A stretch of DNA of 64,000 nt from Desulfolithobacter dissulfuricans (GTDB taxonomy: Bacteria > Desulfobacterota > Desulfobulbia > Desulfobulbales > Desulfobulbaceae). The stretch's first letter is position 1. Every line of letters starts with the position of its first letter. The translations under genes and the position numbers were made by a program. The notes beneath the pieces were generated by a model. The model did no database searches and had not been told where the DNA came from. It was given only the letters and a program-made list of their open reading frames with translations. This document shows positions 1-64,000 of the stretch, in pieces. The stretch covers positions 2,364,001 through 2,428,000 of the forward strand of contig NZ_AP024233.1 in the NCBI RefSeq assembly GCF_025998535.1. Direction: 5' to 3'.

Positions 1-890
1 AAGGGGTAGAGTTGTTCGAATATCTCGGTCAGGGTGAGGCCGAGAGGTGAATCTACCACTACCGGGATCTTTTGGGAATGGAGAAGCGGAAATTGCTGGC
101 GCAGGTCCGGGTCGGTGCGGAGACGATCGATCTCGTAGAGCAGTTCCTGGGTGCGGCCCAGGGAAAATACCGGGATGAATACCTTGCCGCCATCGGCAAG
201 GGCCCGGGTGAGGATCTCGCCCAGGCGCTGGATGCGGTCGTGGCGGCCTTCGTGGAGCCGGTCGCCGTAGGTGGATTCCAGTACCAGGTGGTCACAGGGC
301 TGTGGTGGATCGGGGTCAGGAAGCAGCGGCGTGTTTGTGGCGCCGAGGTCGCCGGAAAAAAGGATACTGCAGGCAGGCTCTTTGGATTCCAGCCGGACAA
401 AGGCCGAGCCGAGGATATGGCCTGCCCGGCCCAGGCGGAAGGTGAGCTTGTTTTTCAGTTCAAAGGTCTCGTTATACTCGAAGCCCCAGGTGAGGTCGTC
501 CAGGCGGGTGAAAAAGTGCTGCTTGGATTCCTCGTCCTCGTGCTGGAGGGCCATGGCGTCTTTGAGCATGGGGAAAAGGAGTTCCCGGGTGGCGTGGGTG
601 GTGATGATTTCGCCCTGGAAACCTTGCTGGATCAGTTCCGGCAGTCGTCCGCAGTGGTCGAGATGGGCGTGGGTGATGAAGAGGTAGTCGATGTCTTTCG
701 GGGGTACCGGCCATTGGGACATGGGCAGGGTGTGGTCGTCGCCCTGGGCCAGGCCGCAGTCCACCAGGATGGATGTGTTGTTTATCTGCAGGAGATGGCA
801 GGAGCCGGTGACGGTTGTTTTAGCGCCAAGATGCGTGAGCTTATATGGCAATTGTTTGGGCTGTTGGGGCATGCTGTTCTGCGTGGCCAT
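1..890 (-). CDS. Beta-CASP metallo-beta-lactamase hydrolase, C-terminus cut by window edge
   Basis: Translating the minus strand from the ATG at 888-890 gives an open frame of about 296 residues that runs off the window. It carries the metallo-beta-lactamase zinc motif HAHLDHCG at about residues 74-81, then RAGHILGSAF near residue 160 and ESTYGDR near residue 205. This order is typical of the beta-CASP branch (RNA-processing exonucleases such as RNase J, CPSF-73 and YsgA-like proteins), so hydrolysis of RNA or another phosphodiester in the cytoplasm is the family expectation. The missing part would hold the end of the beta-CASP cap and the last His motif. It lies downstream of the tandem repeat array. 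The substrate cannot be told from sequence. Confidence 0.88.
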   Translation of the reverse strand, partial: MATQNSMPQQPKQLPYKLTHLGAKTTVTGSCHLLQINNTSILVDCGLAQGDDHTLPMSQWPVPPKDIDYLFITHAHLDHCGRLPELIQQGFQGEIITTHATRELLFPMLKDAMALQHEDEESKQHFFTRLDDLTWGFEYNETFELKNKLTFRLGRAGHILGSAFVRLESKEPACSILFSGDLGATNTPLLPDPDPPQPCDHLVLESTYGDRLHEGRHDRIQRLGEILTRALADGGKVFIPVFSLGRTQELLYEIDRLRTDPDLRQQFPLLHSQKIPVVVDSPLGLTLTEIFEQLYP

Positions 891-900
891 TTTTATGCTG

Positions 901-1930
901 CTTGATGGCCTGGGATTGACCATGAGGCTGTGCTGGGGCTTGGGGTGGTATACCGCGGAGCGGTATGCGGATCGCTGGTGCTCATGGCAGATAAGGGCAA
1001 TCGGTCGTTCACCGCGGAGCGGAGGAACGAGGGGGATGTGCGGGAGCCTGGGGTACGGGAGGTGACCATGGTTGTTTTATTGCCAGGTAGCGGTGTTTTG
1101 TCCTTGGACCACGAGGCTGTGTTGGAGGTTGAGGTGGTATACCGCGGAGCGGTATGCGGACCGCAGGTGCTCATGGCAGATAAGGGCAATCGGTCGTTCA
1201 CCGCGGAGCGGAGGAACGAGGAGGGTGTGCGGGTGCCTGGGGTACGGGAGGTGGCCATGGCTGTTTGATCGTCAGGTAGCGGTGTTTTGTCCTTGGACCA
1301 CGAGGCTGTGTTGGGGTTTGGGGTGGTATACCGCGGAGCGGTATGCGGATTGCTGGTGCTCATGGCAGATAAGGGCAATCGGTCGTTCACCGCGGAGCGG
1401 TGGAACGAGGGGATGTGGGGGAGCCTGGGGTACGGGAGGTGGCCATGGCTGTTTGATCGTCAGGTAGTGGCGTTGTGTCCTTGGACCATGAGGCTGTGTT
1501 GGAGGTTGGGGTGGTATACCGCGGAGCGGTATGCGGACCGCAGGTGCTCATGGCAGATAAGGGCAATCGGTCGTTCACCGCGGAGCGGAGGAACGAGGGG
1601 GATGTGCGGGAGCCTGGGGTACGGGAGGTGACCATGGTTGTTTGATCGTCAGGTAGTGGCATCGTACGTTAGGGCCATGAGTGTGTGTATTGGTTCAAGG
1701 TGTTATACCGCAGAGCGGTATGTGAGTCACATTCGGTCATGGCAGATAGGGGTTGTCGGTCGTTCACCGCAGAGCGGAGGAACGAGGCGTACAACCGCCA
1801 ACCACAGAACCATCCGCGTGATCAGAAGCGTTCAGGGCTTGGAGGCGTTACCGCCAGGCGGTATGCGTACCGCATGCGCTTCAGGCAGACCTGGGAAGTC
1901 GGGCGTCACCGCGGAGCGGTTGAACGAGGG
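901..1930. repeat. Tandem array of 189-bp units built on accgc-gga-gcggt palindromes
   Basis: Five units recur with a period of 188-189 bp; the palindrome TACCGCGGAGCGGTA starts near 951, 1140, 1329, 1517 and, with a base change, 1706. A sixth, degenerate unit starts near 1849. Each unit has two hairpins: ATACCGC-GGA-GCGGTAT, and about 58 bp later GTTCACCGC-GGA-GCGG followed by GGAAC. The first four units are nearly identical and the last two are diverged. The unit length is a multiple of three, so several frames stay open, but I see no protein-like signal. The same hairpins recur at 42.6, 52.6-55.1 and 60.0-60.4 kb. Confidence 0.9.
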
Positions 1931-2093
1931 GTAACCTCAGGTACGAAAGTATCGGGTAAACCCAATGTCTTCCTGTATTGAAGGAGCGCATTATGATTAC
2001 AGGGAGGCGGGATGAACGTCAAGAGTAAATTCAATGCGTTAGTCAGGGTTTGGGAGGGATTTCAGTGGTGGGAGACTGGTTGCAGAGGGGGCC

Positions 2094-2343
2094 TCATTGT
2101 GATACTGCATCGAGAAAATCTTTGGCGTGCAAGCGATAATCACGATTGGCCCTGGTCCAGCGGTATCCCTTTTCGCCTATTTCGGTCCGTTCCTCTGCCG
2201 TGTGAGATTTTAATGAGATTATCGCCTGGCTCAGGTTCTCCGGATTCTCTCCAGGGCAGCTCAGGCCGGCGCCACTGAGGGCGTCGATGTCGTGGGGGCG
2301 TGGATGATGGGTTTTGCGGCCAGCATGTAGTCAAGAAGCCCTT
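2094..2343 (-). pseudogene. C-terminal remnant of a glycosyltransferase
   Basis: The minus strand encodes KGLLDYMLAAKPIIHA and, after a one-base shift, a segment with GENPENLSQAI and a C-terminus ending in YRLHAKDFLDAVSQ. This matches the last third of GT4-type (WbuB-like) glycosyltransferases: the acceptor loop, the PEN..L..AI helix and a final LA..FL..L helix. The N-terminal two thirds are missing, because the preceding 5' sequence is the ATPase gene, whose stop codon abuts the remnant. The shift falls in a five-base G run at 2294-2298, where a six-base run would restore the frame. I read it as debris of the polysaccharide locus. Confidence 0.65.
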
Positions 2344-3714
2344 TTACCTCAAGACCGCCATTACATCGGCCGCATTGAAGACAGCTGTGTCTTCCGGGGA
2401 TTCTGCCGGATTTTTACACCAGAGGGCCAGGACAATTTTCCGTTTGCCTATTTTGGGGAAATTTTCAGCAGAGTTGGTCAGCCTGTGCAGGGTTTGGCGG
2501 ACATCTGTCTTTTTTTCCCATTTTGCCTCTCCAAAAAGGAGCGAGCATCCATCCAGGGATTCGGCCACCAGGTCGATTTCCATCTGGTTGCCGTTTAGCC
2601 CTTTTCCCCACCAGCGGGCAGCCGGTTTCCAGCGCTGCCCGGCGATTGCCAGCCTTGGCACTGACCAGCGGGCCAACTCTTCCCAGACATCGGCAACCTG
2701 CATGGTCAGCGTCTGTTGCGAGGCGGCATAAACTGCATCAATGAGGTCCTGTTCCAGCAGGGACTGATTGGGCATGACAATTCGGTACCAGAACTGCAAA
2801 AAAGGATCTGCCAGTCTGTAAAGGGTTTTCTTTCCCGAACGGATATTTTCACCAAAGGGAACCTCTTTTTTTATGTAGCCAAGCTGTATCAGGTTGGCGA
2901 GCGGCCTGGTCAGGCTTGTTGACGGTTTGCCAAGCCTGCCGGCAATTTCCGATAACCTGTGGGCGCCGCCTGCGATCAGACCAAGCAGAGAGTGGGGCTG
3001 GCTGGCTCCCCGCATGTCATCAAGCAGCAGGCGCATGGGCTCTTCATGAAGGATGCCGTCCCTGTCCAGCACCAGTTCTTTGCAGGCTGTTTCCGTGCTT
3101 GAGTATTGCTTTGCCAGTTCCCAGTAACGCGGCACCCCTCCCCAGATGGAATACGCTTCAACTGTCTGGACCGCATCACATTCAAGAGCATCCGCAAGCC
3201 ACCCCGGCTCCAACGGACGGAGCTTTATTATTTCGGCGGCTCTCCCGTACAGGGGAGCTGTACTGTCAAGAACAAGCCCCTGCATCATGCGCTGCGAAGA
3301 GCCACAGATAATCAGATGAATGGTATTTTTTTGCGTATCGATATGACGCTGGAGAATACTGGGCAATTCCGGCGATTTTTGCACCAGGTATGGAAACTCA
3401 TCAAGAATAAGGGCAATATCATGACGGGCCTGGTTGTAAAGCGCATTGAACAGGACCTCCCAGGATGGATAGGCAACCTGATCAAAGCCCGGTACGTGTC
3501 TGCCGATTTCAGCGGCAAGGCCCTTTATCTGTAAAGGGGCTTCCTGCTGATCCGCCAGATAATAGATATCCTGTTTCCGGGCTATATGCTGCAGCAATCT
3601 CGATTTGCCGCAGCGACGGCGGCCATAAACAACGATCAGCGCCGGGTCGGCAGCATTCAAGGCCCGGCCAAGTCTGGCAACTTCCCTTGCCCTGTTTAAA
3701 AATTGCAACCGCAT
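2344..3714 (-). CDS. AAA ATPase with DUF234-type, PD-(D/E)XK-like C-terminus
   Basis: A 456-residue protein of the archaeal-ATPase/DUF234 type. The P-loop GRRRCGKSRLL lies near residues 31-41, Walker B is ALILDEFPYL, and a sensor-like segment IICGSSQRMM follows. A winged-helix-like middle (HRLSEIAGRLGKPSTSLTR) precedes a C-terminus with EIDLVAE and FGEAKW, which resembles a PD-(D/E)XK nuclease core. I chose the ATG at 3714 because GGGAGG stands five bases upstream of it; a start eight codons earlier lacks this. A near-consensus promoter lies about 130 bp upstream. The cellular role of this family is not established. The gene sits between remnants of polysaccharide genes, so it may have been acquired. 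Confidence 0.85.
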   Translation of the reverse strand: MRLQFLNRAREVARLGRALNAADPALIVVYGRRRCGKSRLLQHIARKQDIYYLADQQEAPLQIKGLAAEIGRHVPGFDQVAYPSWEVLFNALYNQARHDIALILDEFPYLVQKSPELPSILQRHIDTQKNTIHLIICGSSQRMMQGLVLDSTAPLYGRAAEIIKLRPLEPGWLADALECDAVQTVEAYSIWGGVPRYWELAKQYSSTETACKELVLDRDGILHEEPMRLLLDDMRGASQPHSLLGLIAGGAHRLSEIAGRLGKPSTSLTRPLANLIQLGYIKKEVPFGENIRSGKKTLYRLADPFLQFWYRIVMPNQSLLEQDLIDAVYAASQQTLTMQVADVWEELARWSVPRLAIAGQRWKPAARWWGKGLNGNQMEIDLVAESLDGCSLLFGEAKWEKKTDVRQTLHRLTNSAENFPKIGKRKIVLALWCKNPAESPEDTAVFNAADVMAVLR

Positions 3715-3769
3715 CGACTCCCTCCCCGTTAACTGCAAACATTTTTATTTTTCGTAGCGACACAGAAAT

Positions 3770-3842
3770 CGGGCAGGTAAGCAAGCCTGCGAGACTCCGA
3801 AAAGATCCTTTATGGACAGGCACCAGTCAAGACTGACCGCAC
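3770..3842 (-). repeat. Degenerate relative of the 9-bp-TSD small element
   Basis: The plus strand here has GCAGGTAAGC, then GAGACTCCGA, then GGACAGGC and a GACTGACCG-like end. The same blocks in the same order occur in the reverse complement of the small element at 59,693-59,873. Identity is patchy and no ends or target duplication can be seen. Confidence 0.4.
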
Positions 3843-3844
3843 TC

Positions 3845-3874
3845 ATTATACCTGTCAAACATTATACCTGTCAA
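3845..3874 (-). promoter_or_regulatory. Near-consensus sigma70 promoter for the lone ATPase gene
   Basis: On the minus strand TTGACA (3869-3874) and TATAAT (3845-3850) are separated by 18 bp. Both hexamers are perfect. They arise from two tandem copies of the 16-mer attatacctgtcaaac, so a second TTGACA lies inside the spacer. The ATPase start codon is about 130 bp downstream. Confidence 0.55.
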
Positions 3875-3915
3875 ACATAATGTTCGTTTTGGCCATTATC
3901 CACAAGGAAGGGACA
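3861..3915 (-). repeat. Upstream element shared with the chaperone operon, copy 1
   Basis: The stretch beginning ATTATACCTGTCAAACATAA and running through TTATCCAC and GAAGGGA recurs at 13,060-13,112 with roughly 80% identity over about 50 bp. Both copies lie upstream of minus-strand ATPase or chaperone genes, which suggests a common control region or the scars of a duplication. Confidence 0.65.
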
Positions 3916-3967
3916 AGCCAGATGGGGAGGCTGCAGCACCAGTTAACCCGCATATTTCACAAGCGAT

Positions 3968-4160
3968 CTACTGCAAGGCCTGAAAACACCGCGCCTGCAG
4001 TCGCCTCATGACCGCCAGGCCGGCAAATCCGGTGGCACCGGTCAGCAATATTCTGCCGCATTCTCAGAAAAATCAGAGCCAGTTGATGTGAGAAGCAACA
4101 CTGGTTCCTGATTCCTTCTGCCAGCTCAACCTTGGGTTGCCGTCCCGGTTGGGCCGATAG
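3968..4160 (-). pseudogene. Remnants of two NAD-dependent sugar epimerase genes
   Basis: Two scraps of the extended SDR family are legible. QPKVELAEGIRN is typical of the C-terminus of sugar epimerases (the '.W.P...L.EGL' helix). Downstream, RILLTGATGFAGLAVMRRL is the N-terminal Rossmann motif GxxGxxG of another, followed by a stop after about 27 residues. No catalytic YxxxK region remains. With the glycosyltransferase stub at 2.1-2.3 kb they look like what is left of a sugar-nucleotide operon around the ATPase insertion. The match rests on short motifs. Confidence 0.5.
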
Positions 4161-4177
4161 CTTATCTTTCGCTCCTT

Positions 4178-5725
4178 TCACACCGTCTCCCACTCAAATT
4201 CAGTGATGTTTTTTTTATTTGAGTCAAAGCCGATGCCAATGATATAGACCGTTCGATCATCAGCAAGATATTTCCTGTGATACCCCTTCTCCTTTATCTG
4301 CTCCAGGGCCGAGCCAGGCGCATTATCCACCTTGAACTCTATCACATAGACGGCCTGCGGCAGGATGATGCTCATATCCACCCTGCCCTTGCTTGACACA
4401 TCCTCAGCCACGAGGGGCAGGCCCAGGGAGGCAAGGTAGGCGTAGATCACAGAGGCGTAGTAACCTTCATATCTTTCTATGATTTTATTGGCATAGTTCT
4501 GGTACGGGATGCCGGCGAACAGGGCGTGGAGGGTCTTGTGGAATGTTTCCAGGTCGCCTGCCTGCAGAGCGTCATAGAGGCTGTCCTGCAGGGGTATTTT
4601 ATCCTGGCGCTGATTGGTGAGATAATCAACCAACAGTTCGTTCAGAGAGAGCTGAATCTCCTTGTTGGGGACTTTGAGTCGGTAAAAGAGTCTGTCCCGG
4701 CGGGTGAATTTCTCGGCAAATGTCAAGTATCCGGTCTGCCAGAGCAGCGCCACAAGGTCAATGTGGTCCACATCAAAGGTGTCAAGGATGATGTCGTCAA
4801 CCACGCAGTTTTCAAGCTCAGGCAGATAACGCCGCTGCTCGTTCAGGAGATCTATGAGGAAGCTGGGGTTGCCGGTGCTCCACCAGTAGGGGCGATACTC
4901 CCTGTTCTTTGAGAGAAAAAGCAGTATATCAAACGGGTTGTAGAGCGGATCGCCAAAGTAGTTGTAGCCGTTGTACCACTCCCTGAGTTTGTCCATATCC
5001 ACGCCCTGCAACCGCTCGGCAAAGGACCGCTCCACTTCCTGGTGGGTATAGCCGCAGATGGTGGCAAAACGCTCATCGATGGTGATATCATCAAGGTTGT
5101 TGAGGCCGCTGAAAAGGTTCATTTTGGCAAATTTCGACACCCCGGTTATCATCACAAAGCGGATATACTCATCCAGGTCCTTCATGATGGAGTAAAACCC
5201 TTTGAGCTTGTCGCGGTTGGACCGGGCCAGCTCCCTGTCGGTGATATGGTCCAGGATGGGCTTGTCGTATTCGTCGATGAGGATGACCACCTTTTCCTTG
5301 TACCGGGAGGCGGCGTTGCGGATCAGTTCGGCAAAGCAGAATCCGGGATCATCGAGAGGATCATCACAGGAAATGGCAAGCCACTGCTGATTATGTTTGA
5401 GATTATGGTAAATAACAGCGTCGAACTTCTCCTCGGTGCGGAACTCACCGCTGCCAAAGCTTATGCGGATGACCGGGAATTTTCGCTCCCAGTCCCATTT
5501 GTCTTCAATGTAAAGACCATTGAAAAGGTCGCGGTTGCCGGAAAAAAGCTCGTAAAGCGTGCTGAGCATGACACTCTTGCCAAAACGGCGGGGACGGCTC
5601 AGGAAAAAATACTCCCCGCTCTCGACCAACTGCAGCAAAATCTCGGTCTTGTCCACATAGACATAATTCTCTTCCGGATCGCGCAACTTGGCGAATGTCT
5701 GAATTCCTATGGGCAGTTTTTTCAT
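4178..5725 (-). CDS. AAA-ATPase-like/PD-(D/E)XK nuclease superfamily protein, copy 1
   Basis: About 515 residues. The N-terminus MKKLPIGIQTFAKLRDPEEN, followed by YVDKTEIL and the P-loop-like SRPRRFGKSVMLSTL, defines the AAA-ATPase_like family (PF09820). VVILIDEYDKPI is Walker B. The C-terminus has GRVDMSIIL and VYVIEFKVD, the D...ExK core of the associated PD-(D/E)XK domain (PDDEXK_9). It is the last gene of the chaperone operon and is almost identical to the gene upstream, except for a block near residues 340-395. I prefer the third codon as start: AGGA lies eight bases upstream of it, and the paralogue begins at the same place. The biochemical role of the family is unknown. Confidence 0.85.
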   Translation of the reverse strand: MKKLPIGIQTFAKLRDPEENYVYVDKTEILLQLVESGEYFFLSRPRRFGKSVMLSTLYELFSGNRDLFNGLYIEDKWDWERKFPVIRISFGSGEFRTEEKFDAVIYHNLKHNQQWLAISCDDPLDDPGFCFAELIRNAASRYKEKVVILIDEYDKPILDHITDRELARSNRDKLKGFYSIMKDLDEYIRFVMITGVSKFAKMNLFSGLNNLDDITIDERFATICGYTHQEVERSFAERLQGVDMDKLREWYNGYNYFGDPLYNPFDILLFLSKNREYRPYWWSTGNPSFLIDLLNEQRRYLPELENCVVDDIILDTFDVDHIDLVALLWQTGYLTFAEKFTRRDRLFYRLKVPNKEIQLSLNELLVDYLTNQRQDKIPLQDSLYDALQAGDLETFHKTLHALFAGIPYQNYANKIIERYEGYYASVIYAYLASLGLPLVAEDVSSKGRVDMSIILPQAVYVIEFKVDNAPGSALEQIKEKGYHRKYLADDRTVYIIGIGFDSNKKNITEFEWETV

Positions 5726-5798
5726 ATTCATGGTCCTGGCGCCTTACGGTCAGGCAACTAGCTCTGGTTGCAACCCGGCGCTGTTTTTTTCACGCCCT

Positions 5799-7349
5799 TC
5801 ACACCTTCTCCCACTCGAATTCAGTGATGTTTTTTTTGTTTGAATCAAAGCCGATGCCAATGATATAGACCGTTCGATCATCAGCCATGTATTTCCTGTG
5901 ATACCCCTTCTCCTTTATCTGCTCCAGGGCCGAGCCAGGCGCATTATCCACCTTGAACTCTATCACATAGACAGCCTGCGGCAGGATAATGCTCATATCG
6001 ACCCTGCCCTTGCTTGAGACATCCTCCGCCACAAGGGGCAGGCCCAGGGAAGCGAGGTAGGCGTAGATCACAGAGGCGTAGTAACCTTCATATTTTTCTA
6101 TGATTTTATTGGCATAGTTCTGGTACGGGATGCCGGCGAACAGGGCGTGGAGGGTATTGTGAAATGTTTCCAGGTCGCCTGCCTGCAGGGCGTCATAGAG
6201 ATTGGAGCGCAATTCCAGTTTCTCGCTGCGCTGATCTGTAAAATAATCTATGAACAACGCGTTGAGAGACATTTGTATCTCTTTGTTCGGCACCTTCAGT
6301 TTATAAACAACAGAATCAAATTTATCTATCTTTTCCGCAAAGGTCAGGTAGCCGGTCTGCCAGAGCAGGGCGACAATGTCGATATGGTCCACATCAAAGG
6401 AGTCAAGGATGATGTCGTCAACCACGCAGTTTTCAAGCTCAGGCAGATAGCGACGTTGCTCGTTCAGGAGGTCGATCAAAAAGCTGGGGTTGCCGGTGCT
6501 CCACCAGTAGGGGCGATACTCCCTGTTCTTTGAGAGAAAAAGCAGTATATCAAACGGGTTGTAGAGCGGATCGCCAAAGTAGTTGTAGCCGTTGTACCAC
6601 TGCCTGAGCTTATCCATATCCACGCCCTGCAACCGCTCGGCAAAGGACAGCTCCACTTCCTGGTGGGTATAGCCGCAGATGGTGGCAAAACGCTCATCGA
6701 TGGTGATATCATCAAGGTTGTTGAGGCCGCTGAAAAGGTTCATTTTGGCAAATTTCGACACCCCGGTTATCATCACAAAGCGGATATACTCATCCAGGTC
6801 TTTCATGATGGAGTAAAACCCTTTGAGCTTGTCGCGGTTGAACCGGGCCAGCTCCCTGTCGGTGATATGGTCCAGGATAGGCTTGTCGTATTCGTCGATG
6901 AGGATGACCACCTTTTCCTTGTACCGGGAGGCGGCGTTGCGGATCAGTTCGGCAAAGCAGTACCCGGGGTCATCGAGAGGATCATCACAGGAAATGGCAA
7001 GCCACTGCTGATTATGTTTGAGATTATGGTAAATAACAGCGTCGAACTTCTCCTCGGTGCGGAACTCACCGCCGCCAAAGCTTATGCGGATGACCGGGAA
7101 TTTTCGCTCCCAGTCCCATTTGTCTTCAATGTAAAGACCATTGAAAAGGTCGCGGTTGCCGGAAAAAAGCTCGTAAAGCGTGCTGAGCATGACACTCTTG
7201 CCAAAACGGCGGGGACGGCTCAGGAAAAAATACTCCCCGCTCTCGACCAACTGCAGCAAAATCTCGGTCTTGTCCACATAGACATAATTCTCTTCCGGAT
7301 CGCGCAACTTGGCGAATGTCTGAATTCCTATGGGCAGTTTTTTCATCAT
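5799..7349 (-). CDS. AAA-ATPase-like/PD-(D/E)XK nuclease superfamily protein, copy 2
   Basis: A 516-residue paralogue of the next gene downstream, with the same SRPRRFGKSVML P-loop, VVILIDEYDKPI Walker B and VYVIEFKVD nuclease motif. The two differ at only scattered positions over most of their length. Between about residues 340 and 395 they diverge strongly (KIDKFDSVVYKLK against KFTRRDRLFYRLK, then distinct helices). The start ATG overlaps the TGA stop of the zinc-ribbon gene, so the two are probably translationally coupled. This ties the ATPases to the chaperone genes. What the variable block recognises is unknown. Confidence 0.86.
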   Translation of the reverse strand: MMKKLPIGIQTFAKLRDPEENYVYVDKTEILLQLVESGEYFFLSRPRRFGKSVMLSTLYELFSGNRDLFNGLYIEDKWDWERKFPVIRISFGGGEFRTEEKFDAVIYHNLKHNQQWLAISCDDPLDDPGYCFAELIRNAASRYKEKVVILIDEYDKPILDHITDRELARFNRDKLKGFYSIMKDLDEYIRFVMITGVSKFAKMNLFSGLNNLDDITIDERFATICGYTHQEVELSFAERLQGVDMDKLRQWYNGYNYFGDPLYNPFDILLFLSKNREYRPYWWSTGNPSFLIDLLNEQRRYLPELENCVVDDIILDSFDVDHIDIVALLWQTGYLTFAEKIDKFDSVVYKLKVPNKEIQMSLNALFIDYFTDQRSEKLELRSNLYDALQAGDLETFHNTLHALFAGIPYQNYANKIIEKYEGYYASVIYAYLASLGLPLVAEDVSSKGRVDMSIILPQAVYVIEFKVDNAPGSALEQIKEKGYHRKYMADDRTVYIIGIGFDSNKKNITEFEWEKV

Positions 7350-7669
7350 TTTTCTCGTTCCACGGCATCAAGCTGGCCATGCAAACACATTGTCTCGATT
7401 TCCGGGCCCCCAATTGTGTCCGGGTGACCCGCAAGGGAGCCGATGAATCCGACCAGGGCCCGATTGAACGGGGTTGCATGCAGCCGCATCGCGATCCTGG
7501 CACAGGAGGATGCGCCGGCAATATCGCCGGCACCAAGGCAGGCCACCGCCTGTCGGGCCAGTTGCTCTGCCTGCCGCTCTATCTCCAGCAGTTTTTCCAG
7601 TCCGGCTCCGCAACGCCTGCACCGGGCAGTTCCGTTATAGCGGGCCCGGCAATGGGGACATCGCTGCAT
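7346..7669 (-). CDS. Small zinc-ribbon protein
   Basis: This 107-residue protein opens with CPHC and CRRC spaced 10 residues apart (MQRCPHCRARYNGTARCRRC), a probable four-Cys zinc ribbon. The rest is helical, rich in Ala, Arg and Leu, and looks TPR-like (AVACLGAGDIAGASSCARIA). The start is four bases after the Hsp70 stop, and the stop overlaps the next ATPase start. It is therefore an integral member of the operon. I do not recognise the family; a client- or ATPase-binding adaptor is only a guess. Confidence 0.7.
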   Translation of the reverse strand: MQRCPHCRARYNGTARCRRCGAGLEKLLEIERQAEQLARQAVACLGAGDIAGASSCARIAMRLHATPFNRALVGFIGSLAGHPDTIGGPEIETMCLHGQLDAVEREK

Positions 7670-7672
7670 GTT

Positions 7673-9435
7673 CTACGACTCCAGATAAAAAATAATCTCG
7701 GAAAGCTCTTCCATGGCCTCCCGGGCGGCATCGGCATCCCCGGCATCCAGCGCCTTGCTGACATCCTCTATCAGGTTGACCAGATCTTCGCGATCCTCTT
7801 CTCCTGTCGTATCGAGCAGACCACGAGCCTTTTCCAGCAGGGACTGTGCTTCTCTGTTTAACTTTTCGTCAACCTCACCGGTTCCTGATTCGTTTTCCGG
7901 CAGGACGTCGTCCTTTTCCTGGTCGCCAAACAGACTGAAAACCTTTGCCCTGGCTCTGGCAAGGGACTGATCGTTTCTGTCGGACAGCGCGTTTTCAATA
8001 ATAATGGATTTTTCCAGTCCTGTTGCCTTTTCCATGGCGCTGACCTGCAAGATACCGTTGATATCCAGGGAAAAGGTCACGATGATTTCATTGCCGCCGG
8101 CAGGGGTTGCAGGCCGGTAACCCTGAATCTGCCGACTTCAATATTGTCAAGGGCATCGGCTGCCTCTCCCTGGTAGACCTTGACTTCAACCTCCTTCTGA
8201 CCGTCAACAGCAGTAAAAAATACCTCGCTCCGGGTAACCGGTATGGGGGTATTCTTTTTGATCAGGGGCACAAATGCTGTCAGGGAAAAAGCCCCATCCA
8301 CTTCCCCGATGGCGCTTGTACCGAAAGTATACGGCGTGATGTCCACCAGGATGGCCCTGACCTCCAGGCCGCCGATCATGGCGCCCTGCAGTGCAGCGCC
8401 GCAGGACACGCACAGTTCCGGGTCCAGTTCGTGGCGGGGAGCAAAACCGAACTCCTTTTCCAACCGCTCCTGAACCAGCGGGGTCCGGGTGGAGCCACCG
8501 ACGAGAAGCACCTCGTCGATATCGGCCATCACCATATCCGCATCCCTGAGCACCACGTGCACACCATCCATGGTTTCCTCCACAAGAGGAGTTATCATCT
8601 CTTCATAATCGTGCCGGGCAAGTTCCATATTCAGATGATAGGGGGCGCCATCGACCTGCAGCAGATATTCCTCCTCGACTTTGGCAAACGGCTTGAAAGA
8701 GAGCTGTTTCTTGGCATCTTCCGCCGCCCGCCGGATCCTGGCCAGCGCCTGTATGTCAAGCTCCTGGATCCCTGTTTCTTCAGCGACCCTCTCCCTGAGC
8801 ACCTTTTCCAGAAGGGCGTCAAAATCATCACCGCCCAGGGCGTTGTTGCCGTGACTGGCCACAACCTCGATCACGTCATCCTCGATCATGACAACGGAGA
8901 CATCGAATGTGCCGCCGCCCAGATCGTACACCAGAACCTTTTTGTTGCTCTTGTTGCTGGATTCGTACACCAGGGTCGCGGCGGTCGGCTCATTGATCAT
9001 CTTGACGACTTCCAGCCCGGCAATCTCTCCCGCCTCCCTGGTCGCCTGCCGCTGAATATCCGAAAAAAAGGCGGGCACGGTGATAACGGCTTTTTTCACT
9101 GGCCGGCCAAGATATTTTTCAGCGGAATTTTTCAGTTTCCGCAAAATCATGGCCGAGATTTCCTGGGGCGTGTAATCCCTGTCTCCGAGGCGGATATTTT
9201 CCGGTGTACCCATCATCCTCTTCACAGATTTCACGGTCCGCTCGGGATACACAACATACTGGTTCCGGGCCGCAACACCGACAAGCAGCTCCCCTGTATC
9301 GTCCAGGCCGACATAGGACGGAAGAATTTTGCCATCTTCGCCCTCGATAACGGTTACGGAACCGTTTTCATAGACCGCCACTTCCGAATTGGTGGTGCCC
9401 AGGTCAATACCGACTATAATCTCACTCTGTTTCAC
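7673..9435 (-). CDS. Short DnaK-like Hsp70, read in two frames
   Basis: The first 452 codons (GTG start) contain all Hsp70 ATPase signatures: GIDLGTTNSEVAVYE, INEPTAATLVY, YDLGGGTFDVSVV and LLVGGSTRTPLV. The frame then closes in the substrate-binding beta domain (VTGLQP). The expected continuation IIVTFSLDINGILQVSA is found one frame over and runs 135 more residues. One extra C in the four-base run at 8103-8106 would join them, so this is probably one gene of about 586 residues. A GTGA overlap would also allow coupled translation of two halves. It is shorter than housekeeping DnaK (about 638 residues), chiefly in the helical lid. It lies between grpE-like and zinc-ribbon genes. Confidence 0.85.
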
Positions 9436-10086
9436 CTAACGCTCCCGATGTTTGTTGACGATCACCTCCGCTGGCCGCAGCAGCCGATCCCCCTGCATGA
9501 ATCCCTTACGTACCTCGCGCAGCACATGTCCATCCGGCAGGGAGTGATCTGTACTGAACCCGACCGCATGCATGGTGGCCGGTGTAAAGGTTTCCCCGAC
9601 AGGCAAAACGTCCACCCCGCATTGTTTCAGCAGGGCAAGCACCCGTTCGGCCAGCATCTCCTGTCCCTGTACCTGGGCCTGAATCCACCGGCGCTGCCGA
9701 CCGTCGCCGGACAGACGTTCGAAAAAGCCGGGTTCCGGAGGGGCCTGCTCCATGGCGGAACGGATTCTGTCGTAGAGATCCATCAGGCCATGGACAGGAA
9801 CAGACTGTGTTTCGCCGGTTTTCCGCTCTTCCTTCTGTCTGCCCAGGCGCTGCATCATGTCCCGCAGGTCCTGGTTTGCCCCGTCCATGGCCATAAACGC
9901 CTGGCGAAACTCATCCAGGGCTGTTCTGACCTGGCGCGATTCGATCCGCACCTCGTTTTTAAGGCCCGAGAGTTCGGTGAACAATGCATACATATCCACC
10001 GGCTCCTGAGCCGGTTCAGGCTCATATCCTGTTTCCAGGTAATCGCGGAACCGTTCAACCAGTTCCTCCTTCAGGTTCTCGTCCAT
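9436..10086 (-). CDS. GrpE-like nucleotide exchange factor
   Basis: A 216-residue protein. The C-terminal part matches the GrpE beta domain: TPATMHAVGFSTDHSLPDGH, then VLREVRKGFMQGDRLLRPAEVIV, the 'V..V...GY...D.vLRPA.V.V' signature. The N-terminal half is a long predicted coiled coil (ELSGLKNEVRIESRQVRTAL), as in GrpE dimers, but contains an unusual insert around residues 90-125. The stop codon abuts the GTG start of the Hsp70 gene. It probably releases ADP from that Hsp70. It is diverged from housekeeping GrpE. Confidence 0.82.
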   Translation of the reverse strand: MDENLKEELVERFRDYLETGYEPEPAQEPVDMYALFTELSGLKNEVRIESRQVRTALDEFRQAFMAMDGANQDLRDMMQRLGRQKEERKTGETQSVPVHGLMDLYDRIRSAMEQAPPEPGFFERLSGDGRQRRWIQAQVQGQEMLAERVLALLKQCGVDVLPVGETFTPATMHAVGFSTDHSLPDGHVLREVRKGFMQGDRLLRPAEVIVNKHRER

Positions 10087-10104
10087 ATTATCTGTCTTCT
10101 TTCC

Positions 10105-10437
10105 CTAATACGCGTCGAGCCGGAAAAACCGGCAAAAGGTTTCCAGGCCGGCAGCCATGCCCTTTTCAATCTCTTCGGACGAGTACTCGGCCTGCCGCAC
10201 TTGCTTCTTGAGAATCAGCCCTGCGATATCTTCCGGCCTCGGTCTCTCCAGGTGAAACAGCCTGTACCTGACCCTTGCCTTTTCATCCCTGATCAGTTCA
10301 TAGGCCCGGCGTATTCTTTCAAACTCCCGGGGAAACCGTTCAGGGGGACAGGAACGCACCTTGGCGAGATAGGCCTTTTTAACAGTACCATCGTCAGAGT
10401 CTTCAGGTATGCCAAGAATATCAAAGGGAGTCTGCAT
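10105..10437 (-). CDS. J-domain-like protein lacking the HPD motif
   Basis: A 110-residue protein beginning PFDILGIPEDSDDGTVKKAY, a J-domain helix I/II pattern. FERIRRAYELIRDEKARVRY matches helix III. The loop between helices II and III reads VRSCPPERFP, so the His-Pro-Asp triad that stimulates Hsp70 ATPase is missing. After the J region there are about 40 helical residues and no zinc or substrate domain. It lies between the TPR and GrpE-like genes, with four and eighteen bases of spacing. It may dock the local Hsp70 without stimulating it, or use a changed contact. Confidence 0.72.
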   Translation of the reverse strand: MQTPFDILGIPEDSDDGTVKKAYLAKVRSCPPERFPREFERIRRAYELIRDEKARVRYRLFHLERPRPEDIAGLILKKQVRQAEYSSEEIEKGMAAGLETFCRFFRLDAY

Positions 10438-10441
10438 GTCA

Positions 10442-12799
10442 TCACTCCAGATCGTCGAACAGGTTCATCTGGTGCCACTGCGGCTTTTCGTGCGGTTCAT
10501 CGTCATCGACATCCTCGGTCACGGCCGACCAGGGCAGAGGAAATACTTCGTTTTCGTCCTCCTCAATCATTTCGTCATACGGAAACAGTTCATCGTCTTG
10601 TGCAAACAGATTCCATGCAACCTGCTCCGGCAGAAGATCACTCACCCTTTGAATGAGTTCATGTTGTCCGGCGTGGAAAAGCTGTTCAAAGAGTTCATCG
10701 ATATCATCCAGTGTCAAGGACTGCAGTTTTCGACGATTTCCGCCCTGAACCAACCCGATCAGCTCATAGGCCCTCCACTCCGGAGCATCGGGATAACGCT
10801 TGCGCATACCCCTGCCGAACCGCGCAAGGGCCACATGGAGTCCGGCCATGTCAAGGGCCTTGCCGATCATCCGGCCTTCATCCCGCTGCCAGTCCATACC
10901 GGCACATGTGGAAACATATTTTTTCAAAGTGGCCACGACATCCCGGAGAGCCTGCCATTCATCGGCAGGAGACGAGACTATCCATTTCATAAGCCTGAGA
11001 AATTCCCCGGTGTCGACCGCATTCTTTGCCGCCTGCCGCAGAGCACGGTCAAAGTCACGCCGGTACTTGACAGGGACTCCCATGAGGCGGCCTTCCAGCG
11101 ATACCAGCACATGGGACAACAGCATGGAAGGATTTTCCTGCCGCCCCTGCTCGATCAGGTCCAGGCCCTTTCTGTCCTTTTGCAACAGGAGCAGCATTCC
11201 CCGGCAGATCAGGTTCCGTCCCTTGAGACGGATAGATCTGACCCGGAATGTGATGGCATCCAATTCCCTGTCAGCAAGGTCAAATTTTTTCTTTCCGGCC
11301 AGTTTCCGGGCATGGGCCAGGTGCGATTGAGCCATGAAATCCATGGCATCGGTATTGATCGGATCGATTTTCAGGACCCTGGCCGCCAGACGGGCTGCCT
11401 TCCTGTGCGCATTTCTCTGCCCGGCACGGCGCATTGCCTCAAGAAGAATGGGCACATTGTCCGGTAATTGTTCAACAGCATCATTGATAATTCGATACCC
11501 TTTTTTTTCCTCACCAATCCGGTAGGCCAGGCGATAGGCCTCTATCCATGTCTCATGGTCTGCCGGGTCATATTCGAGACTTTTCCGCAACATGTCGAGC
11601 CTGACATACTGATCTTCCGGCTCCCCTATCTTTTCAAGCAATTGCGCCAGGTGCCTCAACACGAGGGCCCTGACCAGGGGATCGACCTCAACACCATGCC
11701 TGTCCAGCTGCCCGAGGTAATCATACCAGTATTCACAGGCTATATCCGGCAGCAGTTCAATTTCTGCCGCCAAGGCAAGCAGGCGCACTTTCTCCAGCAA
11801 ATCAAGCCCGGGAAAATTATCGACAAGAGAGACAGCCCTGGAATGGCAAAAGGGTGCAAGCGCAAGCAGCACTTGACGGTGCTCTGCCGGAGTAAACAAT
11901 GCCTTGTGCTTCTTCACAAGCTGATACAGCGGGTAAGGGGCAATATCCGGTTTTGCCAACTGCTCGAAAAAATGTTGCTGGTGCTTTTGCAGCCCATACC
12001 TGTTGGCAAGTTGTTCTTTCTGCCGGCTGTCGGCCCGGGCAAATTCCTTAAAAAATTCAACAGGATCGTCATACCGGGACAAAAGACCTGCAACATAGGG
12101 ATAATAGGGAGAGTCCTGCCTGATTCGGCGAAGGATCCTGAAGGCTTCATCCTGATTGTCATGCCACCGGATACATCCGCTCAACAGGAGGCGCAGGTCG
12201 CGGTAGGGAGAGCGGAAAGGTATTTTCCTGAGCGCTGTGTGCAGAATATCCGCCTGGCCGGCCAGGTAGGCGGCAACCGCTTTTTTCGCCTCGGGATAAT
12301 GGCGCAGCACAGGAGAACCGGCGGCAAAATCATCTTCACCGAGTTGACCGCTGAAAAGCAGCAAGGCCCCAAACAGTTCCTCCAGGCGCTGCCGCTGGCC
12401 CGCCTCCAGCTTATTTTCGTCAAGCGTTGCAAAAAGCCTGGCAGCCTGAGCGTACCGGCCGCTTCTGATATCGAGAAGAAGACGGGTCTTGACCGCAGCA
12501 TCCCGTCCACAGAAACTTTCCATGTTTTCCAGCAGCGCCAGGGCCTCCTTGTACATCCGATCAGCAGAAAATTCTTCTATCCTGCCGTGATACGCCCTGG
12601 CAAGCAATCTCCGCAACTCATCCTGGTCCTTGTGCTGCCGCTCTTTCTTCAGGGCCTGCCGGAAAAACTCTATGGCCTGCCGGAACTTGCCGGACTCCAG
12701 GTAACCCTGACCTCGTCTTTTCAATTCATCCGGGGATAATTTTCCGATCGTGGAACCCTGTTTTTTTTTCTTTCTCTTTTTCTTTCTACTCATCCGCAC
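10442..12799 (-). CDS. Large TPR-repeat protein heading the chaperone operon
   Basis: 785 residues, with a lysine-rich start (SRKKKRKKKKQ) and a TPR (RRGQGYLESGKFRQAIEFFR). Further helical repeats cover most of the length, for example DHETWIEAYRLAYRIGEEKKG and NVPILLEAMRRAGQRNAHRKA. It ends in an acidic tail (EEDENEVF, EDVDDDEP). No signal peptide or catalytic motif is visible. The GTG start has GAGGA five bases upstream; an ATG two codons later is the alternative. As first gene of the TPR-J-GrpE-Hsp70 set it is likely the scaffold or client receptor. I do not recognise a named family. Confidence 0.75.
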   Translation of the reverse strand: MRMSRKKKRKKKKQGSTIGKLSPDELKRRGQGYLESGKFRQAIEFFRQALKKERQHKDQDELRRLLARAYHGRIEEFSADRMYKEALALLENMESFCGRDAAVKTRLLLDIRSGRYAQAARLFATLDENKLEAGQRQRLEELFGALLLFSGQLGEDDFAAGSPVLRHYPEAKKAVAAYLAGQADILHTALRKIPFRSPYRDLRLLLSGCIRWHDNQDEAFRILRRIRQDSPYYPYVAGLLSRYDDPVEFFKEFARADSRQKEQLANRYGLQKHQQHFFEQLAKPDIAPYPLYQLVKKHKALFTPAEHRQVLLALAPFCHSRAVSLVDNFPGLDLLEKVRLLALAAEIELLPDIACEYWYDYLGQLDRHGVEVDPLVRALVLRHLAQLLEKIGEPEDQYVRLDMLRKSLEYDPADHETWIEAYRLAYRIGEEKKGYRIINDAVEQLPDNVPILLEAMRRAGQRNAHRKAARLAARVLKIDPINTDAMDFMAQSHLAHARKLAGKKKFDLADRELDAITFRVRSIRLKGRNLICRGMLLLLQKDRKGLDLIEQGRQENPSMLLSHVLVSLEGRLMGVPVKYRRDFDRALRQAAKNAVDTGEFLRLMKWIVSSPADEWQALRDVVATLKKYVSTCAGMDWQRDEGRMIGKALDMAGLHVALARFGRGMRKRYPDAPEWRAYELIGLVQGGNRRKLQSLTLDDIDELFEQLFHAGQHELIQRVSDLLPEQVAWNLFAQDDELFPYDEMIEEDENEVFPLPWSAVTEDVDDDEPHEKPQWHQMNLFDDLE

Positions 12800-13142
12800 G
12801 TATTCCTCAACACTCGAGATCGTAACAGGTTACTGGATTACCAGCGATTCATGGGCAAGCAAAATTCCGTGATATGGCAGGGAACCATCGGGTATCCTTC
12901 GTAAATTTTTTTCGTCAGATTCGACGGCCCAGGCCCCGGCGGCTGTGCGCCGGAACAACATTATAACATTCTGAAAAATACTCTGCGGCTCATTTTTTCT
13001 CGACAAAGCCCGGAAAGGTCGATTTTAGCAAACCTGGATATTCGGTATGCCTGACAAAGATTATACCTGTCAAACATAATGGTTGTCTCGGCTGTTATCC
13101 ACGAGGAAGGGAATGATGCGGCGGAATTCCGGCTTCCCTGTC
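12800..13142. other. Intergenic region upstream of the chaperone operon
   Basis: No gene is visible. It holds the second copy of the shared upstream element (13,060-13,112) and presumably the promoter of the operon. The remainder looks unstructured to me. Confidence 0.5.
13060..13112 (-). promoter_or_regulatory. Upstream element shared with the lone ATPase gene, copy 2
   Basis: ATTATACCTGTCAAACATAA followed by a TTATCCAC...GAAGGGA block matches 3,861-3,915. On the minus strand it contains TTGACA and TATAAT, but here the downstream tandem half has decayed, so the ideal TTGACA-N18-TATAAT pair is not kept. The operon start lies about 260 bp downstream. Confidence 0.5.
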
Positions 13143-14276
13143 TCAGGTCTGTTCTGTAACAGCCTGCCGGCCCAGCAGTTGTCGGTAAATGGTTGTTACC
13201 TGTGCAGCGACCCTTTCCTGGGAAAAACTCTTTTCCGCCATCTCCCGACCCCGGCGGCCCATTTTCTGACGCAGGGCTGCATCGTCTATAAGCTGTTTCA
13301 ATGCTTCAGCCAGGCTTTCCGGGTCACGGACCGGTACCAGGAAACCGTTTTCACCATCTTTAACGGCCTCCCGGCAGCCGGGGACATCGGTGGCGACACA
13401 TGGTCTGCCGCAGGCCATGGCCTCCAGGAGCACCTTGGGCAACCCCTCGCGGTAGGAAGGCAGGCAAACGATACTGGCCCTGACAAGGGTTTCAGGCATG
13501 TTATTGCTCTTTCCCCACCACTCGATTATTCCCTGTTCTGTCCATGCCGTAATATCTGTGTTCGATACGCTCCCCGGGTTGGCCGGGTCCGGATCGCCAA
13601 CCAGGACAAACCGTGCCGCCACTCCCTGGTCTTCAAGCAAACGGGCTGCTTCGACAAATTCTTCCACACCTTTCTCCCGGAGGAGACGCGCCGCCAGCAT
13701 AACCACGGGAACGCCCTCTGGTTCGGGGCCGGGACAGAACCGGGCCAGGTCAACTCCTGCTCCCCGGATCAGGCAGATGCGTTCCGGAGGTACGCCCGCT
13801 TTCTGAAGCAGGTTCCGATCATCGGGATTTTCGACAAGTATCCTGCCACGAGCGGCTATAACAACTATAAGCCGCTTGAACATCCACCTGATAAATCCGC
13901 CACGGTTTTCGGCAGAGAACAGAAAGCCCATACCGGTAAGGGCTGCCACAATATTTTTTGTACCTGCAAACAGGGAAGCGAACCAGCCAAGCATGACAAG
14001 TTTCAGGGAAATCAAATGGACAATATCCGGTTGCTCCTTTCTGAAAACCCGAACGAGCCTGGTGATGGCGCCGAGTTCTTTCAAGGGGTTGAGGTTACTC
14101 CTGTCTATATCGATAGGAATAACCTTAACCCCCATCGATTCAATTTGCCTTTTCTTACCAGACAGCCGGGTAACCAGAGTCACTTCGAAACCAGACTCGA
14201 GAGCAGCCAGGGCCATCGGCACCCAGTGGGAACAGAAGAACCAGTCTTCGGACACGAGAAATAAGATTTTTGACAT
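13143..14276 (-). CDS. Glycosyltransferase family 4
   Basis: 377 residues with the two-Rossmann GT-B layout. The N-terminus is MSKILFLVSEDWFFCSHW. The donor domain has VVMLAARLLREKGVEEFVEA and the family signature SYREGLPKVLLEAMACGRP (E-x7-E), then ATDVPGCREAV. LNPLKELGAITRLVRVFRKE and PDIVHL.SLK are typical of capsule and O-antigen GT4 enzymes of the PglA/RfaG type. It should transfer a nucleotide-activated sugar at the cytoplasmic face of the inner membrane. It is the last gene of the first polysaccharide segment. The acceptor and sugar are unknown. Confidence 0.9.
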   Translation of the reverse strand: MSKILFLVSEDWFFCSHWVPMALAALESGFEVTLVTRLSGKKRQIESMGVKVIPIDIDRSNLNPLKELGAITRLVRVFRKEQPDIVHLISLKLVMLGWFASLFAGTKNIVAALTGMGFLFSAENRGGFIRWMFKRLIVVIAARGRILVENPDDRNLLQKAGVPPERICLIRGAGVDLARFCPGPEPEGVPVVMLAARLLREKGVEEFVEAARLLEDQGVAARFVLVGDPDPANPGSVSNTDITAWTEQGIIEWWGKSNNMPETLVRASIVCLPSYREGLPKVLLEAMACGRPCVATDVPGCREAVKDGENGFLVPVRDPESLAEALKQLIDDAALRQKMGRRGREMAEKSFSQERVAAQVTTIYRQLLGRQAVTEQT

Positions 14277-14306
14277 TTTTAATACATCGATAAAGATATC
14301 GTTCGA

Positions 14307-14990
14307 TCAGGAATGAAAAGAATAACCGAACAGCTCTATCTCTTCCCTGTAAACGTTCGCGACAATATTTTCTGACACCTCATCATAATGTGCACGATAC
14401 CCTCCGCCTGAACCTTTATTTTTATGCGGTAAGGAGATATTACAAGCGCCTATCTTTCGGCATACATACTTGAAATCTTCATCAAGATTTTCAAAACGAC
14501 CTATAAAATCAAGAGGGATTTCTCCTTTAAAATTTTTCAGATAATGAACCTGGCTCCTAAGCATCCTTTTGCCGGCCCATTTACTTATAAACTGATTAAA
14601 TGTACAGTTTTTATCAACACCATAATTATGCATATGAATTTCATCATTCATAATATTTCTATACATAGAGTAAATCCTTGCCCATGGATTACGGACAAAA
14701 GTAAATTTAAAATAGGAACTATACTGTGATCTATTAACTGTAATCTTGTTATTTGTATTTGTATTTTTATGAAAACGAGCTATATATATTCTTTTTGCGA
14801 GCTCCATGACATTGTCTTTCGACAAAAACAATGCCAGATCAAGAGAGAGAGGCTCAATCATTCTGATACTTCTGTGATCCTGCATATCTCTCCCCTCATA
14901 GCCATCAAAATGACCCAGGGCATCTTCTATGCTTGTACCCGCACATTTCGGTATGTGTATAAAGATACATTTATATTTATGTGAAATCAT
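14307..14990 (-). CDS. Sulfotransferase family 2-like protein
   Basis: About 227 residues. The 5'-phosphosulfate loop is FIHIPKCAGTSIEDAL near the N-terminus, and the 3'-phosphate motif FVRNPWARIYSMYR follows. Both are hallmarks of PAPS-dependent carbohydrate sulfotransferases (Sulfotransfer_2). I set the start at the ATG at 14,990, which has AGGGA seven bases upstream; a start 12 codons earlier would overlap the previous gene. Unlike its neighbours it is AT-rich (runs such as NTNTNNKITVN), which suggests recent transfer. It probably sulfates the glycan made by the surrounding glycosyltransferases. Confidence 0.85.
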   Translation of the reverse strand: MISHKYKCIFIHIPKCAGTSIEDALGHFDGYEGRDMQDHRSIRMIEPLSLDLALFLSKDNVMELAKRIYIARFHKNTNTNNKITVNRSQYSSYFKFTFVRNPWARIYSMYRNIMNDEIHMHNYGVDKNCTFNQFISKWAGKRMLRSQVHYLKNFKGEIPLDFIGRFENLDEDFKYVCRKIGACNISLPHKNKGSGGGYRAHYDEVSENIVANVYREEIELFGYSFHS

Positions 14991-15016
14991 ATCCGGTCCC
15001 TTACCGGTGGTGCCAC

Positions 15017-16162
15017 TCATGCACACAACTGTCTATACAAATCTGCGTATGAGCCGGCGATCACATCCAGTCTGAAATTTTCCCGTATCCGCGCCCGGCC
15101 TCTTAAGCCAAGCTCCTTTCTTTCCTGCGCAGGCATCTTCAGAAATCGCTCTATCCCGTCAGCCAGGGCTGTTGCGTTTCGTGGCTCGACAACAGCTCCT
15201 GTATCGCCGACAATCAGTCCTGAATCGCCCACATCCGTCACCACGCACACCACGCCACAGGCCATGGCCTCACCGATGACCATGGGAAAGGCCTCGCCAT
15301 AAGAAGAAGACGAAGAATAGACATCGAGGGCCGCCATGATGGCTGGTATGTCATTGCGCCTGCCTGGCAGATGAAAGCGGTTTCGCAACCCGGCACCATC
15401 GATCCATTCCGATAATGCACGGTTCTCCCAGGAAAGACCCTCTCCGCAGAGCAGGAATTGCACATCCGGAAATCTTTTGTGCAGCAGCGTAGCCGCTTTT
15501 ATGAAATTTCGGTGGTCCTTCTGCGGATGGAACCGCCCTACCATGCCAACGAGCAGGGCCTGATCATGAATGCCCAGTTCTCGTCGTACCAGAGCACGTT
15601 TTCGCGCATCGGGCCGGAACCTGTCGGTATCAAATCCGTTTGGAATGACCACCATCCTGGAACCATCATAGCCGATCCCGACGTGTATCTTCCGCGCTAC
15701 CTCGGCACAGCAGATGATTTTCCGGGGTAACCACCGGGACAGGCCCGCACAGGCCCGGGCTGTCCAGATGGTGGACCTTTTGGTTTCCTGGGGATCGAGA
15801 TCACTGTTATGAATGCCCCAGGCCACCGGAAGATTGCCCGCCATCTTTGCCGCAAGCCCACCGATAAGGTCCGCGTGGTACATCCAGGTCTGGACCAGGT
15901 CCGGCGCGGCGCGGCGGAGCCTGCGGGCAAGAGAGAAAATGGCAACCGGGTCCGGAACCCCCGGCCGCATGCCAAGGGCCTGCACAGGTATGCCGGATTG
16001 CATTATTCTCTCGCCGATGGGCCCTGTATCCATGAGTGAAATGACTTCCGAACTGAAAACAGTCCTGTCCATGGCGGACAGAAGCTCGCAAAGCATCATC
16101 TCCGCACCGCCGGTGTCCAACCCTGTTATGATATGAACAATTCTGAGAGGATTTTTTTTCAT
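15017..16162 (-). CDS. Glycosyltransferase family 4
   Basis: 381 residues of GT-B fold. The acceptor domain starts LRIVHIITGLDTGGAEMMLC, a common opening of GT4 enzymes. The donor domain has VGMVGRFHPQKDHRNFIKAA and SYGEAFPMVIGEAMACGVVC with the E-x7-E pair, then TDVGDSGLIVGDTG. The ATG at 16,162 overlaps the TGA of the upstream gene (ATGA), which favours it over an in-frame start 12 codons earlier. Its tight overlap places it in one operon with the sugar transferase upstream. Sugar specificity cannot be inferred. Confidence 0.9.
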   Translation of the reverse strand: MKKNPLRIVHIITGLDTGGAEMMLCELLSAMDRTVFSSEVISLMDTGPIGERIMQSGIPVQALGMRPGVPDPVAIFSLARRLRRAAPDLVQTWMYHADLIGGLAAKMAGNLPVAWGIHNSDLDPQETKRSTIWTARACAGLSRWLPRKIICCAEVARKIHVGIGYDGSRMVVIPNGFDTDRFRPDARKRALVRRELGIHDQALLVGMVGRFHPQKDHRNFIKAATLLHKRFPDVQFLLCGEGLSWENRALSEWIDGAGLRNRFHLPGRRNDIPAIMAALDVYSSSSSYGEAFPMVIGEAMACGVVCVVTDVGDSGLIVGDTGAVVEPRNATALADGIERFLKMPAQERKELGLRGRARIRENFRLDVIAGSYADLYRQLCA

Positions 16163-17475
16163 TTTAAACAACCTGTCTGCTGACCATGCGGCCGGCAACT
16201 TTCCCCAAGCAAAATCTCCAGGTACTGGTCAATTATCCTGGCTGAGGAAAAGTCTTCCGCCCGTTTCCGCAACAGAGAGGGGTCCGGAGGATTTTCAATC
16301 GTTTCCACCATGGCCCGGGCCAGGGCTTCAGGATCGCCGACAGGGACCAGATGCCCGTATCTGCCATTTTCAAGGATTTCCGCAGGGCCGCTGGGACAAC
16401 TGGTGGCAACTACCGGGGTGCCCAGGGCGATGGCCTCGAGAAGGGCATTGGGAAGCCCTTCCCAGCGGGAAGACAGAACAAAGAGCGAGGCATGCTTCAT
16501 GAACGGGTAGGGATTACTGACAAACCCTGGCAGTGATATATCGTTTTCCAGGTTCATGCTGGTGATCAATTTTTCCAGCTTCTGCCTGTCCTCTCCTTCG
16601 CCAAGTATTACCAGCCTTGCCTCGAGCCTGGCCCTTGCCAGCGCAAATGCCCGGACCAGGGTCTGGAAATCCTTTTGCTCGGTCAACCTGCCAGTGCCGA
16701 GAATAACCGGGGGCCCTGGCTCCCGGAACCAGGGATGATCATTTTTTTCTTTCGCCCTGGCAGAAATGGTCTGCAGATCAAGCGGGTTGAAGACGACGTG
16801 CAATTTTGCCGGCGCAATACCTGCATGCCGACTCAAGTCCTCGGCAGAGCCCCTGGAATTTGCAATAACCGCGTCTGCCCGGGGATAAAAAAAACGGGTA
16901 GCCAGAGGCAGGAGCCTGCCGCGTAACTGCCTCGTGTTTTCAGCACTGATTCCCATGGTGTTGGCCTCCCGCACAGCCAGCAATCCAGGAGCGATTCGCG
17001 CAAATTTCCGGGCCCAGATGGCAATGATATTGGCATGAGCCATGGTGGCCAGCATGGCCCCTGGCTGTTCACGGCGAAGATATCGCACCAGGGCCGGCAG
17101 ACTGGTGACAACGCGGGATGCTTTCAGGTCGATAACCCGGACATCGGGTGAGATTTCATCCAGGTATGGCCCTTCGGCCCGGGCCAATACCAGGTCCACT
17201 CCGATTCCCCTGCCCGCGAACCCGTTTGCCAGGGTCACCATGACCCGCTCTGCTCCGCCCCCGCTCAGGGAAGGCAGATAGAGAGCTATATCGCAAGTCG
17301 CCACAGGCACCCCATCTTTGCACGGTCGCGCCAGCCCGCATAGGGAGGCTATAGCGGTCAGACACGACTGCACAAATCCGGGGCACCTGAGACGACTTGC
17401 ATTCTTTCCATTGAAATATTGGTCTGGCGCACACCCTGTGATCAGATACGCTATATCGATCTTCCTGGCAGACAT
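16159..17475 (-). CDS. Glycosyltransferase family 4 with a small element inserted near its start
   Basis: The enzyme proper begins DIALYLPSLSGGGAERVMVT and has VILGTGRLTEQKDFQTLVRA and SRWEGLPNALLEAIALGTP, clear GT4 features. Upstream of it the frame continues through 55 extra codons to an ATG that overlaps the asnB stop (TGATG). Those codons are a small mobile element flanked by the 9-bp repeat CGATATAGC. Removing the element and one repeat gives MSARKIDIALYLPSL, a normal GT4 start. The element is in frame, so either a 438-residue protein with an N-terminal insert is made or translation restarts at a GTG (17,304 or 17,310). Activity may be altered. Confidence 0.85.
   Translation of the reverse strand: MSARKIDIAYLITGCAPDQYFNGKNASRLRCPGFVQSCLTAIASLCGLARPCKDGVPVATCDIALYLPSLSGGGAERVMVTLANGFAGRGIGVDLVLARAEGPYLDEISPDVRVIDLKASRVVTSLPALVRYLRREQPGAMLATMAHANIIAIWARKFARIAPGLLAVREANTMGISAENTRQLRGRLLPLATRFFYPRADAVIANSRGSAEDLSRHAGIAPAKLHVVFNPLDLQTISARAKEKNDHPWFREPGPPVILGTGRLTEQKDFQTLVRAFALARARLEARLVILGEGEDRQKLEKLITSMNLENDISLPGFVSNPYPFMKHASLFVLSSRWEGLPNALLEAIALGTPVVATSCPSGPAEILENGRYGHLVPVGDPEALARAMVETIENPPDPSLLRKRAEDFSSARIIDQYLEILLGESCRPHGQQTGCLK
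17285..17458. mobile_element. Small non-autonomous element, copy A (156 bp plus 9-bp target duplication)
   Basis: The element (17,294-17,449) is bounded by exact direct repeats gctatatcg at 17,285-17,293 and 17,450-17,458. Its left end reads caagtcgccacagg and its right end cctgtgatcagatac; these are imperfect inverted repeats sharing the CACAGG/CCTGTG core. Internal blocks CATCTTTG, GGTCGCG, CCGCATAG and GGCTAT are shared with copies at 24.1 and 59.7 kb. It carries no gene. Confidence 0.85.
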
Positions 17476-19424
17476 CACCTGTTCTCTTTTTCAAGCCAGG
17501 CCTGGAACATCAGGAAGTCCCACAGGTAGTAGTGCCACGGGAAACGTCCTTCCAGGTGCTCCCTCCACATTTTCCGTATCGGTTCAGGGTGAAAGAAACC
17601 TTCCCGGCGCAACCGGTTTTCATCCAGCAGAGCCTCGGCCCAGTCCCGCAGAGGACCACGCAGCCAGTGCCTGATCGGCACCCCGAACCCCATCTTGGGA
17701 CGGTCCATGATTTCCCGTGGCACATAGCGGTACAGGACCTGGCGCAGCAGCCACTTGCCGTGCCCGTTTCTGTACCTGAATCGCATGGGGAGGCGCCAGG
17801 CAAACTCGACAATCCTGTGATCCAGGAGAGGAACACGGGCCTCCAGGCTGACGGCCATGGTGGCCCTGTCCACCTTGACGAGGATATCGTCGGGCAGGTA
17901 GCTGATGGCGTCCATGTACATCATGTATTCCCGAAAATCCGGCAGATCCACCATTTTTCCATGGCAGTCGAAAATCGTTTCAGGCTCGCTGCCTCCGAGG
18001 ACAAGCGCTGCCGGATCCTTGGCATGCGACACCAGCCGCCGGTAGAAGGACGCACCTGACCGCTGGCTGACGATTTCAGCCAGGTTGGGCAACCGGTATG
18101 CCAGTTGAGGGACCTGAAAACGTTTTGGCAGAAACCGCATTCCATTTTCCAGCGACCGTCCCGGCAGCTTCTCCATTGCCAGGGCCATCACCCGGCGCAC
18201 GGGATATGGGACGCGGCGCAGGACCCGCCAGATCCGCCAGCCGTTGAAATAGCGCCGGTAGCCAAAAAAAAGTTCATCCCCACCATCTCCGGAAAGGCTG
18301 ACTGTTACATGGCGCCTGGTGAGTTCACTGACCAGGAAAGTAGGAACCTGGGATGAATCCGAAAACGGCTCGTCCCACATCAGCGGCAGCCTGGGGATCA
18401 CCTTCATGGCGTCTTCCGGGGTCACGTAGAGCTCGGTATGCTCCGTTCCCAGGTGCCGGGCCACGGTCTTTGCGTGTTCGGCCTCGTTGTATCTCTTTTC
18501 ATGAAAACCGATGGTAAACGTCTTTACCGGGCGGGTTGACCGGGCCTGCATCAGGGCGACAACCGTACTGGAATCGTATCCACCGGAAAGAAAGGCCCCC
18601 AGGGGGACATCGGCAACCATCTGCCCCTGCAGGGACTGGTCCAGCAACCGCTCAAGTTCCTGGACGGCCTCGTTCTCATCCCCGGCAAAGGGATTGTGCC
18701 TTGCCTTTTCTATAACGTCTCCAAGCTGCCAGTACGGTTTTATGACCTCCTGCGGATTACCGGCGTTCAGGCTTAAACAGAGAAAATGACCGGGAGCCAG
18801 TTTGCAGATACCCTGGTAAATGGAACAGGGTGCCGGTATATAACCGTGGCGAAGATACAGGGTCAGTGCGTCCCGGCTGACCTCCCCGTTGAAGGCGGGG
18901 TGTGCCCTGAGTGCCTTCAGCTCGGAGCCGAACAGGAAAAACCCCTGCTGCCAGCCATAATACAGCGGTTTTTCGCCCATGCGGTCCCTGGCCAGGACCA
19001 GTACTTTCCGTCTCTGATCCCAGAGGGCCAGGGCAAACATGCCGACAGCGGCCTGCAAGGTACGTTCAACACCCCAGGCCTCAAAACCGGCCAGCAGCAC
19101 CTCGGTGTCAGATCTTCCCCGCCAGTGCGGAGCGTTGCCTTCGTTCTCGAGAGCCTGTCTCAGCTCCTGGAAATTGTAGATCTCGCCGTTGAATACCAGG
19201 GCAAGACGACCTGAAGCGGAACGCATGGGCTGATGGCCCGCCGGAGTCAGATCAATGATGGCCAGCCGGCTGTGGGCCAGGGCAACACCGCTTTCCCTGT
19301 CCACCCACACCCCGTGGCTGTCCGGACCGCGGTGATGCAGAGCGGCGATCATGCCCGAGACAATGCTATCCAGTGCAGGGCCTCCGCCCTGCCGGCTGTC
19401 TATGAAACCGGCGATTCCGCACAT
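17475..19424 (-). CDS. asnB: Asparagine synthetase (glutamine-hydrolysing)
   Basis: 649 residues. The N-terminus is MCGIAGF with the catalytic Cys2 of the class II glutamine amidotransferase domain, followed by HHRGPDSHG, FNGEIYNF and RSDTEVLL. The synthetase domain has GAFLSGGYDSSTVVALM, the PP-loop SGGxDS that binds ATP, and SLSGDGGDELFFGYRRYF. The start has GGAG a few bases upstream. AsnB-like amidotransferases are frequent in O-antigen and capsule loci, where they may amidate sugar acids or supply asparagine; here it lies among glycosyltransferases and overlaps the next by four bases. True asparagine synthesis is the default call. Confidence 0.92.
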   Translation of the reverse strand: MCGIAGFIDSRQGGGPALDSIVSGMIAALHHRGPDSHGVWVDRESGVALAHSRLAIIDLTPAGHQPMRSASGRLALVFNGEIYNFQELRQALENEGNAPHWRGRSDTEVLLAGFEAWGVERTLQAAVGMFALALWDQRRKVLVLARDRMGEKPLYYGWQQGFFLFGSELKALRAHPAFNGEVSRDALTLYLRHGYIPAPCSIYQGICKLAPGHFLCLSLNAGNPQEVIKPYWQLGDVIEKARHNPFAGDENEAVQELERLLDQSLQGQMVADVPLGAFLSGGYDSSTVVALMQARSTRPVKTFTIGFHEKRYNEAEHAKTVARHLGTEHTELYVTPEDAMKVIPRLPLMWDEPFSDSSQVPTFLVSELTRRHVTVSLSGDGGDELFFGYRRYFNGWRIWRVLRRVPYPVRRVMALAMEKLPGRSLENGMRFLPKRFQVPQLAYRLPNLAEIVSQRSGASFYRRLVSHAKDPAALVLGGSEPETIFDCHGKMVDLPDFREYMMYMDAISYLPDDILVKVDRATMAVSLEARVPLLDHRIVEFAWRLPMRFRYRNGHGKWLLRQVLYRYVPREIMDRPKMGFGVPIRHWLRGPLRDWAEALLDENRLRREGFFHPEPIRKMWREHLEGRFPWHYYLWDFLMFQAWLEKENR

Positions 19425-19608
19425 GGCGTCTCCTGAAAGTGCATGAAAATATGTGTCATCCCGGACAGGTTGAATTTCTCCTGAATCCGTGATGGAAAAA
19501 TTATTGTTTTTCTGATTGCCACCGCATCTCAGCTTGAAGAGAAGACACCAACGCCTGGCGCTACTTCGTCGGCTGTCCGGTCACCTGCGTGACACCGCAG
19601 CGCGGTGA

Positions 19609-20736
19609 TCACGAGTTTTTCTCCAGGTAGAGAGAAAACAACTCCACCCACATCTTGCCAATCCGCTCCATTGCAAAACGCTCCCTGGCCTCAATGGCAC
19701 TGGCAGCGTAACGGTGACGCAGATGTTCATCCCCCATCACTTTTGCCAGTGCCTCGACCAGTGCTGCGTGGTCATCCTGGGGCACCAACAATCCATCGAT
19801 TTCGTGGCGCAGGATGTCACGCGGCCCGGTGTCGCAGTCCACGCTGACCGCGGGCAGGCCGTGGGCCAGGGCCTCGACAAGTGTGTTGGGAAATCCCTCG
19901 AAACGGGATGTCATGACGTAGAGATCCGCCGCCTCGTACCACTCGCCGATGTTACCCACCGTACCGGGGAGAAACACACGGTCTTCCAGGGCGAACCCGG
20001 AAACCTGTTTTTCCAGCTTGCTCCGGCAGTTCCCTTCGCCCACGATAGCCAGGCACCAGTCCGGAAAGCGGGGCGCCAACTCGGCAAAAGCGGCCAGGAG
20101 ACGATCAAATCCTTTTTCCGGACCCAGGCGGCCGGCAGCCAGCAGGATGTTACACCCGGGGGTGGAAGCCGTGGCCTGCACTGGCTGCACCCGGGGCTCC
20201 TGAAGGGGCAAAGGGTAAAAAACCGGGTTTGGAATCACCGCCACTTTTCGCACTCCGGCCCGTGCCTGGAGCCATTGCGCGCTTTTTTCGGTTTGCGCCA
20301 CCACTGCCGCAAGGTGCGGGTAGGTCCTTCTCCTCAACCACGCCCAGACCCGTCCCACGGGAAATTCAGGCGGATAGGTGCGCTCCGAGCCAATAGCCGG
20401 GATGCCGGTGCCGGCAGCAGCGATGGCCAGCAGGCTGCTGGCACCGTTCATCATGCCCAGCGCCACGTCGGGCTTCTCCTGTTTGAGGACCTGGCGCAGG
20501 ACTCGAACACGATGGAGGTTATGCCTGATTGCCGAAAGCGCACCGGCACTGACCGCATCGGCCCGCAAAGCGATCCGGCGGACATCCGGGTGGAGCTCAA
20601 AAAAATCCCGCTCCCGGCCCGTCATGGTGACGATGGTTATTTTGCAGTTCTTCGCGGCCCAATGATTAGCCAGATTGGCCGTGACACGTTCAGCGCCGCC
20701 GGCGGACAACGAGTGGATGAAGATGAGCACATGCAT
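19609..20736 (-). CDS. Glycosyltransferase family 4
   Basis: 375 residues. MHVLIFIHSLSAGGAERVTA is the classical GT4 opening with the GGAERV loop. The donor domain has ILLAAGRLGPEKGFDRLLAA, a GEGNCRSKLE turn and SRFEGFPNTLVEALAHGLP with the E-x7-E motif, then SVDCDTGPRDIL. The N-terminal and C-terminal patterns resemble poly-GalNAc or alpha-1,4-GalNAc transferases of the PglH/PglJ type, but this is not a secure assignment. A TTG two codons earlier is an alternative start. It lies 18 bp after the next gene upstream. Confidence 0.9.
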   Translation of the reverse strand: MHVLIFIHSLSAGGAERVTANLANHWAAKNCKITIVTMTGRERDFFELHPDVRRIALRADAVSAGALSAIRHNLHRVRVLRQVLKQEKPDVALGMMNGASSLLAIAAAGTGIPAIGSERTYPPEFPVGRVWAWLRRRTYPHLAAVVAQTEKSAQWLQARAGVRKVAVIPNPVFYPLPLQEPRVQPVQATASTPGCNILLAAGRLGPEKGFDRLLAAFAELAPRFPDWCLAIVGEGNCRSKLEKQVSGFALEDRVFLPGTVGNIGEWYEAADLYVMTSRFEGFPNTLVEALAHGLPAVSVDCDTGPRDILRHEIDGLLVPQDDHAALVEALAKVMGDEHLRHRYAASAIEARERFAMERIGKMWVELFSLYLEKNS

Positions 20737-20754
20737 CGGCAATAAGATTTTGAT

Positions 20755-21804
20755 TCAAAGTACAGAGCCAAACAGCGCCGCCATTGCTGACGAAACAGTA
20801 TCTGTACTGAAATGAGCGCACACTGCAGCTCTTCCACGCTTTCCCATATCCCTCGCCGCATCTCTGTTATGGTACAGATACTCCAGGGCATCGAACCATT
20901 CGTCATCGGTTCGGGCGCCAAAGCCAACGTCACCCCTGCCCAGGACCTCTGCGTTCATTCCCACCGGGGATACCACGACCGGGATGCCGCATGCCATGTA
21001 CTGAATCATTTTGAAACTGCATTTTCCCCGTGTCCATTCGTTGTCAGCCAGAGGCATAATACCTGCGTCCATCATCTGAATGGACTGAACCTCCATGGAT
21101 TCGGACCATGGTATGAACTGTATGCTTCTGCCCCTGATGCCGGGCAGGTCCGGTGCCTGATCAGACACTACCAGCAGCCTGGCATCACCATATTTTTTCA
21201 TAAAACGGCTGAGTACCGCCTCGATATCCTTCAGGTATACCTGATTAATCTTTGTGCCGACCCAGCCAATGGTAAAAATATCATTTTCACTCTTTTCCAG
21301 TGGCCTGAACGAGTCCACATCTATTCCTGTCGGCACGATGACAACATTTTTATTGTATGCAGAAAACCAATCGGCAATATATGTATTGCCCGCTGCAACA
21401 GCGCCTGCTATCCCGGCAATCCTGCGGATAGCACCGTTGTCCTTTTCCTGTAACCAGATGGCATCATCAACGTCAAATACAACAGGCTGCCTGAGGAATT
21501 TTTCCAGCGTCATCCGCCCGGGCAGCAACTCCCGCTGCAGCCATGTCACATCATATCTTCCTGTGCCATACACGTGTGAACACCTTGACAGGACTTTCAT
21601 CCCCTGCCACGCGGCAACAAACGGAAGCCTGGCATATCCTGGCCATGAATCTATACCTGAAGGTACCTTCGCGTAGGCACTGATAAATGGAAAATATTCC
21701 GTCACATCTATGTCGTAGCGCTTCAATTTCCCGATATTCTGGCGAACACGGTACCGCGCCGAGGGCACAAAACGCCCCTGGGTGAGAGCAGCAACACGTA
21801 TCAT
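20755..21804 (-). CDS. Glycosyltransferase (GT-B, group 1)
   Basis: About 349 residues. The N-terminal domain has VAALTQGRFVPSARYRVRQ and a VVFDVDDAIW motif. The donor domain has FTIGWVGTKINQVYLKDIEA, LADNEWTRGKCSFKMIQYMA and CGIPVVVSPVGMNAEVL. This 'KC..K..qYMA.G.PVV.SPVG.N' pattern is typical of a GT1/GT4-like family in polysaccharide loci. The start ATG overlaps the TGA of the methyltransferase gene (ATGA), which fixes it better than an in-frame start 29 codons upstream. The substrate is unknown. Confidence 0.85.
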   Translation of the reverse strand: MIRVAALTQGRFVPSARYRVRQNIGKLKRYDIDVTEYFPFISAYAKVPSGIDSWPGYARLPFVAAWQGMKVLSRCSHVYGTGRYDVTWLQRELLPGRMTLEKFLRQPVVFDVDDAIWLQEKDNGAIRRIAGIAGAVAAGNTYIADWFSAYNKNVVIVPTGIDVDSFRPLEKSENDIFTIGWVGTKINQVYLKDIEAVLSRFMKKYGDARLLVVSDQAPDLPGIRGRSIQFIPWSESMEVQSIQMMDAGIMPLADNEWTRGKCSFKMIQYMACGIPVVVSPVGMNAEVLGRGDVGFGARTDDEWFDALEYLYHNRDAARDMGKRGRAAVCAHFSTDTVSSAMAALFGSVL

Positions 21805-22772
21805 GACCCGTTCCTTGCCCATACGGTCATTCGACCGGTCTGGCCAAGCTGGCTCAAAAACCAGGCCAGAGGATAAAGAACCTGGTGCCACCTTCCTGCA
21901 TTTTCGGGAAAACCAATCAGCTTTGCCCCCACCCTTTCATAACCTCTGTCACGAAGCACATACCCGGCACTGGGAAACAGATTACTCAACACACGCTGGT
22001 GATGAATTTTTACCGGAGACCAGCCGCTTGTCTGCAAAACCAGGCGTATCGTCCGCGGAGTATAGTGGTACAGGTGGGTCGGCAACTGAAGCGCATACCA
22101 TTTTTCTTTAAAAATTTTAAACTCCAGAGCGCCGGCGTTTGGCACCGATAGTACCAGCCAGCCTCCGGGCCTGGTCCATTCACGCAATTTTTTCAAACCG
22201 CCAACAGGGTCATGCAGGTGTTCGGCCACCATCCAGCCGACAACGAGATCAAACAACTGGCCGGGCGCAGGAGCGGTTTCAAGAGGTCCCGCATGCACAT
22301 GATACCCAAGCTGAGCGGCCGCCATGGCCGCTTTGCGCGAAAACTCTATGCCCTCCACCCGCCAGCCTTGCTGAGCCATGCGGTGCATGAACGAGCCGGA
22401 GGCGCAACCCAGCTCCAGCATGTTTCCCGCTGGAATCGGCGGCAGTGCAGTGGTTTTGTAGTCGACAAGAGCCGACACAACAGGCCTGAGCAATCTTTTT
22501 ATGACGGATGAGCGGCCCGGTGCTTCCGGCCGGACCCGGGTCCCTGCGTAGGGGCCGTAATCATCGGGATAGTAGAAACCGATGGCCTCGGGCGCGGGCC
22601 TTGGATTGGTGCGCATCAGACCGCATGTGCGGCATTTAACGACTGTAAACGTGCCCGGAAGATCATGCAGTAAATCTTTCCCCTCGAGAACAACGTTATC
22701 ACCCCTGCACAGCCGAGGGGACAACCGACATCCTCGAGCAATACGCCGCCGGACATATTCATGCAAGAACAC
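21801..22772 (-). CDS. Class I SAM-dependent methyltransferase
   Basis: 323 residues. The Rossmann motif I is MLELGCASGSFMHRMAQQGW, followed by VEGIEFS (motif Post I), FDLVVGWMVAEHLHDPVGGL (motif II) and RPGGWLVLSVPNAGALEFK (motif III), all as in the Methyltransf_23/12 group. The N-terminal 80 residues include VVKCRTCGLMRTNPRP, one CxxC, as in methyltransferases that act on sugar nucleotides or glycan ends. It overlaps the flippase gene upstream by 14 bases and the glycosyltransferase downstream by 4. Capping or decorating the glycan is a likely role. The start is probably GTG. Confidence 0.85.
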   Translation of the reverse strand: MFLHEYVRRRIARGCRLSPRLCRGDNVVLEGKDLLHDLPGTFTVVKCRTCGLMRTNPRPAPEAIGFYYPDDYGPYAGTRVRPEAPGRSSVIKRLLRPVVSALVDYKTTALPPIPAGNMLELGCASGSFMHRMAQQGWRVEGIEFSRKAAMAAAQLGYHVHAGPLETAPAPGQLFDLVVGWMVAEHLHDPVGGLKKLREWTRPGGWLVLSVPNAGALEFKIFKEKWYALQLPTHLYHYTPRTIRLVLQTSGWSPVKIHHQRVLSNLFPSAGYVLRDRGYERVGAKLIGFPENAGRWHQVLYPLAWFLSQLGQTGRMTVWARNGS

Positions 22773-24015
22773 CCTTCTTGAAAAAATACTGTTGTATCAA
22801 AAAATTAGCCATATAATAGATACTTGTCGCCAGGGCCAGCCCCATTACCCCCCATAGATAAAACGATACGACCTTACATGGAATATAGAGCGTAAAACTG
22901 ACAACAGATATCCTGGTGGGCGTTCTTGTGTCACCACAGGCATAAAATGCGGAAGATGAAATCTGCCCCAGGGCGCCTCCTATGAAAACACCTGAAAGCC
23001 ACATCATAATCCACCAGAGATCTGTTACATTTTTTTCACTCAACCGGCCAATACCAACCAATAATTCAAGAACAAGTTGTCCGACGGTGCCAAGAGCGAA
23101 TAACCCGAAACAGGAAATGGCGGCTATCTGGATAAGTTTACGGATATATAGTCGCCTGAACTCATCTCTTTTTCCAGACTGGTGCAACCTGCTGAGGCGA
23201 GGGACCATAGGGGCTGCGACAGCCTTGTTCAGCACCTGGTTGACAGCGCCATATATCCTCTGGGCCAGGTAATAGAGCGACAGGCTGCCAGCCTGGGCCA
23301 TCGACAACAGCATACGGTCGACCACGGGATCTGTCTTGTAGTACGCTGTTCCCAATATCAATGGTTTGATACGCTGCCAGGATGTAACCACAAGTTCACT
23401 TTTCAGCGCCGGACGGGCAGGATACCCCATACCCGGCAGCAACAGTACAGTCTGCAGGGCCAGTCGCAGGACACTGATCCAGGCGGCAGCGACCACACCA
23501 AAGCGCGGAAGAGCCCAGGTCAGCGCCAGGAAGCCGATCACGCTTGCCAACAGCGGTGTACATTCCGCCCAGACGAATCTCTGCCTGGCGTGGTACGCCG
23601 CCCACTGAACTCCATTGACAGCCGAAAAGACCATGCCGATCAGCTGAATACGGGTCAGTCGTACGGTCAGGTCCATCCCGCCTTCGGAAAAACCCGGAAC
23701 GGTGACAGGTACCCACCAGGGAGCGGTGACAAAAAGCGTCATAGCCAGCATAGTGAATGCGCCGCCGATCAGAGCAAAAAAACTCCATGCGTCACGTCGC
23801 AGACACTCTTCGCCTTCAATGGAAAGAAGCGGGACCAGCACATGCATCAGCGAGCCACTGATGATGGCCAGCGTCAACTGGGGTATTGTCATGCCCGCAA
23901 ACAGGGCATCTGTCTCAATACCCGGGCCAAGCCGCGTGAGAACATACCACTGATACAGGAACGCAATGCCGATACTCATCGCCGAGAGCGTACCGAGGTG
24001 AACGGCCTGTTTCAT
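22759..24015 (-). CDS. Polysaccharide flippase of the MOP superfamily (Wzx/MurJ-like)
   Basis: 418 residues with about 12 hydrophobic segments spread over the whole length, for example LGTLSAMSIGIAFLYQWYVL and FGLFALGTVGQLVLELLVGI. Motifs GPGIETDALFAGMTIPQL and YYLAQRIYGAVNQVLNKAV resemble MurJ/Wzx lipid-flippase proteins. It should move lipid-linked sugar units across the inner membrane. AAAGG lies about 5 bases before the ATG. It is the first gene of this polysaccharide operon. A separate Wzm/Wzt exporter is encoded 13 kb away, so the two segments may serve different glycans. Confidence 0.85.
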   Translation of the reverse strand: MKQAVHLGTLSAMSIGIAFLYQWYVLTRLGPGIETDALFAGMTIPQLTLAIISGSLMHVLVPLLSIEGEECLRRDAWSFFALIGGAFTMLAMTLFVTAPWWVPVTVPGFSEGGMDLTVRLTRIQLIGMVFSAVNGVQWAAYHARQRFVWAECTPLLASVIGFLALTWALPRFGVVAAAWISVLRLALQTVLLLPGMGYPARPALKSELVVTSWQRIKPLILGTAYYKTDPVVDRMLLSMAQAGSLSLYYLAQRIYGAVNQVLNKAVAAPMVPRLSRLHQSGKRDEFRRLYIRKLIQIAAISCFGLFALGTVGQLVLELLVGIGRLSEKNVTDLWWIMMWLSGVFIGGALGQISSSAFYACGDTRTPTRISVVSFTLYIPCKVVSFYLWGVMGLALATSIYYMANFLIQQYFFKKGVLA

Positions 24016-24140
24016 GACTAACCTTTCGTACGGATTTCCGACGAGTTCCTGGCGCGCAGATCGTTACAGGTATCCCACCGTTGGAGCCTGACCTTCCCTG
24101 CAATCTCTGTCACCTGCTCCCCATCCATTCCGGATACCGG

Positions 24141-24337
24141 AGCCGGCGGCAAGTGTTCACAGGCACCACATCTTCGCGCGATCGATCCCGTCCGCATAGG
24201 CAGGCTATCGGCATCTCCCTTCGGTTGCTCACCTGCGGCCGGTCACGCTTACGAGAATCTGCGGCACATCTGAACACGTACATTTTTCCCTGTAATTTTG
24301 GTCTGATGCTCATCGTGTGATCATTTACAGCTGGCGA
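24141..24337. mobile_element. Small non-autonomous element, copy C (179 bp, decayed target duplication)
   Basis: The element spans 24,150-24,328, with left end caagtgttcacagg and right end gtgatcatttac, matching the ends of copies A and B. The flanks are agccggcgg and agctggcga, alike at 7 of 9 positions, as expected of an older 9-bp target duplication. Internal blocks such as CCGCATAG, GGCTATCGG and CACCTGCGGCC agree with copy B. It is intergenic, just upstream of the flippase gene. Confidence 0.78.
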
Positions 24338-24357
24338 TAATCACAGCCGGACCATCC

Positions 24358-24412
24358 ATTCGAATAGACCGAAAGGTGAATCTACCATTACCGGAATCTT
24401 TTGGGAATGTGA
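24358..24412 (-). pseudogene. Fragment related to the beta-CASP hydrolase gene
   Basis: About 50 bp here (GGTGAATCTACC, then ATCTTTTGGGAATG) match 43-82 at the left edge of the window with few differences. On the minus strand both encode SQKIPV-x-VDSP. It is probably a scrap of a second hydrolase gene. No other part of the gene is recognisable nearby. Confidence 0.45.
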
Positions 24413-24816
24413 TTATCATCAAGGCTCTGTAATCCCATGGGCTTTGATTTCAAAGACCAGGAATGCCCCCGGGTGGACCAGGCAGGCCTGGTAAGTTGCG
24501 CTCCCCTATGGTCAGGTAAGCGAATGGTCATGTCGTCGTGTTCGTGCGGAGCAAAGAGGCCAACCATGAAAATGTTCCCAAAACGCTTCGCAGGGCGAAA
24601 CTGAAAAATGCGGCCGCCGGGTTGGTCGCTCCTCAACTCGATGCACAGGAAGGATCTGTTTAACCGATGAATATAACAAGATTTCTATGCAAATGCGCCT
24701 TGGTCATCCAGGATACGCAGCGATACCGCACTTGTCAAATATTATGCAATGGTTATCGTACCTGTTAGAGGTAATGAAGCTGTAGCAACCTGTTAAAATG
24801 GACAACGGAGGGTACA
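24413..24816. other. Intergenic region before the duplicated-domain protein gene
   Basis: I see no convincing gene. A short minus-strand open frame exists but has no recognisable domain. The plus-strand promoter of the next gene should lie near the end; TTGTCA at about 24,736 is a possible -35 box, without a good -10 partner. Confidence 0.35.
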
Positions 24817-25239
24817 ATGGCAACTGTCATCACCGCAAGCTTTGGGCAGGAAAACACCTTGAAAAACATTGTCGACGACCTGGTTAATATCGGTCTCCCA
24901 AGCGAAAAATTTTTTGTTGACGCTGCTGCAGTACAGATCAAGATAATTTGTGCACCAAGCGTAGAAAAAGAAATTTTTGAAGTGATAGAGCGGCACAACC
25001 CCACGACAACACAACGCCATGAACTCAAGGAACAAGGAGAGGCAAAGGTCATTACAGCCACCTATGGGTCAGAGGATACACTGAAAAACGTTGTCGACGA
25101 TCTTATCAATATCGGACTTCCCGCCGAGGAGGTCTATGCCGATAAAAAAAGCAAACAGGTTAAAGTGATTACCGGGTCCGCCATTGAAAGGGAAATCCGG
25201 GAAGTACTGAGTCGGCACAATCCCAGCGAGATATGTTAG
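24817..25239 (+). CDS. Small protein made of two repeats of one domain
   Basis: 140 residues. Residues 3-60 (ITASFGQENTLKNIVDDLVN ... ERHNP) and 78-137 (ITATYGSEDTLKNVVDDLIN ... SRHNP) are copies of one domain, about 55% identical, each with an LKN(I/V)VDDL(V/I)NIGLP core. There is no signal peptide, membrane segment or known catalytic motif, so a compact alpha/beta cytoplasmic protein is likely. GGAGGG lies six bases before the ATG. It precedes the proton-pump gene on the same strand, and a large hairpin separates them. I do not recognise the family; a stress or regulatory role for the pump is only a suggestion. Confidence 0.75.
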   Translation: MATVITASFGQENTLKNIVDDLVNIGLPSEKFFVDAAAVQIKIICAPSVEKEIFEVIERHNPTTTQRHELKEQGEAKVITATYGSEDTLKNVVDDLINIGLPAEEVYADKKSKQVKVITGSAIEREIREVLSRHNPSEIC

Positions 25240-25253
25240 CCGACAAAGACCTG

Positions 25254-25318
25254 CTCCGAACAGGCAAAACTTCTCTTTCCTTTATCCCTGGTCAAGGTTT
25301 CGCCTGTTCGGTTAAAAA
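25254..25318 (+). other. Large intergenic hairpin between the small protein and proton-pump genes
   Basis: CCGAACAGGC at 25,256-25,265 is the perfect inverse of GCCTGTTCGG about 35 bp later; the pairing extends to nearby A/T bases. There is no T-run after it on the plus strand, so it is not a standard terminator. It could be an attenuator, a processing site or an operator. Confidence 0.5.
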
Positions 25319-25384
25319 ACAGCCAAATCTTCAATCCCGCCTTCTGAGACGACCACTGTCCTTTTGCCTGCCCGAGGTCTGAGT

Positions 25385-27988
25385 ATGAAATCAACGGATG
25401 AATTTGCCGCACAGAGTAGTGAACAAAGCCTGAAGGAACTGCAGACCGATGCAAAAAACGGTCTTAGTAGCCAGGAGGCGGCCCGGCGGCTCGCACGATA
25501 CGGCTACAACGAAATCAGTGAAAAGGAAGAACCGCTCTGGCACCGTATTTTTCGCCGTTTCTGGGGTCCGATTCCCTGGATGATAGAAATTGCGGCTATA
25601 CTGTCGGCCATGGTGCAGAAATGGGAAGATTTCGTCATCATTACCATTATGCTCCTGATCAATGGTCTGCTCGATTTTTTCCAGGAGCACCGTGCTCTCA
25701 ATGCCCTCAAGGCACTGAAGGGGAAACTGGCCCAGAAAGTGACGGTCCTGCGCGACGGATCATTTATAACTATCGAGTCCCGGGAACTCGTGCCTGGCGA
25801 CATCATCAAGCTCCGCATCGGAGATGTGATCCCGGCCGATGTTCAGCTCCTGGAGGGTGATTATCTTTCCATAGACCAGTCATCCCTGACCGGTGAATCT
25901 CTTCCGGTCGTGAAAAAAGCCGGTGAGATAGCTTACGCTAATACTATTATCAAGCAGGGAGAGATGACGGGAGTGGTGGTCAATACCGCAGCCAACACCC
26001 GCTTTCATTCCGTTGTAGCCCTGGTGGCCAGGGCAACGCTTGAGGAACGCAGCCATTTCCAGAAAATGGTTCTCCAGATCGGCAACTTTCTTATCATCCT
26101 CACCGTTGCCCTGGCCATACTGATTCTCATGGTGGCCCTGTTCAGGCATGAAAATTTTATTGAAATCGCACGGTTTGCCCTGGTTTTAACCGTGGCAGCC
26201 ATTCCGGTTGCCCTACCGGCCGTCCTGTCTGTGACCATGGCTGTCGGCGCCCTGAACCTGGCCCGCAAACAGGCCATTGTCTCACGGCTCACCGCCATCG
26301 AGGAACTTGCCGGCGTCGATGTCTTCTGTTCGGACAAAACCGGCACTCTGACTAAAAATGAAATGCAGGTGGCCCAACCCGTGCTGCTGGGCAATCATGA
26401 ACAGCGGGAACTCTTTCTCTACGCCCTGCTCGCCTCTCGCCGGGAGGACCACGACCCCATCGAATTACCCCTCTTCCACTACGCCGAACAGCACTTCCCG
26501 GATCTTAACCTGGAGGAGTACCAGCAGGTAGATTTTGTTCCCTTCGATCCGGTGCACAAGAGAACCGAAGCTACCATCAGTGGTAGAGATGGAACCTTTC
26601 GGGTCTTCAAGGGTGCTGCCCAGGTCCTATTAGAGATGGCCGACCTGCCGGACAGTGAAGCCATTGCCATCGCCAACTCAATCGAGCTCCTTGCATCCAA
26701 GGGATATCGAACCCTGGCCGTTGCCAGGCAGGATGATACCGACAGTCCGCTCGAGATTGTCGGACTTGTGCCGCTGATTGACCCGCCCCGGGACGATTCG
26801 CCCCAGGTTATCAACGACATGAAAGCTTACGGGGTCAGAGTAAAAATGGTCACCGGAGACAACATGGCCATCGCCCGCGAAATAGGGTCCATGCTCGGAC
26901 TTACCGGTCGGACCATGCGGGCTGAACAGCTCAGTGGTAAATCCAACACCGAACTGATTGCCCTTGTCCAGGCCCTGACCACAGCCATCTACCACAAGTT
27001 GAAGCCGGAGATATCCACCAGGGAGGCAAGAAAGTTTGCCGATTCCGTGATGGAGGAATTGAAATCTCTCTATGACGTAAGCCTGCTCAACCGCGAATTC
27101 CTCCACACCCACGAATCGGCCATTATCGAGATGATCGAGGAAACCGACATCTTTGCTGAAGTGGTCCCCGAGGACAAGTACATGCTGGTGGACAGGCTGC
27201 AAAAGGGCGGTCACATCGTCGGCATGACCGGGGACGGGGTCAACGATGCTCCTGCCCTTAAAAAAGCGAACTGTGGCTTTGCGGTGTCCAACGCCACCGA
27301 TGCAGCCCGCGCTGCCGCCGACATCATCCTGACCGCCCCCGGCCTGACCGTCATCAACCATGCCATTGAACAGGCGAGAATCACCTTCGAACGGATGAAA
27401 AGCTATTCCATATTCCGTATAGCTGAAACCATCCGCATTATCCTGTTCATGACACTATCCATCGTAGTATTCAACTTTTATCCGATCACGGCCCTGATGA
27501 TTATTATCCTGGCCCTGCTCAACGATATCCCTATCCTGGCCATTGCCTACGACAGAACCAAAGTGCAGAAGCAGCCGGTCAAATGGAACATGTCCGAGCT
27601 CCTCACCGTGGCCTCGACCCTTGGAGTCTCCGGAGTACTGTCATCGTTTCTCCTCTTTTTCATCCTGGTCGAACTGAAATTCAGTAACGAGATGATCCAG
27701 TCGCTGATGTTCGCCAAGCTGGTCATTGCCGGCCACGGAACTATTTACAACACACGGATCGATGACTGGTTCTGGAAAAAACCTTATCCGTCATGGCTGC
27801 TCTTCTGGGCCACCTTTTCAACCCGGATCCTGGGAACTATCATTGCGGTTTACGGTCTGTTCATCCCGGCCATCGGCTGGAAATACGCCATGTACCTGTG
27901 GGGATACGCCCTTGCCTGGTTTGTCTTTAACGACGGCATCAAGATGCTCACCTACAGGATCTTGCGCAGCCGGGGTTTGTACGAATAG
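25385..27988 (+). CDS. Plasma-membrane proton-efflux P-type ATPase (P3A)
   Basis: About 867 residues. TGES (SLTGESLPV) is the actuator loop and PVALPAVLSVTMAVGAL is the M4 ion-binding helix. CSDKTGTLTKN carries the phosphorylated Asp, followed by KMVTGDNMAIAREIG and GMTGDGVNDAPALKKANCG. The short termini, about ten membrane helices and GPIPWMIEIAAILSA place it with bacterial homologues of the plant and fungal H+-ATPases. It should pump protons out of the cell at the cost of ATP, for pH homeostasis or membrane energisation. I chose the ATG with GAGG eight bases upstream. Confidence 0.92.
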   Translation: MKSTDEFAAQSSEQSLKELQTDAKNGLSSQEAARRLARYGYNEISEKEEPLWHRIFRRFWGPIPWMIEIAAILSAMVQKWEDFVIITIMLLINGLLDFFQEHRALNALKALKGKLAQKVTVLRDGSFITIESRELVPGDIIKLRIGDVIPADVQLLEGDYLSIDQSSLTGESLPVVKKAGEIAYANTIIKQGEMTGVVVNTAANTRFHSVVALVARATLEERSHFQKMVLQIGNFLIILTVALAILILMVALFRHENFIEIARFALVLTVAAIPVALPAVLSVTMAVGALNLARKQAIVSRLTAIEELAGVDVFCSDKTGTLTKNEMQVAQPVLLGNHEQRELFLYALLASRREDHDPIELPLFHYAEQHFPDLNLEEYQQVDFVPFDPVHKRTEATISGRDGTFRVFKGAAQVLLEMADLPDSEAIAIANSIELLASKGYRTLAVARQDDTDSPLEIVGLVPLIDPPRDDSPQVINDMKAYGVRVKMVTGDNMAIAREIGSMLGLTGRTMRAEQLSGKSNTELIALVQALTTAIYHKLKPEISTREARKFADSVMEELKSLYDVSLLNREFLHTHESAIIEMIEETDIFAEVVPEDKYMLVDRLQKGGHIVGMTGDGVNDAPALKKANCGFAVSNATDAARAAADIILTAPGLTVINHAIEQARITFERMKSYSIFRIAETIRIILFMTLSIVVFNFYPITALMIIILALLNDIPILAIAYDRTKVQKQPVKWNMSELLTVASTLGVSGVLSSFLLFFILVELKFSNEMIQSLMFAKLVIAGHGTIYNTRIDDWFWKKPYPSWLLFWATFSTRILGTIIAVYGLFIPAIGWKYAMYLWGYALAWFVFNDGIKMLTYRILRSRGLYE

Positions 27989-28002
27989 ATTCAATTTCGG
28001 CA

Positions 28003-28075
28003 CACCGCTTGCGGTGCAGGAGACAGGAGCCCCTGGAACGGAGGGGCGTGGCACCGTGGAACCGTGTCACGAGGA
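28003..28075. repeat. Dispersed palindrome in a convergent gene junction
   Basis: GCACACCGCTTGCGGTGC followed by AGGAGACAGG and CCCCTGGAACGG matches repeat parts at 54,520-54,560 and 55,045-55,085. It lies between the 3' ends of the proton pump and the epimerase gene, where a hairpin could end transcription in either direction. Confidence 0.65.
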
Positions 28076-28096
28076 AAGCACAGGGTCGCCTGTTAT

Positions 28097-28972
28097 TCAG
28101 GATGGCAGGTCCTGCTCCGCAAGATGAAAGGTTTCTGGAGAAAAGGACAGATCTCTTGCCGCTTCGCTGTAATCAAAGACCATGTCCCGGTTCATCCTCT
28201 CGGCCATGCCGATGGAAATTTGCCGGAAACGGGGCAGGAGGCGGACCACGCCGATAACTATACGAAAGACAGGGCCAGGAACAACCAGGTAACGCGGTCG
28301 CCGGCCCAGGGCGGCAAAGACCCGGCCGACCATTTCATCATATGCCAGGGTTTCACCACCTCCAATATTATAGGCCCGGTCAGCCACCTGTTGCTGATGC
28401 AGAGCCTGAACACAGGCCGCGGCAACGTCCGTGGCGTGGATGGGTTGACGTAGACCTTTTGCCGGCCCGAGAAGGGGAAAAAAACCGAACCGGCGGATAA
28501 AGCGGGCAATGGTCGAAATATTTTTATCGCGGCCCAGGCCGTAGATCAGGGTGGGTCGGAGAATAATCCAGGCGATACCCTGTTGTTCAGCCCATTCGAC
28601 CAATTGTTTTTCGCCTGCGGCCAGGCTGGCGGCAATCTCCCGTTCGGCAGGGTCGCATGAATCTGTTTTTGTGAAAAGGCTGGTGGAACTCAGTGCGACG
28701 ATACGGCGGGCTCCAGCCTGCTCCAGCAGGGGAAAATAATCCGGCAGGACCCGGATCGGGGCGAGGCAGATCCATTTTTCGACCTGCGGGAGCTGTGGCA
28801 GACTCTTCTGCGCCAGGCGCACCCACGAGATCCGGCGATCCGGCCCCGGATCATCCTGCACCGGACGCCTGGAAAAGGCAACAACATCGCCCCGACCGGC
28901 CGGCCACCGGGCCAGCAGACAGTCTCCGACCAGGCTTGTCGCCCCGAGAACCCCTGTTTTCCGCTCAGCCAC
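28097..28972 (-). CDS. NAD-dependent epimerase/dehydratase (extended SDR)
   Basis: About 291 residues. The Rossmann motif is TGVLGATSLVGDCLL near the N-terminus, weaker than GxxGxxG. VALSSTSLF is the strand-5 Ser region, and LRPTLIYGLG and QPIHATDVAAACVQAL match nucleotide-sugar epimerases. The usual YxxxK is not obvious: the active-site region reads AAGEKQLVEWAEQQGI, so the Tyr appears to be lost and the enzyme may be atypical. The GTG at 28,972 has GGAAAG upstream and overlaps the preceding gene by eight bases. It closes the second polysaccharide operon. NAD(P)-binding proteins of this class sometimes act as sugar reductases. Confidence 0.8.
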   Translation of the reverse strand: MAERKTGVLGATSLVGDCLLARWPAGRGDVVAFSRRPVQDDPGPDRRISWVRLAQKSLPQLPQVEKWICLAPIRVLPDYFPLLEQAGARRIVALSSTSLFTKTDSCDPAEREIAASLAAGEKQLVEWAEQQGIAWIILRPTLIYGLGRDKNISTIARFIRRFGFFPLLGPAKGLRQPIHATDVAAACVQALHQQQVADRAYNIGGGETLAYDEMVGRVFAALGRRPRYLVVPGPVFRIVIGVVRLLPRFRQISIGMAERMNRDMVFDYSEAARDLSFSPETFHLAEQDLPS

Positions 28973-29894
28973 AGATCTTTCCGGGCAACCGGAACAGCTG
29001 GCGACTCCCGTGATAAGCCGCCAGCAGAGCAAATCGTGTCCAGACGCCGGCCACAACCAGCCACATCAGTACACCGGGATACTGGTTCCGGAAGAATTTC
29101 CAGTAAAAGCGAATCATGCCCCTGTGCTTGTGAAACTCGACGAACACGGGACGTTCGCGGCTGCAGGTTCCTGCGTAATGGGTCACCCTGGCGTCGGGAA
29201 CAAACATGACCCGCCAGCCCGAGGCCCGGAAGCGCATGCAGAGGTCCAGGTCCTCGCAGTGGAGAAAATACTTCTCGTCAAAGCTGCCCACCTCCTGCTG
29301 AGCCTCCCGGGAGACCAGCATACAGGCCCCGGATATGGCCTCAACCTCGATCGGGTGTTCAGGCAGGGGCTGTTTATGCAGATTAAAATCGGCAAAGAAC
29401 CGGGAAAAAGGGCCTGAGAAAACATGAAGCCTGAAAACACGCACCAGGCTGCGCCACGGGGTGGGAATCAACCGCCGGCTGCCTGCCTGTTCCTGACCGT
29501 TCTCCCCGACAAGGAGGGGACCGACCATCCCCACGTCGGAGTGGCCGTTCAGACAGGCAAGCATTCGCTCAACCGCATCTTCATGGACCTCGCAGTCCGG
29601 GTTCAGGTAGAGCAGATGATACCCCCTGGCGAGTTTTGCACCGATATTACAGGCAGTGGCAAAACCAAGGTTGAAACTGTTGCGGCGTATCTGCAGGCGG
29701 GGCTCGTCGACATAGCTGGCTTTCAGGATATCGATACTGTTATCCATGGAAGCATTGTCGACAACAATAACCTCTGAGCTTGGAACGGTATCGAAGACGG
29801 ACCGAACCGCCCCCTTGAGCCTTTCTCCGGAATTGTAATTGACAATAATCGCCGAAAGCGGCGGCTTGCCTTTTTCTAAAGGTGATGTTTTCAT
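28965..29894 (-). CDS. Glycosyltransferase family 2 (rhamnosyltransferase-like)
   Basis: 309 residues. LSAIIVNYNSGERLKGAVRS and VIVVDNASMDNSIDIL are the GT-A nucleotide-binding start. NLGFATACNIGAKLARGYHL leads to YLNPDCEVHEDAV, which holds the metal-binding D-x-D-like motif. ISGACMLVSREA and FDEKYFLHCEDLDLCMRFRA complete the ED active-site region. The C-terminus has a hydrophobic stretch (GVLMWLVVAGVWTRFALLAA) that may anchor it to the membrane. The pattern matches the WbbL/RfbF-like rhamnosyltransferase group, but the sugar is not proven. Start and stop overlap both neighbours, so it is in the operon. Confidence 0.9.
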   Translation of the reverse strand: MKTSPLEKGKPPLSAIIVNYNSGERLKGAVRSVFDTVPSSEVIVVDNASMDNSIDILKASYVDEPRLQIRRNSFNLGFATACNIGAKLARGYHLLYLNPDCEVHEDAVERMLACLNGHSDVGMVGPLLVGENGQEQAGSRRLIPTPWRSLVRVFRLHVFSGPFSRFFADFNLHKQPLPEHPIEVEAISGACMLVSREAQQEVGSFDEKYFLHCEDLDLCMRFRASGWRVMFVPDARVTHYAGTCSRERPVFVEFHKHRGMIRFYWKFFRNQYPGVLMWLVVAGVWTRFALLAAYHGSRQLFRLPGKICG

Positions 29895-31015
29895 ATACTG
29901 GCAACCCAGTCCTTTACCTTTAAAAACCGTGTGCTCCAGTCACATGTCTTGCGAAATGACTCCATGGGACTGTCTGAAGAGAATTTCTGCAGCATGATCT
30001 CAATACACTGCTGCAGATTGTCCTCCTCGAAGAATGCGACCCCTCCTTCACTGGCATGTTCCGGCATGGTCCCGAAACGGGTTGAAAGAACCGGCTTGCC
30101 CATTGCCCGGTATTCATAATATTTGATCGGGTCCACGCTCATGGTCAGTTCATTGCGCCTGAAGGGAATCAGGCAGATATCGAACCCGGCGATATGCTCC
30201 ACAGCCTTTGCGTGGGGACACGCCGGGTAGAGGGTTATGTTTGCAGGCAGGTCCGGGACCTTTACGAAACATGGGCCAGCTATCCGAATGTCATAACAGG
30301 GATCGACTGCCGCAAGACGGAGGACCTGGTCCCAGTCGAACCAGGCGCCGACAGTGCCGACGTAGCCAAAAACCGGTGTTCCCTGCCTGCCCGAAACCCT
30401 CTGCCTGACCACGGGAAAACTGTGTTTGTCATAGCCATTGGGGAGATGAACCATATCCGGATTCAGGCCGTGCAGTTTTTCTCCGATCAGGGGTGAAGAA
30501 TACCATACCCGGTCGACCATTCCGGCAATTTTCCGTTCCGTTGCCGCCATCCTTGTTCTCGAGAAACCACTGTCACTGTAGAAGGCAGGAAAATCGTCCA
30601 TGGCATCATAGAAGGAGGCCCGATGGGGAATCCTGCGCAAAGCCCACGCCGCAAGCGCATGGGGCCGGCCGGTTCCCACGATCAGCTCTCCCCTGCTCCG
30701 CGAACCATACTCTTTTATCCGCCTGCGCACACCTTTCCAGCACAGGGCGTGGTTAAGCCATGAACCGCCAGGCACAGGTTCCACCGGCAGGGCCGCGGGT
30801 TTCAGGATATGGAGTCCCGACAGCGAAAAAGGCGGGGGCAGACGGTCCGGTGTCCCCGGGCGATGGAAATCTTTCCATGACGGCAGCCTGGTTGGATATG
30901 AATCGACCCAGAGGACACTGTCAACAATCCTGTTCTGCAGCAGGTAGCGGACAAGATAGTGCGGCCTCTGGGGATAGCTGTGCCAGGAAACAGGTGAAAA
31001 ATAGAGCAGATGCAT
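29891..31015 (-). CDS. Glycosyltransferase, GT-B group 1
   Basis: 374 residues. The opening MHLLYFSPVSWHSYPQRPHY ('W....QRPH') and the later YDAMDDFPAFY and FGYVGTVGAWFDWDQVLRLA are shared with a group of GT1-like enzymes in polysaccharide and exosporium loci. KYYEYRAMGKPVLSTRFGTM matches the donor-site motif. The same family appears as the middle domain of the 1,111-residue fusion protein nearby, which has QRPQHLARGL and YDCMDDHGGF at matching places. It overlaps the GT2 gene by four bases and follows wecB closely. Sugar specificity is unknown. Confidence 0.86.
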   Translation of the reverse strand: MHLLYFSPVSWHSYPQRPHYLVRYLLQNRIVDSVLWVDSYPTRLPSWKDFHRPGTPDRLPPPFSLSGLHILKPAALPVEPVPGGSWLNHALCWKGVRRRIKEYGSRSRGELIVGTGRPHALAAWALRRIPHRASFYDAMDDFPAFYSDSGFSRTRMAATERKIAGMVDRVWYSSPLIGEKLHGLNPDMVHLPNGYDKHSFPVVRQRVSGRQGTPVFGYVGTVGAWFDWDQVLRLAAVDPCYDIRIAGPCFVKVPDLPANITLYPACPHAKAVEHIAGFDICLIPFRRNELTMSVDPIKYYEYRAMGKPVLSTRFGTMPEHASEGGVAFFEEDNLQQCIEIMLQKFSSDSPMESFRKTCDWSTRFLKVKDWVASI

Positions 31016-31019
31016 CCGG

Positions 31020-32120
31020 TTACCGGGGACAGCTCCCTAGTATGGAAACAATACGTTCAGCGGCCTTGCCGTCACCATAGGGTGAAACGCCGCGTGCCAT
31101 CTTCTTGTACGCCTTTTCATCGTGGAGTAGCCGTTCCGCCTCCCTGAGGATGGATTCTTTCCGGGTTCCGACCAGCTTGACCACCCCGGCCTCCACGGCC
31201 TCGGGGCGCTCGGTTTCATCGCGGAGGACCAGAACGGGTTTGCCCAGTGCCGGAGCCTCCTCCTGAATCCCGCCCGAGTCCGAGATAATCATGTGGGCCA
31301 TCTTCATCACCTGGACAAACGGTGCGTAGTCCAATGGCTCGACCAGTTGTATCCTGGGATGCTCTCCGAGAATTTCATGGGCGGGCTTTGTTACATTGGG
31401 ATTTGGATGAACGGGATAGAGCAGCCAGATGTCGTCATTTCGCTCGACCAGGGTCCGGATGGCGGAAAAAGCCTCCTTCATCGGCTCGCCGAAATTCTCG
31501 CGCCGATGGGAGGTCATGACAACCAGGCGGCGAGAGGTATCCATGTCCACACCGGGATCCCGGTCTTTCTCCGCGGTCAGCAACAGGGCATCGATGACCG
31601 TGTTGCCGGTGACGTGGATATCTCCTGCCGGGATATTTTCCCGGAGCAGATTTTCTCTGGCACTACGGGTGGGGGCGAAATGGAGCACGGCGAGCCGACT
31701 GGCAACCACCCGGTTCATCTCTTCCGGGAAGGGATTGACCAGGTCACCGGTACGCAATCCCGCTTCCACATGGGCAAACGGAATTTTCCGGTAAAAACAG
31801 GCAAGGGCCACGGTCATGACGGTAGTGGTGTCTCCCTGGGCCAGGACAACATGGGGACTAGCCTTTCCGAAGGCATCATCAAGGGCCAGAAGCAGCCTGG
31901 AGGTCAGTTCAGTCAGTCCCTGGTCCTGCTGCATGATATCGAGGTCATAATCCGGAACGATATCAAAAAGCGACAGGACCTGGTCGAGCATCTGGCGATG
32001 CTGCGCCGTGGCCAGGACCCGGACCTCGGCCCACGGGCACTTGCGAAGGGCCAGGACCACGGGAGCCATCTTTATGGCTTCCGGTCGGGTACCGATCACA
32101 CATAAAATACGCTTTTTCAT
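31020..32120 (-). CDS. wecB: UDP-N-acetylglucosamine 2-epimerase (non-hydrolysing)
   Basis: About 366 residues. ILCVIGTRPEAIKMAPVVLA is the family N-terminus. AQGDTTTVMTVALACFYRKI, HVEAGLRTGDLVNPFPEEMN and RRENFGEPMKEAF carry conserved active-site residues. DSGGIQEEAPALGKPVLVLR and ETERPEAVEAG form the UDP-binding C-terminal part. The enzyme converts UDP-GlcNAc to UDP-ManNAc, a precursor of enterobacterial-common-antigen-like and capsule sugars. The ATG at 32,120 overlaps the preceding stop. This gene gives the clearest hint to the chemistry of the glycan: ManNAc or a derivative. Confidence 0.94.
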   Translation of the reverse strand: MKKRILCVIGTRPEAIKMAPVVLALRKCPWAEVRVLATAQHRQMLDQVLSLFDIVPDYDLDIMQQDQGLTELTSRLLLALDDAFGKASPHVVLAQGDTTTVMTVALACFYRKIPFAHVEAGLRTGDLVNPFPEEMNRVVASRLAVLHFAPTRSARENLLRENIPAGDIHVTGNTVIDALLLTAEKDRDPGVDMDTSRRLVVMTSHRRENFGEPMKEAFSAIRTLVERNDDIWLLYPVHPNPNVTKPAHEILGEHPRIQLVEPLDYAPFVQVMKMAHMIISDSGGIQEEAPALGKPVLVLRDETERPEAVEAGVVKLVGTRKESILREAERLLHDEKAYKKMARGVSPYGDGKAAERIVSILGSCPR

Positions 32121-32998
32121 GCGGCCACCAGTCGTGCGCACCGATTGCGGAAATCCTGCAATTTCGCCTCCAGGTCGTCTACTTTATTAATTCTTTCTCT
32201 CAGCAGGGATTTGCCCAACTCGTAGAGGGCGATATCTTCCCTGTTCTTCTCCTGCAACTCCTGGAACAGTTCCTCCCCGAGTTCCTGCCTGAGAAGTTCT
32301 CTTCTTTCCCCGGCGGATTGCCGTTTCTGACCGACATTCTGCGGGATATAGGAGAGATCTATCTCGGGAATATATTCCCTGAGAAACTCCTCCATCAGGA
32401 CCATGGATTCATCAAACCGCTCGACCAGGCCAAGCAAGGGGACACTGCGCAGAAAGGCACAGGCACGCTCGAATTCCTCCGCAGTAAAAGGCTTTTTCTT
32501 GAACTTTCTCGGAGGGAGACACCTGCTTATGTAAAAATTCCGTATGGTATTGCCGACATCGGGATTCATCCGCCACTGTACATATTCTTTCAGATCATGT
32601 TGCGTGGCAAACAGGGCCCCCGGGGTGGTTGCCTCGGTCTGTCTGCGCTCGAAGTTATACACAGAGGTCACCCGCTCTATGGGATCCCTGAGCATGACAA
32701 TCTGGGGAAGCAGAACCTTATCAAGAGAAGGGAGCGGCAAGGTCAGGTGGTGGGTGGACACTGACCTGATCCACGGGTTTTCGGACAGGTACGGTCCCAG
32801 GTACGCGGCCCCTTTCCTCATATTATCATCATCACGATGATCGACGAACCCCTCGCCGAAATTCCTGCGCAGGGCAAAGTCGATGGTTGTGCCTGCATTC
32901 TTGAACAGGTGATTGTGAATGATTACGATTCGCTCGGGCCTCGGTTCCTTTTTTTTTGAAAAAAAACCAAAGGAGTAAAACCAGTTCAGGTTAAACAT
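32117..32998 (-). CDS. Sulfotransferase-like protein
   Basis: About 293 residues. IVIIHNHLFKNAGTTIDFAL is a variant of the 5'-phosphosulfate loop (H.p..aGTt). VMLRDPIERVTSVYNFERRQ is the 3'-phosphate motif with the conserved R-DP-R. Both are as in Sulfotransfer_2 (heparan- or chondroitin-type) enzymes. The C-terminal 80 residues are charged and helical (ERINKVDDLEAKLQDFRN). I prefer the ATG at 32,998 to an upstream TTG. It lies between wecB and the large fusion gene, so glycan sulfation is the likely task, with PAPS as donor. Confidence 0.8.
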   Translation of the reverse strand: MFNLNWFYSFGFFSKKKEPRPERIVIIHNHLFKNAGTTIDFALRRNFGEGFVDHRDDDNMRKGAAYLGPYLSENPWIRSVSTHHLTLPLPSLDKVLLPQIVMLRDPIERVTSVYNFERRQTEATTPGALFATQHDLKEYVQWRMNPDVGNTIRNFYISRCLPPRKFKKKPFTAEEFERACAFLRSVPLLGLVERFDESMVLMEEFLREYIPEIDLSYIPQNVGQKRQSAGERRELLRQELGEELFQELQEKNREDIALYELGKSLLRERINKVDDLEAKLQDFRNRCARLVAA

Positions 32999-33025
32999 CG
33001 AATACCAGCCAAACAAAAAATTCTA

Positions 33026-36000
33026 TCACTGACGATACGTATGGGGCTTCCATTTTCCCCATTTTTTCTCGAAAACAGCCTTGTTTTTCTCAAACAGCAG
33101 TTTTCGCTCCTGCTCCTTGAGCTTGTTGAAAGAGGCCGAGAGATGATGATGGACAAACACATCTTCGGCAATGGCCACCTTGAAGCCGGCCTTCCTGGCC
33201 CGGATGCAGTAATCGTCGTCCTCGAAAAAACCCCGGCCGAAATCTTCGTCAAGATACCCTATGGCATCGATTACATCACGGCGTATGGCGGCACAGAAAA
33301 AGGCGACCGTATCCACGTAGAGACGCTGGCGTGCATGACGGCAGGTGTATTCCCGTGCTGCCCGGGCCATCTCTTCCATGTCATTGTAGGCTATTTCTAT
33401 TCGCGCCTCATTTCCTATGTTATTGGTGACCGGCCCGACGAGACCAAGCGACGGGTCCTGCTGAAAATGACGGACCAGGTCCCGCATCCAGCCTTTTGTC
33501 AGGTAGGTGTCATTGTTGAGCAGGATAATATACTCGCCGGTCGCCTGCCGCATCCCGACGTTGTTACCGGCGGCAAAGCCGAGGTTCTCTTTGTTGAGGA
33601 CCAGGTGGACATGGGGATTTTCTTTCCCGTAATCGGCCAGAAACTCAGGGGTTCCATCCGTAGAGGCGTTGTCGACGATGATCAGTTCCCAGTCCGGATA
33701 ACGGGTCTGTTTTTCCAGGCTGTACAGGCAGGCGCGGGTGTACTCGAGGTTGTTGTACGTCAGGACGACAACACTCACTTTCGGGTACTGGTTGGCGATG
33801 GCCTTTTCCAGGGCCTCCACGCGGTTTGTCCACTGGTTTTCCAGGGCGAACTTTCTCCGGGCCTCAATGGCGTCCCGATCGTTCCCGGAATCCATTGCTT
33901 TTCTGATATTTGCTATAAAATCATCCAGATCCTTTGACAGGTACACGTGTTCCCGAACCAGCCTCAGTTCAGGCATATCGGTGGCCACCACCGGCTTGCC
34001 GGCGGCAAGATATTCGTAGAGCTTGACCGGGTTGGTGCACTGGATCAGCTCGATCAGCTTAAAGGGAATCATGCACACATCAAAGGCGTAGAGATAGCCT
34101 TTCAGGGAAGTATAGGGGACCTCGCCGATAAAATGGATATTTTCTATCTCCTCTGCTTCCCGGGTATCGCACATGAACGTGCTGCCGACCAGGACGAAAT
34201 CAAACTCCGGACAGGCCCTGGCAGCCCGAATCACCAGTTCCATGTCGAACCATTCGGAAATAGCCCCGAAATAGCCGACAACAGGACGCTTAGAGCTATA
34301 GAGCAGGGCCGGTGGCGGCTCGGAGAACCATAACGAATCCGCGGCATTACGAATCAGGATGTTTTCCCGAATCCGGCTTATTTTTTCCGAGAGCGGCGCC
34401 GAAGTGGTGACGACCAGGTCAGCCTCCCGGAGCAGCTGTTTTTCCGCCTGGAGTATTTCCTCGGAGTTGTTTGAAAAACCTCCGTGATCATCCATACAGT
34501 CATAGACAACCACGGCATCAGGCAGGGCCATGGCCACGGGGCGCCAGAAAGGATGATCGACCAGGGCCACAACCTGGCCCAGACCCACACTCCACATCAG
34601 ACGGTCCATGGCATCCAGGAGCCAACGCTTCTGGTGCTCATTGGGGACCTGTTCATAGATTACGGGATGGGGCCCGGGAATGGTCAGCTGACAGAGATAG
34701 ATCCGTTCACCGACCTGCTCCAGCAAGGTTGCCCCCGGCTCACCGTCGCCAAAGGTTGTGGACAGGTAGAAAACCCGGTGGCCCATGTCGGCCAGCCCCC
34801 TGGCAAGGTGCTGGGGTCTCTGGACTCTGAAATGGTAGTCGATGACCGGAAAGACCACCACATCACGGCCATCACCGTCACAGGCCGCCTGAAAAGAGCT
34901 GTCATGCCTTCCGGCAGCAACAGGGGTGGTTCCTGGCCCTGGCCAGGGAGGCACCTGCAGGGTGAACGTGCCGGGAAGGATTCTCTGCTTGATCCGCCTG
35001 ATATTTGCCTGAAGTCCTGGGGGCATGCGCTGGAGAACACCGGCGCCGGAACGGTACAGGCGGCGGGCCACCGGTTTGAGGACCGTATACCTTTCCCGGT
35101 CCAGCATGTCCTTGAGGCCTGACTGGTAAGAGAGGAGCGAGTTGTAGTGGTGCTGAAGCTCTTCTATTTCCCGGGAAAGGCTCTCCACCTGCTGCTCCTT
35201 TTGTTCGAGCTGCTGGCGCACTGTTTCCAGTTCCTGGCGAAGATCGTCCTTTTCAAGACCCAGGCGCGTTGCCTGCTTTTCTTTTTCAGCGAGCTGCCCG
35301 CGCACTCTCTCGAGTTCCTGATGAAGATCGTCCTTTTCAAGGGCCAGGCTCGTTGCCAGCGTCTCTTTTTCAGCGAGCTGCCCACGGGCTGCTTCCAGTT
35401 CCTGACAAAGATCCTCTCGTTGTTTGTGATGGACTTGAGATAACTCGCCCAGTTCGGTCTCCCGCTCGTGTATCGTCCTGTCAAGAATATCCACATAGGA
35501 CAGCAGGGAATAATAGTTCTGAAATTCCTTATAAAGGGGTGCCCAGTCCAGTTTGCTCTCATCTTTCGGCGCGATGGAAAACTCCAGCAAGCGGGAATAG
35601 AGATCCATGGCCAGCCCGAAACATCCGCCCCTGTCCCTCCAGAGCTGGTTGTCTTTTTCAGAGGCCTGCGAGTGGCGAAGCGATCTGCTCAGAAATTCTT
35701 TCGAAAACCCGTCAAGTTCCTGGCGCAGGCCTGAAGAAAACCTGATCCCGAGATGGTCTGCAATACCGGTGAGGCATTGCTGTGGCGAATCCAACAGCCT
35801 GTCATAATCGACGATCACCAGGGAGTTCGTATCCCTGGACTGGAGAATGTCGAACCAGTGACCAAGACAGAGAAGGACGGATTTTTCCTCCATGAAGCTG
35901 TTCCTGGCTGCCAGGGAACGGGCGATACTGATCGGGTTTCTGAGGGCGAAAACCAGGCGGGGCTCGATGTCCAGTTCGCGAAGAACCGGAATCCAGAAAG

Positions 36001-36361
36001 GAAGCAGACGGGAAATCCGAGGGTCCTTTACGCCCCACAGGGGGGTATCAGCGAAATGTTCCTGAACGATGTTTTTGGCTTCGGTTCGCAGGGAGGCCAG
36101 GGCCTCATCCTGAAGAACCTCGGCTGGAACAGGCCGCACGCTGTCCCAACGATGGCCGATCTCTCGAAAGATCTTCCGATTGAGGGCCTGTATGGCCAGA
36201 TCCTCCCAGAACCCTTTCGGGTTATCCTCGGCGGGACCAGCCAGGTCATTTCCCAACTCCACGCCAAGGGCCATCAGGCCACGGGTGAGCGCACTTGTGC
36301 CGGAGCGGTGCATACCGACCACGAGAACGGCCGTCCTGTCTGCAGAAAATGTTGATGACAT
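33026..36361 (-). CDS. Sulfotransferase-like/coiled coil/GT1/GT2 fusion protein
   Basis: 1,111 residues with four parts. Residues 1-260 look like a sulfotransferase: VLVVGMHRSGTSALTRGLMA (phosphosulfate loop) and FALRNPISIARSLA (R-NP-S motif). Residues 285-400 form a repetitive coiled coil with three copies of LEKDDL(H/R)QELE. Residues 490-860 are a GT-B glycosyltransferase (RPQHLARGLADMGHRVFYLS, YDCMDDHGGF, KLYEYLAAGKPVVATDMPEL). Residues 880-1,111 are a GT-A family 2 enzyme (VSVVVLTYNNLEYTRACLYS, VDNASTDGTP, LLNNDTYLTKGW, FFEDDDYCIRARKAGFKVAI). One chain may thus add two sugars and a sulfate, the coiled coil acting as spacer or oligomerisation arm. It directly precedes no gap: the ABC ATPase gene ends two bases upstream. 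Confidence 0.88.
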   Translation of the reverse strand: MSSTFSADRTAVLVVGMHRSGTSALTRGLMALGVELGNDLAGPAEDNPKGFWEDLAIQALNRKIFREIGHRWDSVRPVPAEVLQDEALASLRTEAKNIVQEHFADTPLWGVKDPRISRLLPFWIPVLRELDIEPRLVFALRNPISIARSLAARNSFMEEKSVLLCLGHWFDILQSRDTNSLVIVDYDRLLDSPQQCLTGIADHLGIRFSSGLRQELDGFSKEFLSRSLRHSQASEKDNQLWRDRGGCFGLAMDLYSRLLEFSIAPKDESKLDWAPLYKEFQNYYSLLSYVDILDRTIHERETELGELSQVHHKQREDLCQELEAARGQLAEKETLATSLALEKDDLHQELERVRGQLAEKEKQATRLGLEKDDLRQELETVRQQLEQKEQQVESLSREIEELQHHYNSLLSYQSGLKDMLDRERYTVLKPVARRLYRSGAGVLQRMPPGLQANIRRIKQRILPGTFTLQVPPWPGPGTTPVAAGRHDSSFQAACDGDGRDVVVFPVIDYHFRVQRPQHLARGLADMGHRVFYLSTTFGDGEPGATLLEQVGERIYLCQLTIPGPHPVIYEQVPNEHQKRWLLDAMDRLMWSVGLGQVVALVDHPFWRPVAMALPDAVVVYDCMDDHGGFSNNSEEILQAEKQLLREADLVVTTSAPLSEKISRIRENILIRNAADSLWFSEPPPALLYSSKRPVVGYFGAISEWFDMELVIRAARACPEFDFVLVGSTFMCDTREAEEIENIHFIGEVPYTSLKGYLYAFDVCMIPFKLIELIQCTNPVKLYEYLAAGKPVVATDMPELRLVREHVYLSKDLDDFIANIRKAMDSGNDRDAIEARRKFALENQWTNRVEALEKAIANQYPKVSVVVLTYNNLEYTRACLYSLEKQTRYPDWELIIVDNASTDGTPEFLADYGKENPHVHLVLNKENLGFAAGNNVGMRQATGEYIILLNNDTYLTKGWMRDLVRHFQQDPSLGLVGPVTNNIGNEARIEIAYNDMEEMARAAREYTCRHARQRLYVDTVAFFCAAIRRDVIDAIGYLDEDFGRGFFEDDDYCIRARKAGFKVAIAEDVFVHHHLSASFNKLKEQERKLLFEKNKAVFEKKWGKWKPHTYRQ

Positions 36362-36362
36362 A

Positions 36363-37109
36363 TTATGACTGACTGTCCGAAGTTGCTGTAACGGCTGGTT
36401 TGAGAGACTGGAGGTACGTGTTCAACACGCTCTTGACGTCACCAATTCCCTGGACAACTCCTTTTTCGATCCAGACGATACGATCACACAGCTCCCTGAG
36501 CATTGCAGGCTGGTGCGAAACGATAATGACAGATTTTTGTGACCGGATGAGATTTTTAATTGATTTTGTAGATTTATCACGAAAAATTGAGTCACCGACC
36601 CCAAGCACTTCATCAAGCAAAATGACATCGGGATTGACATGAATCGCAACAGCAAACCCGAGCCTGGCTCGCATCCCGGTTGAATACTCCCTGACCGGAT
36701 GATCAAAGAACTCACCGATATCAGCATACTCACGAATGGCATCCATGCGTTCCAGGACCTCTCTTTTCGACATGCCCAGCAACATGCCGCTCAGCACAGC
36801 GTTTTCCCGGCCGGTCAGATGCGGGACAAAACCTACCTGCAGGGTGAGGAGAGAGGCCGTCACCCCATAATTTTTTATCTCACCTTTGTCGGGCGCAATG
36901 ATGCCGGCAAGCAGACGAAGCAGAGTGCTCTTGCCAACCCCGTTTCTCCCGATCACCCCCAGGGTCTCGCCATGGTAGAGATCAAAAGATACATCTTTCA
37001 GGGCCCAGTACTTCTGCCTGCGAAAAAAACCAAAACGGCGTTCATAGGCCACAGCGACATTCCGCAGGCGGAGAGCCAGCCTTTTTTCTGTTTCCTTGTG
37101 TGCAGCCAT
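36363..37109 (-). CDS. wzt: Polysaccharide ABC transporter ATP-binding protein
   Basis: 248 residues. LGVIGRNGVGKSTLLRLLAG is Walker A, EYSTGMRARLGFAVAIHVNP the ABC signature in the variant form seen in polysaccharide exporters, and DVILLDEVLGVGD Walker B, followed by SVIIVSHQPAM (switch His). The length fits a KpsT/RbbA-type or Wzt protein without the C-terminal carbohydrate-binding domain. With the adjacent permease it should export a finished glycan across the inner membrane. It overlaps the permease stop by one base. Confidence 0.92.
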   Translation of the reverse strand: MAAHKETEKRLALRLRNVAVAYERRFGFFRRQKYWALKDVSFDLYHGETLGVIGRNGVGKSTLLRLLAGIIAPDKGEIKNYGVTASLLTLQVGFVPHLTGRENAVLSGMLLGMSKREVLERMDAIREYADIGEFFDHPVREYSTGMRARLGFAVAIHVNPDVILLDEVLGVGDSIFRDKSTKSIKNLIRSQKSVIIVSHQPAMLRELCDRIVWIEKGVVQGIGDVKSVLNTYLQSLKPAVTATSDSQS

Positions 37110-37954
37110 CAGACCATTTTCGCGTAGACACGGTCATATCGCCGCAGAAGCATCCAGTCCAGAGCCAGCAGCATCAGTGAGAGAGTACAGACAGTGGCGA
37201 GGAAGAACCAGTCCGGCCAGGAAGCGTCAAGCAATACCTGACGGTAGGACTGGATGATCCCGACCATGGGGTTCAAAGAGAGCCAGGCCTTGAGCTTTGC
37301 CGGGGCCGAACTGACGTCAAAAAACACTCCGGACAGAAAAAAGAGCAGAATCATGCCATTGTCGACGATTAATTTCAAGTCAGGAAAAAAAGGGATGATT
37401 GCGGCCAGAAAGCTGCCAAGGGCAAGCATCAGCAACATCTGAACGAAAATCAGGAGAGGAAGTGACAGCCAGGAAACATCCGGAGATTTACCAGTAAGCA
37501 TAAGAAAACCGACCAGCAAGAGGAAAACTATCAAAAACTTGATGGTGCTGGTCAAGAGCACTGTTCCCGGAAAAATGACCTTGGGCACATAGACCTGACG
37601 TATCAGGCCGATATTTGAGGAAATGCAGCCCGCACACTGGGGTATGGAAGTGACAAACCATTTCCATGCCACCATTCCTGTGAGCAGAAAGGCAACATTA
37701 TCCTTACCGCCCCGGTTGAACAGAACGACAAAAATCAGATAGAACACGGACATATAGAGAACCGGCTCGATAACCCACCAGAGAATGCCGATATAGCCCC
37801 GTCGGGCTTCGGAAATCAGGTCGGCGGTAGATTTCTGTTTGATCAGTAACAGGCTGTTTGCAAGCGCCTTCATGCCCATGTGCGTCGGTGTTTTTTCATG
37901 TAATGGATCTGTAAGGGATTTCGGACGGGGCCCGGCCCCTGCCGTCTCAGTCAA
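37109..37954 (-). CDS. wzm: Polysaccharide ABC transporter permease
   Basis: 281 residues of the ABC-2 family. About six membrane segments are visible: VLYMSVFYLIFVVLFNRGG, FLLTGMVAWKWFVTSIPQC, FLIVFLLLVGFLML, SLPLLIFVQMLLMLALGSFL, GMILLFFLSGVFFDV and FFLATVCTLSLMLLALDWML. RRGYIGILWWVIEPVLYM and LKAWLSLNPMVGIIQSYRQV are typical Wzm/TagG motifs. The first 25 residues look atypical, so translation may start at Met26 or Met28. It heads the second polysaccharide operon. Confidence 0.9.
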   Translation of the reverse strand: MTETAGAGPRPKSLTDPLHEKTPTHMGMKALANSLLLIKQKSTADLISEARRGYIGILWWVIEPVLYMSVFYLIFVVLFNRGGKDNVAFLLTGMVAWKWFVTSIPQCAGCISSNIGLIRQVYVPKVIFPGTVLLTSTIKFLIVFLLLVGFLMLTGKSPDVSWLSLPLLIFVQMLLMLALGSFLAAIIPFFPDLKLIVDNGMILLFFLSGVFFDVSSAPAKLKAWLSLNPMVGIIQSYRQVLLDASWPDWFFLATVCTLSLMLLALDWMLLRRYDRVYAKMV

Positions 37955-38337
37955 ACTTTCAGAATATAGATGCCCCGACCAAGAATGCCAACCGAAAAGG
38001 GTTCCCTGGTATCCGGCAGCAGGATCATGAGAGGAATCTCCTAATTATTACACGATCCATGAGTGGCTGGTCACATGAATTTTACTTTGGAAGACCATCG
38101 CGATCACTTGGCAGACGTGCTGGAGCGGCAAACGTTACTATGCATGGGAGGACAGAGGGAAATGAAACAGAAAAAAAATGGCAGTTGCCTGAAAATCATT
38201 TCAGGGGCCCTGCCAGATGAAACAGGCGAGAAATTCTGAACACTACAGGTAGCCGGGAAGGCGAAATACGGAGCCAGCCTGTCCAGTTGTTAAAACCACA
38301 CAGCGTATTGCAACTGAAATTTTGAGGCCACAGATAA
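37955..38337. other. Intergenic region between the divergent-function clusters
   Basis: No gene is visible. The promoter for the Wzm-headed operon should lie at its left side on the minus strand; I cannot point to convincing boxes. Confidence 0.4.
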
Positions 38338-38501
38338 CAGGCCGTTGAAAAACTACTGCACTTGATGATGCTGCGTCAAAATTCGGCTCAGGTAAGCGAC
38401 CGAAGGGAGACTCCGAATGCTCATGTACTCCGTGTACACTGCGCTTTTTCGCGTCATTTTTCCTTGTCTCATCTTCGCTCGCTACGTTTTTCAACGGCCT
38501 G
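38338..38501. mobile_element. 164-bp element with perfect 16-bp terminal inverted repeats
   Basis: The ends CAGGCCGTTGAAAAAC and GTTTTTCAACGGCCTG are exact inverse complements. The interior has CAGGTAAGCGACCG, AGGGAGACTCCGA and no gene. The same ends, brought together as a short hairpin, occur inside gspD and gspH. The interior block also recurs in the 9-bp-TSD element (reverse strand), so the families may be related. No clear target duplication is visible. Confidence 0.75.
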
Positions 38502-38573
38502 GTAGACGGCTATCCGTTTTCCTGCGCCCAGACTAAAAGTAATTTTGCAATAAGGACACGATTGGTACCAATA

Positions 38574-38894
38574 TTATTTTTTGATCGAGATAATATCGAT
38601 AATCGAACCCTGGACATCATCGGCAGCATGTACCCAGACCGTCTTGTCCAGGCTTGTAGCCGTGAGAAGAATGGCCAGGAGTTTATCGGACAGGATGGGT
38701 TTCAGCACAAAATACTGCTGTTCCCCATTTGCGATATTACCACAGTCAGCGCCGCTCACATTTTTCAGCCAGGTGCTGTTCTGACTGACCTGAACTATTT
38801 CCATTGCCGAACAGGTCCAGGCAAAACTTTTCTGGGAAACGAGTGTAACAGCCGCAGCAACAACAAACAGAACAATCAAATGTTTTTTTATCAT
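38574..38894 (-). CDS. Small secreted protein of unknown function
   Basis: 106 residues. A signal peptide is clear: MIKKHLIVLFVVAAAVTLVS with a likely cut after SFA. The mature part has two Cys (WTCSAMEI and GADCGNI), which may form a disulfide, and no known motif. GGAGG lies just before the start. It lies next to the type II secretion genes, so it could be a secreted substrate, but nothing proves this. I do not recognise the family. Confidence 0.65.
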   Translation of the reverse strand: MIKKHLIVLFVVAAAVTLVSQKSFAWTCSAMEIVQVSQNSTWLKNVSGADCGNIANGEQQYFVLKPILSDKLLAILLTATSLDKTVWVHAADDVQGSIIDIISIKK

Positions 38895-39053
38895 TTTTTC
38901 CTCCTGAAGAAAATCATAGTAGGATTATCGTGTACCATATTGAACCCCATAACACTATAAAATATTACCATCACCCCAGAGAGAGGTCATGTCATATTAC
39001 CCTACGTATTTGCAAAAAGATCGACCATGGCATTTTTTTATTATTACTTGCAA

Positions 39054-39728
39054 TCACTTTATTTTTTTCATCTGTTCGACATGTAACTTCTTAAGATCCG
39101 CAGCTCGCAGACCAGTCTCGGGGTCGATAGCCTCCGGATCGTTTTCATACTCGTTCAGCTTCTCCATCTGCTCCGCCTGTAACTTCAGGAGAATGGCCAT
39201 GGGCAGACCTGTAAGGGGATCAATGGCATCAGGATCTTCTCCCTGCCTGCGTAATTCCTCCAACTGTCGGGCATGCAATTTTTCAAGCTCTGCCTCTGGA
39301 ATACCTGTCTCCGGATCTACCGGCCCAGGACTGTAGCTTTGTTGCGAGGAGACAACTACTTGTCTGTTTTTCGTTGGACTGCCTGTTCGGGAAGACAACT
39401 TGCCGCCGAAATCATGTACAACGATCTCTTTTCGACTCTCGTCAAAATCGATGGAGAAATTTTTGTCCCTGACCACCCGGCGCAGGAAAGAATCAATAGT
39501 TACATCGGAATAGATACCGTAAACCGGAATGGAGCTCCAATCCTCCGGTATTACGATTTTGTATCCCTCTTTTTCTGCCAGGAACGTAATAACATCTCTT
39601 AACGGCTGGCCCGTACCTTCAACATGAACGAGAAAGCCACCATCCTGCACCCCTGCCCCAACCGGTAAAGGAGCAAGATATGAAAAGGAGACCAGTACCA
39701 GCGACACGAACAGCAACCTGAGACACAT
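39054..39728 (-). CDS. Secreted protein with STN-like domain and three C-terminal repeats
   Basis: 224 residues. The N-terminus has a signal peptide (LLFVSLVLVSFSYLAPLPVG A). Residues 30-100 (LRDVITFLAEKEGYKIVIPE, YSDVTIDSFLRRVVRDKNFS) resemble the STN/secretin short N-terminal domain. Residues 135-224 hold three repeats of about 32 residues, each with DP-x-TG-(I/L)-P-x-A-x-L-x-KL-xx-x-Q: DPETGIPEAELEKL, DPLTGLPMAILLKL and DPETGLRAADLKKL. It follows gspE on the same strand. A periplasmic accessory to the secretin is plausible, by its STN-like part only. The repeats are not known to me. Confidence 0.72.
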   Translation of the reverse strand: MCLRLLFVSLVLVSFSYLAPLPVGAGVQDGGFLVHVEGTGQPLRDVITFLAEKEGYKIVIPEDWSSIPVYGIYSDVTIDSFLRRVVRDKNFSIDFDESRKEIVVHDFGGKLSSRTGSPTKNRQVVVSSQQSYSPGPVDPETGIPEAELEKLHARQLEELRRQGEDPDAIDPLTGLPMAILLKLQAEQMEKLNEYENDPEAIDPETGLRAADLKKLHVEQMKKIK

Positions 39729-39849
39729 AATGGACCGTCACTTTTTACCTGAAGGTTATCTTCCCAAAAAGCAGTTATGACACCCGCTAATTCTTATGAA
39801 AGCGACTGCCCTGCCGTATACTTGCAATTCTAATGCCTGTATCTATATG

Positions 39850-41538
39850 TTACGTCACCCGGAAGACCTCTTCAAGGGTGGTTATGCCCTCCAGGACCTT
39901 GCGGAGTCCATCCTGGCGCAGGGTATGCATACCGGTGGCCCGGGAGGCAATGGCCTGATTGCGGATCTGACCCGCATCGGACGTGGTCAGGATGAGACTT
40001 TTAAGAGTGTCGTCCAACACCATCAGTTCAAAGATGCCCACCCGACCCTGGTACCCGGTGTTGAAGCATTCAGGGCACCCCCGGCCACGGTAGAGGACCT
40101 GGTCTTTGAAGTTATCCGACGTCAGTCCGGCCCGATCCAGGTATTCGGGTGACGGACGATAGGCTTCTTTGCAGTTGGGGCAGATTTTACGGACCAGTCG
40201 CTGGGCCAGGATGGCATTGACCGAGGAGGAAACCAGGAAAGGCTCCAGTCCCATGTCAATCAGCCGGGTCACGGCGCTGGCGGCATCGTTGGTGTGCAGG
40301 GTGGAAAAGACCAGGTGCCCTGTAAGGGCTGCCTGGATGGCGATTTCAGCGGTCTCCAGATCGCGGATTTCACCGACCAGGATAATATCCGGATCCTGAC
40401 GGACAATTGTACGCAGGCCGTTGGCAAAGGTCAAATCAATCTTGGGATTGACCTGCATCTGGCTTATCCCGTTGATCTGGTACTCGATGGGATCTTCTAC
40501 CGTGATGATGTTGACATCCGGCCTGTTCAGTATGCTCAGGGCCGAGTAGAGGGTGGTTGTCTTGCCGCTGCCGGTGGGCCCTGTCACAAGGAGGATGCCA
40601 TGCGGCGCTTTGATAAGCTCCATGAAGGTGTCCAGATCCCGTCTCGACATTCCAAGTTGTTCGAGCGAAAGCAGGACATTGGACTTATCCAGCAGCCGCA
40701 TGACCACCCGCTCACCAAAGGCGGTGGGCAAGGTGGAGACACGGAGGTCAATGTTTCTGTCTGCAATTCGAATTTCAATTCTGCCATCCTGTGGTAATCG
40801 ACGTTCGGCAATATCCATCCGGGCCATGATTTTGATGCGCGAGATCAGCTTGGCCTGGACATGTTTGGGCGGAGAAAACATATCATAGAGGATCCCGTCC
40901 ACCCGTTTGCGGATCTTGACCCGGTCCTTGAACGGCTCGATATGGATGTCACTGGCATTGTCGCGAACCGCCTGGGAGAGCATGAGGTTGACCAGTTTGA
41001 TAACCGGGGCATCGCTGGTGTCATCGAGCAGGTCAGCGGTTTCCTCGATTTCAGACAGGATGGCCTCGGGGTCCTCGGCGTCCATGTCCTGCATCACCTG
41101 GTCGGCGCTGTCCCGGCCCAGGTCATAAGCCCTGTTGATGGCAACGAAGATCTCCTCCTGGGGCGCCAGAAAGGTGGGCACCCCTTCCCAGTCCAGAATC
41201 CGCTGGAGATCGTCGAGTTGCTGAAAATAGAGCGGCTCGCCGATGGCAATAAAGGATTCCTCCCTGGTTGCCACCGGGATCATCTTGTACTTTTTCAGGA
41301 ACTGGATCGGGATCCGGTCGACAAAGAAATGATCAAGGTCCTGCGGAAGGGAATGTTTGATTTCCAGGCCACTTTGGTGGCTTCGGGCCAGTAACAGATC
41401 GTGTTCACTAATCTTTTTATGCTGCACAAGAATCTCGCCGATCCTGCCACCCTTTTCCTGCTGTTGCTGCAGGGCCTGGTCTATGGCCTCAGGAGGCACA
41501 TGGAACTCCTGTGTGAGAATTTCGCCAAGGGATTTCAT
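39850..41538 (-). CDS. gspE: Type II secretion ATPase
   Basis: About 562 residues. The N1 domain (MKSLGEILTQEFHVPPEAID, GGRIGEILVQHKKISEHDLL) is of the MshEN/GspE-N type. The motor has Walker A GPTGSGKTTTLYSAL, an Asp box, Walker B RQDPDIILVGEIRDLETAEI and the His box GHLVFSTLHTNDAASAV. A zinc site is formed by ICPNCKE and GCPECFNTG. GspE powers pseudopilus assembly at the inner membrane. The frame extends 28 codons further, but these come from a hexamer-repeat element, so I set the start at MKSLGE even though no good ribosome-binding site is seen there. Confidence 0.93.
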   Translation of the reverse strand: MKSLGEILTQEFHVPPEAIDQALQQQQEKGGRIGEILVQHKKISEHDLLLARSHQSGLEIKHSLPQDLDHFFVDRIPIQFLKKYKMIPVATREESFIAIGEPLYFQQLDDLQRILDWEGVPTFLAPQEEIFVAINRAYDLGRDSADQVMQDMDAEDPEAILSEIEETADLLDDTSDAPVIKLVNLMLSQAVRDNASDIHIEPFKDRVKIRKRVDGILYDMFSPPKHVQAKLISRIKIMARMDIAERRLPQDGRIEIRIADRNIDLRVSTLPTAFGERVVMRLLDKSNVLLSLEQLGMSRRDLDTFMELIKAPHGILLVTGPTGSGKTTTLYSALSILNRPDVNIITVEDPIEYQINGISQMQVNPKIDLTFANGLRTIVRQDPDIILVGEIRDLETAEIAIQAALTGHLVFSTLHTNDAASAVTRLIDMGLEPFLVSSSVNAILAQRLVRKICPNCKEAYRPSPEYLDRAGLTSDNFKDQVLYRGRGCPECFNTGYQGRVGIFELMVLDDTLKSLILTTSDAGQIRNQAIASRATGMHTLRQDGLRKVLEGITTLEEVFRVT

Positions 41539-41856
41539 TGAGAGCGGATTTTGTGCATCTGCCTCTTGGTTTGAGAGTACATCACGAGCACAGCGCCCGT
41601 GAAGGTAAACGTACTCGTTCACGAATCTTTTATTCTTTTCCGTTCACGTGTACGTTCACGAGCACGTGGACGTTAAACGTGATACCCGGGTCAGCTGCCA
41701 GGCCCCTGGATGGCCGTCAACCTGAAAAACCTCGTGACACCCGCTCCTGCGGGAGTGACGCCAGACCTTTGCTGGAACGATCCTCTCGTGTGACACGGGA
41801 TCGCGGAGCGGAGAAACGAGGGTGGAGCAGGGATAGCCCTGCCCCTCGGGATCCCA
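41539..41856. repeat. Intergenic repeats between hepT and gspE, including hexamer element H1
   Basis: At 41,585-41,685 two arms made of CGTNNN hexamers (CGTACTCGTTCACG; CGTTCACGTGTACGTTCACG) face each other as an inverted repeat. Next to it are relics of the GGAGCGG palindromes (ATCGCGGAGCGGAGAAACGA near 41,800). No gene is seen apart from the spurious extension of gspE. Confidence 0.65.
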
Positions 41857-42185
41857 CTACGTCAATGCATCCTGAACAACCACTTTTAAGTCAGGCAAAT
41901 TTTTTGTCACAGCCGCCCAAATGGTTTCTAAGTCTATCCCGAGATAATCATGCACCAGTATATTGCGCAACCCGGCAATTTTGTACCATTCAATGGCTGT
42001 ATGGCGGGATTTAAAGTCATCTGATAGTCGCTGAGTCGATTCGGCAAGCACCTGTAAATTACGGAGCACAGCATCCTGGACAATCGTCTCTTTCAGAAAC
42101 AAATCAAGATCGAGCCCGGCAATATAACTATCTATTTTATCGATACTTTCCAGAATATGAATGAGATAAGCCTGTCATCCTTCAT
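41857..42185 (-). CDS. hepT: HepT-family RNase toxin, frameshifted near its start
   Basis: The body has FLKETIVQDAVLRNLQVLAE and GLRNILVHDYLGIDLETIWA, carrying the R-x4-6-H-x-Y motif of HEPN RNases. Upstream, AYLIHILESIDKIDSYIAG is in another frame from the ATG (MKDDR), which itself overlaps the mntA stop in the usual way. One extra G in the pair at 42,171-42,172 would restore an intact protein of about 109 residues. HepT proteins cut or are AMPylated by their MNT partner. The gene may be intact in the living cell if the missing base is a sequencing error. Confidence 0.8.
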
Positions 42186-42487
42186 AACGGCCGGGCCTCT
42201 TTCTTTATTTTGTCACGCAGGTACCAATGCAGGCCCTTTTCGGTCACGATATCAACTTTTCTACCCAGAAGTTTCTCAAGCTTGACCAAGGCACCTCCAA
42301 GGTCGAGCAACGAACACCCAGCTTCTAACTTGACCAGAAGATCAATGTCGCTCTGTGGGCTTTCATTACCACGAGCGACGGATCCGAACACACGAATATC
42401 AACAATTCCATACTGCCGGGCAATTGCCAGGATTTCGTTTTTTTTCTGCTGCAGTTTATAATATTCGTTCACAGACTGCTCTCTCAC
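42182..42487 (-). CDS. mntA: MntA-type nucleotidyltransferase antitoxin
   Basis: 101 residues. VFGSVARGNESPQSDIDLLV is the GSx10DxD signature of minimal nucleotidyltransferases, followed by the third acidic site in GRKVDIVTE. MntA proteins silence HepT toxins by AMPylating them with ATP. The stop overlaps the hepT start. The pair lies between gspD and gspE, with intergenic repeats on both sides, so it looks like an insertion in the secretion operon. Confidence 0.88.
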   Translation of the reverse strand: MREQSVNEYYKLQQKKNEILAIARQYGIVDIRVFGSVARGNESPQSDIDLLVKLEAGCSLLDLGGALVKLEKLLGRKVDIVTEKGLHWYLRDKIKKEARPL

Positions 42488-42757
42488 CTTCTTGTGGTAC
42501 TCATGTACCAGAGTGCTCCCACAGCGCTCTGGACACTCGGCGGCTTAAAAGCCCTCCTTGCCAGGTATATTTGGGCACCGCGGGAGCGGTGCCATGGTTT
42601 TTGGATTCGTTCACCGCGGAGCAGAGGAACGAGGCCTTCTGCCTGTTCCGTCTCTCTTCAGCTCCGTAGCTCAAAAGCTATGGAATCCCGCAAAGGGAGC
42701 ACATTGTCCGGCCTGGCTGGACCAATTTCAGATCTCGTCTGCCTGTTCCGGCATGCT
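42488..42757. repeat. Intergenic palindromes between gspD and the toxin-antitoxin pair
   Basis: GCACCGCGGGAGCGGTGCC near 42,577 and GTTCACCGCGGAGCAGAGGAAC near 42,611 are members of the dispersed hairpin family, in the same order and spacing as elsewhere. No gene is seen. Confidence 0.7.
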
Positions 42758-45085
42758 CTATTTCTGCTGCAGCCGTTCGAGATTCTTCCTGGCCATTTCC
42801 CGGAATGGGTCCAGGGTTGCGGCCTTTTCCTTCTGCCCGGTGGTGTCGTCATCCTTTGAGGGTGGCGGGCTGTTCAGCACCTTTTCATACAGGGCTCTGG
42901 CCTGGTCCTTTTTTCCTTCATGTTCCAGAATAACCCCCAGATTCAACAGGGCAGAGGCATTTTCGGGATCGCTCTTCAGGGCCTGCTCAAAATACTGTTT
43001 CGCGGCGTCAAATTCTTTTTTCTGCAGCTTGGCAAAACCGATGTCTGCCAGGGCTGCGGCATGGGCCGGGTTAGGCTTGTTGTAGAAAAAGCTGTCCGGG
43101 ATATCGCTGGAGCCGGGCTGAACCGACTCCATGACATCCCGTTTCCTGTAATAAAGGTCGGCCAGTTCGGCCGGGTTTTCGACGATATGTGGGGTGATAA
43201 AGATAAACAGGTTGGTCTTTTCCTGCGACTCTATGCTGGTTTTGAACAACCAGCCAAGGAGCGGAATGTCTCCGAGCAGGGGCACCTTGTATTCACCACT
43301 GGAGGTGTCCTGGCCGATTATGCCGCCAATGACCACGGTCTCCTCGTTGTGGACCACCACGGTGGTATTGGCGCTCCTGGTGTAGGTGGTGGGACGGCCA
43401 TCATTGAGATTTTTCAGCTTGATAACCTCGACCCCGATATCGAGCCGCACCAGGTCGGACTGGTTGATCTGGGGGGTGATGGAGAGCGAGGTGGCCACGT
43501 CCTTGTACTCGTAATTGGTATAATCTTCCTGGGCGGTGGTGGTGTTTTTACTGACGATATAGGGCACGTTTTCACCCACCTTGATCTCGGCCTTCTTGTT
43601 GTCCGTGGTCAGGATCTGGGGCGTGGCGATGATGTTGATGTCCGAATCGTCCTTGTAGGCCCGCACCACCGCGCTTAAGTTGGGGAAATACATGTTGCCG
43701 ATCCGCACGCCCTGCTTCATGATCCCGAAGCTGAAGCCCGATGGGAGGACGGCAGGATCCGCACTGATCCCGTTGAGCGCATCGTAGGGGGCATCCTGGC
43801 TGCCGGAAAAGCCGGAGAGGATTGTCCCGGAACCACTGCTGAAAGAAGCCTCCCCGCTCCACTGGACCCCCAGCTCAAAAGATTTACTGACCTGGACCTC
43901 CATGATGAGGGCCTCCATGTAAACCATGCGCCGCGGGATATCGAGTTTCTTGATCACATCCTCAAGGACCAGGTATTCGTCCCGGGGGGCCTGGATGATG
44001 AGCGAATTGGTCTCGGCATCGGCCATGATCTTGACATCGCGGGAAATCGGCGGTGCCTTGCCGGTGGATTTTCCGGCGCTCTTCGTATCTGGCAGGTTGG
44101 TCAGCACCTTGACCAGCTCCTCGGCATTGGCGTGCTGCAGGTAGTAGACCTGAATCTTGCCCTCGCCCCGGGGCACCTTGGAATCCAGCTGAACCAGGAG
44201 ATTGCGTATTTTCCGGACATTGACCTTGGAGGCCAGGACGATGAGGGAGTTGGTCCGCTCGTAGGGGATCACCTTGACGATCTCTCTCCGGCTGCCCTTT
44301 TTAACCGAACGGATAAAAAGCTGGTTCAGGGTCTTGGCCACCGTGGTGGCGCTGGCGTTCTGCAGCGGCATAATGACGAGGTCCTCGCCGATGGAGGGTA
44401 CGTCGATGGCCCGGATGATATTCTGCAGCCGGTGGATGTTGGAGAGCACATCGGTGATGATCAGTACCCCGGACTCGGTATGGGAGATAACCACGCTGGT
44501 CTTGGAGACCAAGGGCGCCAGGATCTTTTTCACATCATCGGGGTTGGCATGGGCCAGGGGGATGATCTGGGTCACCACCTTGTCTTCGGGATAGGTGGCG
44601 TTGCCCTTGAGGATGGTGGCGATGCTCTTGGTCCGGGCCTGGGCCGAGGGAATGATCTTGATGATGGAACCACTGGGCACGGTGGTGTAGCCGTTGACTT
44701 CCAGGACCGATTCAAAGACCCGGTAGGCATCGGACTCGGAGATCCTGGTCGGCGAAATGATAGTCACCTTGCCCCGGACCCCACGGTCCACCACGAAATT
44801 CTTGCCGGTCAGCTCGCTGATATACTTGATAAAGAGATTGATATCGACATCGTTGAAATCAAGGGCGATGAACCGGCCACTTTTTTCCGGCTTTGCCGGC
44901 TCGGCGCCATGGGACGTGGTTGCCGTAATGGATCCCAGCAAAATGACGCAAAGAAGCAGGACAGTCGGCCATACCGACCCTGTGACAGGACGTTGAAAAA
45001 CGGCTGCGCGCGCTCCATTTTTCAACAGCCTGGCAATGCGCCGTTCTCTGTAGTCAGCCGACCAATGATTCGTAAAAAAAGCCAA
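42758..45085 (-). CDS. gspD: Type II secretin with C-terminal TPR extension
   Basis: 775 residues. After a hydrophobic signal (SVWPTVLLLCVILLGSITAT) come the N0 domain (FNDVDINLFIKYISELTGKN), the N1-N3 domains (for example VQIIPLAHANPDDVKKIL-like and YYLQHANAEELVKVLTNL) and the secretin core with VPLLGDIPLLGWLFKTS and TNLFIFITPHIV. The last 85 residues form a TPR-type helix pair (FAKLQKKEFDAAKQYFEQAL, ALLNLGVILEHEGKKDQARA), which ordinary GspD lacks. The protein forms the outer-membrane channel. A palindrome lies in the coding region before the signal peptide, so the true start is uncertain. Confidence 0.93.
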   Translation of the reverse strand: MAFFTNHWSADYRERRIARLLKNGARAAVFQRPVTGSVWPTVLLLCVILLGSITATTSHGAEPAKPEKSGRFIALDFNDVDINLFIKYISELTGKNFVVDRGVRGKVTIISPTRISESDAYRVFESVLEVNGYTTVPSGSIIKIIPSAQARTKSIATILKGNATYPEDKVVTQIIPLAHANPDDVKKILAPLVSKTSVVISHTESGVLIITDVLSNIHRLQNIIRAIDVPSIGEDLVIMPLQNASATTVAKTLNQLFIRSVKKGSRREIVKVIPYERTNSLIVLASKVNVRKIRNLLVQLDSKVPRGEGKIQVYYLQHANAEELVKVLTNLPDTKSAGKSTGKAPPISRDVKIMADAETNSLIIQAPRDEYLVLEDVIKKLDIPRRMVYMEALIMEVQVSKSFELGVQWSGEASFSSGSGTILSGFSGSQDAPYDALNGISADPAVLPSGFSFGIMKQGVRIGNMYFPNLSAVVRAYKDDSDINIIATPQILTTDNKKAEIKVGENVPYIVSKNTTTAQEDYTNYEYKDVATSLSITPQINQSDLVRLDIGVEVIKLKNLNDGRPTTYTRSANTTVVVHNEETVVIGGIIGQDTSSGEYKVPLLGDIPLLGWLFKTSIESQEKTNLFIFITPHIVENPAELADLYYRKRDVMESVQPGSSDIPDSFFYNKPNPAHAAALADIGFAKLQKKEFDAAKQYFEQALKSDPENASALLNLGVILEHEGKKDQARALYEKVLNSPPPSKDDDTTGQKEKAATLDPFREMARKNLERLQQK
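44986..45032. repeat. Short palindrome inside the 5' end of gspD
   Basis: CAGGACGTTGAAAAACGG and CCATTTTTCAACAGCCTG face each other across 11 bp. In the gspD frame the arms read RLLKN and VFQRP. The ends match the terminal repeats of the 164-bp element at 38,338-38,501. Confidence 0.8.
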
Positions 45086-45159
45086 TCCAATACTCCTGTG
45101 TAGTTCGCCAGGCCCCGCCCTGCCGCGGGAGCCGGGTACCGGTGGGCAATCGTGACACC

Positions 45160-45903
45160 TCAGCGGGCTTCAATGATGACCGGTGCCATCTCCGGCTCCT
45201 CCAGGTCGTCCCCATCCATCGCGTCCCGGGGACTTTCCTCGTCCGCTCGAAACACCGTATCTGGTATCGGTTGCTCCACATCCTGCCTCGCCACCTGCCG
45301 GGGACGAAACGACCTGCTGCCTGCTGTTCTCGGAGTGGAAATCCTGGGCCGGGCCACCGGCCGAGTTATTGAAATCGGTGGCATGGGCCGGCCGAACATA
45401 TCGGTCCGGTCCACAACGTTTTTGCTCTCCCGGTCCTTGAGCAGCAGGACCTCCCTGCGTTTCCCCACCCGCAGGATCACCTTGCCCCGCTCGATGGATT
45501 CGATGATCGCGCCCTGGACAGCATCACCAACATGGTAAATATCCTGCCGTTTTTCCTTTTCGTCAACAATTATCGCCCGGGCGTCCCGCTCATTGCCGGA
45601 AACAGTGCCCAGCAGTTCCAGTTTCAAAGAGGTGGCCTCCAGGGGCTCTTCCCTGTCTTTCTCCTTCTGCGGCAACGGTTCGTTCACCACGGCCTGAAAA
45701 ATATTGCGCTGGACGATGAGCTGATAATCCAGGGCCTGAACAGGCCCCGCATCAGCAGCTACAATGGTGCCGGGCTGCTTTTTCCTCTGGTCCAGGGCCG
45801 CTTCCGGCACCTGCATTCGCTGCTCCAGGCGGGAATAGAAAAACAGCACCGCGCCGTAGAGCAAAGTGGTAATGAGCAGCAACCTGATAGCCACGCGGAA
45901 CAT
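45160..45903 (-). CDS. gspC: Type II secretion inner-membrane protein GspC
   Basis: 247 residues. One N-terminal membrane helix (AIRLLLITTLLYGAVLFFYS) is followed by the homology region: YQLIVQRNIFQA and LKLELLGTVSGNERDARAII, which contacts the secretin N0 domain. The C-terminus after residue 165 is Pro/Arg-rich and acidic, with no PDZ domain and no coiled coil. It therefore resembles the short, PDZ-less GspC proteins. It lies directly before gspD in the usual C-D order. Confidence 0.88.
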   Translation of the reverse strand: MFRVAIRLLLITTLLYGAVLFFYSRLEQRMQVPEAALDQRKKQPGTIVAADAGPVQALDYQLIVQRNIFQAVVNEPLPQKEKDREEPLEATSLKLELLGTVSGNERDARAIIVDEKEKRQDIYHVGDAVQGAIIESIERGKVILRVGKRREVLLLKDRESKNVVDRTDMFGRPMPPISITRPVARPRISTPRTAGSRSFRPRQVARQDVEQPIPDTVFRADEESPRDAMDGDDLEEPEMAPVIIEAR

Positions 45904-45905
45904 GA

Positions 45906-46844
45906 TCAGCGCTGTCCCTCCAGGGTCTTTGGTGGAAACGGGCTTGCGGGAAAACGAATTCCCGGCTCGAGCAGGGTACCCTTGACACCGAAGGGAAGCT
46001 TGCCCTGCTGCAGACGCTCCCGTATCGAAGCGGTGGCGGCATCGTCGCGGATTCCGCCCAGCAGCTCCGGCAACGGCGTGATCATGCCGTGCAACTTTAA
46101 AGACGATGCCGTCAGCTGTGGCTGGAGCTGAACCGTTCCGGAAAAGATCGCCTTCAGCAACCGGGACCGCACCTGTCCGTCCTTGACCACAAGCTCCCTG
46201 CCCCGCTGCTCCAGAGTGAGCTCTATCTTCTGAAACGGGAAAACCTTGTGCCCGAGCACCGGCTCACGCATGGTGACCTTGCCATCTTCCAGAAAAAAAT
46301 AAAAATGTCCCTGGAGTTGACCCAGCCCCTTTTCTGTTGGCCCTATCTGACACTTGTACCGACCCGACAGAAGGCCGCTGACCTGGCGGCCAAGGAGCTG
46401 CTGGAATTGCGCTAGCCCGGCGACCTGCAGCCTGGCAAGCTTGCCGATACAGGCCAGCCTGCCGCTGCGGCCCAGGATGACCTCGCCCGTCATGGTACCC
46501 CCGAGGAGCTCGAGCCGGTAGAAAAAGACCGGTCGCTGGCGTCGCAAGGAGGCGACATAATCTGGCCGAACCTGTGCCCTTTCAACCCTGAGCCACTCTA
46601 TCTTATCGTTTTCCCAATCTTTTACCCTGATATCCTGAACAACAGCCCTGTCGGGTAATTGCAGACGCACTGAGCCCACCTCCCAGGAGAGAGCCGGATA
46701 GGCCTCCTGCAGACGGTACTCGAGCCAGGTACGGGCGCTCTCGGCAGGAAAGAGCCACCAGAGCAGCAGCACAAGGACAACCACCCCATAGAGAAGATAT
46801 CCGGCCATGGCAAGAATCCGGCGAACAAACCGCATCCCGGTCAT
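45906..46844 (-). CDS. gspN: Type II secretion protein GspN
   Basis: 312 residues. An N-terminal membrane helix (AGYLLYGVVVLVLLLWWLFP) precedes a beta-rich domain of the AsmA-like GspN type (LELLGGTMTGEVILGRSGRL, GTVQLQPQLTASSLKLHGMI). GspN occurs in a subset of type II systems, mainly in this kind of delta-proteobacterial operon. Its function is poorly known. The start overlaps gspM by four bases, and the stop lies two bases before gspC. Confidence 0.82.
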   Translation of the reverse strand: MTGMRFVRRILAMAGYLLYGVVVLVLLLWWLFPAESARTWLEYRLQEAYPALSWEVGSVRLQLPDRAVVQDIRVKDWENDKIEWLRVERAQVRPDYVASLRRQRPVFFYRLELLGGTMTGEVILGRSGRLACIGKLARLQVAGLAQFQQLLGRQVSGLLSGRYKCQIGPTEKGLGQLQGHFYFFLEDGKVTMREPVLGHKVFPFQKIELTLEQRGRELVVKDGQVRSRLLKAIFSGTVQLQPQLTASSLKLHGMITPLPELLGGIRDDAATASIRERLQQGKLPFGVKGTLLEPGIRFPASPFPPKTLEGQR

Positions 46845-47380
46845 CCTCCTGTCCCGGCAGCTCGCTCGACTGTGACCACCTGCATGATCACGTCCAGCAT
46901 GCCCTGCTCTTTTTTGTTTTCCTGGATGGTGATCCGCTTGATGGCGACGATATTTTCCGGCGCCTCCACCATTTTGAGCAGGTCCACCAGCTGCTGCAGG
47001 GTGATACCCTGCAGTTTCATCTCGACCATGTTCTGCCTGAAGGGCCCGTCACCCTGGATGGTGGAGGGTTTCATATAGACGATGCTTTCCTTGACTCCGG
47101 TCATGGCCGCCATTTTTTCCAGGAAGGAAAAGAGGCTGAAATCCGGGGACCGTTTTTCCAACCGGGCATGGAGGCTGTTGGCCCGGGCATGGAGCTGCCG
47201 GTAGCGCTTCTGCATATCCCGCATCTCCTGCACCGCTTTTTCCCGAACCGCGATGCCGCGCTCAAGCCGCCTCTGCTTCTCGGCCAGCGGAAAGACGACA
47301 AACTGCAGGAGGACAAAGAGCCCCACGGCCAGCGCCCCGATCATCAGGGCTGTTCTGTCCCGTCTGCCAAGGGCCATCAC
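46841..47380 (-). CDS. gspM: Type II secretion protein GspM
   Basis: 179 residues. A single N-terminal membrane helix (ALMIGALAVGLFVLLQFVVF) is followed by a coiled coil (LAEKQRRLERGIAVREKAVQ) and a ferredoxin-like C-terminal domain (MVEMKLQGITLQQLVDLLKM). This is the layout of GspM, the partner of GspL in the inner-membrane platform. It overlaps gspL upstream and gspN downstream by four bases each. Confidence 0.86.
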   Translation of the reverse strand: MMALGRRDRTALMIGALAVGLFVLLQFVVFPLAEKQRRLERGIAVREKAVQEMRDMQKRYRQLHARANSLHARLEKRSPDFSLFSFLEKMAAMTGVKESIVYMKPSTIQGDGPFRQNMVEMKLQGITLQQLVDLLKMVEAPENIVAIKRITIQENKKEQGMLDVIMQVVTVERAAGTGG

Positions 47381-48936
47381 TCAGCCCTCCCAGGGGTATT
47401 TCCCGGCAGCCCCAGGTTCACCGCCACGGATGGAGCGGGCGGAAAGGTGGACCTGAGGGTAAGGCGGATATCGAATCGGACCATGCCGCTGTCCTTTTCG
47501 ACGGTGGCCGCCAGGATTTCCACCTGGTCGTAGAGAGGTGAGCTGCCAAGACGGTTCTTTATGGCGTCCACGTTGTTGAAGGCGTTGGTCACCCCCTTGA
47601 TCCGCACGGTTTCCTGGTCGATCACCATCCGGGAGACATGGAAGGTGATGGTCTCCGGAATGCGACCGGAAATGTCGGCCAGGATCCGCAGCACCCGTTT
47701 CTCGGCAGAAAAGGCGGGAACCGTGGCCGGACTCTGGACCTCACGCAGTTTTACCTGCATCTGCAGGTAGGGGTCGACGATGCGGGTGTCTTCGGGAAAG
47801 GTCTGGTGATAGATGGCCCGCATTTCCCGGTCCAGCCGCTCATAGGTTGCCTGTAGTCTCCGGTACTCCGTCAGGTACATGAAACCAGCGACACCGGCCA
47901 GAGCAACCGCGACCAGCCCGGCCGCTATCTTCTGCAGTCGCGAACCAAGCAGTTGTCGCCTGGGGGCGAACTCCTGGCGGCGGAAATTGAGGGGATATTT
48001 TTTTCCGGCCCCGGCAAACAGGGCCAGGACGTGATCGTGGCAGCCGGGCCGCCAGCTGTCCTCCACATCTGCGCTCAACTCTGCCCCCATCAGAGCGGCG
48101 AGTTCGCACCGCTGGGCCGGCAGGGCAAAACAGGACGCAACCGCCTCGACCACGCAGTCCACGGCCGCCAGGCGACCGCTCAGCAGGATACGCCCGGGAG
48201 TGCAGGTTGCCTGGTTTTCCGTCCCGTACCAGGCCAGGCTGCGTTCGACCCCGGTACACATTTGCTCAACACAGGCCCGGACCTCCTGTTCATCCTCGAC
48301 CGCAACCTCTGCGCCCTCGATGGCCATCACAGTGCCGGAGAACAGTTTGTTGCCAGAGGGAATATGACGGAGAAAGACGACCTGTCCGCCACAGCAGAGG
48401 ACCAGGGTAGTGGAGTAAAGGCCCAGGTCCAGGAGAAGAAAATCCTCATCCAGGCCGGCCTGGCAGAGCTGGTGGGCCAGGGCAAAGCCGTGCAGGGTTA
48501 CGGTGTGCGGATCAAGACCCTGGCCCTGGAGCGCTTCGAGGTGGGTCTGCAGGAACTGCTTTTCCAGCGCTGCAACCAGGAGTTCAGAGCCTGAATCTCG
48601 CCGGCCGGTCTGCAGAAAATCGATGACCTGACTCTCCGGCGGAAGAAGCAGGTGTTCTTCAAGTTCCAGGGGCAGCACCTGGGCGATCCTGTCCTGCTCC
48701 TGAAAGGGAAGAAAGAGATTGCGTAAACTGCAGCTGCCAGGTGATACAGCACTGACCACCGCGCACCGGGACCGGGCTTTTTCAAGACCAACCTGGGTCA
48801 GCGCACCGGCCAGATCCTCTCCCTGCAGCGGGACGGCCGCCGCCTGGAGGATCCGTATCTTCCCACCCCGTTGCTCCATGACGGCAACATGCACCATGTC
48901 ATCATGGACATCGAGGCCAAGTACGCGCTTTGCCAT
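47377..48936 (-). CDS. gspL: Type II secretion protein GspL
   Basis: About 519 residues. The cytoplasmic part (MAKRVLGLDVHDDMVHVAVM) has an actin/PilM-like fold with DEDFLLLDLGLYSTTLVLCC. A membrane helix (IAAGLVAVALAGVAGFMYLT) follows near residue 375. The periplasmic ferredoxin-like domain ends the protein. GspL links the GspE motor to the platform. The open frame continues about 90 codons upstream, but that part is hexamer-repeat and hairpin DNA (HVDVDEHVHEYGYV), so I reject it. Confidence 0.88.
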   Translation of the reverse strand: MAKRVLGLDVHDDMVHVAVMEQRGGKIRILQAAAVPLQGEDLAGALTQVGLEKARSRCAVVSAVSPGSCSLRNLFLPFQEQDRIAQVLPLELEEHLLLPPESQVIDFLQTGRRDSGSELLVAALEKQFLQTHLEALQGQGLDPHTVTLHGFALAHQLCQAGLDEDFLLLDLGLYSTTLVLCCGGQVVFLRHIPSGNKLFSGTVMAIEGAEVAVEDEQEVRACVEQMCTGVERSLAWYGTENQATCTPGRILLSGRLAAVDCVVEAVASCFALPAQRCELAALMGAELSADVEDSWRPGCHDHVLALFAGAGKKYPLNFRRQEFAPRRQLLGSRLQKIAAGLVAVALAGVAGFMYLTEYRRLQATYERLDREMRAIYHQTFPEDTRIVDPYLQMQVKLREVQSPATVPAFSAEKRVLRILADISGRIPETITFHVSRMVIDQETVRIKGVTNAFNNVDAIKNRLGSSPLYDQVEILAATVEKDSGMVRFDIRLTLRSTFPPAPSVAVNLGLPGNTPGRAE

Positions 48937-48999
48937 TATCGTCTGGGTGCCAGCAGTAACATGATAATCCGTTCCCAAAGGGCATGGTTTACAAACATA

Positions 49000-49160
49000 C
49001 CCGTACTCGTGAACGTGCTCGTCAACGTCAACGTGAACGAACACCATCTGATTATTTTCATAGTGATGCAGGACCCCCGCCCTCCGGGCGACAATCCCGG
49101 GGCTACGCAGCGCAGATGGTTGCAACGGACGTGTACGTTCACGAGCACGTTTACGTTTTA
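49000..49160. repeat. Hexamer-repeat inverted element H2
   Basis: The left arm consists of CGTNNN hexamers (CGTACT CGTGAA CGTGCT). The right arm, about 70 bp away, is the inverse (ACGTTC ACGAGC ACGTTT). Between them CACCATCTG and CAGATGGTT extend the stem, and CCCCGCCCTCCGGGCG forms a tip. It lies between gspL and gspK. Confidence 0.75.
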
Positions 49161-49225
49161 TGACAAAGCCGTTCAACTGTGACCCTGCCCTGAGGACAGG
49201 GTCTTCTGACACAGAATAAAAAAAA

Positions 49226-50188
49226 TCACTCGACTTTCCAGTACACCAGGCTCAGCTTCTCCTGCCGCTGCAGGATACCGGTGCCCTGGCGCTCGATCTC
49301 CCCGGAACGGGCCCGGATCCCGATCCGGAACCAGGAACTGCGGATGGTGATCAGGTTTTCCGGCAGGATGATACCCTCCATGCCCGGAACACCGGTGTAC
49401 CAGGCCGGGTCTGCCAGCAGCTCACGGTTGTCCGGGTCCTGGCGGAATTCGAGCAACTCGGCCACGGTCTCTTCGTCCAGCTCTGGATGCAGGGCCCTTA
49501 AGACCAGGTCGGGAGCCGTATTAATATTGATTGTACCCTCCTGGCCGGTAATGGTCAAATACTCAATAATCCCGGAATGTTCTTTATTACCGTACAAAAT
49601 CTCCGCTGTCATGCCCCGGACCAGGAGCAATTCTTCCGGGTATCGGACCGGTCCGTTGCGGCAGCCATAGGGCGGAGAAAGGCTGGCGTAGTAGCTGTTT
49701 TCCGCTCCCTGGTCACGGGTTTCACTGTCCGGATCCACCCAGTCAGCCAGGGCGTCCACCAGAGCGGTGGCCTCATCCACGGAGTCGATACCAAATTTCC
49801 CTGAACTGAGGAAACGGACCCAGATCTGGCGTTGGGCCTCGCTCTGGGCCAGGCTGTTCACCTGCAGGCGGCCGGAGAGGTCCTTGATCTTAAGCTCAAA
49901 CATGTCGGCGGAGAACAGGGTGGTCAGCTCATCCTGATCCAGACTGGCCCACCCATCGTGGAGAGAGTCAAAATCGTTTTGCCTGAGATCGGCGAGCAGC
50001 GCGGCCCTGGCGATATTGAGCCCGCCCAGCAGCATGGTGTCGAGCCGGGTGGTCTCCTGGAAATGGACCGCGCCCTGGAGCTGAAAAGTCACGCTCCGGT
50101 TGAACTGCAGGGTCACGGCCACCAGGAAGGTGATGGCAAACAGGGCCAGCAGCAGGGCCATGCCCGAACGGTCCCGCAACCGCATCAT
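49226..50188 (-). CDS. gspK: Type II secretion minor pseudopilin GspK
   Basis: 320 residues. The class III leader is MRLRDRSG, cut before MALLLALFAITFLVAV; the +5 position is not Glu, as usual in GspK. The large soluble domain has ADWVDPDSETRDQGAENSYY, GCRNGPVRYPEELLLVRGMT and the helix-hairpin-helix-like part GTININTAPDLVLRALHPEL, all typical. GspK caps the pseudopilus tip with GspI and GspJ. It overlaps gspJ by four bases. Confidence 0.9.
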   Translation of the reverse strand: MMRLRDRSGMALLLALFAITFLVAVTLQFNRSVTFQLQGAVHFQETTRLDTMLLGGLNIARAALLADLRQNDFDSLHDGWASLDQDELTTLFSADMFELKIKDLSGRLQVNSLAQSEAQRQIWVRFLSSGKFGIDSVDEATALVDALADWVDPDSETRDQGAENSYYASLSPPYGCRNGPVRYPEELLLVRGMTAEILYGNKEHSGIIEYLTITGQEGTININTAPDLVLRALHPELDEETVAELLEFRQDPDNRELLADPAWYTGVPGMEGIILPENLITIRSSWFRIGIRARSGEIERQGTGILQRQEKLSLVYWKVE

Positions 50189-50904
50189 CCTTCCCCTCCG
50201 CCGACCTGTTTGAACTGCAGCAGCCCGGCCGGCAGCAGGATACGGGTAGAAAAGGTCAGAAAACGTTCCTTTTCCTTGTCAAGCCACAGCTCCAGAACAC
50301 AGTTCACCGCTGCCGGCAGCCCGGATGTCAGGTTCTCTGCGCCTGTCTCTTCACCGCCATCCCAGGAGTCGTGGACCCCGCCATCCCGGTCCAGATATTC
50401 AAATGTAAGCGTCCGCACCCGATCGCAGAGCCGGAAGCCGGGATCCGTTGCCTGATCCGCGTTGTCCGGCTCTCCGGGACGAAACAGGGTGTCCCGGCGG
50501 TAGAGGATAAAGCCGGTCCCATCAGTATCCGGGGCCAGGGTGTAGGTTATCCGCCCCAGTCCCGGAAGCTCATGCGCCGGGTCAAAGACAATATGGGCCA
50601 TGGAACCAAAACGCAGAAGCCGGGCCGCCTCCCCGTCCCCTTCCCCGGCCGTGCCGACAAAATCGATATCATCACCCGGGAAAGCCGAACCGAGATCCTC
50701 GCTGATTCGCTCAAGCGTTATCTGGGCCCGGTAATAGAGTTCACCTTCGGTGCGGGTTTTTTCAATGGCATCGAGGCTGCCGGAAAGGGAGAGGGAGACC
50801 ATGGCAACCACCATGGCCAGGACAGCCATGGCCAGGAGAATCTCCAGCAGGGTCATGCCACCGCTGGCTGACAGTAGACGCAGGCATTGGCGCCGGGCAG
50901 TCAT
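50185..50904 (-). CDS. gspJ: Type II secretion minor pseudopilin GspJ
   Basis: 239 residues. The prepilin motif is SASGGMTLLEILLAMAVLAM, with cleavage after Gly and Glu at +5. RAQITLERISEDLGSAFPGD and FEYLDRDGGVHDSWDGGEE match the GspJ domain. It forms the tip complex with GspI and GspK. It overlaps both neighbours by four bases. Confidence 0.88.
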   Translation of the reverse strand: MTARRQCLRLLSASGGMTLLEILLAMAVLAMVVAMVSLSLSGSLDAIEKTRTEGELYYRAQITLERISEDLGSAFPGDDIDFVGTAGEGDGEAARLLRFGSMAHIVFDPAHELPGLGRITYTLAPDTDGTGFILYRRDTLFRPGEPDNADQATDPGFRLCDRVRTLTFEYLDRDGGVHDSWDGGEETGAENLTSGLPAAVNCVLELWLDKEKERFLTFSTRILLPAGLLQFKQVGGGEG

Positions 50905-51335
50905 TGGATGGCCCCGGCTGGCGGTTCCTGGAGCAGCACCGCTTTGGCCTGGTACACAACCCTGGCCGGGTCGCCCCGGGTTATCAGGAGATCCACGGCC
51001 TGCAGCATGTTATCCGGGTCTTCGAATCCGAGATTTCCCGCCTCCAGCCGTTGCACGTCCACCTGCCAGCCGTAGTCGGCAAAAGGCTCGTCAAAGCGGC
51101 CGGACTCTGCCCCCAGGTTCTCAGCATCGGCCAGGGCAAGTTCGGTAAGTTTTTCCCGGGCCAGCCGCGAGGCCGTCAGCGTGACCCGGGAGACACCGGC
51201 CAGGGACACGCTCTGGGACTGGGATCCGATCAGGGTTACCAGGGCAATGGAGATGATGGCGACCGCCACCATGACCTCGAGCAGGGTAAAGCCCGGTGAG
51301 AGATGGGGGCGCAAGGTGTGCTGCCTGTGCTTCAT
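50901..51335 (-). CDS. gspI: Type II secretion minor pseudopilin GspI
   Basis: 144 residues. SPGFTLLEVMVAVAIISIAL is the prepilin cleavage site and hydrophobic helix. ASRLAREKLTELALADAENL and GRFDEPFADYGWQVDVQRLE match the GspI domain. It is a pseudopilus tip component. Confidence 0.88.
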   Translation of the reverse strand: MKHRQHTLRPHLSPGFTLLEVMVAVAIISIALVTLIGSQSQSVSLAGVSRVTLTASRLAREKLTELALADAENLGAESGRFDEPFADYGWQVDVQRLEAGNLGFEDPDNMLQAVDLLITRGDPARVVYQAKAVLLQEPPAGAIQ

Positions 51336-51358
51336 TTCATAGCCGTGTTCCGCAATCC

Positions 51359-51922
51359 TTACCGTACCTGTGCATCGTCCAGGTCAAGATAGTCGCCAAA
51401 TATCCGGGTGACCGACAAAAAGGGGGAGAGCAGAACTGTCATTTCGTTTCCATCCTGGTCCTGCAGGTGGATGAGAGTTTTGTCCACGTAACCTTTACGG
51501 CTGAACCAGATTGTCGTGCTCCCCACGCTGCGCCGGCCTCCGTGCACCGAGACAACGTCCCGGATCCGCACCTGGGCGGGAAGCTGGAGCAGGGCAGCCT
51601 GGTCCCCGGGGATATTTTTGCGTTCTTTGTCCGCAGACGCCCAGACGCGCCCTTCTCCCAGGTCCAGGTGGAGATAATAACCCCGGGAGGAACGGACCGC
51701 CTGCTGGCTGGTTTCCGCCACCAGGCCGATCAGTCTGCGGGCCGTAGATTTCAGGGGATCGGTCAACAGGGCAGTGTACAACCTGGGAACGGCAAAGACG
51801 GTCATGATAGCGATGAGCACCATCACCACCAGCAGCTCGAGGAGGGTAAAGCCGTTATCAGGCCGTTGAAAAACTATCACATTTTTCAACAGCCTGTTAT
51901 GAGCGCGGACAGATGGACGCAT
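51359..51922 (-). CDS. gspH: Type II secretion minor pseudopilin GspH with an unusual leader
   Basis: About 187 residues from MRPSVRAHN. The prepilin motif is GFTLLELLVVMVLIAIMTVF. ARRLIGLVAETSQQAVRSSR and the beta-rich C-terminus are GspH-like. The leader before the cleavage site is about 24 residues, three times the usual length. Most of it (RLLKN-VI-VFQRP) is encoded by a palindromic element, so the leader was probably lengthened by insertion. Whether the prepilin peptidase accepts it is unknown. Confidence 0.85.
   Translation of the reverse strand: MRPSVRAHNRLLKNVIVFQRPDNGFTLLELLVVMVLIAIMTVFAVPRLYTALLTDPLKSTARRLIGLVAETSQQAVRSSRGYYLHLDLGEGRVWASADKERKNIPGDQAALLQLPAQVRIRDVVSVHGGRRSVGSTTIWFSRKGYVDKTLIHLQDQDGNEMTVLLSPFLSVTRIFGDYLDLDDAQVR
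51859..51895. repeat. Short palindrome inside the gspH leader
   Basis: CAGGCCGTTGAAAAAC and ATTTTTCAACAGCCTG enclose five bases. In the gspH frame the arms read RLLKN and VFQRP, exactly as in gspD. The left arm is identical to the end of the 164-bp element at 38.3 kb. Confidence 0.82.
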
Positions 51923-51956
51923 GGTCCCGGGACAGGCTCCCTGCCATATCAAAGGA

Positions 51957-52418
51957 TTATTCCAGTTCCCAGTTATTGATATCAGCGTCCTTGCCTTCGC
52001 CACCCGGTTCGCCGTCCGCACCATAGGACATCAGGTCGAAATCGCCGTGCAGGCCAGGGCTTATGTAGATGAAATCATTACCCCACGGATCCTTGGGCAC
52101 CCTGCCCTTGTCAAGGTAGCCGCCCTGGCGCCAGTTTTTGGCCAGGCGGCCAACTGCCGGCGGCTCCACCAGGGCCTGCAGTCCCTGCTCGGTGGTGGGA
52201 TACTGGCCATTGTCGAGCTTGTAAAGCTTGAGAGCCTGCTCGATGGACTGAATCTGGATGGCAGCCTTGGTCCGACGGGCCTCCTCGGGCCGATCCATGA
52301 TTCGCGGCACAATAAGGCCGGCCAGGATGCCGAGTATGACCATGACCACCATCAGCTCAATCAGGGTGAACCCCTGGGAAGACAGCAAAACGTTTCTGTG
52401 TTTTCTGAAAAAAAACAT
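51957..52418 (-). CDS. gspG: Type II secretion major pseudopilin GspG
   Basis: About 153 residues from MFFFRKHRN, with AGAGG five bases upstream. [20 protein letters not shown] is the class III prepilin motif with Glu at +5. The C-terminal domain has [20 protein letters not shown] and [20 protein letters not shown] with the calcium-site loop [15 protein letters not shown]. GspG polymerises into the pseudopilus. It is the first gene of this operon; gspF, normally next to it, is not here. Confidence 0.93.
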
Positions 52419-52589
52419 GATACCTCTTTGCGTTGTGCCCCTAAGCGGCAAGTCAATTCCCATTATCAGGTTACCCCCTATCTTACCACACCATAGAGGA
52501 TTTGCAGATATTTTTACCGGGCTTGGGCGGGGGACCTCGCAATTCCGCCTCGCTCTTACTGGCATCCCTGGGAACGTGGCGTGACAAAA

Positions 52590-52775
52590 AAACGAGGGGT
52601 GTTATACCGCGGAGCGGTATGCCTGGCTCAGTGGCCTTGATCGGGCCTGGCAAAAGGTCGTTCACCGCGGAGCGGAGGAACGAGGAGATATCTTGGTTAC
52701 TCTGGTTCCTCCGCTCCGCGGTGAACCAGCGCCTCGGACCAACCCTCCGGGAGGCAGACGATTCAGCACACCGCT
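52590..52775. repeat. First unit of a 280-bp palindrome array, interrupted by the IS element
   Basis: In order: GTTATACCGCGGAGCGGTAT (52,601), GTTCACCGCGGAGCGGAGG, its inverse CCTCCGCTCCGCGGTGAAC, and the left half CACACCGCT of a third palindrome, where the IS begins. The unit continues on the other side of the IS at 54,246. Confidence 0.88.
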
Positions 52776-52789
52776 TCCATGAGAAGGCT

Positions 52790-53096
52790 TGTCAAGAAAA
52801 GTTCGACGTGGCGAACCATTTTTTTTATAAATCCCTGTAACGTCAGGCTTCCATTCGCATTCATATAAAGAGCTCAGCCATAAGCTCGATGCATCGTACA
52901 ATCCGTCGTGGAAGCTGCAACCTCCGCGGCGGTCTTTGAATATGTCACTGGCTGATGACGGACCGAGCGGTGTCACGCAGTCTTCCGGACGGGACGTTTT
53001 TTTGAGGGAGATATTAAAAACTCTCAACTGCCTTTGGAAACAGAAGGAAAAACATCCTTTTTTCCCTTTGTTCACTCTCTGGTTCAACCGGGTTTT
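52790..53096 (-). ncRNA. Candidate bridge/seek RNA region of the IS
   Basis: About 300 bp of non-coding DNA separate the transposase stop from the element end; the other side has only about 90 bp. IS1111-type elements encode their targeting RNA at this 3' side. The region contains local hairpin potential (CCGCGGCGG and nearby). I cannot fold it here. Confidence 0.4.
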
Positions 53097-54152
53097 CTAC
53101 GCAGCCTTTGCCAGGGGGCGAGATTGCGGTTTGTAAAAAGGGTCATATATCTCACCGTGCTGCCAGAGGCGATGCATGAGTACCGCCAGTTTTCTGGCTA
53201 CGGCAACCACGGCACGACGCTTTGCGTTTTTACCTCCCCTGGCTGCCAGGCGAAGACCAAATCTTCGTAAATTGCAATCCTCTCCAAAAGGTCCCAGGAT
53301 GTACTGGGCCGAACCGACCAGTAACCTCCGCAGATAGGGGTTGCCCGCTTTGGTTATCCGAAGCTGCCTGTCGGTTTCTCCTGACTGGTCGCGGCGGGGA
53401 GTCAGGCCAAGAAAACATCCAACCTGTCTACTTTTGCCAAATCGTGCCGGGTCTTCCACGATTAATAGAAAGGCCAGGGCCGTCAGAGGACCAACTCCTT
53501 TTATGGCCCGCAATAATTCGGTCTCCGGGTATCGCTCCGCACTGATACGCTCTATTTCCCTGTCAAATTCTTTGATCTGGGACGTAATCTGGCCGATAAT
53601 TGTCAATACAGGCTCCAGAGCGCCACGTAAGTCTTCAGGAAGATGTTCATCTGCCTGCCGGTGAAAACTGTCTGCGCTGCATCCCGGCAGGCGATATCCC
53701 AGCGCCTTGACACTGCCACGAACATGGTTGATCAGGCTGGAGCGGTTCCTCACCAGGACATCCCTGGCCTGCAATATCTCCAGATCAATCTGGGCCTGTT
53801 CGCCCCTGTGGTTGACCGGATAGAGCAGATCAGGATCCATCCGGGCTATGCGGGCCAGCATTTCAGCGTCTCTGGTATCTGATTTATCGTTGCTGTCCCA
53901 GATGGCGCGTAATTTACGAGGGTTGCCAACCAAAACATGGCAGCCCAGCCTGGATAACAGCCTGCTGATCCAGGCCGAATGGGTACCGGCTTCAAGGGCA
54001 ACAGTTGCCCCTTTATGGGGTGAGAAAAACTCACTCAACGCCTCTCTGGTATTAGTAACCGTATCTCGACGCACGATTCGGCCTGCATGATCAACAATAC
54101 AGATAACATGATTTTTATCGCCAAGGTCCATTCCGATTGTTACATTGTGCAT
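53097..54152 (-). CDS. IS110-family transposase (DEDD recombinase)
   Basis: About 351 residues. The RuvC-like DEDD site is visible as Asp9 (TIGMDLGDKNH), Glu54 (VALEAGTHS), Asp92 and Asp95 (KSDTRDAEML). The C-terminal Transposase_20 domain has LRAIKGVGPLTALAFLLIVE and GKSRQVGCFLGLTPRRDQSG, then ITKAGNPYLRRLLVGSAQ with the catalytic Ser region. IS110 enzymes insert DNA at sites chosen by an element-encoded RNA. The gene is intact, so the IS may still move. The start at MHNVTIG follows the family pattern. Confidence 0.94.
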   Translation of the reverse strand: MHNVTIGMDLGDKNHVICIVDHAGRIVRRDTVTNTREALSEFFSPHKGATVALEAGTHSAWISRLLSRLGCHVLVGNPRKLRAIWDSNDKSDTRDAEMLARIARMDPDLLYPVNHRGEQAQIDLEILQARDVLVRNRSSLINHVRGSVKALGYRLPGCSADSFHRQADEHLPEDLRGALEPVLTIIGQITSQIKEFDREIERISAERYPETELLRAIKGVGPLTALAFLLIVEDPARFGKSRQVGCFLGLTPRRDQSGETDRQLRITKAGNPYLRRLLVGSAQYILGPFGEDCNLRRFGLRLAARGGKNAKRRAVVAVARKLAVLMHRLWQHGEIYDPFYKPQSRPLAKAA

Positions 54153-54245
54153 GGCTGGTTCTCCCAGGTTGTGCAGCATTCGACTGCGGTTATTCTTGAG
54201 CGTGTTTATAACACAGCTCGCGGGGAATCAGCCTTCTCATTTTAC

Positions 54246-55090
54246 CTCCGCGGTGTAAGAGACAGGTACCAATGGAACGACATGTCTCCACTGCCGTTTC
54301 CCAACCATGGCACTGTCTGGAGATCTGGAGCATGGCGTGACAATAAAACGTTGGGCGTTATACCGCGGAGCGGTATGCCCGGCTCAGTGGCTTTGATCGG
54401 GTTCGGGAGGGCGTACGTTCACCGCGGAGCGGAGGAACGAGGAGAATGGGCCACACCCTGGTTCCTCCGCTCTGCGGTGAACCACTGGTACGGAACGTCC
54501 CTCAGAGGAACTGGCTTGGCGCACCGCTCTGCGGTGCAGCAGACAGGTACCAATGAAACGACATGTCTCCACTGCCGTTTCCCAACCATGGTGCTGTCTG
54601 GAGATCTGGAGCATGGCGTGACAATGAAACGTTGGGCGTTATACCGCGGAGCGGTATGCCCGGCTCAGTGGCTTTGATCGGGCCTGGCAAAAGGTCGTTC
54701 ACCGCGGAGCGGAGGAACGAGGAGATATCTTGGTTACTCTGGTTCCTCCGCTCCGCGGTGAACCAGCGCCTCGGACCAACCCTCCGGGAGGCAGACGATT
54801 CAGCACACCGCTCCGCGGTGTAAGAGACAGGTACCAATGGAACGACATGTCTCCACTGCCGTTTCCCAACCATGGTGCTGTCTGGAACTTGGAGCATGGC
54901 GGGACAATAAAACGTTGGGCGTTATACCGCGGAGCGGTATGCCCGGCTCAGTGGCCTTGATCGGGCCTGGGAAAAGGTCGTTCACCGCGGAGCGGAGGAA
55001 CGAGGAGTAAAAACGAGGATATGATACTCTGGTGCCCTGGTTCCTCCGCTTTGCGGTGCAGGAGACAGGTGCCCCTGGAACGGTATGTCT
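54246..55090. repeat. Continuation of the 280-bp palindrome array
   Basis: GTTATACCGCGGAGCGGTAT recurs at 54,358, 54,638 and 54,921. Each unit adds GTTCACCGCGGAGCGGAGG about 58 bp on, then its inverse, then GCACACCGCTCCGCGGTG-type hairpins and GAGACAGG. Units are close to identical in parts, and sequence drift is greatest in the last one. No gene is visible in this kilobase. Confidence 0.88.
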
Positions 55091-55164
55091 TCTGCTGCCA
55101 TCGTAACCATGGTGCTGTCTGGAGCTACGGAATATGGCGGGACAAAAAAACGAGGGGGTGGGAG

Positions 55165-56973
55165 TCACACGGCCTGGCGGCGGAAGGAACTGCGGATCAG
55201 CCAGGTGATGAGCAGGAGGAGAGAAACCGCAAAGGCTGGAATACCGAGGTGGATCAGCAGCCAGGCAAAGCCTACCAGGGGGAGGAGCAGGACGCAGGTG
55301 AGCTGGCGCAGGACGGAATTGCCGGCAATCAGCCGGGCCAGGGCGGGAGAATGGTGGTAGTAGGTCTGAACCAGCCAGCGTCCCGGGGCATGGGGCAGCA
55401 GGTACCTGTCGCGAAAGGTGCGCAGGATCGTCACGTACGGATGCCACAGGGAACCGTAGGCAGCGGTGGCGATGAAACAGGAATCCATGGAGGTGGAATC
55501 CTGGGCTGGTTCTTTGCCTCCTTCCGAGGTCTGGTTTTGCGGCCCTGCGGCCATGGCCTCATCCCGATCCGCAAGTTTCAGGGATGTGGGCGGTTGCTCG
55601 TAGCGGGCCAGGGCAAATTCCGCGTTCTGACCTGTTCCCATACCGCCGACAACAACCAGTTTGCCGTCCAGCTGCATGGCCACACCATAACTGATATCCT
55701 CGCCGTCCCCGAAAGAGGTAGTCGCGATCTGAAACAGTGTGCCCTCCTCGGGAGCGGCGGGAACAAAGGCAGGGGGAAGAGATTTCTGCACCACCAGTTC
55801 GCGTATCCGGAGCCATGAACGGTTTTTTTTGCCCTGTTGAGCGGTCTTTTTCGGCGGTATGGAAACAAGTTCTTCCAGCGTGGAAGTAAGCAGAAGAAAA
55901 TCCCGTCCGGATCCGGCGGCCAGCCAGCCACTGGCGGCAAGCCTGTCACCGTCCACTGCCAGGTCGTAGAGCACATCGTCGTCACCAGAGGCCTGGATGA
56001 CATGGACCCCGTCCCTGCCAAACGACGGATCGGGCCGGCCGTCAACGAGGAAATGGAACAGGGCCGCATCGCGCTTTCCAGGGCTGCCCGTGGAACCGGC
56101 TACCAGGATGGAACCGTCCCCGAGCAGGGCCGCCCCGTACCCTTCGAAAATCTCCCCATGGCGGGCAAACATGACCAGCCCCTGATCGCCGAAATCGGGA
56201 TCTGGCTGACCACCAGGGAGAAAACCTGCCAGCAGAACGCCGGTCTGACTCCCGTCCCGGTACGAACCCACCACCAGCAGACGACCATCCTCCCGGACCA
56301 GCAGGTCCTGGGCCAGGGCCTCCTGCCCCACACCCGCGAGGATCATGCCCCGGGCACCGAATCCCGGGTCGAGCCGACCGTCAGGGCGATACCGTGCCAG
56401 CGCCACCACGTCACCTGCGGTTCCGGAAACTGTCCCGGCCACCAACACAGCGCCCTCCTGGTCCACGGCCAGGGCGCCGATTTCGTCGTCGCCATTGCCC
56501 ACCGGGGTGATCTCCAACCCCTGGTTTCCGAACCGGCGATCCAGGCTGCCATCTGACCGCAAACGGATAAGGGCGAAATCCCGGTCCAGGCCGTTTTCCG
56601 CATAACCACCTGCAACGATGCTGCCATCGGCCTGCAGGGCAAGGGCCTGGATCGCACCGCCGCTGGCCACCGGCAGGAGCACCATGCCGTCGCGGTTAAA
56701 TTCCAGATCAAGGGTCCCGTCCGGATTGAACCGGACCAGGGCGAAATCGCGCCGGGTGGCGTTGGCGGAAAAGCCACCGAGCAGGATTTTTCCATCCGGC
56801 TGGACCACCACCGCATGGGCCCTGGCGCCGTGCATCCCCAGTTGGACCGCGATTCGCCCGTCGGCTCCGAAGCTGGAATCGAGCCGAAAGCCTGGTCCGG
56901 CCCAAGTCGGAAGAACGGTGAGGACCAGCAGCACTATCAGTAGACAGAGGCAAAAAAAGTGGCCACGGAGCAT
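55165..56973 (-). CDS. Delta-60 repeat protein with CFI-box C-terminus
   Basis: About 602 residues. A signal peptide (FFCLCLLIVLLVLTVLPTWA) is followed by seven or so repeats of about 50-60 residues with the pattern 'QPDGKIL.GG...F.L.R...DG.LD..FG..G', for example VVVQPDGKILLGGFSANATR and RSDGSLDRRFGNQG. These delta-60 repeats probably form a beta-propeller. The C-terminus has CFIATAAYGSLWHPYVTILR and RDRYLLPHAPGRWLV, the CFI-box-CTERM type, and ends in membrane helices and RRQ. It is likely exported and anchored. An upstream GTG overlaps the preceding gene, but the ATG has a better GGGA. Confidence 0.85.
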   Translation of the reverse strand: MLRGHFFCLCLLIVLLVLTVLPTWAGPGFRLDSSFGADGRIAVQLGMHGARAHAVVVQPDGKILLGGFSANATRRDFALVRFNPDGTLDLEFNRDGMVLLPVASGGAIQALALQADGSIVAGGYAENGLDRDFALIRLRSDGSLDRRFGNQGLEITPVGNGDDEIGALAVDQEGAVLVAGTVSGTAGDVVALARYRPDGRLDPGFGARGMILAGVGQEALAQDLLVREDGRLLVVGSYRDGSQTGVLLAGFLPGGQPDPDFGDQGLVMFARHGEIFEGYGAALLGDGSILVAGSTGSPGKRDAALFHFLVDGRPDPSFGRDGVHVIQASGDDDVLYDLAVDGDRLAASGWLAAGSGRDFLLLTSTLEELVSIPPKKTAQQGKKNRSWLRIRELVVQKSLPPAFVPAAPEEGTLFQIATTSFGDGEDISYGVAMQLDGKLVVVGGMGTGQNAEFALARYEQPPTSLKLADRDEAMAAGPQNQTSEGGKEPAQDSTSMDSCFIATAAYGSLWHPYVTILRTFRDRYLLPHAPGRWLVQTYYHHSPALARLIAGNSVLRQLTCVLLLPLVGFAWLLIHLGIPAFAVSLLLLITWLIRSSFRRQAV

Positions 56974-56993
56974 CACGTTTTCCCGGGATATCC

Positions 56994-58025
56994 TCACTTA
57001 CCGAAGGGACAGACCGGGTACTGGCATTTTTTACAGTTGCGGCAAAGCCCCCCGTGGCCCATGTCGGCCAGTTCCCGCCGGCCGATAGTTTCCCCGGCCA
57101 GGATACGCGGCAGGAGAAGATCGAGCACAGTGATACTGTGGAACATGCCACAGGCCGGCAGGCCAAGCACCGGTACCTGGCCTATGCGGGAGACCAGAAA
57201 CATGGCCCCGGGCAGGACAGGCGAACCGTAGACCATGTCTTCCGCCCCGGCCTCACGAATGCCCAGCCGGGTCACATCATCGGGGTCAACGGACATGCCG
57301 CCGGAGGTGACGATCAACTCGGCACCACTGTCCAGGCAGGCCTGGATCTCGGCCGCAATCTGCTGCGGATCGTCCGGGGCAAAACGAACGATGCCGACCT
57401 CGGAGCCAAGTTTCGCAAGCTTGGTCCGCAGGACCTTCTCGAACTTGTCTTCGATTCGACCGTAAAACACTTCAGAGCCCGTGATCACCAGTCCGGCCCG
57501 GACCTTTTTCAGGGGCAGCACCCGGATGATTTTTTCTCCGCCGCCGGCAATCCGCACCGCCTGATCAACGAGTCTCCGCTCGCCTACCAGGGGGATGAGG
57601 CGGGTGGCTGCCACCTGCTCGCCTCTCTTGACCGGGGTGTTGTCGTGCAGGGTGGCACACATGACCTCACCCAGGAGGTTGAGTTCCAGGAGCGCTTCCC
57701 GGTTGATCTTGAGCAGCCCGTCGCAGGCTGCCTTGATAGTGATCTTGCCCTCCACCACGTCGTCGCTGTACTGTGTCCCCTCCCCTGCCAGGGCTTCAGC
57801 CAGCAGGGCCGCGGCTTCGTTTTCATGGATTTCGCCAGGGCCCAGTTCCAGGACGTAGATGTTTTCCTTGCCCAGTCGGCGCAGGTGTTCCACGTCCCGG
57901 GGCTGGATGATATGACCTTTTTTAAAGGCCCGGCCCTTGAATTCATCCTTGACTATTTCGGTGATATCGTGGGGCAGGACCATGCCCACGGCCTGATCTA
58001 CAGGAATGGTTTTTTTGGTGATCAT
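56994..58025 (-). CDS. Molybdopterin-binding protein with C-terminal Cys cluster
   Basis: About 343 residues. The middle part (VRAGLVITGSEVFYGRIEDK, IVTSGGMSVDPDDVTRLGI) is the MoCF_biosynth/MoeA-type molybdopterin-binding domain. The N-terminus (VDQAVGMVLPHDITEIVKDE, FKKGHIIQPRDVEHLRRLGK) resembles MoeA domains. The C-terminus is cysteine-rich (GLCRNCKKCQYPVCPFGK), perhaps binding a metal or Fe-S cluster, as in MoeA-like proteins of anaerobes. It could serve in molybdenum or tungsten cofactor handling. I chose the ATG at MITKKTIP. Confidence 0.86.
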   Translation of the reverse strand: MITKKTIPVDQAVGMVLPHDITEIVKDEFKGRAFKKGHIIQPRDVEHLRRLGKENIYVLELGPGEIHENEAAALLAEALAGEGTQYSDDVVEGKITIKAACDGLLKINREALLELNLLGEVMCATLHDNTPVKRGEQVAATRLIPLVGERRLVDQAVRIAGGGEKIIRVLPLKKVRAGLVITGSEVFYGRIEDKFEKVLRTKLAKLGSEVGIVRFAPDDPQQIAAEIQACLDSGAELIVTSGGMSVDPDDVTRLGIREAGAEDMVYGSPVLPGAMFLVSRIGQVPVLGLPACGMFHSITVLDLLLPRILAGETIGRRELADMGHGGLCRNCKKCQYPVCPFGK

Positions 58026-58048
58026 GAATGAGCCTTTCAATCGTTATC

Positions 58049-58213
58049 GGGCACCTTGAAAAATTGTATTTTCACCCAGCCGGACGACTCGATCGTTCTG
58101 CGATTTCTGCGTTATGCTCAAAATTTTATCGTCGAAATATCAGGTATATGCCTGCGGTAAAATTTTTCCCATGCCTTGATATTGAGTGAAAATCCTATTT
58201 TTTCAAAGTACCC
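58049..58213. mobile_element. 165-bp MITE-like element with about 28-bp inverted ends
   Basis: The ends GGGCACCTTGAAAAATTG and, inverted, GGGTACTTTGAAAAAATA match at most positions, and the similarity extends into ATTTTCAC. TATC stands directly outside both ends, a possible 4-bp target duplication. No gene lies inside. It is located upstream of the molybdopterin-binding protein gene. Confidence 0.65.
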
Positions 58214-58395
58214 TATCGTTGCAATTTGGAAGAAAACCAGCTTAATATGCAGTCTGCCGGGCGGCTGGCCGCAGCCGGGCAACACCGGGGGAGGCCCGGA
58301 GCAAAAGCGAAAAACATTGCCGAAAAACCGGCAGGCTATGCTGGTTTATACGACCTTTCAGGAAACCCGTCAACACAAGGAACTCTGGTATTGCC
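58214..58395. other. Upstream region of the Trm112-like gene
   Basis: No gene or clear promoter is seen here. The divergent start of the molybdopterin-binding gene and the small element occupy its left side. Confidence 0.35.
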
Positions 58396-58590
58396 ATGAT
58401 AAAAAAAGAACTGCTCGATATCCTCGCCTGTCCCAAATGCAAGGGACCTGTCTCCCTGACCGAGAAACAAGATGGTCTGATCTGCAGCCAGTGCAGCCTG
58501 ATCTATCCCATCCGTGATGACATCCCCATCATGCTCATCGACGAGGCCCGGCCCCTGAAGAGAAACGGTACCTCCACGGAAAGCTCCTGA
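58396..58590 (+). CDS. Trm112/UPF0434 family zinc-binding protein
   Basis: 64 residues. MIKKELLDILACPKCKGPVS is the family start, CPKC and CSQC make a four-Cys zinc site, and LIYPIRDDIPIMLIDEARPL is the conserved C-terminus. Bacterial members such as YcaR are small proteins of uncertain function; eukaryotic Trm112 activates methyltransferases. It lies 11 bases before the channel gene and is probably cotranscribed with it. Confidence 0.9.
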   Translation: MIKKELLDILACPKCKGPVSLTEKQDGLICSQCSLIYPIRDDIPIMLIDEARPLKRNGTSTESS

Positions 58591-58601
58591 CTCGGATCTG
58601 T

Positions 58602-59695
58602 ATGGATTTTTCAACCTTTGTTCAGGTTGCCTGGAACCAGGCCCTTTATTTTCTCAAGGAACTCAACCAGTATAACCTGCTCCAGCGGCTACTCGTCATC
58701 GGCATCTACCTGTTGCTTGCCAAGCTGGCCGATCTCTTCATCGACAAGTTGCTCAAACGGCTGGCCGCCTCCACACCCTTTGCCACCGATGACAAGATCA
58801 TCTCCATTCTCCACAAACCTATCCAGGGCTCGATCATCCTCCTGGGCCTGATGCATGCCCTGACCCTGCCACCGGACCTGCCCTCGCCGTGGAGCACGGT
58901 GCTCCCCAACCTGATCAAGACCCTGACGCTTATTCTCTGGTGGGGCGCCTTTATCAAGGAGATCTACCACTTAAACGAGATCAACCTGGCGGAATGGCTG
59001 GAAAAGCGAAATATCGGCAAGGACATTTTCTACCTGGTCCGCAACATCTCCCTGGTGCTGGTGATCTTTGCCGGCATTCTCTGGGGCCTGCTCATCTGGG
59101 ATGTCAACCTGACCCCGCTCTTTGCCTCGGCCGGTATCGCCGGTATCACCGTGGCCCTGGCGGCCAAGGACACCATGGCCAATTTCTTTGGCGGCATCTC
59201 GGTCTTTGCCGACCGGGCCTACAAGGTGGGCGATTATATTATTCTGGATGCCACCGAGCGTGGCGAGGTGATGGAGGTGGGCATCCGTTCCACCAAGATC
59301 AGGACCCGCGACGATGTGATGATCACCATCCCCAACGCCATCATGGCCAACTCAAAAATCGTCAACGAATCAGCCCCCAGCCCCGGTTCCGGATCAGGAT
59401 CGATGTGGGAGTTGCCTATGACAGCGATCTGCGGATGGTTGAAAAGACCCTTCTGGAAGTGGCCTGGGCCAACACCGCACTGGCGGAAAAACCGGAACCG
59501 CGGGTGCGGGTGCGTTCCTTTGGTGAGTCATCGATCAATTTCCAGCTCCTGGTCTGGGTTCGGGACCCGTCCATGAAGGGGCTGGAAACTCACAACCTGC
59601 TCAAGATGATCCACTCCACCTTCAGGAACAAGGGCATCGAGATCCCCTTTCCGCAGCGGGATATTCATATCAAGGGGCAGGAAGGATCGTCGTAA
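58602..59695 (+). CDS. MscS-type mechanosensitive channel, frameshifted, 3' end changed by an element
   Basis: The N-terminus has membrane helices (LLQRLLVIGIYLLLAKLADL, VRNISLVLVIFAGILWGLL), then the pore helix ASAGIAGITVALAAKDTMAN and the beta domain (FADRAYKVGDYIILDATERG, RTRDDVMITIPNAIMANSKI). The frame then breaks: FRIRIDVGVAYDSDLRMVEK and the C-terminus are one base out. One extra C in the run at 59,374-59,378 would mend it. The present stop TAA is the first codon of a small mobile element; without it the protein would end SSVTETQSPPAD. MscS channels protect against osmotic downshock. Confidence 0.87.
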
Positions 59696-59882
59696 GGCTT
59701 CACAGGCCCCCATCTTTGAGCGGTCGCGTCTGTCCGCATAGAGGGGGCTATCGGAGTCTCCCTCCGGTCGCTTACCTGCGGCCAGCCACGACTACTCAAA
59801 TATGAGGCGCCTGAGAGGCCTTACATTTTTTTCCATGAAATATCAGTCTGGTGCGAACCCTGTGATGGGTTACGGATCGTCG
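59684..59882. mobile_element. Small non-autonomous element, copy B (181 bp plus 9-bp target duplication)
   Basis: ggatcgtcg occurs at 59,684-59,692 and at 59,874-59,882. The 181 bp between them begin taaggcttcacagg and end cctgtgatgggttac, as in copies A and C. It carries no gene and sits exactly at the end of the channel gene. Confidence 0.88.
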
Positions 59883-59950
59883 GTGACGGAAACCCAATCA
59901 CCCCCTGCTGACTGATATTGCCCGGGAGAGAGGATACTCCCGGTTCAACC

Positions 59951-60030
59951 CCGTGCCCGTGCTTGTTAACGTACACGTACACGAATTCCTCTCTGATTCG
60001 TTCACGAGCACGAGCACGGGCACGGATACG
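59951..60030. repeat. Hexamer-repeat inverted element H3
   Basis: The left arm GTGCCCGTGCTTGTTAACG continues as ACACGTACACGAA. The right arm TTCGTTCACGAGCACGAGCA continues as CGGGCAC and is its near inverse. Both are made of six-base steps. It is intergenic, like H1 and H2. Confidence 0.72.
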
Positions 60031-60039
60031 GAAATATTC

Positions 60040-60360
60040 TCGGTACACCGCGGAGCTGTGGAACCAGAACAGCAGAGTGCCCCCAACCCCTCGTTCCTCC
60101 GCTCCGCGGTGAACGTCCTTTTTCCCAAGCCAGATCAAAGCCACTGAGCCTGGAATACCGCTCCGCGGTATAACGCCCATCGTCTTTTTTCCCGCCTTAA
60201 TCCGTTGCTCCAGACAGTATCCATGGTGACGAATGGCAGCAGAAGACATGTCGTTTCAGGGGCACCGGTCTCCTACACCGCAGAGCGGTGTGCTGAATCG
60301 TCTGCCTCCCGGAGGGCCGTTCCAAGGGGATGGTTCACCGCAGAGCGGAGGAACCAGGGT
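60040..60360. repeat. Dispersed palindromes upstream of PEP synthase terminator
   Basis: Five hairpins of the GGAGCGG family lie here in mixed orientation: CACCGCGGAGCTGTGGAACC, CCTCCGCTCCGCGGTGAACG, ATACCGCTCCGCGGTAT, ACACCGCAGAGCGGTGT and GTTCACCGCAGAGCGGAGG. No gene is seen. Confidence 0.82.
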
Positions 60361-60389
60361 AACGGTAAACCTGAGCTGGCCGGCAGGTC

Positions 60390-60425
60390 AAAAAAAAGCG
60401 GGGCCAGAAGCCCCGCTTTTTTTAT
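60390..60425. terminator. Bidirectional rho-independent terminator
   Basis: AAAGCGGGGC and GCCCCGCTTT form a perfect stem around CAGAA, with A-runs before and T-runs after it. It lies just past the stop codon of the PEP synthase gene on the minus strand and can also stop plus-strand transcription. Confidence 0.9.
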
Positions 60426-60447
60426 TGCTGCAATGTCGGCTACCCCT

Positions 60448-62898
60448 TTAGTTCGGAGCAATGCCCAGCTCTTTTTCCTTCTCTGCCACCAGCAGCCTGG
60501 TCTTGACAATGGTGTCGGAGATCAGGCTCATGGAGTCGATGCCACACTCAACCAGGAAGGTGGCGAAATCCGGGAAGTCCGACGGCGCCTGGCCGCAGAT
60601 GCCGATTTTCCGGCCGCGGCGCTTGGCGGTGTCGATCACCATGCGGATCATGGTCTTGACCGCCTCGTTGCGCTCGTCGTAGATATGGGCCACCAGGTCG
60701 GAATCCCGATCCAGGCCGAGCGTCAGCTGGGTCAGGTCGTTGGAACCGATGGAGAAGCCGTCAAAGACATCGGCAAAGGCATCGGCGGAGATGACGTTGG
60801 AGGGAATCTCGCACATGACGTAGACCTCCAGGTCGTTCTCGCCCTGGACCAGGCCGAACTCACGCATTACCTCAATGACCTTCTTTCCTTCTTCCGGGGT
60901 CCGGCAGAACGGTACCATCAGCTTGATGTTGGTGAGCCCCATGTCGTTTCTGGCCTTGAGCAGGGCCATGCACTCCAGCTCAAAGGCCGGCTTGTACTTG
61001 TCGTCGTAATACCGGGAGGCACCGCGCCAGCCTATCATCGGGTTGGATTCCACCGGCTCGTAGAGCTGGCCGCCGATCAGGTTGGCGTACTCGTTGGACT
61101 TGAAGTCGGACAACCGGACGATGACGTCCTTGGGATAGAAACCGGCGCCGATCCGGCCCACGCCCTCGGCCAGCTTGTCGATAAAGAACTGCTTCTTGTC
61201 GTCCGGGTAGGCCGTGGTCCTGGCCTCGATCTGCTCGACGATGGTGGCGATCTCCGGATCCGAGGCGGCTCTGGCCTTGAGCTCCTCGAAGTTGTAGAGG
61301 GCCAGGGGATGGATGCCGATATGGGAGTTGATGATGAACTCCTCGCGGGCCAGGCCGACGCCGTCGTTGGGGATCTGGCCCTCGGTGAAGGCCTTTTCCG
61401 GGATACCGACGTTCATCATGATCTTGGTGCGGGTCTCGGGGATGTTGTCGAGATCGAGCCGCTCGACTTCGTACTTGAGCAGTCCCTCGTAGACATTGCC
61501 GGTCTCGCCCTCGGCGCAGCTGACCGTCACTTCCTGGCCGGTCTGGATGACCTTGGAGCCGTTCTCGGTGCCGATGACGCAGGGGATACCGAGCTCGCGG
61601 GAGATGATGGCCGCGTGACAGGTCCGGCCGCCGCGGTTGGTGACGATGGCGCCGGCGATCTTCATGATCGGTTCCCAGTCGGGATCGGTCATGTCGGTGA
61701 CCAGGACCTCGCCGGCCTTGAAGTCATGGATATCGCTGACGTCCTCGAGAACCCGGGCCACACCCTGGCCGATCTTGGCGCCGACGGCCTGCCCCTGGAC
61801 CAGGACCTTGCCGGTTTCCTTGAGGACATAGGTCTCCATCATGTTCTTGTTGGCCTGGGAGTGGACGGTCTCGGGCCGGGCCTGGACGATAAAGAGCTCG
61901 CCGGTGCCCACATTGACCCCGTCACCATCCTTGGCCCACTCGATGTCCATCCCCTTGCCGTAATGGTCTTCGATGATGCAGGCCCACCTGGCGAGTTGTA
62001 TGATCTCGTCGTCGGTGATCACGTACATGCCGCGCTCTTCCGGGGTGGTCGGCACATTCTTGACCGGTTCGTCGGCACCCGGATCGTCGTTATAGACCAT
62101 CTTGATTTCCTTTGTTCCCACCCGCTTGCCGACAATGGGCCGCTTGCCCTGCTTGAGGGTCGGCTTGAACACATAGTACTCGTCCGGGTTGACCGCACCC
62201 TGGACCACGTTTTCACCCAGGCCCCAGGCACCGGTGATGAAAACCGCATCCTCGAAGCCGGACTCGGTGTCGATGGAGAACATGACGCCGGAACTGGCCG
62301 CATCGGAGCGGGCCATCTTCTGGACCACGATGGAAAGATAGACATCGAACTGGCCAAAGCCCTTGTCATGCCGATAGGAGATGGCCCGGTTGGTGAAGAG
62401 GCTGGCAAAGCAGCGCTTGCAGGCGTCGATCAGGGCCTCGGGGCCGCGGATGTTGAGGTAGGTCTCCTGCTGGCCGGCAAAGGAGGCGTCGGGCAGGTCC
62501 TCGGCCGTGGCCGAGGAACGGACAGCCACATCGAGACCTTCGCCGTATTCCTCTTCCATCTTGCGGTAGGAATCGATAATGGCCTGGCGGAGATCATCGG
62601 GAAACTCGGCATTGCGAATGATATTCCGAACCTTTTCGCCACGCTCCTGCAGGTTGCGCAGATCGTGGGTATCAAGTCCTTCCAGTGCGTCCCTGATGGC
62701 CTGTTCCACACCGGCTTCCTTGAGCAGGTACTGGTACGCATAGGCGGTGATGGCGAACCCGTGGGGTACCTTGACGCCCTTTGAAGTGAGATGCTGGTAC
62801 ATCTCTCCCAAGGAGGCGTTCTTTCCGCCAACTATCGGCACATCCTCGATACCGATCTCTTCGAACCAGAGGATAAGTTTTTCGTTCGGTGCTCCCAT
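60448..62898 (-). CDS. ppsA: Phosphoenolpyruvate synthase
   Basis: 816 residues. The N-terminal nucleotide-binding part has PIVGGKNASLGEMYQHL and VAVRSSATAEDLPDASFAGQ. The swivelling domain carries the phosphorylated His in GGRTCHAAIISRELGIPC. The C-terminal PEP/pyruvate barrel has GIHPLALYNF, GSNDLTQLTLGLDRDS and GICGQAPSDFPDF. The enzyme makes PEP from pyruvate with ATP, for gluconeogenesis, or runs in reverse. It is a single gene with its own terminator. The large open frame on the opposite strand is a shadow. Confidence 0.95.
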   Translation of the reverse strand: MGAPNEKLILWFEEIGIEDVPIVGGKNASLGEMYQHLTSKGVKVPHGFAITAYAYQYLLKEAGVEQAIRDALEGLDTHDLRNLQERGEKVRNIIRNAEFPDDLRQAIIDSYRKMEEEYGEGLDVAVRSSATAEDLPDASFAGQQETYLNIRGPEALIDACKRCFASLFTNRAISYRHDKGFGQFDVYLSIVVQKMARSDAASSGVMFSIDTESGFEDAVFITGAWGLGENVVQGAVNPDEYYVFKPTLKQGKRPIVGKRVGTKEIKMVYNDDPGADEPVKNVPTTPEERGMYVITDDEIIQLARWACIIEDHYGKGMDIEWAKDGDGVNVGTGELFIVQARPETVHSQANKNMMETYVLKETGKVLVQGQAVGAKIGQGVARVLEDVSDIHDFKAGEVLVTDMTDPDWEPIMKIAGAIVTNRGGRTCHAAIISRELGIPCVIGTENGSKVIQTGQEVTVSCAEGETGNVYEGLLKYEVERLDLDNIPETRTKIMMNVGIPEKAFTEGQIPNDGVGLAREEFIINSHIGIHPLALYNFEELKARAASDPEIATIVEQIEARTTAYPDDKKQFFIDKLAEGVGRIGAGFYPKDVIVRLSDFKSNEYANLIGGQLYEPVESNPMIGWRGASRYYDDKYKPAFELECMALLKARNDMGLTNIKLMVPFCRTPEEGKKVIEVMREFGLVQGENDLEVYVMCEIPSNVISADAFADVFDGFSIGSNDLTQLTLGLDRDSDLVAHIYDERNEAVKTMIRMVIDTAKRRGRKIGICGQAPSDFPDFATFLVECGIDSMSLISDTIVKTRLLVAEKEKELGIAPN

Positions 62899-63276
62899 GT
62901 GTTTCTCTCCCTCTCAGATTAAATACATAGATTGTGACTTCAAAAGGACGGCCGGAACGCCTGTCTTTTTTCTATATCCTTCCCTAATTATAAAATTTTT
63001 GCTTTTAGGTCAACCCAAACGTCATAAATCACGTGATTGCACAACCCTGAAAGACGGCCGGCAAATCGCGATTCTCCGCTCATTTATTTGCCATCCGGCA
63101 GGCAAAGGGCTATATTACCCAGCGCGACCAGCGGCCCGAACATGGAGCAGATACCAGACGTACCTTCCGCTGATCGCCTGCGTTCCAACGAAAAACCAGA
63201 GAACCAGGGCCAGATCGAAAGCCGGGACAACCCGCTTCCCGCACCAGTCACCAGCCTTCACAGCCGGGAGAAACAG
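62899..63276. other. Divergent promoter region with a perfect 12-bp palindrome
   Basis: This region separates ppsA from the phosphohexomutase gene. AATCACGTGATT at 63,027-63,038 is a perfect palindrome and could be an operator; the factor is unknown. The right part can be read as an N-terminal extension of the mutase, but I do not think it is translated. Confidence 0.4.
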
Positions 63277-64000
63277 ATGGATATTTTGCAGACAATTGAC
63301 CGGATCATTGCCACCCATGTCAAACCGGAGCACCGCGAAAGCGACTATTTTGGCGCCATCAGGGAGCTGGTGGCCGGACGCAACCGGGCAGAGGATACGG
63401 AGGAACGGGCCCGGTGGCAGGCAGCCATCGATCGCGTCTACGAGTTCCTGCGCGATGAGATCCTGACCAGCAGGGACAGACCACGCAACCCGGTCACCTT
63501 CGGCACCTCAGGCTGGCGGGGCATCCTGGGCAAGGACCTCAACATCCGTTCGGTGGCCTTTGTCACTGCCGCCATTCTGGAATTGTACCGGGAGGCTGAA
63601 AAAAACGTTGCCCTGCGCGAGGCCCTCGGGGTGGCTGACTTTACCGAGATGCAGGAGCGGGGCTGCGTGGTGGGGTTCGACAACCGGTTTGGCGGCGAAC
63701 TGCTGGCCCTGGCGGCCATGAACGTACTGGCGGCCAACAACATCCGGATTCTGTATGCCGGCGAGGCCACCACCGGCATCCTTTCCGCCTCGGTCCTTGA
63801 GCGCCGGGCTGCCTTTTCCATCAACCTGACTCCGAGCCACAACCCCCTGGAGTATGGCGGTTTCAAGTACAACGGAGCCGATGCCGGCCCGGCCGCACCG
63901 ATCCTGACCAACCGGATCACCGAGCAGGCCCGGCGTATCATCGAAACCGGAAAGAGCGAGTTCATCCCCGACGATCTGGACCTGCAGCGACCGCTGGATC
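63277..64000 (+). CDS. Phosphoglucomutase/phosphomannomutase family protein, C-terminus cut by window edge
   Basis: The visible 241 residues start MDILQTIDRII, with GGGAG six bases upstream of the ATG. PVTFGTSGWRGILGKDLNIR is the alpha-D-phosphohexomutase N-terminus, CVVGFDNRFGGELLALA follows, and TPSHNPLEYGGFKYNGADAG holds the catalytic phosphoserine loop. The rest is outside. It interconverts hexose 1- and 6-phosphates, feeding sugar-nucleotide synthesis for the glycan locus. An in-frame ATG 45 codons upstream is less likely. Confidence 0.9.
   Translation, partial: MDILQTIDRIIATHVKPEHRESDYFGAIRELVAGRNRAEDTEERARWQAAIDRVYEFLRDEILTSRDRPRNPVTFGTSGWRGILGKDLNIRSVAFVTAAILELYREAEKNVALREALGVADFTEMQERGCVVGFDNRFGGELLALAAMNVLAANNIRILYAGEATTGILSASVLERRAAFSINLTPSHNPLEYGGFKYNGADAGPAAPILTNRITEQARRIIETGKSEFIPDDLDLQRPLD

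Follow-up and report, generated by a model that had tools for sequence, protein, structure and literature searches.

The window (the whole stretch of 64,000 nucleotides of Desulfolithobacter dissulfuricans DNA that we analyzed) contains an operon for type II secretion. Two of its genes, gspD and gspH, each carry a palindrome, and the two inserts lie 7 kb apart. The main features, in window positions, are listed below.

38338-38501: full-length, 164-bp member of the MITE family, intergenic
42758-45085, minus strand: gspD, type II secretion secretin (TIGR02517, E 1.2e-156), TTG start, 17 codons added by the insert
44982-44985: GTGA, gspD flank, one side of a probable degraded target-site duplication with a likely GTAA-like ancestor
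44986-45032, minus strand: palindromic mini-MITE in gspD, 47 bp, translating as (A)RLLKNGARAAVFQRP
45033-45036: GCAA, gspD flank, opposite side of the probable degraded duplication
51359-51922, minus strand: gspH, minor pseudopilin (N_methyl), ATG at 51922, 14 codons added by the insert in the leader
51855-51858: TTAT, left side of a perfect target-site duplication in gspH
51859-51896, minus strand: palindromic mini-MITE in gspH, 38 bp, translating as RLLKNVIVFQRP
51897-51900: TTAT, right side of the perfect duplication in gspH
51957-52418, minus strand: gspG, major pseudopilin and upstream neighbor of gspH, assigned from a GFTLIE prepilin motif in the sequence and from gene order

The match of GspH to TIGR01708 (E 2e-10) was below the model cut-off. 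An initial annotation of this region had placed the two palindromes in the N-terminal coding parts of gspD and gspH, where we also found them, and minus-strand translation gave the same frame and the same peptide arms, RLLKN...VFQRP, in both genes. That annotation put the gspD repeat before the signal peptide; it does precede the hydrophobic core, but it sits within a long n-region of the signal peptide itself. The reported common orientation of the two repeats carries little information, since the element is a palindrome. On the plus strand, the gspD copy reads CAGGACGTTGAAAAA...TTTTTCAACAGCCTG. When the window was shuffled 100 times with dinucleotides preserved, the palindrome patterns had no match.

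Other features of the region were also observed. GspD has C-terminal tetratricopeptide repeats beyond the secretin domain (residues about 676-741, window 42863-43060), which are also found inside the aligned region of close relatives. A 46-nt inverted repeat with 72% complementarity and CGTGAACGTG-like units is located between gspK and gspL (window 48978-49173). Within window 52500-55450, a transposase-like gene (53097-54179) is placed between stretches with repeated translations (ITPNVSLSRHAP... and TAERRNEEISWLLWFLRSAVNQRLGP), which occur on both sides and on both strands.

A palindrome family in the genome and its likely mobilizer

The initial annotation had proposed a genome-wide search for the palindrome, which we carried out on the single 3.6-Mb contig of this genome. 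The end motif CAGGCTGTTGAAAAA, with no more than 2 mismatches, occurred 105 times, versus 9 times for the reversed control. Pairing of ends (no more than 3 mismatches in total across both) yielded 24 elements of 35-406 bp with CAGGCYGTTGAAAAA on both sides. These copies were gathered by pattern and similarity, and the count of 24 omits very degenerate and single-ended copies as well as a 269-bp pair at 1883206, which resembles an IS1182/IS5-like element. Fourteen copies were 128-206 bp long and one was 406 bp; most of these 15 longer copies shared interior sequence. The remaining nine (35-57 bp) consisted of barely more than the two ends.

The family is flanked by a 4-bp target duplication with the consensus NTAN. 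When left and right 4-mers were compared, 70 of 96 flank positions agreed (45 expected), a value reached in none of 20,000 shuffles. The duplication was perfect in 8 of 24 copies, and 17 of 24 matched at 3 or more of the 4 positions (shuffle mean, 6). A 2-bp TA duplication was dropped in favor of NTAN once further copies had been compared. The gspD flanks, GTGA and GCAA, could derive from GTAA by one change on each side. Like MITEs, all copies are shorter than 500 bp and have no transposase gene. Shared terminal inverted repeats, the NTAN duplication, small size and a related IS identify this family, as judged from its sequences, as a MITE. We found no named MITE with these ends in the literature searched. 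A REP element of the RAYT type was rejected, as the duplications are clear and the likely partner is a DDE transposase rather than a tyrosine (Y1) enzyme. A phage-borne element was also rejected, with no match among viral contigs or phages; a plasmid search gave two partial matches only (71-78% identity, Pseudomonas veronii and Halomonas).

The copies in gspD and gspH were inside genes. The other 22 of 24 were apparently intergenic (ORF context was judged by eye), several of them touching stop codons. For example, the copies at 1266402, 1646901, 2112707, 2210445 and 2510924 abut the stop codon of the adjacent gene; the TAA or TAG lies within the target duplication, so that insertion leaves the protein unchanged. 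By contrast with gspD and gspH, a 47-bp copy (genome 3578612-3578658) lies just ahead of a small gene whose reading frame it shares. This gene has its own ATG and AAGGAGG, both downstream of the element, which is therefore probably an untranslated leader in this case. The 164-bp copy in the window contains a 27-bp motif, AGGTAAGCGACCGAAGGGAGACTCCGA, which was detected at approximately 20 further sites in the genome, often in tandem, and is widespread in other genomes of the order.

Other families of the order also have genomes with long or full-length members, with identities mostly of 76-88%; none was found in the other searched genomes of the organism's own family. One other genome of the order had clean duplications (CTAA/CTAA, CTAG/CTAG and TTAG/TTAG). 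The 47-bp form, with a nearly identical core and usually with duplications, was present in four further genomes, and 47-bp forms thus extend to other families of the order. The family thus has a patchy spread through the order that includes Desulfobulbaceae. Generic GTTGAAAAA...TTTTTCAAC palindromes of other genomes mostly have other cores and were left out of the family. They include abundant GTTGAAAAAGCC...GGCTTTTTCAAC palindromes with a different core in genome G024 (111 matches) and in several genomes of one family, which probably represent a separate repeat family with similar arms.

Elements of approximately 1.5 kb with ends CAGCCCGTTGAAAAA were identified in three genomes, with the duplications ATAG/ATAG, CTAT/CTAT or CTAA/CTAA. 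Their transposases (459-469 aa in the two examined) matched the DUF772 and DDE_Tnp_1 profiles, and the best match was to the IS1182 model, below its cut-off. In the genome under study, no intact transposase with exactly these ends was found, and none of the PF01609 transposases whose loci were inspected had them as a pair. A frameshifted, 1257-bp IS1182-like copy (genome 1790837-1792093) does have CAGCCCGTTGAAAAA ends, with CAGCCC instead of CAGGCY, and is a candidate relict of the mobilizer. Because one end base differs between the 1.5-kb elements and most MITE copies of this genome, the IS1182/IS5-like elements are only the likely mobilizers of the family.

Reading frame, translation and fate of the inserts

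Counting the duplication, an insertion of the 47-bp form lengthens its site by 51 bp and one of the 38-bp form by 42 bp; for most short forms the gain is a multiple of three. Of the nine short copies of this genome, read on the same strand as in gspD and gspH, seven have an open phase 3 and all but one have a stop in phase 2. When the T of NTAN falls at the third codon position, every one of the nine is free of stops on one or both strands, and in six of them both strands are open. With this T as the second codon base, TGA comes next in nearly all short copies, and with the T as the first base, TAA or TAG often arises. Insertions that spare a gene would therefore mostly show RLLKN...VFQRP, and the frame and peptide shared by gspD and gspH reflect survivorship rather than targeting.

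Several observations suggest that translation passes through both palindromes. No ATG, GTG or TTG is present between the gspH palindrome and the cleavage motif G^FTLLE, and translation must therefore start upstream of the palindrome or inside it. In gspD, the single candidate start downstream of the palindrome is a TTG inside the hydrophobic core. The initial annotation had noted that starts downstream of the palindrome in both genes would make it merely intergenic; the available start codons do not allow this reading. Upstream of the insert, the gspD TTG at 45085 is preceded by AGGAG at a distance of 7 nt. The gspH ATG at 51922 has no good Shine-Dalgarno match, and its use is thus argued from the empty site: when the flanks are rejoined without the insert, both genes stay in frame, giving MRPSVRAHNGFTLLE, an ordinary prepilin leader, in gspH and ...YRERRITGSVWPTVLLLCVILL in gspD. 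Provided that this ATG is used, the GspH leader has approximately 24 residues (MRPSVRAHNRLLKNVIVFQRPDNG^FTLLE), as first proposed, compared with MRPSVRAHNG^FTLLE in the insert-free version.

Comparison with orthologs, also proposed in the initial annotation, showed no insert in any of the 105 gspD loci retrieved (103 with a readable N-terminal part) or in any of the approximately 43 gspH loci retrieved, some loci in these counts being the same genome taken twice from two collections. The nearest GspD proteins were 72-74% identical, and Desulfobulbaceae were closest among named genomes. The idea of an inserted mobile palindrome that is read in frame is well supported by about two dozen copies, target-site duplications, insert-free orthologs and the ribosome-binding site upstream in gspD.

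Judged from sequence, each insert lies ahead of the expected cleavage site, within the n-region of the signal peptide in GspD and within the prepilin leader in GspH. The n-region of a Sec signal peptide is normally removed by signal peptidase, and a prepilin leader by prepilin peptidase. Both insertions may therefore be tolerated, as the N-terminal segments that contain them are expected to be cleaved. That two genes of one operon were hit may be partly due to the abundance of leaders in this operon (gspD, G, H, I, J and K).

We suggest that the palindromes are short copies (47 and 38 bp) of a non-autonomous, IS-derived transposon, a MITE. This transposon duplicates 4 bp on entering NTAN sites, and an IS1182/IS5-like transposase of an element with matching ends probably moved it. 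Single copies would have entered gspD and gspH in the phase that remains open and lengthened them by 17 and 14 codons, respectively. Both proteins would be translated across the insert, and the added residues would be cut off by signal peptidase in GspD and by prepilin peptidase in GspH, leaving the mature proteins unaltered and the insertions as nearly neutral passengers. We consider this explanation as a whole highly probable.

A different path to the same outcome is that longer copies inserted first and were then reduced to in-frame remnants at the same site, through deletions between short repeats. If CGCT repeats of the long form recombined with loss of the sequence between them, the junction of the 47-bp form (CTACTGCGCT/CGCTACG) could result, and the gspH copy (38 bp) is 9 bp below the 47-bp form. 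The 206-bp forms (429717, 480650 and 1361791) likewise lengthen their site by whole codons, with one or more phases free of stops. However, most long forms would have broken the genes, and the 47-bp form is found with duplications at numerous sites in several genomes, which is consistent with a short form that is itself mobile; we give shrinkage in place a modest chance. It is also conceivable that the palindromes supplied the start of translation, with GTG 51880 used in gspH (MIVFQRPDNG^FTLLE) and TTG 45025 in gspD (MKNGARAAVFQRP...), in which case the original 5' ends were replaced and the proteins not lengthened. The leader and signal peptide would then have ordinary lengths, the gspH GTG falls within the loop (6 nt) of the hairpin predicted there, and the gspH ATG lacks a good Shine-Dalgarno match. 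Yet the ribosome-binding sites of these inner starts are poor (only AGG at 12 nt in gspH and no match at a usable distance in gspD), and the sequence upstream of them would be locked in the stem. In addition, the upstream gspD TTG has its AGGAG, and the empty gspH site with the upstream ATG gives a canonical leader of 10 residues. Only a small chance is left for starts within the palindromes.

The presence of both intragenic copies in one operon, together with the predicted hairpin (strong in gspH, z -3.9; z -2.0 in gspD), might suggest a regulatory or adaptive role, in which hairpins near the starts of two genes tune how well the secretion-system mRNA is translated or how stable it is. However, any copy of the family would form the same hairpin, and the hairpins are well downstream of the start codons. 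A scan for intrinsic terminators detected no terminator-like site at the palindromes, Rfam at gathering thresholds gave no RNA family match for them, and gspD and gspH of all relatives examined lack the palindrome, which makes such regulation most improbable. A more general idea is that a transposon hardly larger than its two ends, which adds whole codons and has one phase free of stops on either strand, can lengthen proteins without breaking them, is retained by preference in leaders that are cleaved off, and also helps to tune the secretion operon; this appears very unlikely. Insertion of already short MITE copies, translated and then cleaved off, remains our preferred explanation.

Relation to known mobile palindromes

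These observations suggest how conserved genes can take up a minimal mobile element without harm, namely when its phase is readable and proteolysis is expected to erase the stretch that receives it. They also warn annotators that odd N-termini, such as a pseudopilin leader of 24 residues or an n-region of 40 residues, may be transposon-derived, and they describe a small family of MITEs for which an IS partner is plausible. The family is new and of a kind already known; it belongs to ordinary mobile-element biology, and its placement is instructive.

Prokaryotic MITEs, as presented in a review (PMC10969869), include Chunjie of Geobacter uraniireducens and QMITE1 of Coxiella burnetii, the latter 39-400 bp in size. 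Like the elements described there, those studied here are short, mostly intergenic and of IS origin, have terminal inverted repeats and direct repeats, lack a transposase, and occur in many copies of varied size, very short ones included. Unlike other prokaryotic MITEs, they have their own ends and host group, their smallest forms (35-48 bp) are almost ends alone, and two copies are in frame within genes.

The initial annotation had likened the inserts to Rickettsia palindromic elements. These are described in reviews as about 105-150 bp long and located in genes in nearly half of the cases, with the insert still present in one or more of the products studied (PMC10969869, PMC2229807). Compared with those descriptions, a mobile palindrome read in frame within conserved genes is a common feature, but here the coding copies are rare (2 of 24 in this genome and 0 of 10 short members examined elsewhere), and are located in N-terminal segments expected to be cleaved, and the family can be linked to an IS by its ends and target duplication; the resemblance is therefore loose. 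Another case involves the enterobacterial RU-1/ERIC and RU-2 elements, intragenic MITEs of 103-168 bp that are found in frame in proteins (Delihas 2007, PMC2759123). In Yersinia pestis YPO1552, RU-2 contributes to the predicted signal peptide (PMC2759123), which is a close precedent. Unlike RU-1/ERIC and RU-2, the elements in gspD and gspH have other sequences, are shorter, and merely extend an n-region or a leader.
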